A DNA stretch of 64,000 nucleotides from Vanrija pseudolonga (lineage: Eukaryota; Basidiomycota; Tremellomycetes; Trichosporonales; Trichosporonaceae). Position numbers and translations under genes: made by a program. The stretch covers positions 3,534,001 to 3,598,000 of the forward strand of contig NC_085851.1 in assembly GCF_020906515.1 (NCBI RefSeq). The letters run 5' to 3'. Below the pieces are notes generated by a model. The model had not been told where the DNA came from. It saw only the letters and a list, made by a program, of their open reading frames with translations, and made no database searches. How positions within the stretch are numbered: position 1 is the first letter of the stretch; every line of letters begins with the position of its first letter. Of the stretch, positions 1 to 64,000 are shown one piece after another.

Positions 1-524
1 CTGCTTGTTCGGTGGTGTGACGCCGGGCGAGTCAAGATCCAGAGCTCCTGTCCTGTCCTGGGTGAGTTTATGCGATGCGTGCCTTGCACTCTATCGACTT
101 TTGTTTCCGCAGCACATCTCGAGGTGCCTTGTGCTTTGTTGCTCCTCTTGACGACTACTCGTCGCTGTTGTTATGCATTGCCGCCTGCAGCTAGCAACGA
201 GGATTCCATTCCATCGTCCGCCCACGCAGCATTATTGCACAACAACACCACCCCGACATGCCGTGACGCCCGTGAAACACGTAAGGACAACTCACTCGCC
301 CACAACGGCTACAACACCCCTGTTCGGCTTTCTGCAAACCACCACAAACCGACCGAACAAGGACTGGCGCAAACTCTATCTCGTCGACACAACTCCCACA
401 CTAATCGCGCACCACGACACCACTGGCTGCCACGACACAATGCAAGTCATGCGTTATAGTGCTATTTACAATCTGCACACACACTGAAACCGAAACTGAA
501 ACTGCTGAGGCGACTTTGCCTCCC
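1..524. other. left-edge non-coding stretch
   Basis: I see no supportable gene here. The open frames on the plus strand have irregular composition, no recognisable motif and no neighbouring exon that would extend them. The stretch probably holds the 3' flank of the aldolase gene that ends at 525 and flank of whatever lies further left. Confidence 0.5.
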
Positions 525-1830
525 CTACGCGAGCGACTTCTCGAGCTCGTAGAACTCGGCGACAATCGCGTCGGCCTCAATCTTCTCGCCAGCAGCGTCA
601 GTGTAGTCGAGGAGAGGGCGGCGGACACGGGCCGAGGGGTATCCGTTGTGCTTCTTGAGCCACCACTTGGTGGCCGCGATGCCGCCACGCGCGAGCGTCT
701 GGTCGGCGCCGGCAGCGAGGTCCTGGAGCTTGAGCGCCTTGGTGAGGTCGGCCTTGGAGGGCTGGGCGTCGGTGGCGATCTTGTCGGCGAGCTGGAAGAG
801 ACGCGCAATCCCGCGGGGGTAGACGTTGGCGAGGCCCATGATGGCGCCGTGCGCGCGCCCCGCACCCACAGTGGGGAGGAGGAAGTCTGCGAACCCGCCG
901 AGCGTGATAAACTCTGGCGCGACGTCGGCGTGCGTGCGGGGGTACTTGGCGGCAAAGTCGGGGGTGGCCGTCGCGCCCGTGATGCGCGTGAGCTTGCCGA
1001 CGGCGCCGCACGTGAGCTTGACTCCGCAGATGTTGGGGCTCTCGCGCGCAATCTCGATGATCGTGTCCGAGTCGAGGTCGATCGTGCCCGCCGCGCCGGG
1101 GTAGTTGTAGATCATGACGGGGATGGGCGACGCCGCGGCCACGTCGGCGAAGAAGGTCTTGAGCGCCTCCTTGCCGAGCGCGCCCGAGAAGTAGCCGGGC
1201 GGGATGACGATGGCAATGTCGGCGCCGGCCTCGGCCGCGTCCTGCGAGAGGGCGATGGTGGCACGGGTCGAGTTGCCGCCGCTGTAGTAAAGGCAGCAGC
1301 GTCAGCTGCTGTTTGACAAACGCACAAAGCAAAGCGGGCAAGACGCGACGCACGCGGCCGGGCCGGCGGTCCGCCGCCACCCTGCCTCCGCCACGACCGC
1401 TCCGCTCCACCCGTCCTGCTTTCCTTTCCACTCACGTGCCAGCAATCAACACGGCGTCAGTGAACCCTGCGTCGTCGAGCGCCTTGCGCGCCGCGCCGAT
1501 AACCGCCTTGCGCTCCTCGCGGGTGAGGTGGTGCGACTCGCCCATCGAGCCGCAGATGACGGGCTGGACGCCGGCCTTTGCGAGCGAGACGACGTGGGTC
1601 GCGAGGGTGGTCAGGTCTGGAGAAGAGCGAGCGCGTCAGCGCGAGCTCGAGCACAGTGTCGCTTTCGCCATCGAATGTCGGTTGGGGAGCACCTGCAAAC
1701 GCGCCCCCTGCCCCCCGCCCCACTCACCGAGCTCCTCGTTCTCGTCGTAAAAGGTAGGGCTAGGCGCCCAGACGCCGGCCTTGAGGACGCGCTTGGCGGT
1801 GCCGTTGGTAGTGCCGTTGGATGCAGTCAT
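525..1830 (-). CDS. DapA-family aldolase (dihydrodipicolinate synthase superfamily)
   Basis: Three exons (1728-1830, 1436-1616, 525-1281) join in frame to 346 residues. The protein has the class I pyruvate-type aldolase layout: a GSMGE pyruvate-binding loop near residue 57, a YNYPG motif with the catalytic Tyr near 153, and the Schiff-base Lys near 183 in GVKLTCG. Fungi make lysine by the aminoadipate route, so a biosynthetic DapA is unlikely. In fungi this family includes L-threo-3-deoxyhexulosonate aldolase of galacturonate catabolism and 4-hydroxy-2-oxoglutarate aldolase. Sequence alone does not decide between them, and no transit peptide is obvious. The start MTASNGTTNG is the only ATG in frame with the first exon. 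Introns are 111 and 154 nt, longer than most in this window. Confidence 0.9.
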
Positions 1831-2342
1831 TGTGTGTGGAGAGGTAGAGTTAGAGAGAGTATACAACAGCAGCAACAAGCCTCAGTGTACGGGAAAAGTC
1901 GTGCAGCGTGCGTGCTTGCTTGCTTGCCTGCTTGCGTGCGCTCCTTATGGGGAGGCCGGAAAGTCGGCGTCGAGAGCAAGGAGCGCTTCGCTTTGTCGGG
2001 CGGGCCGCGGGCCGGCTGCCACCCACCGCCCGCCTGCCGCCCGCCGCCCTCCGCCCCACCGGCCCGGCCGTGACACGGCGTTGACTCTTTGTACTTCCGG
2101 CATATCGGCGCGCGGCGCGTAACGAGCTGCTGCTGCTGCAACGAGTCAATTGCGAATGCCCGCTTTGCGAGCGAGGTAGGGTTGGTAGCGATGCACGCGA
2201 GCACCACCCACCCACCCACACCCCACTCTGCGGCACAAACTCTGCGGGCGTCAACACTCACAACACCCCTCCCTCCCCCTATATCCGTCCATCTACTTGT
2301 ACATCTAATCCTGCGTCACTACTTATCACCACCACCTGCACA
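1831..2342. other. intergenic, promoter of the aldolase gene
   Basis: This lies between the aldolase start and the PRP46 stop, both on the minus strand. It should contain the aldolase promoter and the PRP46 3' flank. I see low-complexity GCTTGCTTGC-type runs near 1915-1935 and no credible coding frame. Confidence 0.5.
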
Positions 2343-4187
2343 CTATGCAACCTCAGAGTACACCTTGATCGTCTTGTCGGCACCACCAGTGATGAGTCGT
2401 GTGCCTGTCCGGTCGAATGTCGAGCAGAAGACACCCTGGGGTCGTTAGTAAACACCCTCTGCAGCACTGCCGGCGGCCCGCCACCACACCCGGCTGCACT
2501 ACCGCCGCAACGCAACACTCACCGCCTCAGCATCCAGCGATCCAGGCTGGGGAATGTCCTTGAGGTGCTGGAACGGCAACCCAGTGGCGTAGTCCCACAT
2601 TGTCAATGTTCCGTTGTCGGCTGCGCGTGTGTCAGCAACAAGAAACCGAGACAACCGGGCCGGTCGCGAGCCCGCGGGCCCGCTCCTCCGGCACCGGTAC
2701 CGACGCCACTCACCACCAGAGAACAGCACACCCTCCTGGTTGAGCGACAGCGTGTTGATAATCGCCTCGTGTCCGACAAAGTTGTTGACAAAGATGCCCT
2801 CGGGGCACTTCCACTTTTTAATGCTACCTGTCAGCCGGGGCATCCCAACGATAACCCACTTGTTTGTTCCCGAGCTGCCCGACGCAAAGCTGTACTCGGT
2901 CTCGTGGACGGCGAGCGAGCGGACCGCCTTCTTGTGGTGCGTGAGGGTCTGCATGCTCTTGCCGGCAGCCAGGTCCCAGAGCCTGAGGAGTAAGCGGGTG
3001 TTCCTCGTTTCCAAGAATGACACCCACCTAATGGTACTGTCCATGCTGCCCGAGATGATCTGCGGGTCGACATTCTGCGTCTTGACGTCGGCGACCGTGC
3101 TCGTGTGGCCGGTGAGCGTGAAGATGTTGGCGCGGGAACGCATGTCCCACACGCGGACACTGGCGTCACGACCACCAGTGACGAGAACGTCGAGCGTGGG
3201 GTGCACAGCGATGGTGTACACGCCCGAGTAGTGGCCGTGGTAGTGGCGGATCACCTTGTTGGTTTCCAAGTCCCAGCACTTGACCATCTGGAATAGTTAG
3301 CCCACGAGCGCGAAGCGCGAGGGTGGCTGAGGCTGGACGCCGCCATCCTTCGCCCCTCCACGGCAACCCACCTTGTCCTCGCCCGCACTGAACAAGTACG
3401 GATGCCTGTCCGACACGGCCAGTCCACGAATAGTCGAGATATGTCCCGTCAGACTGAGCTTGAGCTCGCCCGACGCCAGGTCCCAGATCTTGATCACGCG
3501 GTCGCCGGCGCCCGTCGCAAACCACTGGTTTCCGGGGTCGACAGTGACGGCGCGCACCCAGCCCATGTGGCCCGAGATGACGCGGGACAGCTTCCCTGCG
3601 GTGTGTCAGCGGCGTGGTTTTCTCTCTCTCGCTCTGCCCCTCGGCGCTGCGCGCCTCGGACAACACTCACACTGAGGATGGTACACCGGCTTGACCTCCC
3701 TCGCCTCCTTCTTGCGCATGAGCGCTTGCGAGAGGCGCGACGACGCGGCCCCTCCTTCCGCCGCAAAGCCCTCCTGGTGCCGGAACTTGACGAGCGCGCG
3801 GGGGGCAGAGGGTGCGGCCGTGTCAGCGCCGGGGTCGCGCAGCGAGTCGCCGCCCGTGATGAGCTTTGGTCCGGCGCTGGGCCCGGCAGCGGGGCCTGCA
3901 GCCGCGGCGCCAGCTGCCGCTGGCCGCTTCGGGCCTGCACCCGCACCAGCGGCCTGCAGCACCGGCGGGAGAACCTGCACGTCCTTGTACTCCCGTGCGA
4001 GCTTGGACGCGAGCTTGACCTTTGTCGCGCGTTCTGGCTCGTCCGACAGCCCGAGCGAGAACTCGCCTCCGTACGTCACGCGCGTGCGCTTCGCGCTCCG
4101 CCGCACCAGGTCTGCGAGCGGCGGGAGCGGCGTCGTCTCGCCAGCGGCGGAAGTGGATGGCGCGGGTGCCGCTACTTCTGTCGACAT
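2343..4187 (-). CDS. PRP46: Pre-mRNA splicing factor PRP46/PLRG1 (WD40)
   Basis: Seven exons (3671-4187, 3372-3595, 3028-3287, 2860-2982, 2714-2823, 2523-2620, 2343-2435) sum to 474 residues. About 170 residues of Ala/Pro-rich N-terminus are followed by seven WD40 repeats. The first repeat opens with [17 protein letters not shown], the hallmark of the PLRG1/Prp46 family, which sits in the NineTeen complex (Prp19-associated) of the active spliceosome. WD dipeptides (IKIWDL, VKCWDL, VRVWDM, LWDL, MWDY) recur at about 42-residue spacing, and the last repeat ends in [11 protein letters not shown]. Two introns fall right after a repeat motif. The fourth intron (2824-2859) is only 36 nt. It is needed to restore the family motif [11 protein letters not shown], but because its length is a multiple of three and it has no stop, reading through it would only insert 12 residues. 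Confidence 0.95.
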
Positions 4188-4465
4188 GGATGCTGGATGA
4201 TGGAGGAGCAAAGTGCGATCGAGCGAGTTCGATGTCGGTCGAAACAATCGAGAAGTTAGGTGGCAAGTTGGGAGTGAGTGACGGAAGCATTATCCACCAC
4301 GGCTTTTTTCACTATTAATCCCTAAACGACTCCGACAACAACAATAGACAGGTCTGGTCTGCCATGATGGGATAGAATACATCGACGATGCACATCATCG
4401 TCACAGTTTACGGCTATGGCGCCTACACGCACACACACTCTCCCAGTGCCCTAAACTCGGCACCC

Positions 4466-7400
4466 CTACACATCAATCTTGTTACGCTGCTGTTTCCACC
4501 AAGCTGAAAACTGGTTTGCCAGGTCCATGATCTGCCCTTCGCCGTTGAACATGCGGCAGTTCTCCAGCATGAGCTCAAAGTCTTCGTCCACTTGCCGCGC
4601 CGTCTGGTAGCTCCCCTTCTCGAGCTTGTGCTTGATAAGAGTAAGGTCACGCGCGTCCTCTCGAGGGATGCTGCGTGGGTCAGCGCAATCCGACAAACAT
4701 CTCCACCTACATTTCAAAGTACTGTGGGATGCCCAGTGCCACAGGGTCAACAGGTTCGCGGAAAATGAAGCTTAGCGGCTCCTTGAACGCCCGGTTGACC
4801 AACGACACCATGGCCTTCTTCTCGTCGGGCGTCATGCGCGGAGACACAGCCTTGGCCCACTCGCGCCAATACAGGGCCTCGTTGGCCGCAGCCATGTCCG
4901 TAATCGGCCCGGGCGGGTTGAACTGTCGGCAACTGGAGAGTCAGATGTCGTCGCAAAACACAAACTCACTTGGCAAAGATTAACTCAATGTCACGAGCCA
5001 GCTGGCCCATAGTTGTGTACTTCTTCTGGTCAATGCCCTTCGTAACCGTCTGGTAGTCGGACGGGTGGGCGATTTCCTGATAGTAGGTCGGGCATCCGTC
5101 GCGGACTGGGTCGACGGGCCGTAAGAAGTACCCCGCATTGGGATCCTTGATGAGCACCTGAATCATAACCTTTGCACGCTTCTGACGGAACGGCATCGTG
5201 TTGGTGGCGGTTGCCGGGAGGTCAGCCGGCGGGCGAGGCCATTGCGGAGCAGCGTAGTACTGTCCGGCAGCCGGCGCCGCAGCAGCCGGCTGTGGCGGTG
5301 GGGCGACCACGGGAGCCGGGGCAGGCGCAGGCGAAGCAGACGACTTCTTGGTCGAGTCTGATGACTTGGGCTTGTCGAACCGGATTGTCGGCGCATCCGG
5401 TTTCGTTTTGGACGCATCCGGCTTCGTTTTGGATGACTCGCCACTGGACCTCGGCTTGGAGGATGATGAAGACTCGCCAAACGACCGGGGCTTGCTCGAT
5501 TCGCGACTGACGTCCCCTGACGTAGGCTTGGCCTTTGACTGGTCGCCCCAGAGCTTGGCTTTGAACGGTGGTTCGGGAGGTTTGGACTTGGAGGACTCCG
5601 AGTGCTTCTTCGATGACTCTCCAGAAGACAACTTGATTTTCGGTGTCTCTGAGGTTGTCGAGAGCTTGATCTTCGGCGTCTCTGGAGCAGCTGAACTCTT
5701 CTTTGATGACCCCGATGATTCGGAGCCGCCATTGTGCTGAGACGATTTGGAGCTGCCGCTCGACCCGCTGAGCTTGATCTTCTTGGGCTGTGGAGGTGGC
5801 GACTCGCCCAACAGATCCTCGATGGCATCAGCAGCCTCGTCACGACCCATGGCATCGACTTCGGCGCCGAGGAGGTCGTCCAGGGCAGCAGCATCGCGCT
5901 TCTTCTTTGTCGGCTTGTCCTTCGGCCTGTCCTTCGGCCTGTCCCTGTCGCGCTCCTTCTCTTTGTCCTTCTCTTTCCGTGGTGGCTTTTCAGGTGACGC
6001 CGAGCGTGCAGCAGACGAGCCGGCCAACGATGACGACTTCTTGGGAACAGGCAGGGGCGGCGGAGGCATAGCCGAGGTTGGTGATTCGATGGTCACAGAC
6101 TTGGTCGACTTGAGCTTGATCTTTGGCACCCCTCCTGCCGAGCCGGGGACAGACGAAGGTGGGGGCATGAGGTGTGACTCGGACGTCGCAGAAGTCTTGA
6201 GCGTCAACTGTGGGCGAGCAGGTGGCGCAGCGGCAGCAGAAGGAGCAGGCGCCTTGGCCGGAGCAGCGGGCCCGGCCGCGCTGGCCTTCAACGTGGCCTC
6301 TGTCTTCTTCCATACTTGAGCAGGTCAGCTCTGCTTCTCACAACTCTTGTCAACTTACATGTCTCGTACATCTTGGCAAAGGTGTCGCCGGCCTTTCGAA
6401 CGGGACTTCCATGAGCATTGTAAAGGAAACAGTTGCTGATCAACAACTTGACGTCCTCGTTGAACTCGTCTCTTGTAGCGTACATGCCGCCGTCAAACTT
6501 TGCTCTGATCGTTGCCAGGTCAATAGGAGTCTTGACAATCTTCAAGTAATCTGGAGCATCGTCGCGGATGGGGTCCACAGGCTGACGGAAGTAGTGGCTC
6601 CGCTTGTCTAGAGTGATCTTCTGCAGCACGATGGAGATGGCTTTGAAGTCGGAGTCAGACAGTCCCTTGGCTTGTGCCTTGGGCACATTCTTCCGCTTCT
6701 TCTCCTTGGGAGGCGCTTGGGCAGCAGCGTTGAGAACGAGCTTGATGGGTGTGGAGGCAGTAGCCACCTCGGGTGACGTGACCTGGGGGAAGTTGTAGTC
6801 TGTTTGCTCTGCGCGCTGGGCCGTTGGCGTAGGGGCACCGAGACTGAGGCGGATCTTGGGCTTGGAGCCGGTCGGCGTCTCTGTGGTCGGTGTCTGCAGG
6901 GTGATGAGGACACCGGGCTTGGGCTCTGGCACACTGCTCGACATGACCTCGGCGGCCTTGATCAACGCGAACAAGATCTCGTGGTCACCGCCAGTGAAGG
7001 CCTCGCTGCACTGTCAGAAATCTTTCACGACAACAACTCACAGCAATGTCTGCTGGACAGTCTGCCTCAATTCCTGCTTCCCGTTGAACTCCTTGCGCAG
7101 AGCCTTGACAATCTTGGTGTTCTCCTGCTCGCGCTCGGCGTGATACTGGTTCGGCGAGTCGACATTCACCTCGATGACTCCGGGTGGACTCGCCATGTAC
7201 ACCTCGCCGACGGCCAGTGTCATGAGGATCGACTCGGAGATGGCACGAGCAACGTGCCGACGGACGGTGAGCGAGTAGTCCTGCCGAGTCACATCAAACA
7301 AGTACTGTACCAGCGGCTGGCTTCGGCCTGGTGGCTTGCAGAGGAGGAGGCAGTCAAAAGCGGTGATGCGCAAGGGCTCATAGTTGCCCTCGCGGGTGTA

Positions 7401-10400
7401 GCTCAGGAAGATCTTGGGGTCGTTGGTCCGCTGACCGACGAGAATCGACTTGAGGTGCGCCTGGAGGCCTGCCTGCGTTACCACGTTGTGGTAGCTGGGT
7501 ACTAGGCGGTCGACGGTGATCGCCCGCTCGACGGCATCGGTGGCGTCCTTCAGCAGCTCCTTGTCGCGATCAGTGGAGATGTAGCCAGTGATGTTGACGC
7601 CAGCGGAGAAGGCGCTCCCGAGGGCCGAGATCACCGTTGCGACGTAGTACGAGTCCGAGTAAAAGGTGGCCGAGTTGTCGTTGTACTTGAGGACATTCAA
7701 TAGCAATTGCCGGACTTGCGTCCAAACCCCCTTCGTTGCTGGGTCTCGTAGCTCTGCCAATGCGGTCACGATGCTCTTCTTCAAGAAATAGTCGGCGATA
7801 TCCTTAAAGTCGTTGGGCTTTGGATACGCGATTGCACTGAGCGGGTCCTCGTCGTCCGTCGGCTGACAGTATAGTGTCTGGAACAGCTTGAGGAGAAGGA
7901 AGAGGCCGATGTAATCGGCTTCCGAGTTGTTGTACTGTGCAGGTGAGTGGGAGTCCATAGGTATGGTACCTACCACAACCAATGCTCGTGCCGCCTCCAT
8001 TCGAACACGGTAGTAGTAGTTCTCTACCAACACTGTTCGGGCGAGCTCGCTCGCTATGACCGGCGACGGGTACATTGTCATCCGCTGGATAGCCTGGGCA
8101 ATCGTCAGCACACAGAGCGCCTACATTTCCACCCACCTGAAGCTGCGCGACAACGTCGCGATCGCCCTGAAGCTGCGAGATCCAGAACCATGGCTTCTCC
8201 TGGATATCAAAGAAGGCCAGCCATTCGCACTCTGGGTCGACGCGGATCCACTCGTATCCTCCACCTTCGCCCAGCATTGCACTGGCCTCATCATCGCTCC
8301 AGTCACCCACACGCCATCGCCGTCGCTCGTCTTCATCATCCCACGGCGGATAAGCGAACACTTCTGAGCGGTCGACGTCGCGTAGTTGCTCAGCCTGGTC
8401 GTCGTCATTATCCTCAGCCTGCACTAGGGTTTCCTGCAATTTGCTGAAACGCGCAGCGACGTGGCCAGACCGTCTTGTACGCTTGTACTTGGTGTTGAAC
8501 GGTAGAGGGAAGACCTTGTATGGCTGCTTGATGTCGACCAAGTGCTCGAACGGCGCACCATCTGCCTCGTGGATACGGACAGTGAGACTGCCTTCAAAGA
8601 AAGGCGTTGGTCGTTTTGACGCAATGAACTTGGCCTTGTTCTTTTCGTCCATCGCCTCGGCAGCCTGAATGGCAGGCTGTTGCTGCTGGACGGCAAACTC
8701 GACCAAGAACTTTTTGCGGATGAAATTTGTCTTGATGGTGATATGTGGACAGCCACTACCGTAGATCCACTGGTCGGCGAAGGTCGTGAGGTCCATGCTC
8801 GAGATTTTTCGGCACAAGCGGATGAATGAGTTGGTGGACACCGTGTTGTTTGGCAATTCGTCCGACAGCGAGGCGAGGAAGATGCGCGGGATGACACGAG
8901 ACAGACCCAGTGATGTCCCCGACTTGGCGATATGGCGGTCGAGAATGTGGAGCACCAGCGGCCCCTTCAAGCTCATGAAGTTCATGGCGCTGGCTGACGG
9001 CGGGTCGATGGCACCAGGGACGCATAGCGGCAGCTGCTCGCCATTGTCCAAGCGCACGCAGCGATCGATATCCTTCTTCATCCGGAACCGGTACTCGTTG
9101 TTTCCAAACAGGGAACGGATGAACAGGCCGTGGATGTAGCCGGCGAGGCCGGTGACAAGCCAAGTGTCTGACAGAGTCCGCTGGATGATGTTGACTCCGA
9201 TCCATTGCTGGATCAGCGCAAATGACAGTATCTGCCTGGTATCGAACGCCTGGTCGATCACATCGGCGGGGTGGAGGAGGTCGGACGAGAAGATGCTCAT
9301 TGTGACTCCTGTTGATGCCTGTGCGCGCGGGTCGGACACGAAAACCATCTTGTACGCAGAGTAAGGGAACGAGCTGTACTCTGTCGTGTAAAACGTCATG
9401 GCACGGCAGAGGAACGATGTTGATGTGATCAGATCGCGGCGCTGTCCTGGCAGGCAGAATGCCAGCATTGGCTTCTGCGTTTCGCCTCCAGTCTCCGATG
9501 GGAGCTGGTAAAACTCGAATGGTCCAGCGGCGAACGAGATGTGCTGCACCGACGAGTCGCCCGTCTGCATGTAGTAGAAGATGACTTTGTGTGGGTCGTG
9601 AGGATGTGTCACCTGGGTCGTTAGTGTGGGTACCCCAGCACCCCAGCACGCTGGCTCACCTGCTCTAGCAACTCTCCGCTAGCAACCACCATTACAGGGA
9701 AGACCTCGTTGTCCCCTCTTGGCTCGCCACCCTCAAGATACCGCGGGACGATGAACTCGAGCTCCCAAGTACATCGCTCCCACAGGCTGTCGACACATGG
9801 CGTCCACACTCGAGCCGAGTCGAAGGTCGTGGGCGAGAGGAACATGTGCGGGATTTGCTGTGCACAGTCAGCACAACGCACCCCAGTCGCGGCCATCATT
9901 CCACTCACCGACTCGTCCCCTCCATCACCCGGCCGGCGAAACACGATGCCCTCCACAACGTCGCCACCAACAACAAGCTGGTAGTCGATTTGGATCAGGA
10001 TCGGAGCGAGGCTCATGCCGTTTTCCGACTCGACAACGCGGACCCAGCCGTGGGACACGGAGATGGCGAGCTCGCCATCCTCCTGCTCGCCGAGGGCGGA
10101 CCACGTCTTGCGCTTGATCTCCTGGTGGCTCTTGAGATCGATGGGCGGCTCGCGGACCGGGAGCGGCTGGAACGGGTTCGTGTGCGCAAACGACGCAGGC
10201 GTCGGGTACAGCGGGTTTGCGGGGGTCGGTGACGACAGCGTCACAGAGTTGATTTGCAGCAGCGGCGACGCATGCAGGTAGACTGTGCGGAGGGACGGGT
10301 TCGAGGGGAAGATGGTGAGGTACGCCGAGCCCTGCGGGGGTCAGCACAGGCAGCGCGCGCGCAATCCGCAATCGCTGTAAACGCACAGTGAGCACGCCGG

Positions 10401-10526
10401 CAAAGTCAACCTCGAGCACTACTCTCTGATGTGACGTGGAGCCAGAGTTAGCAGGGAACAAACACGCAAGCCAGCAGCGGATACTCATAGAGAGAAGCCT
10501 CGTCCTCCGCCCACATCGTCTGCCAT
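4466..10526 (-). CDS. TAF2: TFIID subunit TAF2 with three C-terminal bromodomains
   Basis: Eleven exons (10489-10526, 10387-10435, 9909-10331, 9660-9857, 8137-9612, 7974-8093, 7042-7934, 6359-7005, 4970-6314, 4711-4932, 4466-4670) give 1871 residues. The first ~1060 residues are the M1-aminopeptidase-like TAF2 fold (early SLSHQRVVLEVDF; YYMQTGDSSVQH; QQWIGVNI). The zinc-binding HExxH is absent, as in other TAF2 proteins. Three bromodomains follow, near residues 1180-1285, 1640-1755 and 1757-1871. Each has an F-x-PVDP-type ZA loop and the acetyl-lysine Asn (YNAHG, FNPPG, FNGEG). The linkers are Ser/Lys-rich with several KIKL motifs. The role would be promoter binding in TFIID, with added reading of acetylated chromatin. 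The first intron appears to be AT-AC; the alternative start at 10488 needs no such intron but adds an unlikely N-terminus. Human TAF2 is about 1200 residues, so this one is much enlarged. Confidence 0.93.
10436..10488 (-). other. probable AT-AC intron (53 nt) in TAF2
   Basis: Removing these 53 nt (donor ATGAGT, branch CTAAC, acceptor CAC) joins a strong-context start (CCACCATGG at 10526) to the conserved TAF2 opening and yields RGFSLSHQRVV. Human TAF2 has the similar PFKLAHQ there. No GT donor lies where it is needed. The competing readings are an ATG at 10488, inside the donor itself, or a GT-AG intron (10426-10514) that would delete the conserved His-Gln. Confidence 0.55.
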
Positions 10527-10908
10527 GGTGGGCCGCCGGCTGTCGCGCTCGAGCTTGCTATCGAATCGTGGTGCACAGTTGGTTTGTATGTCCCCCAGAG
10601 GGGGTGGTTTGTCGTGTGTTTTTGGCCCCCCGTCGACGTGTCGAGTTGGGATGGGGGATGTAGAATGTCGAGTTGGTGTTCGTCGCGTGCGGCTAAAGTG
10701 GTGGTGGTCATTGTTGGTGGTCGTCGCTGTTGGGTGGCAATTCCAGGGTGAGACAAGTTAGGCGTGCCCAATGCGGGCCTATTTGGCATCACTCGGTGCC
10801 CCGCATCAACAACAAGTCCGAGATAGCGACAATTGACTACGATCCGGGTTGTTGCTTCCCCTTGTTCTTCCGCTCATTGTGTCCATAATACGCAGAACAA
10901 GCAGAACA
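10527..10908. promoter_or_regulatory. divergent promoter TAF2 / inositol monophosphatase
   Basis: A 382-bp gap separates the two start codons, so both core promoters and leaders must lie here. It contains a GTGG/TGGTGG-rich stretch near 10695-10735. I see no clear TATA box and no coding frame that belongs to a third gene. Confidence 0.5.
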
Positions 10909-12296
10909 ATGCCAGAGGACACGTACGACGAGATCCTCGAGTTTGCGTACGCCCTTGCCGAGGACGTGAGTTGGCATTATGCGTCTCATCTAACTCTCCA
11001 GGCCGGCAAGCTCATCCTCGAGGGCTCGGCGAAGCGATGGCGCGCGCACCAGGAGTACGAGGTCAAGAAGAACCCCGTTGATGTACATCACTGGCCCAGG
11101 CAACAAAGGCTGATTGATGCCAGCTTGTGACAGAGACGGACCAGGCCGTCGAGGACTTCATCAAGGCGGCCATTGTCGCCAAGTACCCCAGCCACAAGTT
11201 GTGCGTGCGCGCCCACGTTGTTGCCCGCTCACGCCAGCATCGGCGAGGAGAGCTCCGAGGGCAAGGCCAAGCCCGTGCTCACAGACGAATACACTTGGAT
11301 CGTCGACCCGATTGATGTGAGGGCGCGGGCGTGGACACCGCTGACCTTCAGGGCACGATGAAGTGAGCGAAGCGATGCCCTCGGCCACCACTGACGCCAG
11401 CTTCATCCACGCAAAGTAAGACGCGCCCAGAGGCACCACTTACCCTAGCCCGATGGTCGGGTGCAGTATCGGCGTGGTACATCGCTCGCGCCCCGTCGTG
11501 GGGGTCATCAACCAGCCGTTCCTCAACCGTATTGTATGTGTGCGCGCTTAGGCACCGCTGACAACAACAACAGTTCTCCGCAGCAGAGGGACGCGGCGCC
11601 TTCATGAACCGCACCACGCCGCTCCCGCTCACCGGCGGCATCCCGCAGCCGCTCACCCAGCTCAACCAGTGCCTCATTGCCGCCGAGTGTGAGTGCGACC
11701 ATTCTGGGCGCCGCTGACGCCGAAGGGGGCTCCGAGCGCTCGGCCGACACGATGGATAAGAAGATCAACAGCTTCCGCAAACTCAACGGCGACCCGGACA
11801 AGGGCATCGACGGCGGCAAGTTTGTGCATGCGCTGAGGAGTGGGTTGAGTATTGGGAACACCAGGCTGACGGAAGCGACTGGCGCGACGACGTGCAATCT
11901 TGTGTGTGTTGCAGCTGGCGAGCTCGACATTTCATGGTCAGTTGCCTCGTGTATGGACTTGGCCCAACTGACAACCCTCAGGGATGCCGGCTGCTGGGCA
12001 TGGGACGTGGCGGTGAGTACCCGACCACAGACCCAGATCTCCGCACACAAACTGACACAACCCCACAGGCCGCCGCCGTCATCCTGAAAGAAACCGGCGC
12101 CTTCTTCCACGGCGGAAAGGAGCTGTACGCGCGCGACGCGCCAATCGGCGAGATCCTCATGTCGCGGCGATACGTCGCTGTGCGTGCGCTCCCGCCCACC
12201 GACACCGAGACGTCGGAGCAGATCCAGCGGCGGCTCGCGACCGAGCTGTATGAGGCGGTTGAAGAGTGGACCACGCCCAGCATGAAGGGCTACTAG
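10909..12296 (+). CDS. Inositol monophosphatase family protein
   Basis: Twelve exons (10909-10965, 11002-11082, 11124-11200, 11238-11316, 11352-11362, 11401-11415, 11449-11533, 11574-11688, 11726-11839, 11876-11936, 11982-12012, 12069-12296) give 317 residues. The IMPase metal motifs are intact: the IGEES glutamate loop, WIVDPIDGTMNF with its Asp ligands split over three exons, and GCWAWDVAA near the C-terminus. The family removes phosphate from myo-inositol 1-phosphate; QutG-like members are also IMPase-fold. Two exons are micro-exons of 11 and 15 nt that together encode the GTMNFIHA core, and the intron at 11840-11875 is just 36 nt. The start ATG gives MPEDTYDEILEFAYALAED, a typical first helix. 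Confidence 0.93.
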
Positions 12297-12348
12297 ATAT
12301 CTAGACACTGCTACATGCGACATACCTACTACTGACTGACACTGTGCG

Positions 12349-13428
12349 CTAGAGAAAGTCGGCTGCCGCCTTGCGTTTCTGGCCGGCAGCTGCCTCGGTC
12401 CCCGCAGCCTCGGGTTCTGATGGTGTGTACCTGTACTTGGGCTGGAGTGCGCGCTTTTCTGCTGGCGTCGCGTCGTTGTCGGGCCAGAAGACGCCGCCAG
12501 CGGGCGGCAACACCTCGGCGCTGACGGGCGCTGATGGCGCTGGCGGCAATGGTGCTGGCGCCGCCGCGGCCTGAGGGACGAACGCTGGCGGCGGGCGCGC
12601 GACCGGCGGTGGTGCTGGGGGGAAGCCATTGGCTGGGGGGTACGCGCCGCCCGGTGGCGGGTAGGGCGGCTGGAACGGTGGCACGCCGTACGGCGGTGCG
12701 CCGAGCGTGGGCGGGGGCATGCCGGGGAGTGGTGGGCGGATTGCGCTGCGATGTCAGTTGCTTGTCCTGTCCAACAGGACTCTGCCAACTCACCCAGGAG
12801 GGAAGGGAGGCGCCACACCAGGAGGGAAAGGAGGGAGGGCCGCGCCTGCGTTCTCGCGATTCCTCCGTGCGGCCATGAGGGCCTTGTGCTGCTCGAGCGC
12901 GAACATGAGGTCGGCCTCGGGGATGACGGTGTAGGCGTGGCGTGGGCGCTTTGCCAAGCTGGCCGCCGCGAGCGCGGCCGCGCCCGCCTCCTGCTCCTTG
13001 CGCGCCTTCCACTCGGCGAGCGCATTGGTCGGCACACCCTCCATGCCGAAGATCTCAATGTCGTAGCCGTCGCGCCCGGGTAGCGTGTTGGTTAACGGCT
13101 CGGGCTCGCACTTGTGCACCTGCTGGCTGTGGACCATGAGACCGCCTGCCGTCTGGGAGGGTCAGCTAGGGAACAACGGAATGCCGACAGCGACACCCAC
13201 GTTGAGCTTTCGAGGACACAGCTGGCACTTGAAGTGCTTCGACTTCTGGTGTTGCAGCAGGACTGCGGTCAGCATTGTTGCCACACGCGACCACACGTAC
13301 CCTTCTCATCCTCAAACTCGCGCTCGCAGTACCAGCACCACGGCTTGAGCACCTGGGGTGTGTCAGCGGGGCTCATGGGCTCGATTCTGGCCACTTACAA
13401 AGGCCTGAGTCCTCTTCTTCTTTCCCAT
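12349..13428 (-). CDS. ZNF207/BuGZ-like C2H2 zinc-finger protein
   Basis: Five exons (13399-13428, 13301-13352, 13201-13262, 12794-13152, 12349-12745) give 299 residues. The N-terminus MGKKKRTQ, then KPWCWYCEREFEDEK, LLQHQKSKHFKC and GGLMVHSQQVHK, matches the paired C2H2 fingers of ZNF207/BuGZ almost position by position. Known BuGZ binds microtubules and Bub3 and promotes spindle assembly through a disordered Pro-rich middle. Here the middle is likewise Pro/Ala/Gly-rich (about residues 160-240). I do not see the Glu-Glu-centred GLEBS motif used for Bub3 binding, so the Bub3 link may be absent. The gene is divergent from MRPL6, with 248 bp between the starts. Confidence 0.88.
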
Positions 13429-13566
13429 GATGCCGGATGGTTGTTGTTTATGACCAAGATGGAGTTGGATTCATGGTCGCGGCTGATAATGTCCTCTCGA
13501 CGCATCTGATCGATCTCGAAGCAGCCATTGCCGAATATCCACCGAGTATTTTTTTCGTCATTTATC

Positions 13567-13571
13567 CCAAT
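13567..13571 (+). promoter_or_regulatory. CCAAT box upstream of MRPL6
   Basis: The sequence is CCAATCA, 106 nt upstream of the MRPL6 start in the short divergent gap shared with the BuGZ-like gene. CCAAT is the HAP2/3/5 site that controls many respiratory genes in fungi; its use here is inferred from position and from the mitochondrial role of the gene. Confidence 0.4.
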
Positions 13572-13676
13572 CACCGGATCGACACGGTAGAGCGATTGAA
13601 ATGTCGGCAGCAGACAACCTCGACCACTTTGCTTTGAAGCTTGCTTGCTTGCTCGACAACACACACCCACATCACA

Positions 13677-14504
13677 ATGAGCTCGTCGCGCGCGGCCCTC
13701 CTCCCTCTCAGGAGAGCATTCCACTCGTCCCCAGTCGCGCGGTCACACATCGGCTCGGCGCCCGTTCCCGTCCCGCCAAATGTGCAGCTCACCTTTCCGG
13801 CGCTGTCCATCGACCCCGAGACGCCGCGCGGTGTCGACGCCGCCCGGCGGCTCATCACCATCAAGGGCCCGCTCGGCGAGCAGGTCCTCCCCGTCGAGCC
13901 GCAGGTGATCATCCAGCCCGCCGCCGAGAAGGGCGGACCCGTCACCATCGCCGTGCACGACCCGACACAAAAGTCGCACAAGAGCCTGTGGGGCCTCACG
14001 CGCTCGCTCCTCAACAACGCCATCACCGGCGTGTCCACCGGCTACAAGGTCGAGCTGCGCCTGGTCGGCGTCGGTTACCGTGCCGCCGTCGAGCCCATCC
14101 CCAAGGTCTTCCGCGACATCCAGGCTTCCATCCCCCGCTCCGTCCGCGCCTCAAAGCCCGGAGCGCCCCCTTACGTCCTTCCCCCGCTCCCCAAGGACCG
14201 CCTCAACCTCAAGCTCGGATACGCGCACCCCGTCCTCATCGACATCCCCCAGTCGATCAAGGTCGACGTGCCTGCCCCCACCAAGATTGTTCTCTCCGGC
14301 ACCGACAAGCAGAAGCTCGGTCTCTTCGCCGCCAAGATCCGGCGCTGGCGCAAGCCCGAGCCCTACCGTGGAAAGGTGAGTCGGTGGTTGTTGTGCTGTA
14401 GACAGCGCGTTGTTTGTTTGTGGTTTCAGTCGTGCTGACGCCGCGCCCAGGGCATCTTCGTCGGCGACGAGACGATCAAGCTGAAGGAGATTAAGAAGAA
14501 GTAG
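13677..14504 (+). CDS. MRPL6: Mitochondrial large-subunit ribosomal protein uL6m
   Basis: Two exons (13677-14375, 14451-14504) give 250 residues. The start MSSSRAALLPLRRAFHSS is an Arg/Ser-rich amphipathic presequence, so import into the mitochondrion is expected. The body shows the L6 family signatures VSTGYKVELRLVGVGYRA and GYAHPVLIDIP, with a C-terminal KIRRWRKPEPYRGKGIF that matches the L6 end motif. An upstream in-frame non-ATG extension exists, but the ATG at 13677 starts the presequence cleanly. The intron separates the last 17 residues. Confidence 0.95.
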
Positions 14505-14876
14505 AGATCGGGTCCTCTCATCCACGCCCACGCCCATTGCATCGTATCACTGCATGTATACCTCACCCCATTCTCATGCGCCATATTGCTTTTTCTGTAC
14601 ACTATGGTCCAGGTGCTTTTTCTTGGGTCGGACAGGCCGGGTGTTCATCGTCTTGGCTGCTGGACATGTTAGTCTACCTTCCTCAGCCGCAGCTCTCGGC
14701 GAGTTCACTCACTCTAATTTCGTATTCACAGTCGTATTTCCCTCGACCGTCGCCTCTCGCGTCGCTCTTGCGCCAGCAACGTATCTTCCTGCCTATCCTC
14801 GCGCCGTCTTTCTCCTGTCCGTCCCGCGGACCTCCCCCTTGATCATCTTCCACCACGCGGCAACTGGCGGCACCCC
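14505..14876. other. convergent intergenic region
   Basis: The gap lies between the stop codons of MRPL6 (+) and the SAP-domain gene (-). It should hold both 3' ends. The open frames on the plus strand are short and featureless. Confidence 0.5.
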
Positions 14877-17113
14877 CTACTCCTCCTCATTGTCGATTAT
14901 GCGGTCTTGCCAGTTCTCCCAAAAGTCGCCCACGTCCTTCTCCGCGCCCTTGTAGTCGCAGCCGAGAATTCCCTGCCAGAGTTCGGCGACACCACAGTCC
15001 TCGTCGCCGATCACTTGGCCAGTCTCGCGCAGGACGTAATCGGACCGACCCGAGCTCCGATGAGCAATGGCGATGGCAGGGTGGCAAGGTGGAGGGGGGA
15101 GGTGGACGCTAAGGATTTGCAGCGGCCTAGAAACGTCAGGAACGCGGATTACAGCCAGCAAGCACTGACTCTGGAAGGTAGAGGTCCACCCGTTTGCGAG
15201 CACTGTGGTCGAGCACCACGGCGTTTCCGAGCCATTCCGCGTCCATTTGCATCGTACTCAGCTTCTCACCAGAAAAGCTGTTCCTCATTAGCATGCGTAC
15301 ACGTGGCCTTCGGCCCACCTGTTGAGCACACAGCTGGCCAAGACAACACGTGCCGCCACATCCAACGCCTCTGGATCGGAAGCTCCGTTTGCTTGGTTTG
15401 CCGTCTCCATCCGCGTCCTCCAGGCCTTGCTGATTCCATGCGGAGCGTCGTTTGCGTCCTTTGTCTTGACCAGCGTGATGAGCGGCTGAGGAGTTGGCGA
15501 CTCGGAAGGCGCCGGAAGCTTCCTCGCCGAAATAAATGCATGCCAGTCGGGGCGGACAGGACAATCCTCGATTAGCTGATCGGCGTATTCCTGGCCAGCC
15601 TCGGGAACGGTGTGTGTACGTGAGCAGGCAATGACCTCTCCGGTTATACCGATAGTCAAGTACTTGACGGCGATGAGCTCAGTGAGTGGCTTGACGGGTT
15701 CAGTGGGCGCCGATGACTTGCGGTTAGATTTCGCCCGCCGAGCGGCCTTTGGGGCCTTCTTCGCGGCAGCCTTGGAATCAGTCTGCTCATCAGCAGGCAA
15801 AATTGTCAGCCGTGGAGGCTCCAAGGTTGTGATACAGAATATACCAGTGGCCACCTGCTTGCAGGCGACCACCGGCGGCCAGGTGGTCATGTCCGGGCCG
15901 AGGAGGCCGAGACCGCCACCCTGAGCAGACCAGGCTTCCCCCGAGCCCAGCTGCAAGGCCGTGTGCATGCGCCAAATCCACCACCGGAGAGCCACTTGAA
16001 GGTCCTCGTTGGATGTTGAATAGATATCCTCATGGAAGCCAGTGAAGGCGAGGGACGGAATGCCACGAACGGTATTTGACGTCGCCGGACCTGAGTCGGG
16101 GCATGTGCGAGCAGCGTTGAGGTTTGCAAACAAGCGGTTGACAAAATGGCTGCCGACGTGAGAGATCCTGTTGGCTGTCATGCCCGCAGTGGAAGTCGCT
16201 TCGAGAGCAAGGGGGACCAGGGGATGACGCAGGGTGGGCACGGCCTCCTGACGAGTGGGGTTCCGTGAATCGACCTTGCCGATCGCTTTGGGTGGAACGA
16301 ACCTCTGTTTCGCCGCGAGGCGCCCCGGTGGGACCTGTGTCTGATGCTTCCGAGTTCTCGGCACTGCAGGTGGCGGTGGTGGCGGAGATAGGACTGTTGA
16401 AGGGGAGGCCTGGGCAGGGGTCGAGGCACCAGCGGCTGTTGCCGCCTTTGTCATTGGGGCATCTCTCGACAGAATGGCCGAACTGGAAGGGCGGCTGGTG
16501 GCGGCGATCCGGTCATTTGAAGATGGCTGAGGACGAGTGGAATCGTTTAGCCTACCTCGTTTCGCTGCTGTGGATGAAGACGGAGTGGGGTGTAGATCAG
16601 CCGGGGGCTTGGCCGGTGTCGCCGCGGCAATGCCGTCTTCCTCATCTTCCTTTGCAGCTGCTGTCTTGGACTTCTTCCGACTTGGCTGCTTTGTCGACGC
16701 AGTTGACGATCGACGCTTCTTGGTGCTGCTCGCCAGAACTGATGGAGATTTTGTTTTGGCGGAATTGGTAGTCTTCGCGGCAGTCGAGGTGTTTCCTGCT
16801 ACTGGAGCAAGGGAAGCGCCATCCCCAGCGCCTGTCGCACTCTTGCTCGCATGCTGAGGGCTGGGCTGCGAATTGGCCACCGAGTCGAGTATGCGCTGAA
16901 TGAGTTGAGCTTTGTTGAGTTTTGAGAAGCCGGTCAAGGCCAACTAAGCGAAGGTTGGGTCGTTCAGCACACACTGGTGGGGGTCCTAAAGAGGAACGGG
17001 GGAAGACGGGAGCGAGGTGGTGCGTGTTGCCACCTACATACTTCTTTACAGAGTGAGCGCAGTTGGACTGCCGTCTTGCTTGAAAGCGACTCGGGAGTCG
17101 CCTGTTCTTGCAT
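14877..17113 (-). CDS. SAP-domain protein of unknown function
   Basis: Four exons (17042-17113, 15319-16943, 15170-15277, 14877-15126) give 684 residues. Residues ~13-45 read TAVQLRSLCKELALTGFSK then LNKAQLIQRIL, a clear SAP helix-extension-helix of the kind that binds AT-rich DNA or chromatin. It is split by the first intron, which supports the hand-built start MQEQATPESL. A disordered Ser/Pro/Lys-rich stretch (~50-230) follows, then a conserved-looking globular part with many Trp residues (ALRWWIWRMHTALQLG, near residue 330). The C-terminal part ends in DFWENWQDRIIDNEEE. I do not recognise the globular part. A nuclear role is inferred from the SAP domain only. The 41-nt intron at 15278-15318 is essential for the frame. 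Confidence 0.8.
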
Positions 17114-17967
17114 TGTTTTGCAAGTGCGGAATCTTGAGGGGGTGGCGAGGTCGTTGTGGGTGGTGTATGAAGGAATGGTGTGTGGGGTGGCAGTTGCGCA
17201 GTCGTCGAGTGGCCATGCACCCAGGACACAATGACGGACGATTTGCCCAAGCCCTTTGTAAATGGGATTGTAATTGAAAGATAAGGGATGTAGAGTATTT
17301 TCTAATGACCGAGACCGGGCCGCCCCACTTTGAAATCAGCTTCGTGCTACTACCAGTATTGATGACCCTGACTGATTCAAATCCATCCCCTACCTGATCA
17401 GCCAGAGTGGGCAGTGTTGGTCTCTCGGAATCAAATTTAAATCCTTGTAGTGTTATTTGCTCCCCTCTGCTTTGCCATGAAACGGGGCGGCGTGCCTCAA
17501 GAAACGTGTAGTACATCAGTACATGACATTTGACAGCTGCTTGCCGCTTAATGGGCGCAAACAACGAGCAGACCGACAGACTGCGAGCGCCGAGGGGTGA
17601 GTGAGCTGGCGGCTGCGTGTCCACCCCACCACTCACTCGCCTTGCCTCTCCGACTGCCGACCTCCGACCCCGCCCGCGCCTCCGACTACCAAACTTGTAT
17701 TAGCCCACCTGCCTAACCAACGTAAAGGCACACACATACACACAACCCTACACACACCCCAATTCCGACCACTCGACCACCACGACCTGCACACCAACCC
17801 AACCCCCACCCCACCCAGGCTAAAGTGCTGTACTTGTAGGGGAGGGGGCCCAACCCTAATGTTCCGGAAGGGCACCACTGCATACTTGCCCCTGAAGGTG
17901 GCGTAAGACTGAGCCCAGTACCACCGCCCTCCAGAGCTCCAGCCCGGACCATCCGCATCACTGGCAA

Positions 17968-18028
17968 CAAGCGAGCGAGCGAGCCAGTCAGCCTGTATAC
18001 ACTTCATCCTTGTTGGCTCGCTCGCTTG
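17968..18028. repeat. inverted repeat, potential hairpin
   Basis: AAGCGAGCGAGC-type sequence on the left (17968-17985) is mirrored by GGCTCGCTCGCTT on the right (to 18028), with about 27 nt between. The stem could be about 13-14 bp. Function is unknown. Confidence 0.6.
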
Positions 18029-18731
18029 GGTGCATCGGTCGGTTGGTTGGCCCAACGCCGAGCCACACGCCGCACCCCCGGCCCTCGACTACCCAGTCAC
18101 AACGGCAGCTGCAGCCACCCGCGCAGGCCCCCGACACCCAAGCAAAGTAGACGGGTCAGGCGCCTGGCGAACTAGAGATTGAGCCTGGGCGCGTGGTCAT
18201 TCTGGTCTCCTCATACTCCCTTTCCTTTCCCCCAAGTCTCCATAACCCCCTCTGTCCTGGCACCCCTCGCTGGGCCCTTGGTTGCTTTTAACCTCGATTG
18301 CCCTCAGCGTCGTCTGGTCCACGCCGTCTGGTCACAATCTTGCCCCCCCCCCCCCTTCCCCCGCATTCAACCCTGCGCCCACCCGACTGGGCAGGGGTGT
18401 AAGATACACCATCACCGCCTAAACCAACACGTCACTCGTCGAGGCGCCGCGCCGCGCCGTTCCTTTGGAATATCTTACCCTGCAGTCAGTGGGGGTCGCA
18501 GTCAAGTCTGCTTCTACTGTTGCTGGTGCCGCTGCTTGCCTTTCGTTTGCCTTCCCCTCCCTCCACTCGCCTCCCCTCTCCCTGCCACCCTGCCAACCTG
18601 CGACCTGCGGGTTGTTCGTTTTGAGCACGCTTCCACACGACGCTCCCGTGTCATTGTAGATTGTGTTTACCCTTCCCACCACCTACCTAGTTTGTAACAA
18701 ACCTCAATCCATTCCACCTCGGTCGTCGTCG

Positions 18732-18823
<92 letters not shown>
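18732..18823. repeat. (TCA)n microsatellite, about 30 copies
   Basis: About 92 nt of uninterrupted TCA/CAT repeat ends about 100 nt upstream of the GST-like start. It reads as poly-Ser on one strand and poly-Met or poly-Asp on the other, which explains the spurious open frames across it. It is probably part of the promoter or 5' leader. Confidence 0.95.
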
Positions 18824-18921
18824 GTCACTACCACCACCACGACCACCACCAGCAATCCCCCTTCACCACATCCATAAACAGGCCGAGTATTTGAACGGCC
18901 GTGTGTGCTTCCTCCACCATC

Positions 18922-20511
18922 ATGCAGGTGGACAGCACACCAAAAGCCATCCTGTACTGGTGAGTCCCACGCAACACCACCACCACCGCGCCCCGCCAGA
19001 GTTCCGCAGTACAGATAGACTAACCATTCCCTTACCTTTCTCGGCCTCCACCTCGCGTCCACTCCCACTTACATGATGCTTGTCGTGCATGCACCCCGCT
19101 ATCAACAGCTGGCCGACATCAGTGCTGTCCACCGTCCCTCGGTTGTGTCTTCATGAGAAGAACTATGGTGACGACGAATATGTTCTCCACCACGTCGATA
19201 TCAGTGAGCACACACGCTCTTGTTAAACTCTAGCAAATCACCCACCCGCCGGATCCTGACCTTTCTTCCTTGCTACAGCCAAAGGCGAGAACTTCTCCCT
19301 TCCATACCTGAGGTGAGCAGACATGCAACAAACCTACTCTTGGCTTGCATGGGTCGCTGACACGAGGCAGAATCAACCCCAATGGCATGTCTACACGGCA
19401 GCTTCTGACATGGCGGCTGACCTAACCTTTAGCTACTGTCCCAACACTTGCGGTGCCCGTAGCAGACAGCCCACCTCCAAATACGCCTTCGAATCCGCCG
19501 TCAAGCGACGACGAGCCGAGGTACAGATATCTCTGTGATACGGCGGTGAGCACTGGTGCCACGACTCGTACAATGTCATTCAGAATCTAACACACTGGTC
19601 AACCCCAGAGCATCTGCGCTTTCGTTGACGAGTGCAAACCTCCGTCATGGACGCCTGGGAGCACCTCAAAAGTCGTCCCAGTTCTGTTCCCGACGATTGC
19701 AAGAGGTACATTGTGCTCGCTCGGTCGGGAGGGCTGACACAGTCGCAGAGAAAGAGTTGACGGACCTCTTGGTGGCACTTGTCCGTGATCCCTATGTGGA
19801 CCCAAACTTTCTCGATTTGGCTGCAAGAGACGCCGGGGAGCTGGGGGTGAAGCTAGGCGCATCGCAAGGAACGATGCTGGCAACAAGACGGCTGGCTCTC
19901 AAGCGTTACGTTCACATGGCACATGACGAGCTCTCGCTCCTCACGCCCGTCTCGGCACTCAAGTCTTGGGAGCAGCAGGTTGTAAATCTCCTCGAGGACA
20001 AGGCGGCTGCGAACCAGGCACTGTTCGATATTTACAGCAGTGACTTGGGTTTAGATCGACAGCCCGAGTTTTTTGAAGCCAGCCGAGCGGCGTGGACAGT
20101 TCACGTCTCGGGCACATTATCCAAGCTCGAGGCGTCGATGGTGGGGCCGTTTGCTCTGGGTGACCACCTGGTGAGTCCCATGCCCATGATCGGCAACTTG
20201 AGGTGGTGGATCTGACACGGGTGCACCAGTCGATTGCAGATTGCTACATCATTGCGTGGTTGACAAGACTGGTATCTCTGAGCCACGGCAATCCAGGACC
20301 CGGTGGGATTCATGCGCTGGAGCCGAATCTGGGAGGTCACAGGATTGGAGCCAAGCTGGTGGCATTCTGGCAGCATTGGATTCAACGGAAAAGCTTTCGC
20401 AAAGTGTGAGTGCCAGAGGGGTCAAGTTTTCTGGGGGCGCAGGTCAAGAGGTGGCTGACGCTGTACAGGTTCACAGCGGCATTCTGGCCCGAGCCGGCAC
20501 TACCACGGTGA
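18922..20511 (+). CDS. Glutathione S-transferase-like protein
   Basis: Nine exons (18922-18959, 19109-19203, 19279-19312, 19371-19384, 19433-19545, 19609-19705, 19749-20170, 20230-20405, 20469-20511) give 343 residues. The N-terminus has a thioredoxin-like GST layout: AILYCWPTSVLSTVPRL, a KGENFSLPYLRINPNATVPTL segment with the cis-Pro, and SICAFVDE before the helical C-terminal domain. The C-terminal half (AALKRY-like helices, ADCYIIAWLTRLV, KLVAFWQHWIQR) fits a GST all-helical domain. The substrate is unknown; this resembles fungal GST-like proteins rather than a classical cytosolic class. Exon 4 is 14 nt, and the following intron (19385-19432) has a GC donor (GCATGT). Both are needed to keep the NPNATVPTL motif in frame. 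Confidence 0.8.
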
Positions 20512-21998
20512 CACGAGTAGGACGAGGGGTGTACAATAGGCCGAAGGGAATCATTTGGTATCACTGGCTGTGAGGACACATTGTTGCATTGTACTTCTTG
20601 GATATTGTGGGAATGCGTAAACCTTGACATTGTTTGCGACGGCAGAGATGCCTGAGGAATGGAGACGGCCTTTGGACGAGGCTGCGGTGAATGTGATGTG
20701 ATGTGTACCACGGCGGAATGACCACGCCAGCTAATGTCTGGCGGAGAGATCTGACACTTGTACCGGCGGGTTCGGTGCAGCTCTCGACTGCATATGTGTC
20801 GGGTCTCGGCCGTTTCGGCCATGACTTGGATGCAGGTAGGCACGACAGTAGATCGGTGAAGGCTCGAGCATGGTGATGGTGAGAGCTGCTGAAATGGCGC
20901 GCCCTGCAAACAAGCCTTGCAGCAACTCGTTCGACAAAAGACTACGCTATCGGAGAGAGCGAAACGGGCACCCTGCCAGAACATGCGGGATAGGGTGCTA
21001 GCAGGCTGGGGGCATTCATAAAACAAAAGAAGGCCCGACGGCCGCAAGGCAGGCGGCTCCAACTAACTACTCTTGTGCAGAGTGCCTAGAGTTGCGCGCC
21101 ACCACCTTGGCAACATCCCCGCATGCTTGGGTGCTCCCACGCTCTCTCAGCTGTCTCTTGGCACCTACCTACGCATGCACGCACGCAAGAGGAGCAGTAC
21201 TCGCATGCGCGAACAAAGAGCGACGCGCGAGCAGAAACAACCGCAATCTAGCCCTGCCGGGTGCATTGTTGGCGGCACACTCGGGGTGGGCGAGTGGGCC
21301 AGCGCAGCAGGTGGGCACGGCGTGCGAGCCACCCGCGATGCCGCTCCGAGCGAGGCGAGGCAGGGAGTCAGGTGCTGCGCTCTGCCCCGCGTCCCCCTAT
21401 TCCCGCTCTGCATGGTCTGCCTGGCTCCTACCTGCCTCGATCGACCACAAGCAGTGCATTTCACAAATGCTCGTACATGCACAATGCCAGTCTATTGCGA
21501 TGCCGCATGGCTGAAAATATCTAGACCCGTGTCAGCACCGTGTCACATCACGGGCTCCACGACGTCTCGGCTATTTCTTTCTGTGCTGCGTGATTGATGG
21601 ATCGAAACTGCATAGTGACTATTATAGATATGTGTGGGTCGACGACATGCGCCGCGTGCCTGGTTGGGGCTGTCTCCCGACGACTGACCCCCGACCGCCC
21701 CCCGACCAGCCAGCCGGAAGGTCCCCATCTCTTCGCGACGGCAGACTCGACGTCATCGACACGGCAACGATGGCGCGTGACTGTTGGGTCGGACACTATC
21801 CGTTTGGCGTCAGCACCACGGGCACCGGGACAACCTCGGCAATTAATGGGGCGGCAGTGGCGTCATGGCGACGGGTGAACGAGACTGAGCTGAGCTCCGG
21901 GGGAGGCGTGACTGTGAGGGAGGGGGAGGCTGAGATGACGTGGTGACCAGCTGCGGATCGAGCACAGCCCGTTGCCACCCTGTAGCATGTTCCGCCCA

Positions 21999-22030
21999 AG
22001 CGAGCGAGTGAGCGAGTGAGCGAGTGAGCA
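21999..22030. repeat. short tandem repeat of GAGCGAGT
   Basis: About four copies of an 8-bp unit lie head to tail inside the gene desert. It is simple sequence with no visible function. Confidence 0.8.
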
Positions 22031-23837
22031 GGGTGAGTAATCCAACCCGCCGCCGCGCCCGCGATAAGACGACCTACGCGTCCACGCAAGCCCCACTCCC
22101 CGTTGGGGCGTGGCTGACATTCCGATCCGCGATCATCAGACAGGAATGCAAAGACCTACTTCCAGAGATAGATCGTCGTGGATCGACGTGGGATCGACAG
22201 TGGGGAATGCGACCGACCTCACTGGCGCTAGCTCGCTTGTGCGCTTGTGCGCTTGCGCCCTCGGGCCTAGCAGGCCTCGTCTGGCCTCGTTCGTTTGCGC
22301 TTGCTAATCTTGGCACGCATTTCGGGCACCCCCCCACCGGGGGTCGAGGGCCCGACCGACGGGCGCGAGCGAGCAACTGGCCCCAGTCCATTGCGATATC
22401 AGCACGGACGTGACGTCATGCCCGGCAAGGGATGAGGTCACGCTACCTCCCTCCCTGCCCGCAGCCCGCACGCGTCGGAGCAGTGGGTGGTCGGGGGTCG
22501 CGACGATACATACACGCGATGGTCGGGAGCTCCGACGCTCCCACCGCTGGTGCGGGGCTTTTTGAGCGACGCCGCCGGCGGTGTCGGTTGCGGGGCCGAA
22601 ACGCCGGTGTTGGGCATCGGCGGCTCGACGAGGCCACCGACGACGAGCCCGCGTCAGTCTGACCTGTGCGCGATGAAAATAGGCAGGGGGAGTGGGTGAG
22701 GCGGGGTACGTGTGGGAGCGATGGGGTGCGTGTGGCTGGCCGGCTGGCGTGTGCGTGGCTGCGATAAACTGGGACCACCAGTGGGTCGTTCCCGCGGTCA
22801 AGGCCAAGCGTCGACGGCCAATACGTAGGCGCGGCGAGCTGTTGGGGGAACGGCGGCGAGCTGGGCCCAAGTTGGAAGCACGAGTGTGCCCGTGCGAGGC
22901 GCAGAAGGTGCCCGATTGGTGCTGGTTCGTATGTACACGGGGCTTGCGCGACGGGGGACGTGGCTCCAGCCAGCGAGCGGCCTACAGTGGCCCCGGGTTG
23001 CCGCACGCCGCCGTTCCATCGTGCAGCGAGTACGATGCACGCGAGAAATTGTCGATGGGTACCGCTTCCCATGGTGTATACGGGATATTGGTGCATGGGT
23101 GTGTGCGGGGCGACGGTGGATCCAGCGCGGGGCTTGAAGCCGGGACCCTGGTCTGGGGAGGGGATGAAGTCGCTCAGTCGGGCGACCGCGGGCCCCGGCC
23201 CTGTAATCGCGTTGAAGACAACATCCAAGCCGAGGCAGAGACGATTGATGATGTCGAGGGGAACGCAGAGCACGAAGGTGAGCGGCCCGACGGACATGAG
23301 GAACTCGGGGTTCGTCGGCACAGGGTAGGCGAGGCGGCGAGGATGACGGTCGTGCCAGAAGGAGCCTCATCACTAGCCGTCAGCCTTGCACCGTGACCTC
23401 TGTGCGCTCACCTTGCACCTGTAGGACATGAATGAGGGCCAATAATCATCCAAAGTGCGGGTTTGCATGACCAGGAGGTGGGCGATGCCGATGTGCTCTG
23501 CGCCGCACTGGAATTGGCTCCAGGTGTCGGCTGTCAGTTGGCCGCCGACGCCAACACTGGTCGTATCTGGTGCGCCCAAAATGCCAGCAGATGCACTGGG
23601 CATTGATTCATGCCTAAGTGTTGCGGTTTGTCGTCAGGTGGGGCAGCGGACGTGCACGGCTTGGCGGGCTGCTGCTTGCGTGTGTGTCTCCCTGCGGCCT
23701 GTCGCCCGTTCAAAAGGAGAGTAACCAGCGTACGCGGCTACGAGGTTCAGAGCGGAGTTCGGCCATCTGCTAGAGTTCATTAGTTTGCTTGAAACATGTA
23801 CTGTCGCGCAGACCAGCAAGAAGTGTGCTCGCTGGCT

Positions 23838-25560
23838 GCGGTCGTCTTAGGAGGGAGGAAGTCTCCAGCCCCGCCCAGTCAAGGGAATTAGCTTCCCACC
23901 GTCGCTGCCATTTTACATGGGATTAAGAGGTCAGCGTACACGAGGCTAATGTCAAGAGAATATTGTTGAAGGCAGTGCAGGACATGATACACTGTGTTAC
24001 AAACCGGGAAGAGGTGGGTTCGGTGAGTGCCGCCGTCGCTTTGAGGGAAGACGGCTCCAGCTCGCCCCATCAGTGCGGTAAGCTTCCCGCCATCGCTTTC
24101 ACTTTAGTGTATACGAGGCTACTGTCGATATAATCGAGGGCAGTGCAGGTCATGATGAATGGTATTGCGAACCGGGGAGAGGTGTGTTCGCGGAGTGCCG
24201 TCGTCGAGGCAAGATGGCTCGCCGGGCGAGCTTCCCACCACTGCTCTCACTTTAACCTCCTCATTTTCACCACGGAATTAAGAGGTGAGCGGACACGAGG
24301 TTGCTGTAAAGATTGATTCCTGAGGGCAGTGTATGGCATTGCCATGTGTTGTGAACCGGGGGGAGGTGCGTTGGCAGAGTGCCGTCGTCGAGACCAGATG
24401 GCTCGAAACTCCCCCTGTCTTACTGGGCGAGCTTCCCACCGCTGCTCTCATTTTAACCACGGAATTTGGAGGTGACCATATACGAGGGTACTGTCTAGAG
24501 AATATTATCGAGGGCAGTGTTGGGCTTAACGCGCTGTCTTGTGAACTGTAAGGGAACCGCGCGGTGGTGTGTTCGCCAATCTCCAGTCGTCGAGGGAAGA
24601 GGGCTCCAGCTCGCCCCATCAGCGTAGGGTGAGCCTCTAGCCATCTCTCCCGTTCTAGACACAGAATCGAGAAGCGATGGTAGTACAAGTCAAACGCTGT
24701 GAATTCATGACCCCGCCACGACCATGAATTGTGTAGTGGATCGGGGAGAAGCGAGGTCGTTGGCTGAGGTCAATCAAGCGGGGAGGGGAGGGGTCGAAAC
24801 CCGGACCAGAGCAGGCCAAGCCTCCATCCATTGGTGTAGTTTCCGTCGCAGAAGTAAGCAGTGAGCATTTGTGAGCGCAGACTACCGGAGACTACCGGAC
24901 CAAGATTAATGCGTGCAGTGTCGGACGTGAGCCGTGGCTGATTCGCAGTTGTGGTTACGCGCTGCTGTGGGGGTGCAGCTGAGCTCCAGCTCGCCTCGCC
25001 AGAATGGAGCTGGGTCAAGCTTGCAGTCACTGCCCTCGTGTCTACCACAGAAGTGAGGGATGGGCGCATACTACAAGACGGCATTTGCGCCACGATTAAT
25101 GCGGGGGGTGTCGGGCACGAGGCACTGTGTTGTGAGCTGGGAGAAGTTTTTTGCCCTGGCTGTCGTTGTTGGAGGGACGGCTCCAGCTGGCCCGATCAAT
25201 TTGAGGAGGATAAGCCTCCTACCACTGCCATCGTGTCCGCCACAGAAGTGAGGAATGAGCGCAGACAAGGCAGCAGTTGGGCGACGAATAATGCCCCGGG
25301 GGGGGGGGGGGTCGGACACGAGGCACTGTGTCGTGAGCTTGCCAGAAGCGTTTGCGCTGTCGGCCGTCGTGCGAGGGACGGCCCCGGCGGTCCCGTTCAG
25401 AGGAGGTTTAAACCTCCCACCACTGCCATCGGTTATGCCGGGGCGAGCGCAGAGGAGATGACTGACAGGCGAAGATTAATACGGGGGGTGTAGGACATGA
25501 GGGATGGCGGGTTGTCCCAGTCGTTGTACGCAGCTCTCTGGGCGAGTGGCTCGTTCCCGG
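23838..25560. repeat. degenerate tandem array, unit about 190-200 bp
   Basis: Landmarks recur in order along the array. GCTTCCCACC-type words start at 23891, 24082, 24230 and 24431. Each is followed by an ACGAGG word, then GAGGGCAGTG, then GAACCGGG, then CCGTCGTCGAGG. In the second half CGAGGCACTGTGT recurs at 25118 and 25319, and a CACTGCC word at about 25026, 25221 and 25419. That gives about nine diverged units, mostly 190-200 bp apart with one shorter (148). The unit carries no open frame of note. Confidence 0.85.
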
Positions 25561-26229
25561 CCACGCTCCCTCTCGCGGGACCATTTTCGTGGCGTTCCGC
25601 GTCTCTGAAGCTGTGATCGACTTGCCCGCGGCGTGACAGACTGCTTGGAAGACATGTGGGCCAGCTTGAGGATTGTAAGGGGTGGATCGGATGTCAAGAA
25701 GAAGTGGCAGTGGCGAAGAGATCCGGTGGCTGCTCCGTTGCCGGGTGTCGCGGGGTGAATGACGGCGAGTGGCACTGAACCCAGCGAGACAGCCTCGTTG
25801 GGGACCCAACGGCACTAGGTGAATCCAACTAGGGAGAATGACGACGATACATTCCATGGATGATACCTAACTTCGGTATGGGCTAGTGATGGGAGTGTGT
25901 GCATATCGGGGTGGACTGGATAGAGTGGCACGGCGAGCGCGCGCGCGACGCGACACTGAGCTCGCGACGCGCGACGTCTATTCGACGAGCATCGGCATGC
26001 TGGCCTCCTACGTTCCGCCTAGCTATCACGGTCATTTGTTCCATTCATGCGCAGCTCGCGTTTCTCCACTAGTATCCGATAAGTTCCCTGCTCTCGCGCC
26101 TCAGAGCTCGGACATGGGAGGGACGTGTGAGCGGCGGTGTGTGGAATGTCGTCGGCCTGGAGGGTTCGCCTGGCTTGCCCGCGGGGCGTGTCACTTGGCC
26201 ACTTCGATGCATCGGGCCAAATGTATCAC

Positions 26230-26700
26230 GCTTTGGCCCTCTACCATCATCGCATTAGTTCCTGCTTCGCGGTTATCAGATACCCGAAAAGCAGACGACG
26301 AGGCGTGCAGGACGGAGTGCTCCACGAATGTATGGGGTAAACCTCCAGCGATCGCTCCGCGTAACCTGTAACCCGCGTCCATTCGCCACCGACACATATC
26401 AGGCGAATTTGAGGTGACCTGGGCTTCTGCCATCATATTATTTGCTGCTTCCTCCTGTTGAACATGTGCCCGGAGGGAAGCCGACGCGGCCGCTCCATCA
26501 CCCACTCGATCGACGAGCGGCGCCAAACTTCTGCGCTCGCCCCGCTTCCCCGAGCCCCGCGTCACATCGCCACTGCGTGCATGAGTCAGGCATGAGGTAT
26601 CTTGATCCTCTGCCATCATCGAATCGATTCCAGTCCCCGGTGGACAAGTACCCGAAGGGCAGACCACGCGGGGCGAAGACCGACGATGGTTGAGCACCTC
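26230..26700. repeat. second degenerate tandem array, unit about 184 bp
   Basis: GCCATCAT-type words at about 26244, 26429 and 26612 are each followed after about 30 nt by a TACCCGAAGGGCAGAC-like word. Three clear units are spaced 183-185 bp apart. The sequence differs from the 23.8-25.6 kb array but the period is close to it. Confidence 0.7.
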
Positions 26701-29175
26701 CGGTGCTATCACTTCCATCACGCGTCAGTGGATGTCTCAGTGAACACATGGGCTGTTAACATCCCTGCTAGGTGCTTGTGCAGAAGCCACGAGGCATGAA
26801 GACTTGCAAACGAAGGCCAACCGGCGGGGCCACCCGAGACGACGTTCCCGAGTTCCTGAGTACGCTGAGCAGGCGCCCTTCGCCATCTCCGCACGCTGCC
26901 CCGGCAACGCAGCCGATACGTCGGAGATAAAATCACCTAGTTTCTGAGACAGGTTTGGGCGGCCGTGCGGGCGGCGGCATCAGCACCGCGCTTGCAAGGG
27001 AGGAGCGAGGGACGCGGGGTCTAACGTCACGGGTCGTCGACCGCCTCACACTTCCGCAGGCCACCTTACCGCCTGGGATAAATGTTGAGAGGGTCGAGAC
27101 TGGCGTGTATGCAAAATATGCAGTTCACTGCGATACGATGCAGGTGGAACTAGCGCGTCGAGCCAGGCAGCACCACCAAAGCGTTGTCGCTCTCGTGCAG
27201 TGTCAAAACGCTGCAGAGTCGCGCTCCAGGATCAGCCAGCCGCATCCGAGGACAAGGACACCACCAGTCTGTGCAGTAAGCATTGTTCGCGCAGTCCTTA
27301 GTGAGTATCTTTGAGCCAAGTTTGAGCGTTGCAGGCTGAGAAAACGCCTCTGCATCTGGTGGGACAGGCGCAGGAAGACTAGGACGGGCGGACCGGGGCA
27401 CGGCGGGCCAGGACGCCGTCGCCGTGCCCAGAGCTGCTCCGTGCATTGCATCTGCCGTCTGGGGGAGAGGGTGGTCAGCGCTGGGGCCATTGTATATTTA
27501 CAGAACACTCACTTAGGCGAAGGGCACGGATGGGCAGACCAGTCAGGTCGTCTGGCGTTCCAAAAACCCGTGCCGTCCCCAGCCCAGCCTTGTCAAACAC
27601 CCACTTCAACAATACCGCCGCCGCCGCCCACACCCACAGCAGGCCAGCACCGATTCTCGACGGATGGATGCAAGATGGGGAGACGGTGCACTGTCGGCTT
27701 CGATGTCGGCTGCTGTGGGTGATGGATGGCTCGAGTCTGAAAGTCAAGTCAACGACACCAAATTTCGCCAAGTCGCGCAGTTTGGTGCCTTGACCCAGCC
27801 ACCGGTGGCTGTTAGCGCAACACCGCGTCTGTATCCGCCCCTCCCATGAACGGTGGCGGCGGCCAGCTTGCTGCGACGACGTCGACAGCCATGCATACGT
27901 CCGGAGGCCGGTCGGCTGGGAGCACGAGGAGGAATGAGCGCACGTTGGTGTTTGTCTGGGAGTGGGGAGCAGCGGGAATCGAATCGAGTCGTTGCAAATC
28001 CCCTCCTCCTGTGGCAGGTGCACGCACGGTCGGTTGTTCCGAGCGAGCGAGTGAGTGGCAGCATCACCTGCTCATATCCTGCCTCTCGTCATCTGGTTGC
28101 GCACATCTGTCGATTGTAAAGAACGCGACGACAGGTGACAGCGGCAGCGTCACGGTCGAGGGTTGCGTCGCGCACACCGCGGGAAGCCGGCCTAGGCGAG
28201 CAGCCCTCCTCAAACGGTTGTTGCGAAGACATGGAGCTTATGATTTTAGTCGTGGGAGTGCCTGGGATGTGGGCGCAATGGCAACGGGTGACAGTTCAAG
28301 AAGCGCACAGATGATGGCAGCATGGAGAACGACAGGCAGCTGTGGTTGTCCCGTGGTTGCTCCAATGGGGAGGCAGAGACGAAATCGTGTCGGCTGCCTC
28401 CGACGTCACCGTCGGCGGGCAGGGAGCGGCAGCAGGTTCCGTCGGGCAGCACACCGCACATCATACCTGTGTCTGTTGTGGCACCTGGCTCAAATCAAGG
28501 TTGGGTGTTAGTCCTTGCCACGGTGGGCTAGCTGTCTCGGGCACACCTGCATCCGAGACCACGACGTGGAGGTGGGCTGCGAGGACAGGCTGGAGATGGA
28601 CCTCGTGTATTGCCCCGTCGTAATGACATCGATGTGTGCTTTGCAGTAGAAGGTGTGGATGTGACAAGGAGAGTTGGTGCGGGCCCGTCGTTGTCGGGTC
28701 AGTGCTTGCTAGGTGAGTCCCCATCGTCCAGCACGGTCACCCCGCGGCCAACGCTCCATGCCTGCCCCACCTGTCGATGCTCACGGTCTTCCCCTCAAGA
28801 CCGCCCTCCCCCATCAGCGCGCAATTTTCCAAGCGCAGATTGTTGCATGAACGGTTGAAATTCTCGATGTTGGTCACCCAAGAGGCCTAATCCGCAGTTT
28901 AGCAGAACAGCCGCGCCTTGCCCACACTCGAATTTCGAGGGTTGACGAGTGGACGCGCTTCGGAAGGGCGGCCCGAGGAGCACATCGGGGCGGGGTAGTC
29001 GTGAGCAGATCGCTCCAGCGTTCACCCTGCATTTTCTCGGTGGGGGTGCAAGACACGATTCCGCGACTGGCGTGAGCGAGACAAAATGGACCACTGGCTG
29101 TGTGGAAGGAATGTTTTCGGTGGCGAGGCGCGGCAGTAGGCGGCAACGGCAACTAGTGTGGCACTAGGGAGGAAC

Positions 29176-29247
29176 CACGTGAGTGCCACGCACACTGCAC
29201 GTGTAACCGCCACACGTGACTAACCCGTCGTCGATCAGTGTCACGTG
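29176..29247. promoter_or_regulatory. cluster of four CACGTG boxes
   Basis: CACGTG occurs at 29176, 29198, 29213 and 29242, within 72 bp and 62-133 nt upstream of the CCDC90-like start at 29309. CACGTG is the palindromic E-box bound by bHLH factors such as Cbf1 and its relatives in fungi. Four copies this close are very unlikely by chance and suggest a real control element. Confidence 0.75.
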
Positions 29248-29308
29248 TCGCATTCATGAGCGACGCGCATCGCACACCTCGTCACTCCACTCCACTCTCC
29301 TCCCAGCA

Positions 29309-30573
29309 ATGCTGCACCACAAGAGCTTGATAGCCCTCCGCAAGATCCCAGCGGCGATAGCAAAGGGCCCAGGCTGCAGGCCGCGATCGCGCCAGTCGCG
29401 CGCCATCACGATCGGCACGCCGGGGCCGCGAGATGCCGACCGGCCAGGTGGAGCACCGATCGGGCTACCCCCGCCCGGCGAGCGGGGGTGGCCTCTTTCC
29501 GCGAGCTCGTCGAGCCACCCGTTCGCGGACATGATACCCCCCGAGGGATTCTCGACGGACGCGGGCGTCGACTCGCCCCTCACGGCGTCGACGTCTAGGC
29601 TCGCCGAGTCGATGTCCGACTCCGCGGACCCGGAATCGACAGGCCTCGCGGTCGCTCCCGTGTCTCTTCCCACACCGTCTGGCGTTACGACCCGCCGTAC
29701 GCGCCACCCATTCGACACGCACGCGTTCGTCTCGTCGCTGGAGCGCGCCAATGTCGACTCGGAGTCGGCCAAGGCGCTGATGGAGGCGGCGCGCGGGCTC
29801 ATCACACGCCGGGCGGACCGCGCCACAGGCAACATGCTCAGCAAGGAGGAGCTGGATAATGTGGGTTGGGAAACAGAAACGTGGTGTGCTGACGGTGCGC
29901 AGGAGGTGTATCTCTTCAAGGCGGCCCTGTCAAAACTAGGGACCGAGTTCAATGTGCGCACGAGAAACGCTGGTATCGCGGCCCGCGACGATCTCAGCGC
30001 CATCCGCCGTGAGCTTGACGCAGTGGAGATCAAGATGGCCGAGGAGATGCAGATTCTCAAGCATGATATCGAGATTGAGGTCAACGACCGCAAGACCGAG
30101 ACGAGATCCGAGATCAAGTCGTTTGACATTGCCATCGAGGTGGGTAGCTGGGGGGAGCGAGTGAACTGCCGAGCTGACACTTTCCAGGAGATCAACAACC
30201 GCGCGACCATCTCGGTTGGGGACCTCAAGACGGAGATTGAGAGCGCCAAGTGGGAGGCAACGAGACGAGCTATCAGTGAGTTGGACGGGTCTGCGGTTGG
30301 ATGTCAACTCACAACTCAGCAATCATTGTCGTTCTTGTCATCTGCGGTGTCGGCATCTCGTCGCTCACCATCCCCGACACGGCGGCAGTCGAGCCGCCCA
30401 AGCCTGCGCCACCACCTCCAGCTACCAGGGACATTGGTATCGGGCCGGAAGAAGATCCATTCGACTACGAGGCGCGGATTGAGAAGCTTCTCAAGGCTGT
30501 TCCACCACCTCCTCGCAAGGAGCGCAAGGAGCGCCGACCAAAGCGCGAAGAGATCTTTGTGGACCGGATCTAA
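29309..30573 (+). CDS. CCDC90/DUF1640-family mitochondrial coiled-coil protein
   Basis: Four exons (29309-29860, 29903-30139, 30188-30275, 30320-30573) give 376 residues. The Arg-rich start MLHHKSLIALRKIPAAI looks like a mitochondrial presequence. The family core begins at HPFDTHAFVSSLERANVDSE, runs through a long coiled coil (EVYLFKAALSKLGTEFNVRT, ELDAVEIKMAEEMQILKHDI) and reaches a single membrane helix IIVVLVICGVGIS near residue 300. This order is that of DUF1640/CCDC90 proteins (human MCUR1 and CCDC90B, yeast Put6/Put7), which sit in the inner mitochondrial membrane. The tail after the helix is Pro/Lys/Arg-rich and longer than I would expect. The exact role in fungi is not settled; proline metabolism has been linked to the yeast members. 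Confidence 0.88.
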
Positions 30574-30806
30574 TGCATGCAAGGTCGGGAGGCGAACCAT
30601 TATAGTAAACTACATAGATATTAGATGCACTTCTTGTGGTGCAGCGCGGCAAACCTCGGCACGAGCCAGGGCCGACGAACTAGACGCCGGATCTTGCCAC
30701 CCAAGCCGCCACGCGCGCCACGGCCAAGTCCGTCGCACCCAAAAGTGACCGCGTGATACATTGCAGCAATCACACATCGAGCTTTCCAACCACTCTACAC
30801 ACCACC

Positions 30807-32655
30807 ATGACACTCGAGACCTCGTCCACGGCGTCGAGCAGCAAGCTCCCAGCTCGCGAGCATGCGGCCAAGGTCGCTGCTGAGCTCGTTGCGCTCCTCC
30901 CCGAGGCTGAGCGCGCCGGCGTGAGTCGGCGTTCACCCCGCACACTGCTAACCCACAGACGCACGCCGTGTTCCTCCAAGGCCACCCCACGACGACGCGC
31001 GACGACACTGACCGCGAGCTGCCGTTCCGTGAGCTGGCTTCAAGGCTTCCGCTCACCTCGCTGACACACGCCCCGTGCAGACCAGGAGGCCAACTTCAAC
31101 TACCTGACCGGCGCGCACGACGTGCACTCGGCGTCCGTGCTGGTCGTGTTCACGCCCGGCTCGTCGCACGAGGTGCAGCACACGCTCTTCATCCCGCCGG
31201 CAGACCCGCTCGAGACGATGTGGTCGGTCGCGCCGCCGACGCTCGAGGACGCCGCTGCGCGCTTTGACGCCGGCGCGATCAAGTCTACGGCCGAGATTGG
31301 CTCTGCGCTCGCGGCGCTCGCGGGCGCGAACGCGACGCTGCACACGCTGCCCCTGACGACAGAGTACCCGCCCCTTCCGGCTGCTGTGCTCGATGCGCTC
31401 AAGACGACGAAGGCGCACCGCACCGAGCTCCTCCGCGAGGCGTTCCACCGCGCGCGCCTCACCAAGACCGATGGCGAGATTGAGCGTATCCGCCACGCCA
31501 ACGCCATCACGTCCGGCGCGCACGAGGTGCTCATGCGCGAGCTGGGCCGTTTTGCTGCCCAGCGCGCCAAGCAGGGCGGACAGGAGACCAAGGTGCGCAC
31601 GGGGCACGAGGGCATCACGGCGTGGGAGGTCGAGAGCGAGGCCGACGCCGAGGCCCTCTTCGTCGCTACCTGCCGCCGTATGGGCGCCGAGCAGGCGTAC
31701 CTGCCTATCGTGGCATCTGGGAGCCACGCGAGTACGCTGCACTATGTGTGAGTGGGGCCGGGACCAGCGCCGTCGCCGTGACTGACCGACTTCGCAGCTG
31801 TAACGACCGCCTCTTCCCCTCGACCGCGCAGCCCCGCCTGCCAGGCGACACGTCGTTCACGCCGCGCCGCATCGCCCGCGGTTGCTGTGGTGACGTGCCT
31901 GAGCACTCGCATGTTCTGCCCACCTCGTCGTTGCACAACGGCGCGTTCGAGCCCCAGGTGCTGCTCGTCGATGCAGGCAGCGACTGGCAGGGCTACGCTT
32001 CAGACGTGACGCGCACGATCCCCGTCGGCAACGGCGGCAAGTTTACCGACCGTGCGGGCGAGATCTACGAGCTGGTGCTCCGCATGCAGAAGGTGAGCCG
32101 TGACGATTGCAGCACTGACGAGGGCAGGAAACCGAGGGCATGGTCCGCGTCGGCGCACATTGGGATGAGCTGCATCTCCACGCGCACAAGGTACTTGTTG
32201 ATGGCTTCCTCTCCCTCGGCATCTTCAAGGGCGACGCTGGCGAGATCCTCCAGAGTGGCGTCACGGCTGCCTTCTTCCCCCACGGCCTGGGCCACTCGCT
32301 CGGCCTGGATGTTCACGACTCGCTCCAGCTGCTCCGCGCTGAGCACAAGGACCTGCCGCCGTCGACGGCGGCCACGCCAGCCAAGCTGTACACGTACCTC
32401 CGCATCCGTCAGAAGCTCACTGCCAACATGGTGCTCACGGTCGAGCCGGGCTGCTACTTCCCTCCGCAGCTGCTCGACACGCACGGCGCGTGGGAGTCGG
32501 AGTTTGTCGACCACGACGTGCTCAAGACGTACCTGCCCGTCGGCGGCGTTCGCATCGAGGACGTTGTGGTGGTGCGTGAGGGTGCGCCGGCGGAGAACCT
32601 CACGACTGTGGGGCGGGAGCGGGCGTGGATTGAGGAGAGGTGTGCGGGGCTCTGA
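30807..32655 (+). CDS. Xaa-Pro peptidase (prolidase/aminopeptidase P, M24B)
   Basis: Five exons (30807-30920, 30959-31028, 31081-31747, 31798-32092, 32128-32655) give 557 residues. An N-terminal creatinase-like domain (FHQEANFNYLTG) precedes the pita-bread catalytic domain. The five metal ligands are visible: the two Asp of VLLVDAGSDWQGYASDVTRT, the His of HGLGHSLGLDVHD, Glu of VEPGCYF and Glu of GGVRIEDVVVV. It should cleave imido bonds next to proline in the cytosol. About 45 extra residues follow LHYVCNDR, before the first ligand. They are open in frame and I kept them as exon, although a missed intron there cannot be excluded. Confidence 0.92.
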
Positions 32656-33067
32656 GCAGGCGAGCAGGAGCACAGATAGTGGGTTGTGCGCGAGGCCGCT
32701 GCCCCCCCCCCCCCCCCCACTCCTGGGGGAGCTCGCCGGGCGCAGCACGGAGCAATCCGTATGTATCACAACGCGATGGATGTCACCGATGCACGGGTAT
32801 GTTGAGCGCGCGAGTGTGTGCATATCGGCGGCGCGGTGGCCGCGACGGTGGCGCGCTCGCCCAAGCCGAAGGCCACGCACGGCTATTGCTACGAGCGGAG
32901 GAGCTGCCGCCGCCTTGGCGCTTGAGGCCCCGCGTCGTCGGCCAAGTCCGCCAACGAACGTCAGACTGGCGACCGACGCGCATAAATGGCGACAGCGGCG
33001 GGGATGGGAAGCATAACAACCGCAGCTGACTTGCGCGCGGCCAGCTCTTGACTACACTCATCCCACG
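32656..33067. other. intergenic, promoter of the GGT gene
   Basis: This lies between two plus-strand genes. It contains a run of 17 C (32702-32718) just after the peptidase stop. I see no separate gene. Confidence 0.5.
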
Positions 33068-35053
33068 ATGTCGCCAGCACCAGTATCAGGCGCGACGGCG
33101 TCCGAGAACCACCTCGCGTCGGCGATCGGCACGGCCGTGCTCGCGGACGGCGGGAACGCGATCGACGCAGCCATCGCCACCAGCATCGCGGTGCACACGA
33201 CGAGCCCGCACCACTCGTGTGTGGGTGGGGCGGGGTTCGTGGTTGTTCGGACGCCGAAGGGGGAGTATGAGGTGTTGAACTTTCGGCACACTGCGCCGGT
33301 GAGTCGAGCGGGTCGCGAGGGCGGGCCAGCCTGGCCATGCTGGTCTGGCCTTGGACGTCCGCGGCTAACCCGCCCAGGCAGGCATCACGATGGACTGGCT
33401 CAAATCCACGGGCACGCTGCACGGCGGCCCGACGGTCGCTGTCCCCGGCGAGATTCTGGGGTTCTGGGAGCTGCATAAGCGGTACGGGCGGCTCGCTTGG
33501 CAGCGGCTGTTCGCCCCGAGCATCAAGCTTGCAAGGGAGGGGTTTGCGCTGGGCAAGGACTTGCATGAGGTGAGTGTTGTCGGCGCCGACGCCGAGCGCA
33601 GCCAGGCGGCGGCGTCGTGGCTGGCTACGTGCGGGGCATGCTGCGGCTGCTATGATCGCCGTGCCCTCTTCGCCGTCGCCAGCTCGCCGCTTCGCGACGA
33701 GCCGCCGCTGACACGCCCCGCCCCAGGCCCTCACCGACGCCCGCGACTGGCTGTACAACGACCCCGAGTTCATCAAGACGTACACTACCAACGGGGTCAT
33801 CCTTGCGCCGGGGGACACGCTCAAGCGGCCCGACTACGCGGCGACGCTCGAGCTGATTGCGGCTGAAGGCCCGGCGGCGCTGTACAAGGGCGAGATTGGC
33901 GCGGCGATCGTCGACGCCGTGCAGGCGCGCGGGGGCAAGCTGAGTGTCGGTGACTTGAGGGGTGCGTAAGCGGCGAGCAAGGCCGCCAGCGAGCGACGTG
34001 TGGGGAGGTGGTGGTCGCGAGCGTTCTGACTCGCCCAGACTACACCGTGCAGTGGTCCAAGCCGCTCGTCGGCAGCTTCCGCGGGCACAAGGTCATCACG
34101 CCGGGCGCGCCTGCGTCCGGCGCGATCCTGCTCTCGGCGCTGAGCACGCTCGACGCGCTCCCCGTGCCCAACGAAGGCGCCGAGGCGGACCTGCACGCTG
34201 CGATCGAGGCCGCGCGCTGGGCGTACGGCGCGCGCCTGCTCCTCGGGGACCCGGACTTCGTGCCGGGCCTGGACAGCGTGCAGGCTAGCCTCATCTCGCC
34301 CGAGGCTGGGCGCGCGCGCGCCGCCAAGATCGGCGACAAGACTGACAAGCCGGACGTGTACCTCCCCGCCAGTGCGTCCGCGCAGAACGATAACGGCACG
34401 AGCAACATCTCTGCCGTCGACAGCGAGGGCTACATCGCGACGCTGACGACAACGATCGGGAGCCTGTTCGGCTCGCGCATCCTCGTGCCCGGCACCGGCG
34501 TGCACCTGAACGACAGCCTGAACGACTTTAGTCTGGCAGGCGTGCAGAACTGGACGGGGTACCCGCCCGCCGAGCCAAACTACGCGCGCGGGGGCAAGCG
34601 CCCGCTGTCGAGCTCGACGCCGTACGTCCTCGAGGCGGGTGGCCGGCCCGTGCTCGTCGGCGGCGCGGCGGGCGGCAGCACCATCATCGGCGCGAACGCG
34701 CAGGTGATCCGCAACGTCGTCGACTTTGGCCACTCGGCGCTTGCGGCGCTCGCGGCGCCGCGGTTCCACGACCAGGTATTGCCTGACGCCACGGTGCTCG
34801 AGCTCGCGAGCGAGCGCGGCGCCAAGGTCGAGGGGTTCGACGACGCGACGGCGGCCGCGCTCGCCAAGAGGGGGCATATCGTGCAGTGGTGGGACAGTGA
34901 GTGCGAGCGAGTTGCGATGGCGCTCACACCGCAGCATCCCGCGCGACCCCCGTCGCCATCCGCCTCCTCCCCGACGGCACGTTCGATGCCGCCGGCGACG
35001 CGCGCAAGTATGAGGCTGGCGCCCGCGGCGGCTCAGTATTCTATGCCAAGTAA
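33068..35053 (+). CDS. Gamma-glutamyltransferase (GGT)
   Basis: Five exons (33068-33298, 33378-33569, 33727-33961, 34039-34896, 34935-35053) give 544 residues. Family motifs run in order: [36 protein letters not shown], and the autoprocessing site [15 protein letters not shown], where Thr near residue 339 would become the nucleophile of the small subunit. [10 protein letters not shown] supplies the oxyanion glycine loop. The enzyme splits gamma-glutamyl bonds such as that of glutathione. Secreted or vacuolar GGTs normally have an N-terminal signal anchor. Here the protein opens directly at the fold ([18 protein letters not shown]), so either an upstream exon is missed or the enzyme is cytosolic or vacuolar by another route. 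Confidence 0.92.
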
Positions 35054-35444
35054 TGTCTATGCACTGTGTATCGTCGGACAAACGCACGGGGACGGAGTGT
35101 CCAGTGTGTTAATTGGCCGCGACGTCGCGATGAGGACAACGCCGTGGCCACCTCGTCGATACGTGTTTCTCCGCTCTCACTCACGCCACCGCGGCTTATC
35201 ACGACGTGCGCAGTGCCAGTCCCTCGCGCCGGCCCAACCACCGCCCACTCGCCCGCCGGCGCCTCTCGACCCCGTTCATCCGTATGTGCGTACACGCTAC
35301 AAGTACCATGACCCCATCTATAAAGCGAGCGCTGGGTATGTGTCTTCGCGCCTCGTTTGGTTTGCCACTCCCGCCGCCGCCGTCGTCGTCGCCGCCGCCT
35401 ACATAGCTTGCACAACATGCTCGTCAGACCCCATCTCTCGACGA
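35054..35444. other. convergent intergenic region
   Basis: This lies between the stops of GGT (+) and the Ser/Pro-rich gene (-). It is CG-rich with short (GCC)n and (GTC)n runs near 35370-35400 and has no credible coding frame. Confidence 0.5.
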
Positions 35445-37257
35445 CTAGAAGAACCGCGGCATGTGCGCCGCCACCTCGGCCACGGGCGACGTGCCCGTCG
35501 TAGGGCTCGCAGACCCGGCCGACAGGCGGCGCTCTCTCGCAGCAGAGTCGCGCCGCCGCTGCACTTCAGCAGCGTACCGCGCATGCGAGTTGGAGTTGGA
35601 GTCGCGTCGGATCGCAATGGGCGGTGACGTCGTCGTTGTTGTTGTTGCCTCCGCCGGCGGAATGGTGGTGGCGGCGGCGGCCGCAGTCGACGCCAAAGTC
35701 GCCGCAACGCCATTAGCCGCCTCGGCGGAGACATCCAGTGCAGCCTTGCCGTTGGCCGCGGGGGACCCGCGGCCCTGGCCGAGGCCGTGGGCCAACCGTG
35801 CAACGTCCTGGCGCTCACGCATTTCGGCGTCCCATGCAGGGTTCTGGTCGTACTCTGACAGTTCGAAGCCGAGCACGGCCGCCGTGTGGCCCTGGTGCTG
35901 GCGATGGGTAGCCTCGGCGTCGTCGACCACCTGGGTCTCCTCGTCGGCTGGCTCGCTGTCGTCCTCCTCCTCATCGTCGTCGTCGTCAAACGTCGGCGGG
36001 GGCGGAGAAGGCGACCGACCGCGCCGGGGCGTCTGTTCCCCGGCAGCCTCGCCAGTGTCGAGCCCCAGTCCTGCTGGCCCGGGAGTCGGAGGTTCGTCCT
36101 CCTCGACAATCGCAGAGTGCACTGGCACGACAAGTGGAGAGACTCCCGCCGGCGCACCACCAGACGCCGAGTCTGAGCGTCCCCTAGATGCTGCACCGCT
36201 GAGCACGGGTGCAGCCGAGCGAATCGAGTTGACGCTGGCCGTCGACGTGTTGGAGCTGCGCCGGACCCTGCCCCAGAGCTTTTTGGCACCCGATGACATG
36301 ACTGTTCCTAGGTCGACGGCCTGAACTTGTCTGTGCGGCGTGCGTGTCAGCGGGACCAACGACGTCGACCAAGAGGGGGGCTGTGCGCTGGATAGACGCG
36401 GCATACGACGGCCGAGACGACGGCCTTGGCAGTGAGCGCAACGCCTCTGCTGGCCTTGTCTCGAGAAGTTGACCGAGGTGGTCGGTGCGTTCAGTTGCCC
36501 ACTGGCTGACTGAGCTCTCACCCCCACCGCTTCGTTTCGGACAAACAACATGCCAAGCCGGCGCGCTCTCGCGCTCTTGTCTCTCGTTACGCGCGCCACC
36601 AAGCACGTTTGCCCCATGGCGCACGCCGTCGCGCCCGCCTCCATCTCGTCTCGCACGCCTCGCACCTCCTACTCACCCAGGTTTTTGCGAAAACTGTTTC
36701 TGGTACTCGGCCCACTCGGCGTCGGTCATGTAGACGCTGCGAATATGGCCCTGCTGGGCGCCGCCACGGGGGACCGGAACCGTCCCCTGGGCATGGAGCA
36801 TGTTCTTGCGCGCGAGCACACCGAGCGTGATCGAGTTGCGGCGCCGCAGCTCGGGAGGGCGCTCGGGGCACTCGCCAAAGCGGATCTTTGGGGACGACGT
36901 GCCCGTGCCGATCGTGCTCGAGACTGAGCGGGGCGTCGAGCTGCCGCCGCCGTTGGGCAGTGGGTTGAGGGTGGAATTTGGCGAGTCGTCGGGTGCCGAG
37001 CCAGCGCCCCACGATGCTTCAGATGACAGCGACGTGCCGAGCGAGAGGCCCGGGGAGAGTGTCGGCGCAGACGAAACGGACGGCGCATCGAGCGACTCGG
37101 ATGATTTCACCGTCCGTGGTGTCTTGGAGGGCGACGCGGCTCCGAAGCCGATCCCGACCCTGGTCGGGCTGGGCGAGGTGCCGGCCGCCCTGCCGCAGTT
37201 GAGCAGGATCGACGGCGGCGCCGGTGATGGGTCGCGGCGCGCAGAGGCGACAGACAT
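35445..37257 (-). CDS. Ser/Pro-rich protein of unknown function
   Basis: Two exons (36677-37257, 35445-36330) join in phase to 488 residues across a 346-nt intron, the longest I infer in this window. The protein is mostly low complexity. A Ser/Pro-rich N-terminus leads to a more ordered patch near residues 140-190 (RRRNSITLGVLARKNMLH, SVYMTDAEWAEYQKQFSQK). Then come a Ser-rich stretch, an acidic run of Asp/Glu near residue 300 and an Ala/Thr-rich tail ending in HMPRFF. RRRNS and RRRDS are basic-directed phosphosite-like words. I do not recognise a domain. The two exons could belong to two genes, with a second start at MSSGAKKLWG, but the phases fit one gene. Confidence 0.65.
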
Positions 37258-38797
37258 GATGGTGGTGGGGCCGGTGAGGCTGCGAGGTGAGTGCGTGGGT
37301 CCAACAAGGCTGATGTAGGTGTTGTCGGGTGTGGGTGGGAGTTCGGGTTCGGAAGTCGGAAGGGAGTGTGCGGGTGATGGGCGGTGAATGAGTGGGTAGG
37401 TGGCTGTGGTGTGGTGTGGGTGGTTATGAATGCAATGCTGTGGTCGCTGCGTGGGATGCAGGCGCTGAGAGAGACAACAAAAGAGAGAGAGAGAGTGAGA
37501 TGTGGTGGGATGTGAGAGGTGGAGAGATGTAGGCCCTGGTGTCTGTCTGTGTGTGCGGCGCGTGGTTGCGGGGCCGGGTGGGTGGATGTGTGCCAGGTGC
37601 CGGGTGGTGGTTGACTATTTCGACAAGTTTGCTCTCGTCGTTTGCCCCTCACTGCGGCCCTATTGGTGACGACAATCAACCTCGCAGCAGCTACAGGGTA
37701 ATAGTAGCCGGCGGCCGTCTAGCTGGGGGTCGGCAGCAGTCACGGACGAGGCCGAGGCTGTTGTGAGTGGTGGGGTGGGGTGGGGTGGAGGATCTCTAGT
37801 TGTTGGAGCCGGGGCAGGCGAGCAGGGAGGCAGAGGGAGGCAGCGGCGTCACGAGTTGGCCGAGGGTGGGGTAAATCTGCCCGGGGCGGGGCGACGAGGC
37901 GACGAGGTAGGTAGGTGGGCTGCGTGCCGCCGTGGGTTTGTGTGTCTGGTCGTGTGGCGTCTTTGCCCTCTGTTGCGCTGCAGCATGTGGGGTCTGTTGC
38001 CATCGTCGTCGACTTTCGTCGTGGGGGCCCAGTCGGCTTGTGACGGCTGGGCGGTCTATTTTACTGGGCATTCCCCATTTTGCGGGCATTTTACATCCAC
38101 CGGTCCGACCGTAAAGCCTTTTGGGTCACAAAAAGGTATTCCCGACACTTTGGGTCCTGCTGCTGCTGCTGCGCGCGTATCCACGCTGCGTCATTCCCTG
38201 CGAATCACACCCCACACACCCACACTGCAACCTACGCAAGCCTCAACGACCAAAGACTAGACAATGGGGCCCATGGGGCCAGCCTGCAAGCAAGCATTAG
38301 CCCAAACACCGTCGGCCAATGACTAACAACTCGCGCGGTACCCAGGAATCCAACTCCGAACTCACCGCAACGCGACGTGTCGAGACTCTGACATTCAGGA
38401 AATGGAGATGCACCACGCAGCCAACATCCAGGTAACATGTCAACCGCCAGGGTGGTCAGGAGACAGACTTGCCGACTGCCGAGACAGCTATTTATGGACT
38501 AGGGACGTGGGGGACGAGGAGGCAAGTTGTACGATGCAAAGAAGAGGGGAGGTCAACCTCGCAACTCGCAAGAGTGCAATGCGCGGTGAGAGAGATAGTG
38601 TCATGGGAGGGAGCGTGATGGTGGCAGCCATGGGAGCGGCCTGTGCGTGGGTGGAAACGTGAGAGTGGCACTCCTGCAGAGTACCATGTTGAAATGCAAG
38701 ACTGGGCTGTATCGTGTATGCTGCTCCAGCCTGGCGCAAGGGGCGTTCAACGCGCCATCAATGGCTTGGAGATGTGGGGGGGGGAACGGAACTCGAC
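37258..38797. other. intergenic, promoter of the Ser/Pro-rich gene
   Basis: This 1.5 kb lies upstream of the Ser/Pro-rich gene and downstream of Mo25, both on the minus strand. It has TG- and GA-rich runs (for example about 37478-37500) typical of yeast-like promoters and a run of G near 38776. I see no supportable gene. Confidence 0.55.
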
Positions 38798-40397
38798 CTA
38801 GAGGCGCTCGACTAGAGGCGTCAGGCACATCCGGTATCACGCAACGGCGCGTCACTTACTTTGCGTAATGAGGAATTGCTTTTCGTCGTTGAACTGATCA
38901 TCTACAGCCTGTCAGCGATTGCGGTTGGTTCAGGTGCGCCGTTGCCGGATCGCCAAGGCCGGCGGACACCACCCTCGTCGGCCAGCTCCGAAACGGCGAC
39001 GCTACTCACCATCCTTGTCGTTGTGGAAGTCCTTGAGGAACACGAGCAAGCGGTCCTTGTTTCGGCGTAGGATACGTGCAATCTCTGGTGGCTTGTTTGG
39101 GTTGGCAACAAAGACCTGGACGTGTCAGCAACCTTACTACTAACCTCGCCATGAGCTCACCTTGAACACGTGGAACGCCTCAAACTGAATGTTGCGGCTC
39201 CTGTCGCGCAAGAAGTTCATCATGAGCTTGAGGTTGGCTTCTGACGCAATGTACTTTGTCATGATCGAATAGTTTGCCCGGTCCAGCAGGATCTCGCCAA
39301 GCAGCTTGAGCGATTGACGCTTCGTCACGTAGTTGTTGGACATGATGAGCGTGTTGTACATGTTGAAGAACTGGCGGGGTTAGCATCGCCTGGGTTCACT
39401 AACATTACTCACCCGGTCATAATTGCGCTCCAGGTATGTTGCGACCATTGTCTTGTGTTTTGTCAAGGTCTCCTACTCGTCGTTAGCGGCCGTGTCATCA
39501 AGGCGCAAGTCACAAACCTTCATGTTCGCAAACGCGTCGCAAGAGATGCCAAATGTCGTGTCTTCAATGTACTTGGGGAAGGTGTAGAACCTGACGCGTT
39601 AGCTACACTCAGAAGCAGCATACTCACTGTTCAGAGTGGAGGAGGATCTTAGCCAGAGGCTCATACCGCAGCATTTCCTTGAGGATCATACCAGTGTTCA
39701 GAGCAATGTCTGCATCTGCGTATCTGAGGTGTGGTCAGCAGAGCTCCGCGCTCGTCGCCGACGCACCCCTTGAGCGTGTTGAAGATGATATCGGGCTTGT
39801 TGACAATAAGCTCGACCGTAGGCAGACGTGTTCCGATCTGCCTGCGGAGGAGAGTGTTGTAGATGTGTCCGACATCTTTCCTCGCCTGAGCCAGTCAGCT
39901 TCGATCAGCCCGTGGCGGTAGCTATACTGACCTCAAACTCGAGTCTCGGAAGGTTGGTGACCAGCTGACTTAACAAGTCCTGGTTATACACCTCGTTGGC
40001 AACAGCCGTGACCGTCTCGGGCGTCGAGTCGACATCACCCTCGCCGCAGAGGCATGCCTTGACAGTGGCTATCAACCTCGAGTTCTCCTCTGTAACCTGC
40101 AGTGTGTCAGCGAACGCTGTACGTCTCACGAGCTCTAGACATGAGACAGGGAAGGTGACGAAGTGACTTCTCTGTAACGCCTGCCCGTGCGGCGGCCACC
40201 ACCGCAGCCGTGACGACCCGCACGACGCAGCGCCGTAGAAGCACTCGGCGCTGCACTGCTCGCCTCAAGCCTTCTGTAGCACGTACCCTCTTCTTCTGTT
40301 CGGCGGACATGGCGGTGCCGAGGCGGCCAATGTTTTCGCGGAGCGCGCGCACGCTCTCGACTGGCGTGCGAGTCCTGCTCCTGTTGAAGAAGTTCAT
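38798..40397 (-). CDS. HYM1: Mo25/Hym1 scaffold protein
   Basis: Ten exons (40287-40397, 39932-40096, 39767-39885, 39628-39723, 39518-39590, 39413-39472, 39161-39370, 39010-39115, 38860-38901, 38798-38811) give 331 residues, the usual Mo25 length. Family words are nearly unbroken: [84 protein letters not shown] and the end [18 protein letters not shown]. Mo25 is an armadillo-like helical scaffold that activates GCK-type kinases; in fungi Hym1 works in the RAM/MOR network for polarity and cell separation. The last coding exon is only 14 nt (IERL plus stop). Ignoring it would end the protein early at ITQSK. Confidence 0.95.
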
Positions 40398-41131
40398 CTT
40401 GTTGTTGTGGGGGAAGAGGAGGAGAGTGCGATGGGTGTAGCTGGGCCTTTAGCCGTGTAGATGTCGTCTATCGGCGGTGACGGCGGTGGCAAAGGCCGCG
40501 GGGTCTCCGGCACCCAGAACTATGAGGAAGGCTGCTTGTGGGTTAGCCACACGATCTCGGAGTGCTTGGTCAGACGAACCACGAGGGAAGGATGCCCGAT
40601 GTTGCTGGGATGTTTGTGTCGCACAGCTGCAGCAGCGTCGATGGGGGCTTGAGCGCTGTGGCAAAGGTGATGCTACTGCTGTGAGGGTGGCTATGCCGCG
40701 TGTGATGGTGTTATCTTGTTAGGTTTGTGATTTGTGACGATTCGAAGGTTGTGATTGAATGGGTTGATTGAGTCGGGGAGGGTGGTGGTTGTTGGTGTCG
40801 TTCCAGCGTTGGAAGGTGTGTTGTTGTTCCAGCCAGCTGCAGCCAGCCAGCCAGCCGGCCAGCCAGCGCACACTGCCGCCTGGCTCGGTGGCCTCACTCT
40901 GGCAGGCGACGATCGACAGGGCACAAGCCACTAACCGGCCCTCCCACTTTTCATCTTCTATCTCATCCTCCCCTACACCCCACCACGTGGCCGCTCGGAC
41001 CACCCCATCCATTGCCACCAAAGTGAGTGAGGAGCAGTGCTGCGGTTGTTGGCTGCGACGCGCGTCATTCCAGAGAGACATCATCTTGTCTTGTCTTGTC
41101 CACATCCACAACAACAACACATTCACTCAAC
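40398..41131. promoter_or_regulatory. divergent promoter Mo25 / VTI1
   Basis: This 734 bp lies between the two start codons. It contains a CCAGCCAGC-type short repeat near 40828-40868 and no credible third gene. Confidence 0.5.
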
Positions 41132-42286
41132 ATGGACAACTCACCAACGTGGGTATCGGCTACCTCTTAGACAGAGACAGAGACCCGCAGGCACTGACCT
41201 AGACCAGCGCTCTCTTCGAGAACTATGACGAGGACCTCAACCAGCTCCTCTCAAGCCTCAAGGGCAAGCTCGAGGGCGACGTGAAGCAGCTCAAGGGCGG
41301 TGAGTCTACGAGCAGGGCTGCGGCACTGCCCACGTGCTTGTTACTTGGACCGTGACTGACACTACGCGCAGAGCCCCGCAAAGCGCTTCTGAAGAAGGTC
41401 GGCGACGAGCTCGACGAGGCCGAGGAGATTGTGAGTACCAAGCACCCGCGTGTGTGCGAGGCGCCGCCGAGTCTTCGACGTCTCGCCGCTACCTCCTCAA
41501 GCCCAGGCACAGTGCTTACGCGCCGCCCAGATCGCCCAGATGGAGGTCGAGATCCCTTCCATGCCGCTTTCGATCCGCAAGACCTTCCAGGACAAGCTCA
41601 CCGGGTCAAAATCGTCGGTCGACAGGATCAAGAAGCAGGTCGTACGTGTCGACTTGCACCCCTGGTTAAGCACAACTGACTCGCCAGCGTGACGTCCGCG
41701 CCGAGACGCAGCGTGCCGAGCTCCTCTCCGGCCCAGGCTTCCCCTCGGACGACCCATACCGGGACGAGCCTGACGCCTCGGCTTTCAATGCCCGCACCCG
41801 CTTGCTTGCCGGCACCGAGCAGCTCGACGAGAGCTCACGCCGCCTGGACAATGCGCACCGCATCGCGCTGGAAACGGAGGACGTCGGTACCGACATTCTC
41901 CGCAACCTGCGCGGACAGCGCGAGCACATCGAGCACACCCGCGAGATGCTCACGCACGCCGACTCGAACATTGACCGGGCGAGCGGCACGCTCAAGAAGA
42001 TGATTTACAAGTGAGTACTGCTCTGCGGTTGGGGCATCGTTGAGCGCGTGCTAGGTGGTGGCCGACATGATGGCAAGGAGCAAGCTCTGCCTGCGTCCGC
42101 TGCTGGTCTCGCGACCCGCCAGTGCGACGACCGCACGCCAGCCACGGCCCTCTAGCGGCCACATCGCTACACCAGTACCGCGCTAACCAGTCCAGGATGT
42201 ACCAGCAGAAGTTTGTCACTGGTGCCATTATCGCGGTCCTCGTCCTCCTAATCATTATTGTCATCTGGTCCAAGTTGTTTGGTTAG
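41132..42286 (+). CDS. VTI1: Qb-SNARE VTI1
   Basis: Six exons (41132-41148, 41208-41299, 41372-41430, 41531-41641, 41688-42010, 42196-42286) give 230 residues. The first exon is 17 nt, and MDNSPTALFENYDEDLNQLL is the usual Vti1 opening. An N-terminal Habc-like helical part is followed by the SNARE helix with its zero-layer Gln in LRGQREHIEHT. The C-terminal anchor GAIIAVLVLLIIIVIW ends the protein. Vti1 pairs with several syntaxins in Golgi, endosome and vacuole fusion. Stop and intron phases all agree. Confidence 0.95.
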
Positions 42287-42637
42287 TGGCACACCACCCC
42301 GCCCTAACGCGGTCCTCAACTTTGGCTTTCGATTGTAGTAGGCATGTTTGCGCTTTGTAGGTTGGCAGTACAGTATTGAGATGAATAGAGATACCTTGTT
42401 GGGTTGCGGAGGCCGGCCTCTGGAGGGCAGCGACCTCTGGTCCGGCGATGCGCATCGGAGCCGCAAGGTTATCCGTAACGACGTAGTGAACCTGGCTTCA
42501 GGCTGCCAGGGCGGAGGCGCTTTGGCGCGCTACATCCAATACGATACTCCCTCCCTGACCCACCACACCACCAGCAACCAGAAGACGGGCGAGTGGCTGT
42601 CCTCTGGAGCAGACTGTGCCACATCACGTCCGACACC
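42287..42637. other. intergenic, promoter of the first array gene
   Basis: This lies between VTI1 and the first member of the tandem array, both on the plus strand. I see no gene or repeat in it. Confidence 0.5.
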
Positions 42638-43248
42638 ATGCCCCCACGCAAGAAGACTGCGGCATCGTCGGCTCGAGGTGCTGCAGCTGCTGCGACCGCC
42701 GCCAAGAAAGCCAGCAAGGCGGCACAGTCGCGCACGAAGCAGCCCCCCGCGCCCACATACCGCGTGATCTGTAAGTGGGAGAACGCGCGGCGCTGATCCA
42801 AGACCGCTTCCGGGACGCATACGAGGACGAGCACAACGACTACACGGTTGGGCGGTACGCGAGCCCCGCCGACGCGAGGGCAAAAGTCCGCTCCTATCTG
42901 TCCGACGAGTTTGGCGACGACGCCGGCCGGGAGGAGCTCGACGAGTCGGACAAGGGCGACGTGAGCGGCGGGTTCGAGGTCCACGCCATCGACAGCGAGA
43001 GCAACGAGTACTGGGTGTTCATGGAGGAGGACGCGCCGCTCGTCGGCGCGCTCGAGGGGCCGCGGACGCGGAGGGAGGTCCGCCCGGAGAAGGTGTACGC
43101 CGTCGTCCAGCGCCGCGGGACGGGGGAGAAACGCGTCGATGACAGGGTATATGATTCGCGTGAAGCAGCCGAGGCGGCCGTGCAGCTCGTGCCGGGTGTG
43201 CGCGGCTCGGCGGTGGACGTTGTCGAGCTCGAGGTCGTGTACGGCTAG
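42638..43248 (+). CDS. Tandem K/A-rich family, copy 1
   Basis: Two exons (42638-42770, 42803-43248) give 192 residues. The N-terminus MPPRKKTAASSARGAAAA is basic and Ala/Lys-rich, like a histone H1 tail. The conserved intron (phase 1) follows YRVI and is only 32 nt here. Domain A comes next (VGRYASPADARAKVRSYL ... GDVSGGFEVHAIDSESNEYW), then module C (EKVYAVVQRRGTGEKRVDD, VYDSREAAEAA, VELEVVYG). I do not recognise either domain. Without splicing the frame stops at the TGA that forms the branch point. The copy looks intact. Four relatives follow within 3.7 kb on the same strand. Confidence 0.8.
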
Positions 43249-43334
43249 CTCGTAGCGGTATGCACTTTTGGCCGCGGTGGAGGGCTTGTTATTGTAAGGA
43301 ACGCCGCGACGCGTCTTGCACTCGCCCACACCAC

Positions 43335-44013
43335 ATGCCACCACGAAGGAAGCCCAGGGCAGGCGCTGCGGCCGCTGCTGCCGCCGTCGTCGTCGTAGCC
43401 TCTTCGGCCAAGAAGGCGGATAAGCAGGGCACGAAGGCGGCCCCAAGACGCAGCGCGCAGCGGACGTATCCCGTGCTGTGTGAGCCTTGCCGGCGGCATG
43501 GCACAGCTGACACGCCCAGACCGCGTCCGGCGGCAGCACGACGAGTCGACAGAAGAGCACGCGGTGGGCCGGTACGTCGTCTACGCCGACGCCAAGGCCA
43601 AGGTGCGCGCGTTCCTGCCGGAATGGTACCATGAGCTCTCGGACGGCGACTGGCAGGAGTACGCCGAGATGGAGGAGGGCGAGCTGAGCGGGGGGTTCGA
43701 GGTGCATGTCGTCGATCCGGAGGGGGACGACTATTGGGTGTGCGTGGAGGAGGACGTGCCGAGCTCGAGTGCGCGCGTGGCTGCGGCGTCGTCGGCGCCA
43801 GCACCAGCGCCGGTGCAGGTGCCGGTGCCACCCCCGCCGCGACATGCGCCGGAGACGGTGTACGCCGTCGTCGCGCGCCGCGGCCGGGGCGAGAAACGGG
43901 TCGATGATACCGTGTACACGAGCCGCGAGGCGGCCGACGCCGCGGCGGACGACGTGCCGCGGACCCCCGGCACGGCGATCGCGGTCGTCGAGCTCACGGT
44001 TGTGTACAGCTAG
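43335..44013 (+). CDS. Tandem K/A-rich family, copy 2
   Basis: Two exons (43335-43479, 43520-44013) give 212 residues, starting 86 bp after copy 1 ends. The intron is 40 nt, in the same place and phase as in copy 1. The N-terminus is MPPRRKPRAGAAAA, with a Val run. Domain A reads VGRYVVYADAKAKVRAFL ... GELSGGFEVHVVDPEGDDYW. A Pro/Ala/Val-rich hinge leads to module C (ETVYAVVARRGRGEKRVDD, VYTSREAADAA, VELTVVYS). The closeness to copy 1 in module C suggests recent duplication. The copy is intact; function unknown. Confidence 0.8.
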
Positions 44014-44157
44014 CTACGCGGTGTGATGTATGGACGTCCAGCTTACTGGTGGCAGCGAGATGGGGGGCGGCCGCAGCTGCCGCTGCCGTTTCAGGCTACG
44101 GCTGCTCATCCGACAAGCGCGCCGAGCTTGTTGACAACATACATACTCTCCACCACT

Positions 44158-44634
44158 ATGCCGGACCGCAAAGCCAAGGAGATCGCCGTCGCAGAGGCGG
44201 CCAAGAAGGCAGCCAAGCAGCCTGCGACGAAGCAGGCGGAGCCGCAGCAGACGTACCGCGTGATCTGTGAGTCCGCACCCAGCCCTTACAAAGCTGACGC
44301 CCCCAGACCGGTTCTTCGACACCGCCTCCGCGCCGAGTCGCACGAGGACGAGGTGGTAGGCAGGTACGCGAGCTACAACAAGGCCCGGGCCAAAGTGGCC
44401 AAGTACCTCGTGGACCAGTACGGCCGCGACTACTTTGACGAGTACACCGAGTCGGAGGAGGGCGACGTGAGCGGCGACTACGAGATCTATGCGCTCTGTC
44501 CCGAGGGCGAGGAGATGTGGGTCTTTGTCGAGGCGGAGGGGCCGCTCGACGACTCGTCGTCCGAGAGCGAGCCCGCGGATGAGGACGACAACGCCGAGGA
44601 CGACGAGGGCAGCGACGCGTTGGAGGACCTGTAG
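44158..44634 (+). CDS. Tandem K/A-rich family, copy 3 (short, splicing unclear)
   Basis: One uninterrupted frame gives 158 residues: MPDRKAKEIAVAEAAKKAAK, YRVI, domain A (VGRYASYNKARAKVAKYL ... GDVSGDYEIYALCPEGEEMW) and a very acidic Ser/Asp/Glu tail instead of module C. The family intron is recognisable (GTGAGT at 44267 to CCCCCAG at 44306, 40 nt). Removing it would put domain A out of frame and stop soon after. So either the intron is kept, or one base was gained or lost after the splice site and the copy is damaged. The lack of module C also sets it apart. Confidence 0.55.
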   Translation: MPDRKAKEIAVAEAAKKAAKQPATKQAEPQQTYRVICESAPSPYKADAPRPVLRHRLRAESHEDEVVGRYASYNKARAKVAKYLVDQYGRDYFDEYTESEEGDVSGDYEIYALCPEGEEMWVFVEAEGPLDDSSSESEPADEDDNAEDDEGSDALEDL

Positions 44635-44837
44635 AGGACGCGATGCATGTGTCCTTGTTGTTTGGCTCGACGACGCGTTTGATTTTTGGCTGGCTTGGCC
44701 CATTTCGGCAAGCGCCAAAGTGGAGGTGGTCCAAAGTCCAGTCAACCGGTCGGCGGGGGCGGGGGAGATATCCGGGCAGTAGATTGATTGCCCCAGCGAT
44801 CCTTCAACCTTCCTACATCTCACTCTACACGTCCATC

Positions 44838-46090
44838 ATGCCCCCTCGCAAGGCCAAGACCTTCGCGGCTTCAGAGGCGGCGAAGAAGGCAGCGAAGGCG
44901 CCCGCGACGAAGAAAGCAGCTGCGCCAAAGAAGGCAGCCGCGCCAAAGAAGACAGCTCCGGCAACCAAGGCAGCACCAGCACCCAAGAACGCAGCGCCCG
45001 CAATGGCTGCGGCGGAACAGGGCTACCGTGTCATTTGTGAGAAGCCTCAGCAGCAATCTTCTGACAGCCCCAGTCCGCGAGCACGACCGACCCAACGGGG
45101 CCAAGTACCCCACGGACGAGGTCGTAGGCGTGTACCCGACCCTGGCGGCTGCCAAGAAGGTCGTCCACACGCACCTCTTCAAGCATTGGGATATGGAGTG
45201 GCTCGACTCGTACGTCGAGTACCCCGAGGGCCAGGGGAGGCTGAGCGATGGATGAGAGGTGTACGCTGTCGGTGCTGAGGGTGAGGAGATGTGGGTGTTC
45301 ACCGAGGTGGACGACGGGCTGCCGCGCAAGAGTCCAGGACAAGACGAGGACGACAGCGGCTTCTTTGGGTTACAGAAGAACTCTTCTGGCATCTTTCGGC
45401 TCCTCCAGGGGCATTATGACGCTCAGGACATGATCGACATCGGGCACTTTGACGAGAAGCCGAACGATGCCGACGCCTGGTCGTCAGATCACGTCGCTTA
45501 TGAGGCTTGGGATCCTTTTGGCATACCGGCCCCAAAGAAGAAGGCCTCACCTCCAAAGGACGATGGAGTCAAGCGGCCGTACCATGTGATCCGTGAGTCC
45601 TGTCTCTCCGCGACGTGGCTGATTCCAGGCCGTGAGCACGACCACCACAACTCGGTCAAGGAGCCCGAGGACGAGTTTGTCCGCGCGTACGCGACGTACG
45701 CCGAAGCGCGCGAGGTCGCGAGCACGTGGATCTCGAGCCAGTGGGGCGTGCATGTCGACGAGAGGGAGAAGGGCACCATCTGTGGCGGGTACGAGACATA
45801 CGCTACGTTTCTCGAGGGCGAGGAGATGTGGATCTTCGTCCAGGAAGAGGGCACGAGGCGGCTCGGTGCGTACACCAGCTAAGGGGGAGCGCTAACATCT
45901 CAGGTGGACCAGACGGCACAGTCGCGCCCGAGTCGGTATTTGTCGTCGTCGAGCGGCGCGGCGCGTCAGAAAGCGCGTCGGTGGGGTGGTGTACAACACG
46001 CATGCGGCTGCCACTGCCGCGTCCGAGGCCCACCGCGCGCCCCAGGGATCCAAGGTCGACATCGTCGAAATGAAGGTCTTCTACGCGTGA
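44838..46090 (+). pseudogene. Tandem K/A-rich family, double-domain copy 4/5, probably broken
   Basis: This is the longest member: a Lys/Ala/Pro-rich tail with APKK repeats (exon 44838-45036), a first domain A (exon from 45074), a ~90-residue linker, a second domain A (exons to 45592 and 45629-45865) and a module C (from 45904). Introns after YRVI and YHVI match the family position and phase. In the first domain A the word expected as SGGYEVYA reads SDG, then TGA at 45253, then EVYA, so an in-frame stop replaces the aromatic residue. In module C one base seems to be missing near 45970: the upstream frame reads ERRGASE and the frame one over continues KRV ... DIVEMKVFYA to a stop at 46088. Stop read-through or assembly error could also explain this, but two separate lesions favour a decaying copy. 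Confidence 0.65.
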
Positions 46091-46265
46091 CGGCCGGCGT
46101 GGGGTCGTGCGTTGCGCCACCGAGGGGAAGTGCAGTGACCCACCCATGTCGAGTCCAGTCAACTGGTGTGGTCTGTGCGAATGGATATGATATCTTTGGA
46201 CACATGTACATAAGTGGACTTCCTTTGGACCTCGAGACGCGGTATTCTCAACTCGACCCCGTAAC

Positions 46266-46929
46266 ATGCCCCCTCGGAAGACCAAGACTGTGGCGGTGGC
46301 TGCCGCCGCCAAGAAGGCAGCAAGGAAGCCCCCAATGGCCAGGACGACGGCCGTAGTGTCTCCGCCAGGACAGGGGGACGACCTCGACACCAGAGGGGAG
46401 GCCAAGCGCTTCCGCGTCTTCCGTAAGCCTGTTCCCGTCACCTAAGCTGACACCAGACCGCGTGTGGCGCAACCACCGCCTGACGGAACCCCCGACGCGC
46501 GAGGAGCTGCTGGGCGAGTTCCCGACCTTCCTCGCGGCACGGCAAGCGGCCACGTCGCACATTGTGCAGATTGCCGCGCGCGGCCAGATGACGCCGATGC
46601 CGAATGCGGGCCTGGGGGACATATACTTTGGCGGCGCGAAGGGCGGCGTGGAGGGCGTGCTCCTCGAGGAGGTCGGCGCGCCGCGGATCGGTGAGCGAGT
46701 GGTGGTGCGGCGCGGTGCGTTGGCTGACTGGTGCTTTATAGGCGGCGCAAACCCTTCCCCAGCGCCATGGAGCGTGTTTGCGCTCGTCGAGCGACGGCGC
46801 AGCGGCGACAAGCGCATCGGCGACACGGTGTACGCGTCCCGTGCGAGCGCCGACGCGGCTGCGGGCCAGCTCACGGCGCCGAGGGGCGCGGCTATCGCTG
46901 TCGTCGAGGCCAAGGTGTGGTATGGTTGA
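46266..46929 (+). CDS. Tandem K/A-rich family, copy 6 (divergent)
   Basis: Three exons (46266-46422, 46457-46690, 46742-46929) give 192 residues. The N-terminus MPPRKTKTVAVAAAAKKAAR and the intron after FRVF match the family. Domain A has diverged strongly (LLGEFPTFLAARQAATSHIV ... KGGVEGVLLEE) and lost the acidic GGYEVYA core. Module C is well kept (SVFALVERRRSGDKRIGD, VYASRASADAA, VEAKVWYG). The second intron (46691-46741) is 51 nt, in frame and stop-free, and a matching intron exists in copy 4/5 but not in copies 1 and 2. The gene ends 49 bp before the stop of the convergent monooxygenase. Confidence 0.75.
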
Positions 46930-46978
46930 GCTATCCCAAGAGCACAAGATCCATAAAACCCTATCTAAGTATGTACAC

Positions 46979-48817
46979 CTAGGCCACGATGGCCGTCTGC
47001 TGCAGCGCGGCCGTGACGCCCGCGACGCCGGGCACGTCTTTTGCCTGCTGCTCAAACTCGAGCGCCTCCTGCGCAAAGCCCTTCTCGGGCAGGCCGCGCT
47101 CTGCGCGCAGCTGCTCGATCGGGATGTTGTACTTGAGCGCAAACGTCTCGTAGATCTTGTCGCTGTTCGCGAGCCACTCCTGCGTGTGCCCCTGTACATG
47201 GGGCGCGCCGAGCACGTCGGCGTCGGCGTTGAGCCACGAGACCGTCTCGCGCACATACTTGATCTCGCCGACCTTGCCCATGAAGTGGCTGTACTTGCCC
47301 TCGCCCTTCTCGGCAATCAGGCGCTCGTACACGCGCAGCCGCTCGTCCAGCGCCGGCAGGCGCGCCTTGCCGCTGAACACGCGCGAGACCGCAATGCCCT
47401 GGTACTCGAAGAAGTTGAACGCGGCCGTGTTGACCGACAGGCCGATGAAGGTGATTGTTGGGTCGGCGTTGAAGAAGACGTCCCGGTGCAGGTTGAGCAC
47501 GCCGCGGCCGTCCGTGATGAGGAGTTGCGACTTCTGCTCGTCGGTGATGGGGCCGAGGGCGGGGTCGTGGTGGAACTGGGGGAGGAAGGGGATCGAGTAT
47601 TGGTAGCTGGGGCGCGTTAGTGGTGGGGACTAGGCGAGATACGACGCAACTTACCCCGTGGACAGCAGCACCAGCGACACACCCTCAATCACGCGCCCGT
47701 CAACGAGCTCGACGCGGCCCGACTCGACGCCCTCGTCCTTGTTGGGCGGCAGGAACCGCTTGATCTCGGGCACGCCCTCGGTGTTGTCGGGCAGGAACGA
47801 GCGCTGGAACTGGCGCATCTTCTTGGCGTCCTCTGGCCCGCTCGTGATGGGTTTTGTGACGAGGTAGATCTTGGCCGCGGCGGTCAGGTCGCGCGCAATG
47901 TCGATGCCCGACGTGCCCGCGCCGACGATGAGCACATTCTTGCCGGCGTACGGCTCGGGGTAGCGGTACCCGTTTGAGTGGAGCACCTGCTCGGGCCACG
48001 TCTCGGCCCACTCCTTGGCGCCTTCAATGTTGGGGATGAACGGCGCGTTGTAGTGCCCTGTTCCGATGATGAGGCCGTCGACGTCCTGCGGGGGGTGTAA
48101 GCGCTGTGTTACCAGCTCGGTGTTGGTGTTTACCCACCTCGGTCCACCACGACTCGGCAACCTGGCCCTCCGCCACTGGCTCCTCCTTGTGCAGCGTCAC
48201 GCGCCACCGGTGCGCCGAGCCCTCCGACTCGGGTATCCGCCGAATGTCCTCGACGCGGGTCCAGAACGAGATGTGCTTGGCGAGGTCAAAGTGCTTGACG
48301 TAGCCGTTGATGTACTCTGAGAGCACAGAGTGCTTGACGTTGGGGAGCGTTCCCTCGGGGTAGGGGTAGTCCTTGTACTGGTGGTTGCGTCAGCGAGCGC
48401 ACGCTGCGGCTGCTATCGATCGCCACAACCCAAACGCACCACCATGGCCGTCGTCGGCACATTGTTCGTCAGGTTCCAGTAGACCGGGTTGGGCGGGTTG
48501 AACTTGAGCCGGTCTGCGTCCGAGATGGCATGCGTCGAAGCCTTCGCCTCGGCCTCGGAGCCCGGCGTCGACGGCGGCGAGAGGGGCGTGAACGCGCCGA
48601 CGGACGGCGCAGGCGTCGGCACCGACAGCGGCGGCGCGACGTCGGGCTGCCAGTTCCACACGCCGCCGGCCTTGCCCTGCCGCTCGTACGCGTGCACCTC
48701 GAGCCCCGCGTCGCGGAGGTGGCGCACGGCCGTGGCGCCGGCCGCGCCGACGCCGACGAGGGCCACCTTGCGGATGGGCCGGTCGAAGGAGAAGTACTCG
48801 GTCTGTGTGATGGTCAT
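46979..48817 (-). CDS. Flavin-containing monooxygenase (FMO type)
   Basis: Four exons (48440-48817, 48138-48377, 47655-48085, 46979-47606) give 558 residues. A Rossmann FAD site GVGAAGATA starts near residue 22. The FMO-type TGHYNAPFIPN and a second NADPH-binding GAGTSGIDIARDL follow in the middle. The C-terminal half keeps the STGYQYSIPFL motif of the family. Such enzymes oxygenate N or S atoms, or carbonyls for the Baeyer-Villiger members; the substrate is unknown here. There is no signal peptide or tail anchor. The start MTITQTEYFSFDRPIRKVAL puts the FAD loop at the usual distance. Confidence 0.92.
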
Positions 48818-49958
48818 TGCAGTGGTGTTAGTAAGCAAGCAGGCATCCAACCCAGCCAATACATAGAGTATATGTATGCCCCGTAGCCCCTTACCGCCGC
48901 CGCAGCTCGCCGACGCATGCAAGGAGCAAACCAAACCAAGACGCCGCCGCTGAGCGATGATAAACGGCAGAGCGAGCGCGGATGGCAACATCTGATGCGA
49001 GATGGCGAAATCGGTGCTGCCGGCCGGCGGCGCGCTAGTCGGACTTGGCCGACCGGCACGCTGTCTGTCTCGTCGAGGCTGCTATCTGACGTTTGTTGCA
49101 CACGAGTGCCAAGGCTCGTTGCATATCGGCGCAAGGATGCGCAAGGATGCACAAGGATGCGCAGCGTACGTGCGGGCGTGGCCGAGGTGGCCGTGGAGGC
49201 GTTAAAGGACCGAGGAGGAGGCTGGGAGCCGAGGCGGCCCGTGGTTCCCTCCCACCAGTCAGTCTTGTGGCCTGCCAGCCAGCCTGCGCGTGCTTGCCAA
49301 CTGCTCTGGCGCTGCCATGGCCAGCTGTACCTGCTGACATGCTGGCCGGCTGCCTTCTGCCCCCGCCCATCTCATCACCGCCGGACAGGCCGGACAGGTC
49401 GCCGCCGCCCACCCAGCCTGCCTGCCTGCCTACGCCACAGCACCCCATCGCCGGCGGGGAGAGTCAGCCGGCTGTGGCACGCAGACAATACCAACCAGAC
49501 CGTCCGTCGCGGGGGCCGTGCGCGGCACGCCGCCTGCCTCCTGTGTGACCGAGCTGGGCCAAGAGTTTCCTGGGGTGAGCGGTGAGCGCCGAGGACAGAC
49601 AGCGCAGCACTCCGCGCTGCACGCCGGCACACTCCGCCGCCGACTGCCTGCCTCGCTTGTCGCTATACTCGCTGCGTCTTTAGCGACGGGCCAGGAGTGC
49701 TCCGACAGGGCCCCATCAGCCCATAGCCTAAGTATCAGTTACATCTCGCCATGTATGTAGTGTACCACTGTGCCATCGCCATCACGCAAGCAGGATATCT
49801 CCAGGTGCGGCACGGGCGACGGCTGCGTGGTGGTTGGTGCTGTCGGCGAGATCCTCCTCCGGCGGGTCTTGGCGCCGCCGGAGGTAACCATATCTACAAC
49901 AACTGCTTGCTGCCTGCGTACTGTCAACCGTCAGCGCCGCTGTTGTCACCAACTCACT
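48818..49958. other. intergenic, promoter of the monooxygenase gene
   Basis: This 1.1 kb has no supportable gene. It contains three near-copies of the 10-mer GCAAGGATGC at about 49131-49160 and several CCAGCC/GCCTGC-rich runs. Confidence 0.55.
49131..49163. repeat. three-copy 10-bp tandem repeat
   Basis: GCAAGGATGC is repeated about three times with one-base changes, upstream of the monooxygenase gene. No function is apparent. Confidence 0.75.
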
Positions 49959-50522
49959 CTACGCGGCCTCGCGCGCGGCATCAGGGCCCGACAGGCCGCT
50001 CTTCCACGCCGCGAGCGTGGGAGCGCGCACGACCAAAATGGCAGCGGGCACATCGTCGCCCTCCTCGTCCTTGACGAGCACGACCTTGCCGTCGTTCCCC
50101 TCGGCCTCGGCCTCGGCGCTCACGCCGAACGCGACGACGCCGGCGCGGTGGTCGTCCTCGTTGAAGAAGTCGCCCAGGGCTTCCAGCCCAACAATCGTCG
50201 CGCGGCCGCCAGCGGCAGGCGGCGCGTTGATCACCGGCCATGACGCACGCACGAGCGCGTGCATCAGCCCGATGGTCGCGACCGAGGGCTCGAAGAACGC
50301 GTCCGGGTCGTGGTTATCCGGCAGCGCGTGCGGGTGGAGCACGAACACGACGCTCTTGAGCGTGCTCGGCAGGCTCGCGTTGATCCGCGCGTGCTGCAGC
50401 CCGTCGCCCCGCTCAAAGGACACATGCGCGACCCAGCGCGTCACGCCCTCCGCGACGGTGACGCTCGCGCTTGGCGGCGAGCCTACCAGCTCGATGTGGT
50501 CGACTTGGGACGGGACAGACAT
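49959..50522 (-). CDS. Hypothetical protein, 187 residues
   Basis: A single exon opens with MSVPSQVDHIELVGSPPSAS. The composition looks coding: alternating hydrophobic strands (VVFVLHPHALPDNHDP, ATIVGLEALGDFFNEDDH, GVVAFGVSAEAEAEG, AAILVVRAP) and no low complexity. The opening resembles the many small fungal proteins predicted to interact in trans by a beta-rich fold, but I recognise no family and assign no function. The start has an ATG in fair context (GACATTG on the plus strand) and no upstream in-frame ATG. Confidence 0.7.
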   Translation of the reverse strand: MSVPSQVDHIELVGSPPSASVTVAEGVTRWVAHVSFERGDGLQHARINASLPSTLKSVVFVLHPHALPDNHDPDAFFEPSVATIGLMHALVRASWPVINAPPAAGGRATIVGLEALGDFFNEDDHRAGVVAFGVSAEAEAEGNDGKVVLVKDEEGDDVPAAILVVRAPTLAAWKSGLSGPDAAREAA

Positions 50523-51322
50523 TGTGTGTGGTGTGAGAGAGCGAGCTCGTTGACGTCTCGGATCGGGTGTTGGGTCCCACCGTTGTCGGGATCCCAGCTC
50601 ACCCCCACTCGGTTAGGATCGGGCCGGGGACGCCAAGGCGTTGCCGGCGGCTCGTGGTCGCTGGGCGACAGGTGCAAACCTTGTCGTCACTCGTCGGCCT
50701 GGAGGCACGCATGCATGCACTGAATGGAAGTACTCGACGAGCTCTACCGCTCGTGCTGGGCCAGGTGGTTGTGTTGGTATGCACCAACGGCCCAGGGCTA
50801 CTGAGGTTTGCTGGTCCCACCGAGTCTCCCCTCCACACGTTCTTAGGTGCAGCTCTTCTCACAGCGTCAACGTCTCGGATCTCCACGTTGCTACAGAACA
50901 ACAAAGCTTCTCGAGGCAGACAGGCCTCAGACAAGCCTCAATCATGCCAGTCTGCCTGGACAAGCGCACGTCAGGCATCTCGATCAACTCATCTGACTCT
51001 TCCCTTCGAGGAGCGGAACGGTTGGGCACTGGCTGCCCGTCCCCATCTGGCGCTGAGAGGGGGTTGCAACACCTGCCTCGTAGCTGTGTCCGGCCAGTCA
51101 GGCCGTAGCAGTTTCATCATCGCACTGTCCAGCTGCATTGTCCAGCTGGCACCTCGCAGTTTGCCTTAGACGCTTGGCTAGGGCAACCGCAGGGCCACGA
51201 TTGTGGCGGTTCACTTGTCAAGACTTCACGGCCCTCCAGATGCACCCCAGCGGCTGGCGGAGCCACCCCACTTGTCCTTCCATAACCACTAATGCATGTT
51301 CGAGGCGTCGTCCTCGTTTCGT
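50523..51322. other. intergenic between the hypothetical gene and NDUFS7
   Basis: This 800 bp contains the promoter of the hypothetical gene and the NDUFS7 3' flank. The plus-strand open frames here have no motif and no intron pattern. Confidence 0.5.
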
Positions 51323-52403
51323 CTACTTGCGGTACCAGCGAACACCGGCGCGTCCACGGCGCATCTTGCGCTGGAGCTGGAGCATGCCGTACAGGAGGGC
51401 CTCGGCGGTTGGTGGACTGTGTGTGTGTGAGTATGGGGTTACGTGAGGATATCGAGGTGCAAGGCCGGTCTCTTGGCCCTGCGCCGCTCGCCGCACTCAC
51501 CAGCCGGGGACGTAAATGTCGACAGGGACAATACGGTCGCAGCCACGGACGACCGAGTACGAGTAGTGGTAGTAGCCACCACCGTTGGCGCACGAGCCCA
51601 TCGAGATGACCCATCGGGGCTCGGGCATCTGATCGTAGACCTTGCGGAGAGCGGGCGCCATCTTGTTGGTGAGGGTGCCGGCGACGATCATAATGTCCGA
51701 CTGACGGGGCGAGGCACGGAACACGACACCGAGACGATCCTGGTCGTAACGGGCGGCGGCCATGTGCATCATCTCGACGGCGCAGCATGCGAGACCGAAG
51801 GTCATGGGCCACATCGAGCCCTGGCGGGCCCAGTTGACAACACGGTCGAGGGTGGAGAGGACGTACTCTGTGAAGTGTTAGCAAGTCGTGGTGTTGGGTT
51901 CGGTGTGTTGTGTCTGCGCGATAGCGATGGGTGCGGTAGCGTCACAGTTGTTTCTGCAGCAGTACGCAGCCGCGCCTCCACCTCGACTCGACTCGCTTCT
52001 CAAGTCGTCGCGCAGACCCAGCTACTACTCACCAGCACCATTCCGGGGAGTCTCGAGCGACTGCTGGTTGCTGCCGCGGTTGGCGATCGTGGTGATGGGG
52101 ATGGGCTCGGTCGTGGTGTGGTCGGCCACGGGGCGCGAGGTGGAGAGGGGGCGAGCTGGGCGGTGTTAGTCTTTGTATTCCTTGACCCGTAGCCTATCGC
52201 GATAACAACACGGTGCGGCGTCGCGCGGCGTGCGATCGTGGTTGGCATGGGCATTGACGTCGACGTACCGAGCAGAGGGCGGAGGGCCGAGGACGACGCC
52301 CGCGCGATCGATCCTGTCGCGATGGTCAGTTCTGCGCTACTACGTCGGTGCAGGGGCTGCCTGGCGTACCTGTCCTGAGTCCGGTCGTGAGGATGCCCGA
52401 CAT
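51323..52403 (-). CDS. NDUFS7: Complex I subunit NDUFS7 (PSST, 20 kDa)
   Basis: Five exons (52370-52403, 52269-52313, 52033-52155, 51501-51867, 51323-51416) give 220 residues. [19 protein letters not shown] is a mitochondrial presequence spread over two tiny exons. The mature part carries all four ligands of iron-sulfur cluster N2: the adjacent Cys pair in GLACCAVEM, Cys of GSCANGGGY, and Cys of [14 protein letters not shown], whose codon is split by the last intron. The subunit sits at the ubiquinone site in the matrix arm of NADH dehydrogenase. Its presence means the organism has a rotenone-type complex I, unlike baker's yeast. The gene is divergent from OXA1. Confidence 0.96.
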
Positions 52404-52805
52404 GCTTGAGAGTGGTGTGTGGTCTGGAGCGAGTGATGTCGATGACACTTGGACTCGACGTCGAGCACCACTGCGTGCAGCGAGCAAGCAAGCAGCGCTG
52501 AGTTCCGACTGAACCCACGCGGGATCAAATTCACCGCCCCGCCAATCATAGGGGGGGCGATTTGTCTGCCAGCGGCGGGCAGGTCTGCCAGCCAGCAACC
52601 ACGGGCCCAACCTACGGTGCACCACCCTGGCAGTGACCCCCGTCATCCACCCAGCAAGCCATAATTCCTACCTCCGTGGCATGTGGCGCCGAGACGGCCA
52701 CGGCACCCACCTCCACTCTAGTTTTCCGGCCAGGCTGCAAGATGCTCCGAACGTTCCTAAAAACACGGGCCGACAACCTTGTTGTTACCGCCAACACTGT
52801 CCGCA
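52404..52805. promoter_or_regulatory. bidirectional promoter NDUFS7 / OXA1
   Basis: Only 402 bp separate the starts of two genes that both act in the inner mitochondrial membrane. The gap has a CCAATCA box (52542-52548) and a GGGGGGG run next to it. Joint control is a reasonable inference. Confidence 0.5.
52542..52546 (+). promoter_or_regulatory. CCAAT box in the NDUFS7/OXA1 gap
   Basis: CCAATCA lies 139 nt from the NDUFS7 start and 260 nt from the OXA1 start. It is a possible HAP2/3/5 site for respiratory control. Confidence 0.4.
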
Positions 52806-54605
52806 ATGCTCGCAAGGTCACTCCACGCAAGGGCAGCCCTCCAGACGAGGTACGTCGGTGCTCGGCATGCTGCGTGGTGCGCTCTCAAGCTGACTCCTCG
52901 CCCAGGGCAGCCGCCCCTTCGTCCCAGCTCGCGGCGGTCCGCAAGCTGTCAATGGCTGCCAAGGTGAGCTAGCTCGACACGCTTGTGGCTGTTGATGCAT
53001 GGCCAGCTGACACGTCCCAGCCGTCGCCGTCGCCCGTCGCTCTTGGAAAGCGCCCGGTCATTCTACCGAGGAGAGCAGCCCTCGCCGGCGTCGCCGTCCG
53101 CCACCTGTCTTGGACGCCGTGGTCGAGCTCCTCCTCGACGCCGGCACCGGCGGCCGAGCCCGAAGCCGCCGCCGCCGCTGCCAACGCTTCGGCCAACCCG
53201 TCGATCCCGATCAACACGCCCGTCCCCTCATCCGACATCCCCGCCGACCCCGTCGAGCCGCCTCTCCCTCCCGCCGACCACCTGACGTCGACTGCGCCAG
53301 ACAACCAGTTCCACTCGGACCCTTCGTCGCTCCTCCCGCAGTCCGGCGCCAACAGCATGACGCCCACGCTCGAGGACCTGATCACCAAGTCGGGCCTTCC
53401 CCTCGAAGAGGTGCTCAACTCGCCCGAGGCCGTCCACGCCGCCGTCAAGGTATCGGACCTGTCCCTCATGGGCCTCGAGCACGGCCCGCTCAACCCCGCT
53501 GGCTGGCTCCGTGATGCCCTCGTCGGCCTTCACAACATCACCGCCTTGCCATGGTGGGCGACGATTGCGCTCATGACGGTCACCGTCCGACTCATCTTGC
53601 TGCGATTCGTCATCAGCAACGCGCGCCACAATGTCCGCCTCGCCGCTGTCCAGCCTCAAATGACGGCGCTCATGAAGCGTCTCAGCGACGCCAAGACAAC
53701 GAAGGACCAGAACGCCATGCAGGTCGCCACACAGAACCTGTCCCAGCTGATGAAGGAAAACGATGTTTCGCCCTTCCGCCCGCTTCTCATGCCCCTCATG
53801 CAGATGCCCTTCTTCCTCGCCTTCTTCTACGCGCTCCGCCGGCTCGCCGACGCACCGTTGCCGCAGCTCAAGGAAGGCGGCTTTGGCTGGGTCATGGACC
53901 TCACAGTGGCGGACCCCTACTACATCCTCCCCATGACCTCGATCGCCCTCCAGCTTCTTGTCCTCCACTTTGGCGCCGACGGCAGTGCCCAGGCTCGCGC
54001 CCAATCTCAGCTGGCTCACATGCGCAACGGTCTCACTGTCGCCTCACCTTTCCTGGTCTACTTTGTGTCGCAGTTCCCAGCAGTGAGTCTCCCATCAAGG
54101 TTGTTAACCACCCTCGGGCTGACACGACACTCAGGCCGTCCTGTTCTACTGGACTACAGCCAACACCTTCACCTTGATCCAGGCCCTCGCCCTTCAGCAG
54201 AACTGGGTCAAGAAGCTTTTCCGGATCCCTCCTGCCCCGGTCATTGCCCCACCTCCAGAGGACTCATATGTCAACCCAAACCCAGGATTCAAGGACACGT
54301 GGGGGGTGGTTAAGAACTTCCACAGGGACAGCTTTGCCCCCATGCTTGAGAGGGCCAATCTCGCGAAGCAGGCAAAGGAAGAGGCGGCTGCCCTTGCCAA
54401 GGAGAAGGAGATCCGCTCCAATGCCCGTGCCGGCACTGGTCTGCTCACCGAGCGTGTTCAGGAGCCCAGGCGCTCGGCCTTCCTCGAGGCTGACGCCGCT
54501 GCCTCATCGTCATCCCCTTCTGAACCTGTCGTTCGCCTGTCGCGCGAGGAGGAGAAGAGGCAGCGTATCCAGGCGGCTCGCGAGAAGCGTTCGCGTCAGC
54601 AGTAA
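52806..54605 (+). CDS. OXA1: Mitochondrial inner-membrane insertase OXA1
   Basis: Four exons (52806-52849, 52906-52963, 53021-54082, 54135-54605) give 544 residues. The start is set by frame: the upstream ATG at 52742 reads into a different phase, while MLARSLHARAALQTRAAAPS continues correctly and is a good presequence. An Ala/Pro-rich intermembrane part follows. The OXA1/YidC core then runs from LPWWATIALMTVTVRLILL through MPFFLAFFYALRRL and YYILPMTSIALQLLVLHFG to SPFLVYFVSQFPAAVLFYW. The C-terminus is a Lys/Glu/Arg-rich helix of the kind that binds mitoribosomes. It inserts mitochondrially made proteins into the inner membrane. Confidence 0.95.
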
Positions 54606-56522
54606 CTTGTAGAGATTGGGCCAGTTTTGCATCGCATGTCATCAGCATTGCTCCTTGTGTGTCGTCGTCGTCGTCGTCGTCGTCGTCGTGGGTGGTGGGT
54701 TGTTTGTTTACAGCGCGTCCCGCGTTTCAGCTCCAGTGACTGGACAAAAGCAGTCACGTCGGTTCCGTTGCCGCAGAAAGGTACTGTACCTCCGCGTCTC
54801 GTGGTAGTGGTCCGCGGTGAGCGTGGTGAGTGACCTTGTGTCACGTCTGTTCAGTCCACGCAGTTACCTAAGGTGGACGTACATTGTCGCGGCTTGTTGT
54901 GTGTGTGTAGTCTATGGGGCGGAGCTGCACACAGAACATGAACTGCATGAGCAAGAAGCGCAGATTGCATTCTTCGAGGTCCATGGGTTGGTGACCCCAT
55001 CTTCGGGTGACTTTTGACCCCCTTGACCCCGTTGCTGGCCACGAGCCGGCCCGCCGGCGGCATCAGTAACGCTCCCCGCGCTGCACTCTGCCAGGGGAAG
55101 CAAGCATGTATAAAGACGACGCTGCTCACGGTGCTGGCGGCGATGGCGCAAGGGGTACACCCCCCTTGTCTGCATCACTCGCGATCGCTCACGCACACAA
55201 ACATCACTCTCGTGTCGATTCCGACGGTGTCACGGTGTTTGTGTGCACACAAACAACAAACACGGACATGAATGGTACGTTGTCACTGCGCGCGGAACGC
55301 AGTCCGTGCAGGGGCATACATTCAACACGACATAAGCCACAATCTCTGGTCCATTCTGCCATAAGCTGCGTCGACCATCGAGCGTCACGCGCGTGCATTA
55401 CACACCTACTGCATCCAGCTCGTCTGCATCGACAAGGAAATGCAGGCTCCCATCTCGCTAGCTTGAACGCGTCTGCCGTAACTTGTCATGTTGGCCCTTC
55501 GGTTGGTGCAGTCCATCATGAAACGCGTCCTGAGCAATACCCGGGGACGCGAGGGGCCGCTGCATCGTCTAGTGTCTGCTCCTCGTTGGAGTGCGTCGCT
55601 GGCACGCTGGCTGGAACATGCCCTCGAGCCCGGCAGGGTCAGCCGGTGTGACCCTGCCATGCAATGTGTGACGCTGGTTGCTGTAGTCGTCGTCTCGTCG
55701 CCGGGATACAGCTCGGCCACCGGGTGTGTGCGTACGTGCGTACGTGTGAGAGAAGCCGTGCCGGTTGTGAACCCAACCTTGTTTCATCGTTCGTGCCCGC
55801 CTAGCAAGTATGGCAACAGGGCGGTGGCTTCTGCGCCATGCGACGCGTCAAGCCGTCCGTGGCTTTTGACTTTTGTGCACGTCAGCCAGTGGTGATGGAG
55901 CGCACAAGCCATGGTCGTGGGTTCTTTTCATGTCGAACCCTGCGTTGCAAGACGCGATTTGCAGGAAACAGTAGTGCGGATCCTTACGCAAGTGCCCATG
56001 CATGCCATGATGGCAGAGAGTGCACGTCCAGGGCACAAGTCAAACACACAGGCGCCATCACTACGCGTCGACGAGGCTCTGACCCTGGACATACAATACC
56101 CACAAACGTAACCATCACGGGCTCAATTTTACTACATTCTGCAAGATTTGGGCTTGAAAAATGACGTGTGGGCCAATTCGCGTCGTGATAACGTGTGCCT
56201 GGGTCAGGAACCTTGGACGCGTTGTACTTTTGGGTCGAAGTTCGCGTGCCGGGGTCAGACAGACGTGCACACACCCAGGCGCACGTCCACCCCACCCATC
56301 ACCCCCCGCCAGGCTGGGTGCACGCCGCCATCATTTCCATCCAACCTACCATTGTTACTCTTTCTCTTCTTCATCCAGTGACTCCATACCTGCGTTACAG
56401 CTATACTACACTCAAGTGTCTTGACACATACAGTGCATATTGCCCTACGCAGTCTTCAGCAACAACAACCACAACCTCTAAGCATACTCTCTCGCCCTCT
56501 CTCCTCCTCTCGGGACTACCAC
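54606..56522. other. intergenic upstream of the AXL2-like leader
   Basis: This 1.9 kb follows the OXA1 stop. It holds a (GTC)n run (54663-54690) and a GTACGTGC-type repeat near 55730-55747. Open frames are short and featureless. The distal part probably contains the AXL2-like promoter. Confidence 0.55.
54663..54690. repeat. (GTC)n microsatellite
   Basis: About nine GTC copies lie in the 3' flank of OXA1. Confidence 0.9.
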
Positions 56523-56559
56523 GTAAGTGCTCGACGCGACCAGGTGGGCAAGGTGGTCG

Positions 56560-56601
56560 GAGGGAAGACACCTGGCCACCCACCATAGAGTGTCTTCCTC
56601 G
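56560..56601 (+). repeat. leader hairpin 1
   Basis: GAGGGAAGACAC is mirrored by GTGTCTTCCTC with one bulged G, around a loop that contains CCACCATAG. The stem is at least 9 bp. Confidence 0.65.
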
Positions 56602-56739
56602 GACAACTTTTTTGACGCATCCACGCTGTGAGCATGTACTGACGCCTCGTAGACTTCCTCTTGCCTGGCCAGGTCAAGCTGAGGACTACTGGTACAACGA
56701 ATTGTGAGTTCTTGACGCTGGATGGTTTGAGAGGACGGC

Positions 56740-56785
56740 GAGGGAAGACACCACCACCATAGCCCACCATAGAACGTCTTCCCCC
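56740..56785 (+). repeat. leader hairpin 2
   Basis: GGGAAGAC is mirrored exactly by GTCTTCCC around a loop with two CACCATAG words. The arm matches that of hairpin 1. Confidence 0.65.
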
Positions 56786-56929
56786 AACCACCTCGCCTCG
56801 CCTCCAACCCTTCCCCCATCCACAGCACTGCTCACACGCAACAGCTTCTCTCTCTTTCGCGACTTAAGCTATTGAGCGACGCCCGTCTCGGAACACCTTT
56901 CGTGAGTACACTTCCCCACCTAGACACCA

Positions 56930-57003
56930 CCGAGGGAAGGCGGTGGCGACGTACCATAGTACCATCTCCTACATAGTACCATCTTCCTCGCACCTTCCTC
57001 GCC
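56930..57003 (+). repeat. leader hairpin 3
   Basis: CGAGGGAAGG is mirrored by CCTTCCTCG with the same bulged G as in hairpin 1. The loop contains GTACCATAGTACCAT, itself a short palindrome, and a second ATAGTACCAT. Confidence 0.55.
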
Positions 57004-57116
57004 ACCCCCCTCCCCCTCCCTCCCCTCCCCCTCCCCCTCATCCTCCGCCACCCTCCGCCTCATGACGCCGAGTTCACTGCTGACGCGCCCAAGTGGCTTT
57101 TTTCGCACACGACACG

Positions 57117-60083
57117 ATGCGCTGCGGCCTCGTCGTGCTCCTCGCCCTCTGGGCTTGGGCCGCCGTCGTCACCGCGGCCCCTGCTCTCAACCTCCCCATC
57201 GACGGCCAGTTCCCCCCCGTCGCGCGCGTCGGCGCTCCCTTCGTCTTTACTCTCCTCCCCGGCACTTTCACCTCTGCTCAGGTCGTTCAGTACACCACCT
57301 CGGCTCTCCCTACCTGGCTCAAGTTTGCTCCCGCTCCTGCGACTTTCTATGGCACCCCCGCCGCGGCGGACGTGGGCCAGTTCAATGTGACTGTCACGGC
57401 TTCGGACTCGACTGGCCTCACCAACTCTACCTTCCTCGCCATTGTCTCAGATCTCGCGTCGCCCACCGTTCATCAGGGTTTCGGCGCCCAAATCATGGAC
57501 CCTGCCACACGCGACTTTGCTTCCGTTCAAATCACCCCCGGTGACTCTGGTATTACTGTCAACCCATACTGGTCCTTCTCCATCGGCTGGAGCGGCGATA
57601 CCTTCCGCAAGGCTGCCACTGGCAAGACCAACAACCACCTCTACTACCAGGCTCACCTTCGTGGCGCGTCCTCGCTCCCGAGCTGGCTCCAGTTCTCCAA
57701 CACCACGTTCACTTTCAACGGTGTGGCACCCGCCAACGGCTCGTACCCCATTGTCGTCACAGGCACCGACTTCTGGGGCTTCACTGCCGCCGAGACCAGC
57801 TTCGTTCTCTCTGTTGGCGACGGCCCAGCTATCGAGCTCAGCAGCAAGAACCCTTGGGCACCCATCAACACCGTCTCGCGTGGCCAGGTCAACTACAAGT
57901 TCGACCCCAAGGATGTCCTCATCAACGGCACCGCGGCCGACTGGTCGCAGGCCATCGTCACCCCAGACCTCAGCAACTTCAAGTGGCTGTCCTTTGACAA
58001 CACCTCGGGCTCCATCATCGGCAACACTCCCGACAACTTTGTCAATGGCACCCCCGCTCCTCTTTCTATCCCGGTCACCATCTCCTCTACCCCGGCGAAT
58101 GACACGTTGACCTTCGCGTCATTCCTCCAACTCAACGTCGTGCCCTACTTCTTCTCCGCCTTTGCGCTCCCCAATGCGACCACGGCGGCCGGCTCGACCT
58201 TCCTGTTTGACCTCACCCCATACCTTCTCAACCAGACCACGGACATCCGCGCCACAGTCGTTCCCAAGGAGGCCGCCTCGTGGCTGATCTACTACCCTGA
58301 GAACCACACTCTCGTTGGCGACCCACCCGTTAACATCTCCTACTCTGCTATCGACATCACCTTCAACGGTACTCTAAACTCGGTTAGTGCGACCACTGCC
58401 CTAAACGTCAACATTACTGGTATCCAAGGCCCTAGTGGCACGGGTGAGCCTGCCCCCGTCCCCATTGGCAGTATGCGCCGCGGCCTCTCCAAGAAGGACA
58501 AGATTATCATCGGCTGCGTCGTCGGCATCGTTGGAGGCTTCCTCGTACTTCTCATCCTCCTCCTGCTCTGCTGTCGCCGTCGCAACAAGAACAAGGCCGA
58601 GACGGGTCAGCCGTTAGACCCCGACAACCCCTCCAAGTCCTCGCCTGCTGCTCACTACGCCGATAGTGTTAGGTCGGCGCAAGAGCGGGCGAGGGCTGCG
58701 TCTCGCGCCAAGGCCGCCTTAGCCGCCTTAGCCGCGGCCACCGGCTTAGACCGCTTATTCAAGAAGGCCCCCTCGGAGGGCGACTGGATGCGCGGTATGA
58801 TCACGCCGCGCACTCCCTCGACTGTCCTCCAGACTCCTGGCGGCAAGTCGATTGACTCAGAGGCTACTGTCACTCAGAGCCCCATCAAGGTTTCCAAGGC
58901 CTCGCCCGACAAGGCCCAGCGCCTCGGCGCCATCAACGGTCTCTTCGCGAACGACATTGAGGAGGACGCCGAGGACGAGCCGCAGGAGAAGCTCGGCTCG
59001 GAGCCCTCGCTCGCCACGACCAACTCGTTTGTCGGCCAGCCCGAGATTCTCGGCGTTCGTGGCCCTGCTCGCCCTGCCGGCGAGCCCTCCAAGGTTAGCA
59101 CCGTCGACACTGTCGGCGTTGCCAAGGTCAACACTGCCGACCGCGCGGCCGGCAATGTTAACACCCCTGTTGTCGACGGCGGCGGCAACCCTGCTTACGC
59201 CGTTGACAAGGTTTCGCGCGCCGGCGCCGCCAACCCCGTTGGCGCCGGGCGCCCTATCGGTTCGGCTCGCCGCACCTCCTTCGAGACTTTCTCGACGATT
59301 GGCTCTCGTGCTAGCTGGGAGTCGGAGAGGACCTTCCACTGGTCGGGGGAGAACGAGTACCTCCCCCCCATGGCTGTCGGCCCCAGCAGCCGCCCCGCTG
59401 GTGAGGAGCCTGCCGAGTCTGCCCCCGCCCAGGCGACCAACGTCCCGCGCCCGCTGCCGGGCTTCTACCCGCGCTACCCGCGCAACGTGCGCCCCGGCGA
59501 GCGCCCTTATGTCCCCAACGACACCCTCACGTCGTTTGGCTTTAGCGAGTTCCAGTCTGACCGCTCGCTCAACTCTTTCGCCGACCCCGGCTCGGCCTTT
59601 GGCTCGTCTGGCTCGGGTGGTTCGGGCTCGCAGCCTCGTGGTGACTTCAGCGCCACCAGCGGTGGCCGTAGCTCGAGCGGCTCGCTCTTCCGTGGTTCGA
59701 CCTCGGACCGCTTCAACCCTCCGGTCTCGGCCCTGTCGCGCCTCGCCAGCGGCAGCATTCCCTCTGGAACTAGCATGGTCTCCGAGGCCAGCCCTGCGGC
59801 GCTGGCCACTGCGGAGCGTCGCCAGATCCAGGGCAACGCGGCCACTTGGGTGACTCCCACCACCCCCTCTCCCGCGCGCCGCTTCGCCTCCTCGCGTCGC
59901 AGCGTCGCGCGTGTCCAGCGCGCCGAGCGCACGCCCTCGATCCACGTCGGTGACACCTCGGGCTCGACTTGGGGCACGTACGGCGAGGCCACGCGTGCTG
60001 CCCAGTACGAGGACGCCGACATTGCCGACGAGATTGTCTTCGGCCCTGTCGCGCGCAGCTCGACTTTCGGCGACCGCCAGTAA
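57117..60083 (+). CDS. AXL2-like cadherin-fold type I membrane protein
   Basis: A single exon gives 988 residues. MRCGLVVLLALWAWAAVV is a signal peptide. The ectodomain (~25-455) has about four dystroglycan/cadherin-like (CADG) repeats, seen in words such as LPTWLKFAPAPATFYGTP, LPSWLQFSNTTFTFNGVA and WLSFDNTSGSIIGNTP. It also has many N-glycosylation sequons. A membrane helix (~462-486, CVVGIVGGFLVLLILLLLCC) is followed by a basic stop and a ~500-residue cytoplasmic tail rich in Ser, Pro, Arg and Gly. This is the layout of Axl2, the landmark protein for axial budding, but assignment rests on architecture and the CADG pattern. A frame-open upstream extension starts with a non-ATG codon, so the ATG at 57117 is preferred. 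Five rare TTA leucine codons cluster just after the membrane helix. Confidence 0.8.
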   Translation: MRCGLVVLLALWAWAAVVTAAPALNLPIDGQFPPVARVGAPFVFTLLPGTFTSAQVVQYTTSALPTWLKFAPAPATFYGTPAAADVGQFNVTVTASDSTGLTNSTFLAIVSDLASPTVHQGFGAQIMDPATRDFASVQITPGDSGITVNPYWSFSIGWSGDTFRKAATGKTNNHLYYQAHLRGASSLPSWLQFSNTTFTFNGVAPANGSYPIVVTGTDFWGFTAAETSFVLSVGDGPAIELSSKNPWAPINTVSRGQVNYKFDPKDVLINGTAADWSQAIVTPDLSNFKWLSFDNTSGSIIGNTPDNFVNGTPAPLSIPVTISSTPANDTLTFASFLQLNVVPYFFSAFALPNATTAAGSTFLFDLTPYLLNQTTDIRATVVPKEAASWLIYYPENHTLVGDPPVNISYSAIDITFNGTLNSVSATTALNVNITGIQGPSGTGEPAPVPIGSMRRGLSKKDKIIIGCVVGIVGGFLVLLILLLLCCRRRNKNKAETGQPLDPDNPSKSSPAAHYADSVRSAQERARAASRAKAALAALAAATGLDRLFKKAPSEGDWMRGMITPRTPSTVLQTPGGKSIDSEATVTQSPIKVSKASPDKAQRLGAINGLFANDIEEDAEDEPQEKLGSEPSLATTNSFVGQPEILGVRGPARPAGEPSKVSTVDTVGVAKVNTADRAAGNVNTPVVDGGGNPAYAVDKVSRAGAANPVGAGRPIGSARRTSFETFSTIGSRASWESERTFHWSGENEYLPPMAVGPSSRPAGEEPAESAPAQATNVPRPLPGFYPRYPRNVRPGERPYVPNDTLTSFGFSEFQSDRSLNSFADPGSAFGSSGSGGSGSQPRGDFSATSGGRSSSGSLFRGSTSDRFNPPVSALSRLASGSIPSGTSMVSEASPAALATAERRQIQGNAATWVTPTTPSPARRFASSRRSVARVQRAERTPSIHVGDTSGSTWGTYGEATRAAQYEDADIADEIVFGPVARSSTFGDRQ

Positions 60084-60464
60084 GGGCGTTCGTCGTCCTT
60101 CCCCCCAAGGTTTTTCTCCAACAAGGTTTTCTCTCTTCGGTTTCGCTCTCTCTCTTAAGGTTAACAGGTTTTGTTTGGTTCTGCCTCGCCGGCGCCGCGA
60201 GAGAACACTAGGGCCCCATGATAATGGCTGGCAGCCAAATGTATCCATAGTCTCTGCATAAATGCATAAGGTATCCATACAGTTGTGCTGGTGGTGGGGT
60301 GGTGGGGTGGTGGCGGTGGCGTCGTGGGCGGGACAGGCCATCCGGGGTGATCAGTCTTGACACTGCCTCTGAGTGTGGCAACTGCTACAAATGCCGACGG
60401 GACATGGGAAAGAAGCACAAACACATTAAATCTATACAAAGGCGAAGGCAAAAGGTATCAATCA
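60084..60464. other. convergent intergenic region
   Basis: This lies between the stops of the AXL2-like gene (+) and the AhpC/TSA-like gene (-). It contains a GGTGG-rich stretch near 60291-60325 and no gene. Confidence 0.5.
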
Positions 60465-62058
60465 TTACACATAGTCTGCTCGTCGTCTCGTTGTCGTCGT
60501 CGTCGTGGCGAGTACGCCGTCGCGCCGCCGCTGCCACTGGCCTTCGCTCTTACACTTGCGCAGCTGGTGACGGCCGGGGTGGGGGTCGAGCCGCGCCGGC
60601 GCGGCCGCCACAGCCTTCATCTTCTTTTCCTTTTCTCCCTTCTCAGCCTTCTTCTCAACGACCTCGTGCTCGCGCTCGCGGAGGAACTGGCCGTTCCCAA
60701 CGAGCAGGGACGCGTTGTCGCCCTCCTCGCTTGCCTGTTCAGCAAGCGGGAACCGCACGCCCGCGGCGCGGAGCACGTCGGCCGCCTCGTCGTGCATGTA
60801 CTTGTTGGGCATGCGGTGCGCGTACGTGCAGCGGTACCCGGGCAAAAGCACAAACTCGCCGCCCATCTGCGTGATCGAGCCGATGTTGAGCACGCCGAGG
60901 CGCGCGACGTTGGCCGTGCCCAGCACCACTTGCGTGAAGGGCCCTTTGCGGTGGTATGCTGGGCGATCTTTCGGGGCGCGGAACACGGAGACCAGGTGCT
61001 CGAGGTTGCTGATGCGCGGGGACATGCTGGCGTCGGTGTCAGCTTGCAATCTCTCTCGCTGCCGGTGCCGGCGGTGCTTACCCTAACGCCTTGTACACCT
61101 TCAACGTCGGGTCCGTGTATATCTCGAACGGGCAGTGGAACATCTCGCGATAGCGCCTGATGCCGCGCCAGCTCCCGTTGGTGATGATGACCACGCGCAC
61201 ATTCGCGGCGGCGATCGCCGCGAGGTCGAGCGAGGCGAGGGTGCGGACATAGTCCTGGCACTGGCCGCAGAGCAGGGCGCGGATGAAGAAGACGACCGTG
61301 CGGGGCTGGGCGGCGTCGCGGCCGGCCGAGGGCGACGGCGACGGCGCGCGCAGGCCAAACAGGCCAGACTTCTCGCTCCAGTCGGGGAAGAACTCGCGGA
61401 AGTGGTGCGGCTGCCCCGTCTCGTCGATCACAGTGCCAATACTCGCGGCCCACAGCTCTGCCCGCGTCGGGATCGCGTGCTCGTCGAAGCCTTGGGCCGC
61501 TTTCAGCGCGTCGAGCAGCGGCTGCGGCTCGACGAGCGGGCGGCACGCCGACCCGGGGTCCTCGTCGAGCATCTCCTCCACGGAGAAGGAGCGCGAGTGG
61601 CCCGTCGCGGCAGACGTGCGGCCCGTCGCCGTGCCCGCGGCCGTGGCCATGCCCGACTCGCCGTCGCCGTCGTCGAGCTGCTCCACCTCCTCCGCCTCCT
61701 CTGGCACGCCCGGGATGCCAGCCCAAGACGACACGAGGTCGCTGTACCGCGCGACGCCGCACAGCGCCGCCAGGGCGCCGGTAGCCTCCTCGGCCGAGCG
61801 GTAGTACCCGTCGTCGTCGTCGTCGAAGGACGCCACCTCCGTCTCGGTCGTGGCGGTCGCGCCGTCGTACTCGAACTCGTCGTCGTCGTCGTCGTCGTCT
61901 CCGTCGCCTGGCATCGGCGGCGAGGCGGCAGGCAGAGCCGCAGAGGTGGCCGCGAACGTGCCGTAGCTTGCGCGGGCACGGCGGCCGCTGGTGCCGCCCA
62001 GCTGCACCTGCGCGAGCTCGTTGATCGAAGGGAGGGACCGGCGTCGCGCGCGCTCCAT
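60465..62058 (-). CDS. AhpC/TSA-like thioredoxin-fold protein (PRXL2C/AAED1 type)
   Basis: Two exons (61082-62058, 60465-61026) give 512 residues. The first ~220 are disordered, with acidic Asp/Glu runs and Ser-rich words. The fold begins near residue 240: VVFFIRALLCGQCQDYVRTL has the CxxC of the PRXL2/AAED1 family, then VRVVIITNG, HCPFEIYTDPTLKVYKALGM, and QMGGEFVLLPG near the end. The C-terminus is a Lys/Glu-rich helix and an Arg/Thr-rich tail. Family members are thioredoxin-like and their reactions are poorly known. The long acidic N-terminus is unusual next to the small animal proteins. The start at MERARRRSLPSINELAQ is the first ATG; earlier open codons lack one in good context. Confidence 0.85.
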
Positions 62059-63226
62059 GGTACGTCGGTGTGTGTGATGAGTGTGAAGATGCAACTGGCC
62101 TCGACAGCTAGAGCACCACTTTGCTCTACCACACCACTGGCACCACTTGAGCACCTCTTGACGGCACCCCCTTGCCCCTCCCCCTCGCTCCCCACCCCCT
62201 GTTTCCGAAACGCAGCAGGCAGGCCAGCAGGAGGGAGAAAGAACGCTCGTCGCCAGCAGGCAAGGCAAGACCAGTAAGTCACGGCGCATACGGCACGCCC
62301 GCAAACCTAATCCCACGAGCGAGGCCACATCAACGGCGAAGGCCACACGGTGCCTGGCACGCCCGTGCCGGCATGGTGCTTGTGGAGGCGAGGCGAGATC
62401 CGCGCCATGGCCACGCCGACGGCGAGGAGGCTACGCACTTCAGCCGGGGAAATTCGAGGCCCTGCCAAGTTGGTCAAGAGTCTAATCTGTCTCGCAACGC
62501 ACAGCCCACCCTTCGTTCCAGCAGATCACGTACGCGACGGCGGCGGCGTGAGCAGGTGGTTAACTGGACTGGGTTGGGCTGGGCTGGTCGTCTAGTTCTA
62601 CATTAGTCTTGCCGCGTTGCCTACAGACGCGTGGCGCCGCCTCGGAAGCACGTGTAGTGTCCCGTAGTGTCGCGTAGTGCGCGTAGTGCGCGTAATGTGC
62701 TTGTTCGGCATGATGACGAGCGAGCGAGCGACACAGCGTGGCATGCACTGGCTGCGCCTGGGCCTGGTGCGCCCCCCCCCCCCCCCCCTTCCGTCCAAAG
62801 AACACTCGGCGCGTTCGCTCGCTTCTAACAACCTCCGACGCCGGGCAGCCCGCCAGCCAGCCCGCCCGCGCTCGCTCCGGCCACAACACGCCGCACACAC
62901 TCCGCACGCACGTCGCACTACACTACACTACACGCCGCAGCTCGTCCATTCCCCAACGCCACCCCCGACGCCACAGCAAACAAACAAGCAGCTCTGGCCA
63001 GGGCCGCCATTCACTCCCGCCGACGCCGGGTCCCTGGTCCGAGAGTATCGCCGGCCCGACCAGGGGGTGGCGTCGGAGCTCTTGGGTCGAGGCACCATTC
63101 ACCTCCGCCGGAGCAATCAATCCACTGCAAGCTGCCAGCCTGCAAGCGCCCGTAAGAAGGCAATAGTTCATTTAATATTCTATGGCAAGCTTAAAAACAC
63201 CCTTACTGCGGCAGCGGTAGCAGCTC
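62059..63226. other. intergenic, promoter of the AhpC/TSA-like gene
   Basis: This 1.2 kb has no supportable gene. It holds a GCGTAGTG-type short repeat (about 62649-62697), a run of 18 C (62772-62789) and CACTACACTA words near 62918-62932. Confidence 0.55.
62649..62697. repeat. imperfect GCGTAGTG short tandem repeat
   Basis: GTAGTG words recur about every 9 nt (GTGTAGTG, CCGTAGTG, GCGTAGTG twice, GCGTAATG). It is simple sequence in the promoter region. Confidence 0.75.
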
Positions 63227-64000
63227 CTACTGCTGCTGGCCAAGCCTCCTTCGCTCAGCCTCGAGGGCCAACTCCTTCAGGTTCTTGAACTCGGTCTTGC
63301 CAGTCGCCTTGCACAGGCTGTAGAAACGTGACTTGTGGTCACGCAGCAGTTCGGCCGGCGAGGCATACTCGGCGATCGAGCCACGGTGCATCACCAACAC
63401 CTTGTCAAAGTCGATGATGGTGTGGATACGGTGTGCAATCGTGAGGATCGTGCTGTCGGCAAACTCGGCACGGATCGTCTTGGAGATGAGCTCGTCCGTC
63501 TCGTAGTCGATCGATGCAGTCGCCTCGTCCATGAACAGCACCTTGTTGTGGCGCAGGATGGCACGAGCCATGCAAACCAGCTGCTTCTCGCCAGTCGAAA
63601 AGTTCTCGCCGCCCTCCGAGACGGGGTACGACAGGTCGCGGAAGACATTGACGTTGCGGCTCTCCTCGGCGTCAGAGTCCCCGCTCGACAACTCGGCGAC
63701 AGCGGCAGGGCCAACAGGCTCGTCGGCCTTGAGCAGGTGAACACGACGAAGCGCCTCGTAAATGTCGGCATCGTCGTACTCGTCAAACACGTCGAGAGTC
63801 GAACGCAGAGTGCCAGAGAGAATCGTGGGGTCCTGGGGAATGATCATGATGTTGGAGCGGAGGTCGGTCAGGCCAATCTTGGCAATGTCGATGCCGTCGA
63901 TAACAATCTTGCCCGAGGTAGCCTCGACGAAGCGGAAGAATGAGAGCGCCAGCGTAGACTTCCCGCAGCCAGTCGAGCCGACAATGCCGACCTTCTCGCG
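63227..64000 (-). CDS. ABC transporter, ABCC/MRP type, C-terminal part (5' incomplete)
   Basis: Open to the right edge, 257 residues are visible, all of one nucleotide-binding domain. Walker A GSTGCGKST, Q-loop MIIPQDPTILSGTLRSTLD, a signature of the form FSTGEKQL, Walker B VLFMDEATASID and switch His in TIAHRIHTI are in order. The LRSTLDVFDEYDDADI word and the position at the end of the protein identify NBD2 of an ABCC-type full transporter. An acidic insert (SSGDSDAEESRN) sits before the signature. The signature Ser-Thr-Gly in place of Ser-Gly-Gly is a mild departure. No intron is seen in this part. Substrate unknown; the membrane domains lie outside the window. Confidence 0.92.
   Translation of the reverse strand, partial: REKVGIVGSTGCGKSTLALSFFRFVEATSGKIVIDGIDIAKIGLTDLRSNIMIIPQDPTILSGTLRSTLDVFDEYDDADIYEALRRVHLLKADEPVGPAAVAELSSGDSDAEESRNVNVFRDLSYPVSEGGENFSTGEKQLVCMARAILRHNKVLFMDEATASIDYETDELISKTIRAEFADSTILTIAHRIHTIIDFDKVLVMHRGSIAEYASPAELLRDHKSRFYSLCKATGKTEFKNLKELALEAERRRLGQQQ

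Follow-up and report, generated by a model that had tools for sequence, protein, structure and literature searches.

At one locus of Vanrija pseudolonga (Trichosporonales), five short genes with basic beginnings follow each other closely, which raises the question of whether they form a real gene family and what its proteins may do. The window, i.e. the whole stretch of 64,000 nucleotides that was analysed, contains the five genes (g1 to g5) at positions 42638-46929, all on the plus strand. A first-pass annotation had described neighbouring genes of one plan arranged in tandem, with gaps of about 85-205 bp. Indeed, five co-oriented gene models could be rebuilt, separated by 86, 144, 203 and 175 bp, and the array is real: all five have in common a basic tail, an intron in phase 1 at the same position, and related domains. 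The first exons (133, 145, 109, 199 and 157 nt in g1 to g5) encode the basic Ala/Lys tail, and each ends in phase 1 behind a YRVI, YPVL or FRVF word, so that the intron predicted to follow a YRVI-like word was found in five of five genes; the GT...AG introns have lengths of 32, 40, 40, 37 and 34 nt. Annotation gives four of the genes as complete, uncharacterised proteins, the exception being the fused double-unit g4 (protein tags LOC62_03G004947, 4948, 4949, 4951 and 4952). The flanks are ordinary: a V-SNARE gene precedes the array and an FMO-like oxidoreductase gene follows it. Gaps as tight as 86-203 bp might permit joint transcription, a phenomenon described in mushroom-forming fungi (PMC4503453).

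g1 (LOC62_03G004947; 42638..43248, intron 42771-42802) encodes 192 aa comprising the tail, domain A and module C, and its spliced model equals the public protein P0001. Domain A (residues 40-121; 42755..43032, intron included) is predicted to fold as b-b-a-b-b-b and module C (43090..43245) as b-b-a-b. g2 (LOC62_03G004948; 43335..44013, intron 43480-43519) encodes 212 aa, identical in letters to P0005, with tail, A, a Pro/Ala linker and C. The proteins of g1 and g2 are 51% identical, and a recent tandem duplication was rejected on this ground; the copies have diverged and the array is, therefore, probably old. In g3 (LOC62_03G004949; 44158..44634, 149 aa, public protein P0003) tail and A are followed by an acidic C-terminus and module C is missing. 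A 40-bp intron at the common site (44267-44306) would throw its second exon out of frame; the frame is preserved by a 27-bp intron, as in the public model P0003, or by reading through the intron. g4 (44838..46090) is modelled as a fused double unit of tail, A1, linker, A2 and C; A1 contains a TGA and C is frameshifted. The 3' part of g4 has been annotated under LOC62_03G004951 (220 aa, P0007). The second unit has its own 36-nt intron (45593..45628) at the same place as the introns of the single genes and behind a K-rich stretch, and g4 thus looks like a fusion of two genes of the array. The last gene, g5 (LOC62_03G004952; 46266..46929, introns 46423-46456 and 46691-46741; gene model, P0006), encodes 192 aa with tail, a divergent A-like part and C. 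This part still matches the A profile with a score of 26.3, which was reached by none of 200 shuffles. Module C is present in g1, g2 and g5, frameshifted in g4 and missing from g3, as expected from the claim that most genes end in it, and the domain loss, doubling and decay read from the letters were recovered in g3 (loss) and g4 (doubling; stop and frameshift).

To see how far the family extends, 5.8 billion protein sequences were searched, and 12 family proteins were found: five from V. pseudolonga, one from V. albida and six from one other source. The protein of V. albida (P0004) has two A units; it carries a GPI-anchor name, which was rejected since Pfam shows no such domain. The six further proteins each come from a 33,197-bp contig, taken as one contig, and include counterparts of all five array genes; by similarity, this contig probably belongs to another Vanrija. 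The family has, therefore, been seen so far in Vanrija and a probable close relative, an apparent restriction that agrees with the lineage-specific family proposed before, although the search requires shared 5-residue words and limits length, and relatives beyond Vanrija may have been missed; one such search scored no more than the 7,997 candidates that shared the most words. In the own genome (24.87 Mb), where only the best candidates were scored, every clear match lay within the array. One of these searches placed seven of nine matches in the array; the remaining two, outside it, were weak (E 0.026, with internal stops, and E 0.17), and we take them for chance. The words 'tandem' and 'orphan' do not occur in the main text of PMC12820176.

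Conservation was compared gene by gene with these counterparts (gaps left out). g1, g2 and g5 agree with their counterparts in 126/156, 114/137 and 128/155 residues, i.e. 81-83%. g3 is less conserved (53/94 against P0008 and 43/64 against P0010); the first unit of g4 agrees in 44/60 residues and the next stretch in 65/155, the latter because it enters the linker, the intron and a change of frame. In P0011, the counterpart of g5, the intron of the gene is read through, which provides an internal control. Between g5 and P0011, 3/16 intron codons but 123/137 exon codons agree (Fisher p 3.5e-9; whole codons, two boundary codons left out), a one-gene proxy and not a dN/dS value. The exons of g5 are preserved and its intron is not, suggesting that the protein is under selection. 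A low-complexity artefact is ruled out by the coinciding introns, the predicted folds and the conserved exons, and the common intron reflects a real gene plan, as had been argued. That g5 is a decaying copy is ruled out by the 128/155 residues shared with P0011, the read-through intron included; g5 is divergent instead. The description as fast-evolving should be qualified: g1, g2 and g5 are 81-83% identical to their counterparts while the intron codons of g5 are not preserved, and g3 and g4 have lower values. The same data speak to the view that the array is a remnant, its genes mostly past function and kept as open reading frames by annotation only. The stop and frameshift in g4, the unusual splice required in g3 and the lower conservation of g3 and parts of g4 would fit such a remnant; however, g1, g2 and g5 are open and 81-83% conserved, whereas the intron of g5 is not, and P0012, the counterpart of g4, is open across A1 where g4 carries its in-frame TGA. 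We consider a remnant array unlikely.

What the proteins look like was addressed by charge and predicted fold. The Lys/Ala-rich tail is predicted to be disordered and has a pI of 9.7-12.0 in all five genes; domain A has a pI of 4.2-4.5 in the three scored (g1-g3). g5 departs from this pattern with basic modules (A-like part pI 8.6, C pI 10.0). The basic tail with an acidic domain, noticed from the sequence before, thus holds for the five tails and the three A domains scored, but not for the modules of g5. A and C are predicted to have the same beta-beta-alpha-beta core and both resemble one and the same database family by profile (see below), and they are probably one kind of domain; in a direct profile comparison of A with C, 9/200 shuffles reached the score, and homology was not established that way. 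The fold prediction had a pTM of 0.46, and the E values in the fold search were weak, at 0.001 or below for 2/1,055 rows with g1 and for 0/854 rows with module C.

The first-pass annotation could match neither domain to a known family. This stands at curated cut-offs, but by profile both domains resemble DUF7336, a small, widespread and functionally uncharacterised domain of bacteria and phages. Its accession, PF24024, was confirmed with consensus sequences. A profile was built from 18 bacterial and phage rows (5/13 plasmid matches, 1/2 phage matches and 12/12 genome loci), one of which (L021) ends at a stop after 39 aa. Against this profile, hhalign gave scores of 29.7 for A (probability 70%) and 25.6 for C (57%) over 20-30 aligned columns. 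None of 200 column-shuffled profiles reached either score (maxima 19.2 for A and 14.9 for C), and the reversed DUF7336 profile scored 7.7 and 7.8. With query and target profiles swapped, 26.7 (48%) and 22.6 (30%) were obtained; subsets of A scored 21.1-23.8 with probabilities of 14-27%, and the A-like part of g5 did not match clearly (13.8). An unfiltered HMM of the 18 rows gave 18 placements in the 12 proteins, individually weak (at most 13.3 bits, E 0.0017 to 4.6); 17 of them fall within a module (A, A-like or C), the remaining one in the P0003 tail. Module C alone found DUF7336-named proteins, including phage proteins, in 6 of the 50 fold matches listed, with 0/854 at E <= 0.001. The two groups have in common a hydrophobic strand, a joint of the G-x-[YF]-x-[ST] type and a helix with Ala at fixed spacing, and they appear to share the predicted strand-strand-helix-strand order. 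The array proteins differ in being fungal, intron-bearing and basic-tailed, usually with two modules each. Pfam scans of 11 distinct family proteins (all but P0012), read up to E 10, gave no match to PF24024, and no array protein passes the curated cut-off of 25 bits. The W-x-x-G-[FY] ending, present in 17/18 DUF7336 rows, was found in 0/12 array proteins, and a search of the own genome with the DUF7336 family was empty, while the same search responded in 3/14 control genomes. Because the scores lie below the Pfam cut-off, the alignment spans just 20-30 columns, the ending is absent and the family was not found in the genome, the sequence comparison makes the array proteins DUF7336-like, by resemblance and not by membership. 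The word DUF7336 was not found in the literature searched.

Other databases gave look-alikes of the fold. Small viral proteins of unknown function (BFVD) matched with a Foldseek probability of 1.00 in 17 of the 50 rows listed, among them E5E424 from the Acinetobacter phage Acj61 (target TM 0.61); such proteins share only ~13% identity and have no basic tail. We take E5E424 to be Acj61p043 by its size of 92 aa and its motif, a choice made among the genes of such size within the first 50 kb of phage sequence; Acj61p043 has VVGMYNSAESAKADL where the strand joins the helix. For the Acj61 protein Pfam gave no row and PHROG a single one (E 0.21). A tblastn search of phage records gave two matches for P0001 (E 1 and E 4) and none for P0004; the Vibrio phage match of P0001 was rejected since the protein does not look related. 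Among solved structures, the best of 632 Foldseek rows for the g1 model had an E value of 0.2, and the sequences of solved structures gave two rows for A (E 0.43 and 0.86) and none for C. In Pfam, NCBIfam and PHROGs, all rows were discarded as under the cut-off or without function: Iwr1 (E 0.029 and 0.14) and NOA36, both at the acidic end of g3; Phytase-like in P0004 (E 0.021); CU044_5270 in the front part of g2 (E 0.0015; 18.4 bits where the cut-off is 100); EbpS and PRK05641; and three PHROG rows (E 0.025-1).

Small proteins built of a sheet and helices commonly work by binding to a partner. We tentatively favour a family of tail-anchored adaptors or inhibitors with DUF7336-like modules, amplified in tandem at one locus in the Vanrija lineage. 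Each protein would consist of the Lys/Ala-rich, predicted disordered tail followed by one or two beta-beta-alpha-beta modules. The tail may hold the protein to nucleic acid or another acidic surface, the modules may use their exposed sheet to hold a partner protein, and the diverged copies would each serve another partner or another variant of a single partner. Among solved structures, the look-alikes of C form a mixed set, comprising enzyme subunits, papillomavirus E2 DNA-binding domains, a putative RNA-binding protein, PII, ribosomal proteins and inhibitors, and the list, therefore, cannot choose between protein and nucleic-acid binding. Two phage inhibitors are among them; no sequence relation links the array proteins to the small inhibitors Gp2 (4llg, in complex with RNA polymerase), Had1 (8tto) or chain A of the type I-C CRISPR entry 8g9s (taken to be an anti-CRISPR), and unrelated proteins score alike. 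These look-alikes shift a little weight from the adaptor or inhibitor reading to nucleic-acid or chromatin proteins, in which the tail would bind DNA or RNA like the tails of linker histones and the acidic A would recruit or displace basic partners, histones for example, or the modules themselves would touch nucleic acid. The first-pass annotation had leaned this way from the basic tail and acidic domain; no DNA- or histone-binding domain was found above cut-off in Pfam (11 distinct proteins) or in the bacterial and archaeal library NCBIfam (7 proteins), and we regard this alternative as possible but doubtful. Ribosome-associated small proteins, with domain A sitting on the ribosome like the archaeal protein aL45 and the tail threading into rRNA, are quite improbable: aL45 (8hku) and TGAM_1934 (2mcf) resemble the fold only, at 7-11% identity, below the level that excludes chance.

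A more far-reaching reading can also be put forward. Immunity genes usually sit directly behind Rhs genes, and in 2 of 4 DUF7336 loci with annotated genes within 100 bp, the gene lies ~30 bp after an Rhs gene, a hint toward immunity. A bacterial or phage DUF7336-type domain might have been acquired by the fungus, fitted with a basic tail and amplified as a diverged set of immunity or inhibitor proteins, each against one variant of an antagonist such as a competitor toxin or a virus protein, which would liken the array to bacterial multi-immunity arrays; we hold this to be very unlikely.

In sum, an orphan fungal family, named 'uncharacterized protein' in one species and after a GPI anchor in another, is tied by resemblance to a small bacterial and phage fold. 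The compact array allows duplication, fusion, module loss and the decay of one unit to be compared across close relatives and, if the immunity or inhibitor reading were true, it would give eukaryotes an example of an array type familiar from bacteria.

The third gene of the array, g3 (LOC62_03G004949, window 44158-44634, + strand), keeps its reading frame with a 27-bp intron or with intron read-through, and loses it with a 40-bp intron at the site common to its paralogues.

The V. albida homologue of the array proteins, P0004, is composed of a tail, two domain A units and an acidic end, and a Pfam scan did not find a domain for glycosylphosphatidylinositol anchor biosynthesis in it. Therefore, its name in the public record, "glycosylphosphatidylinositol anchor biosynthesis", is likely wrong.

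Among the 18 fetched DUF7336 (PF24024) rows, four loci carried annotated genes (L014, L015, L018 and L019) and 14 were unannotated. No Rhs gene was found within 100 bp of the DUF7336 gene in L014 and L018, and a preceding Rhs gene was annotated in the other two of the four (L015, 1-307; L019, 1-337). According to annotation only, the DUF7336 gene lies ~30 bp behind the Rhs gene on a Moraxella osloensis plasmid and in the Pseudomonas phage vB_Pae_U1; this arrangement at two loci suggests that the DUF7336 family includes some Rhs immunity proteins.
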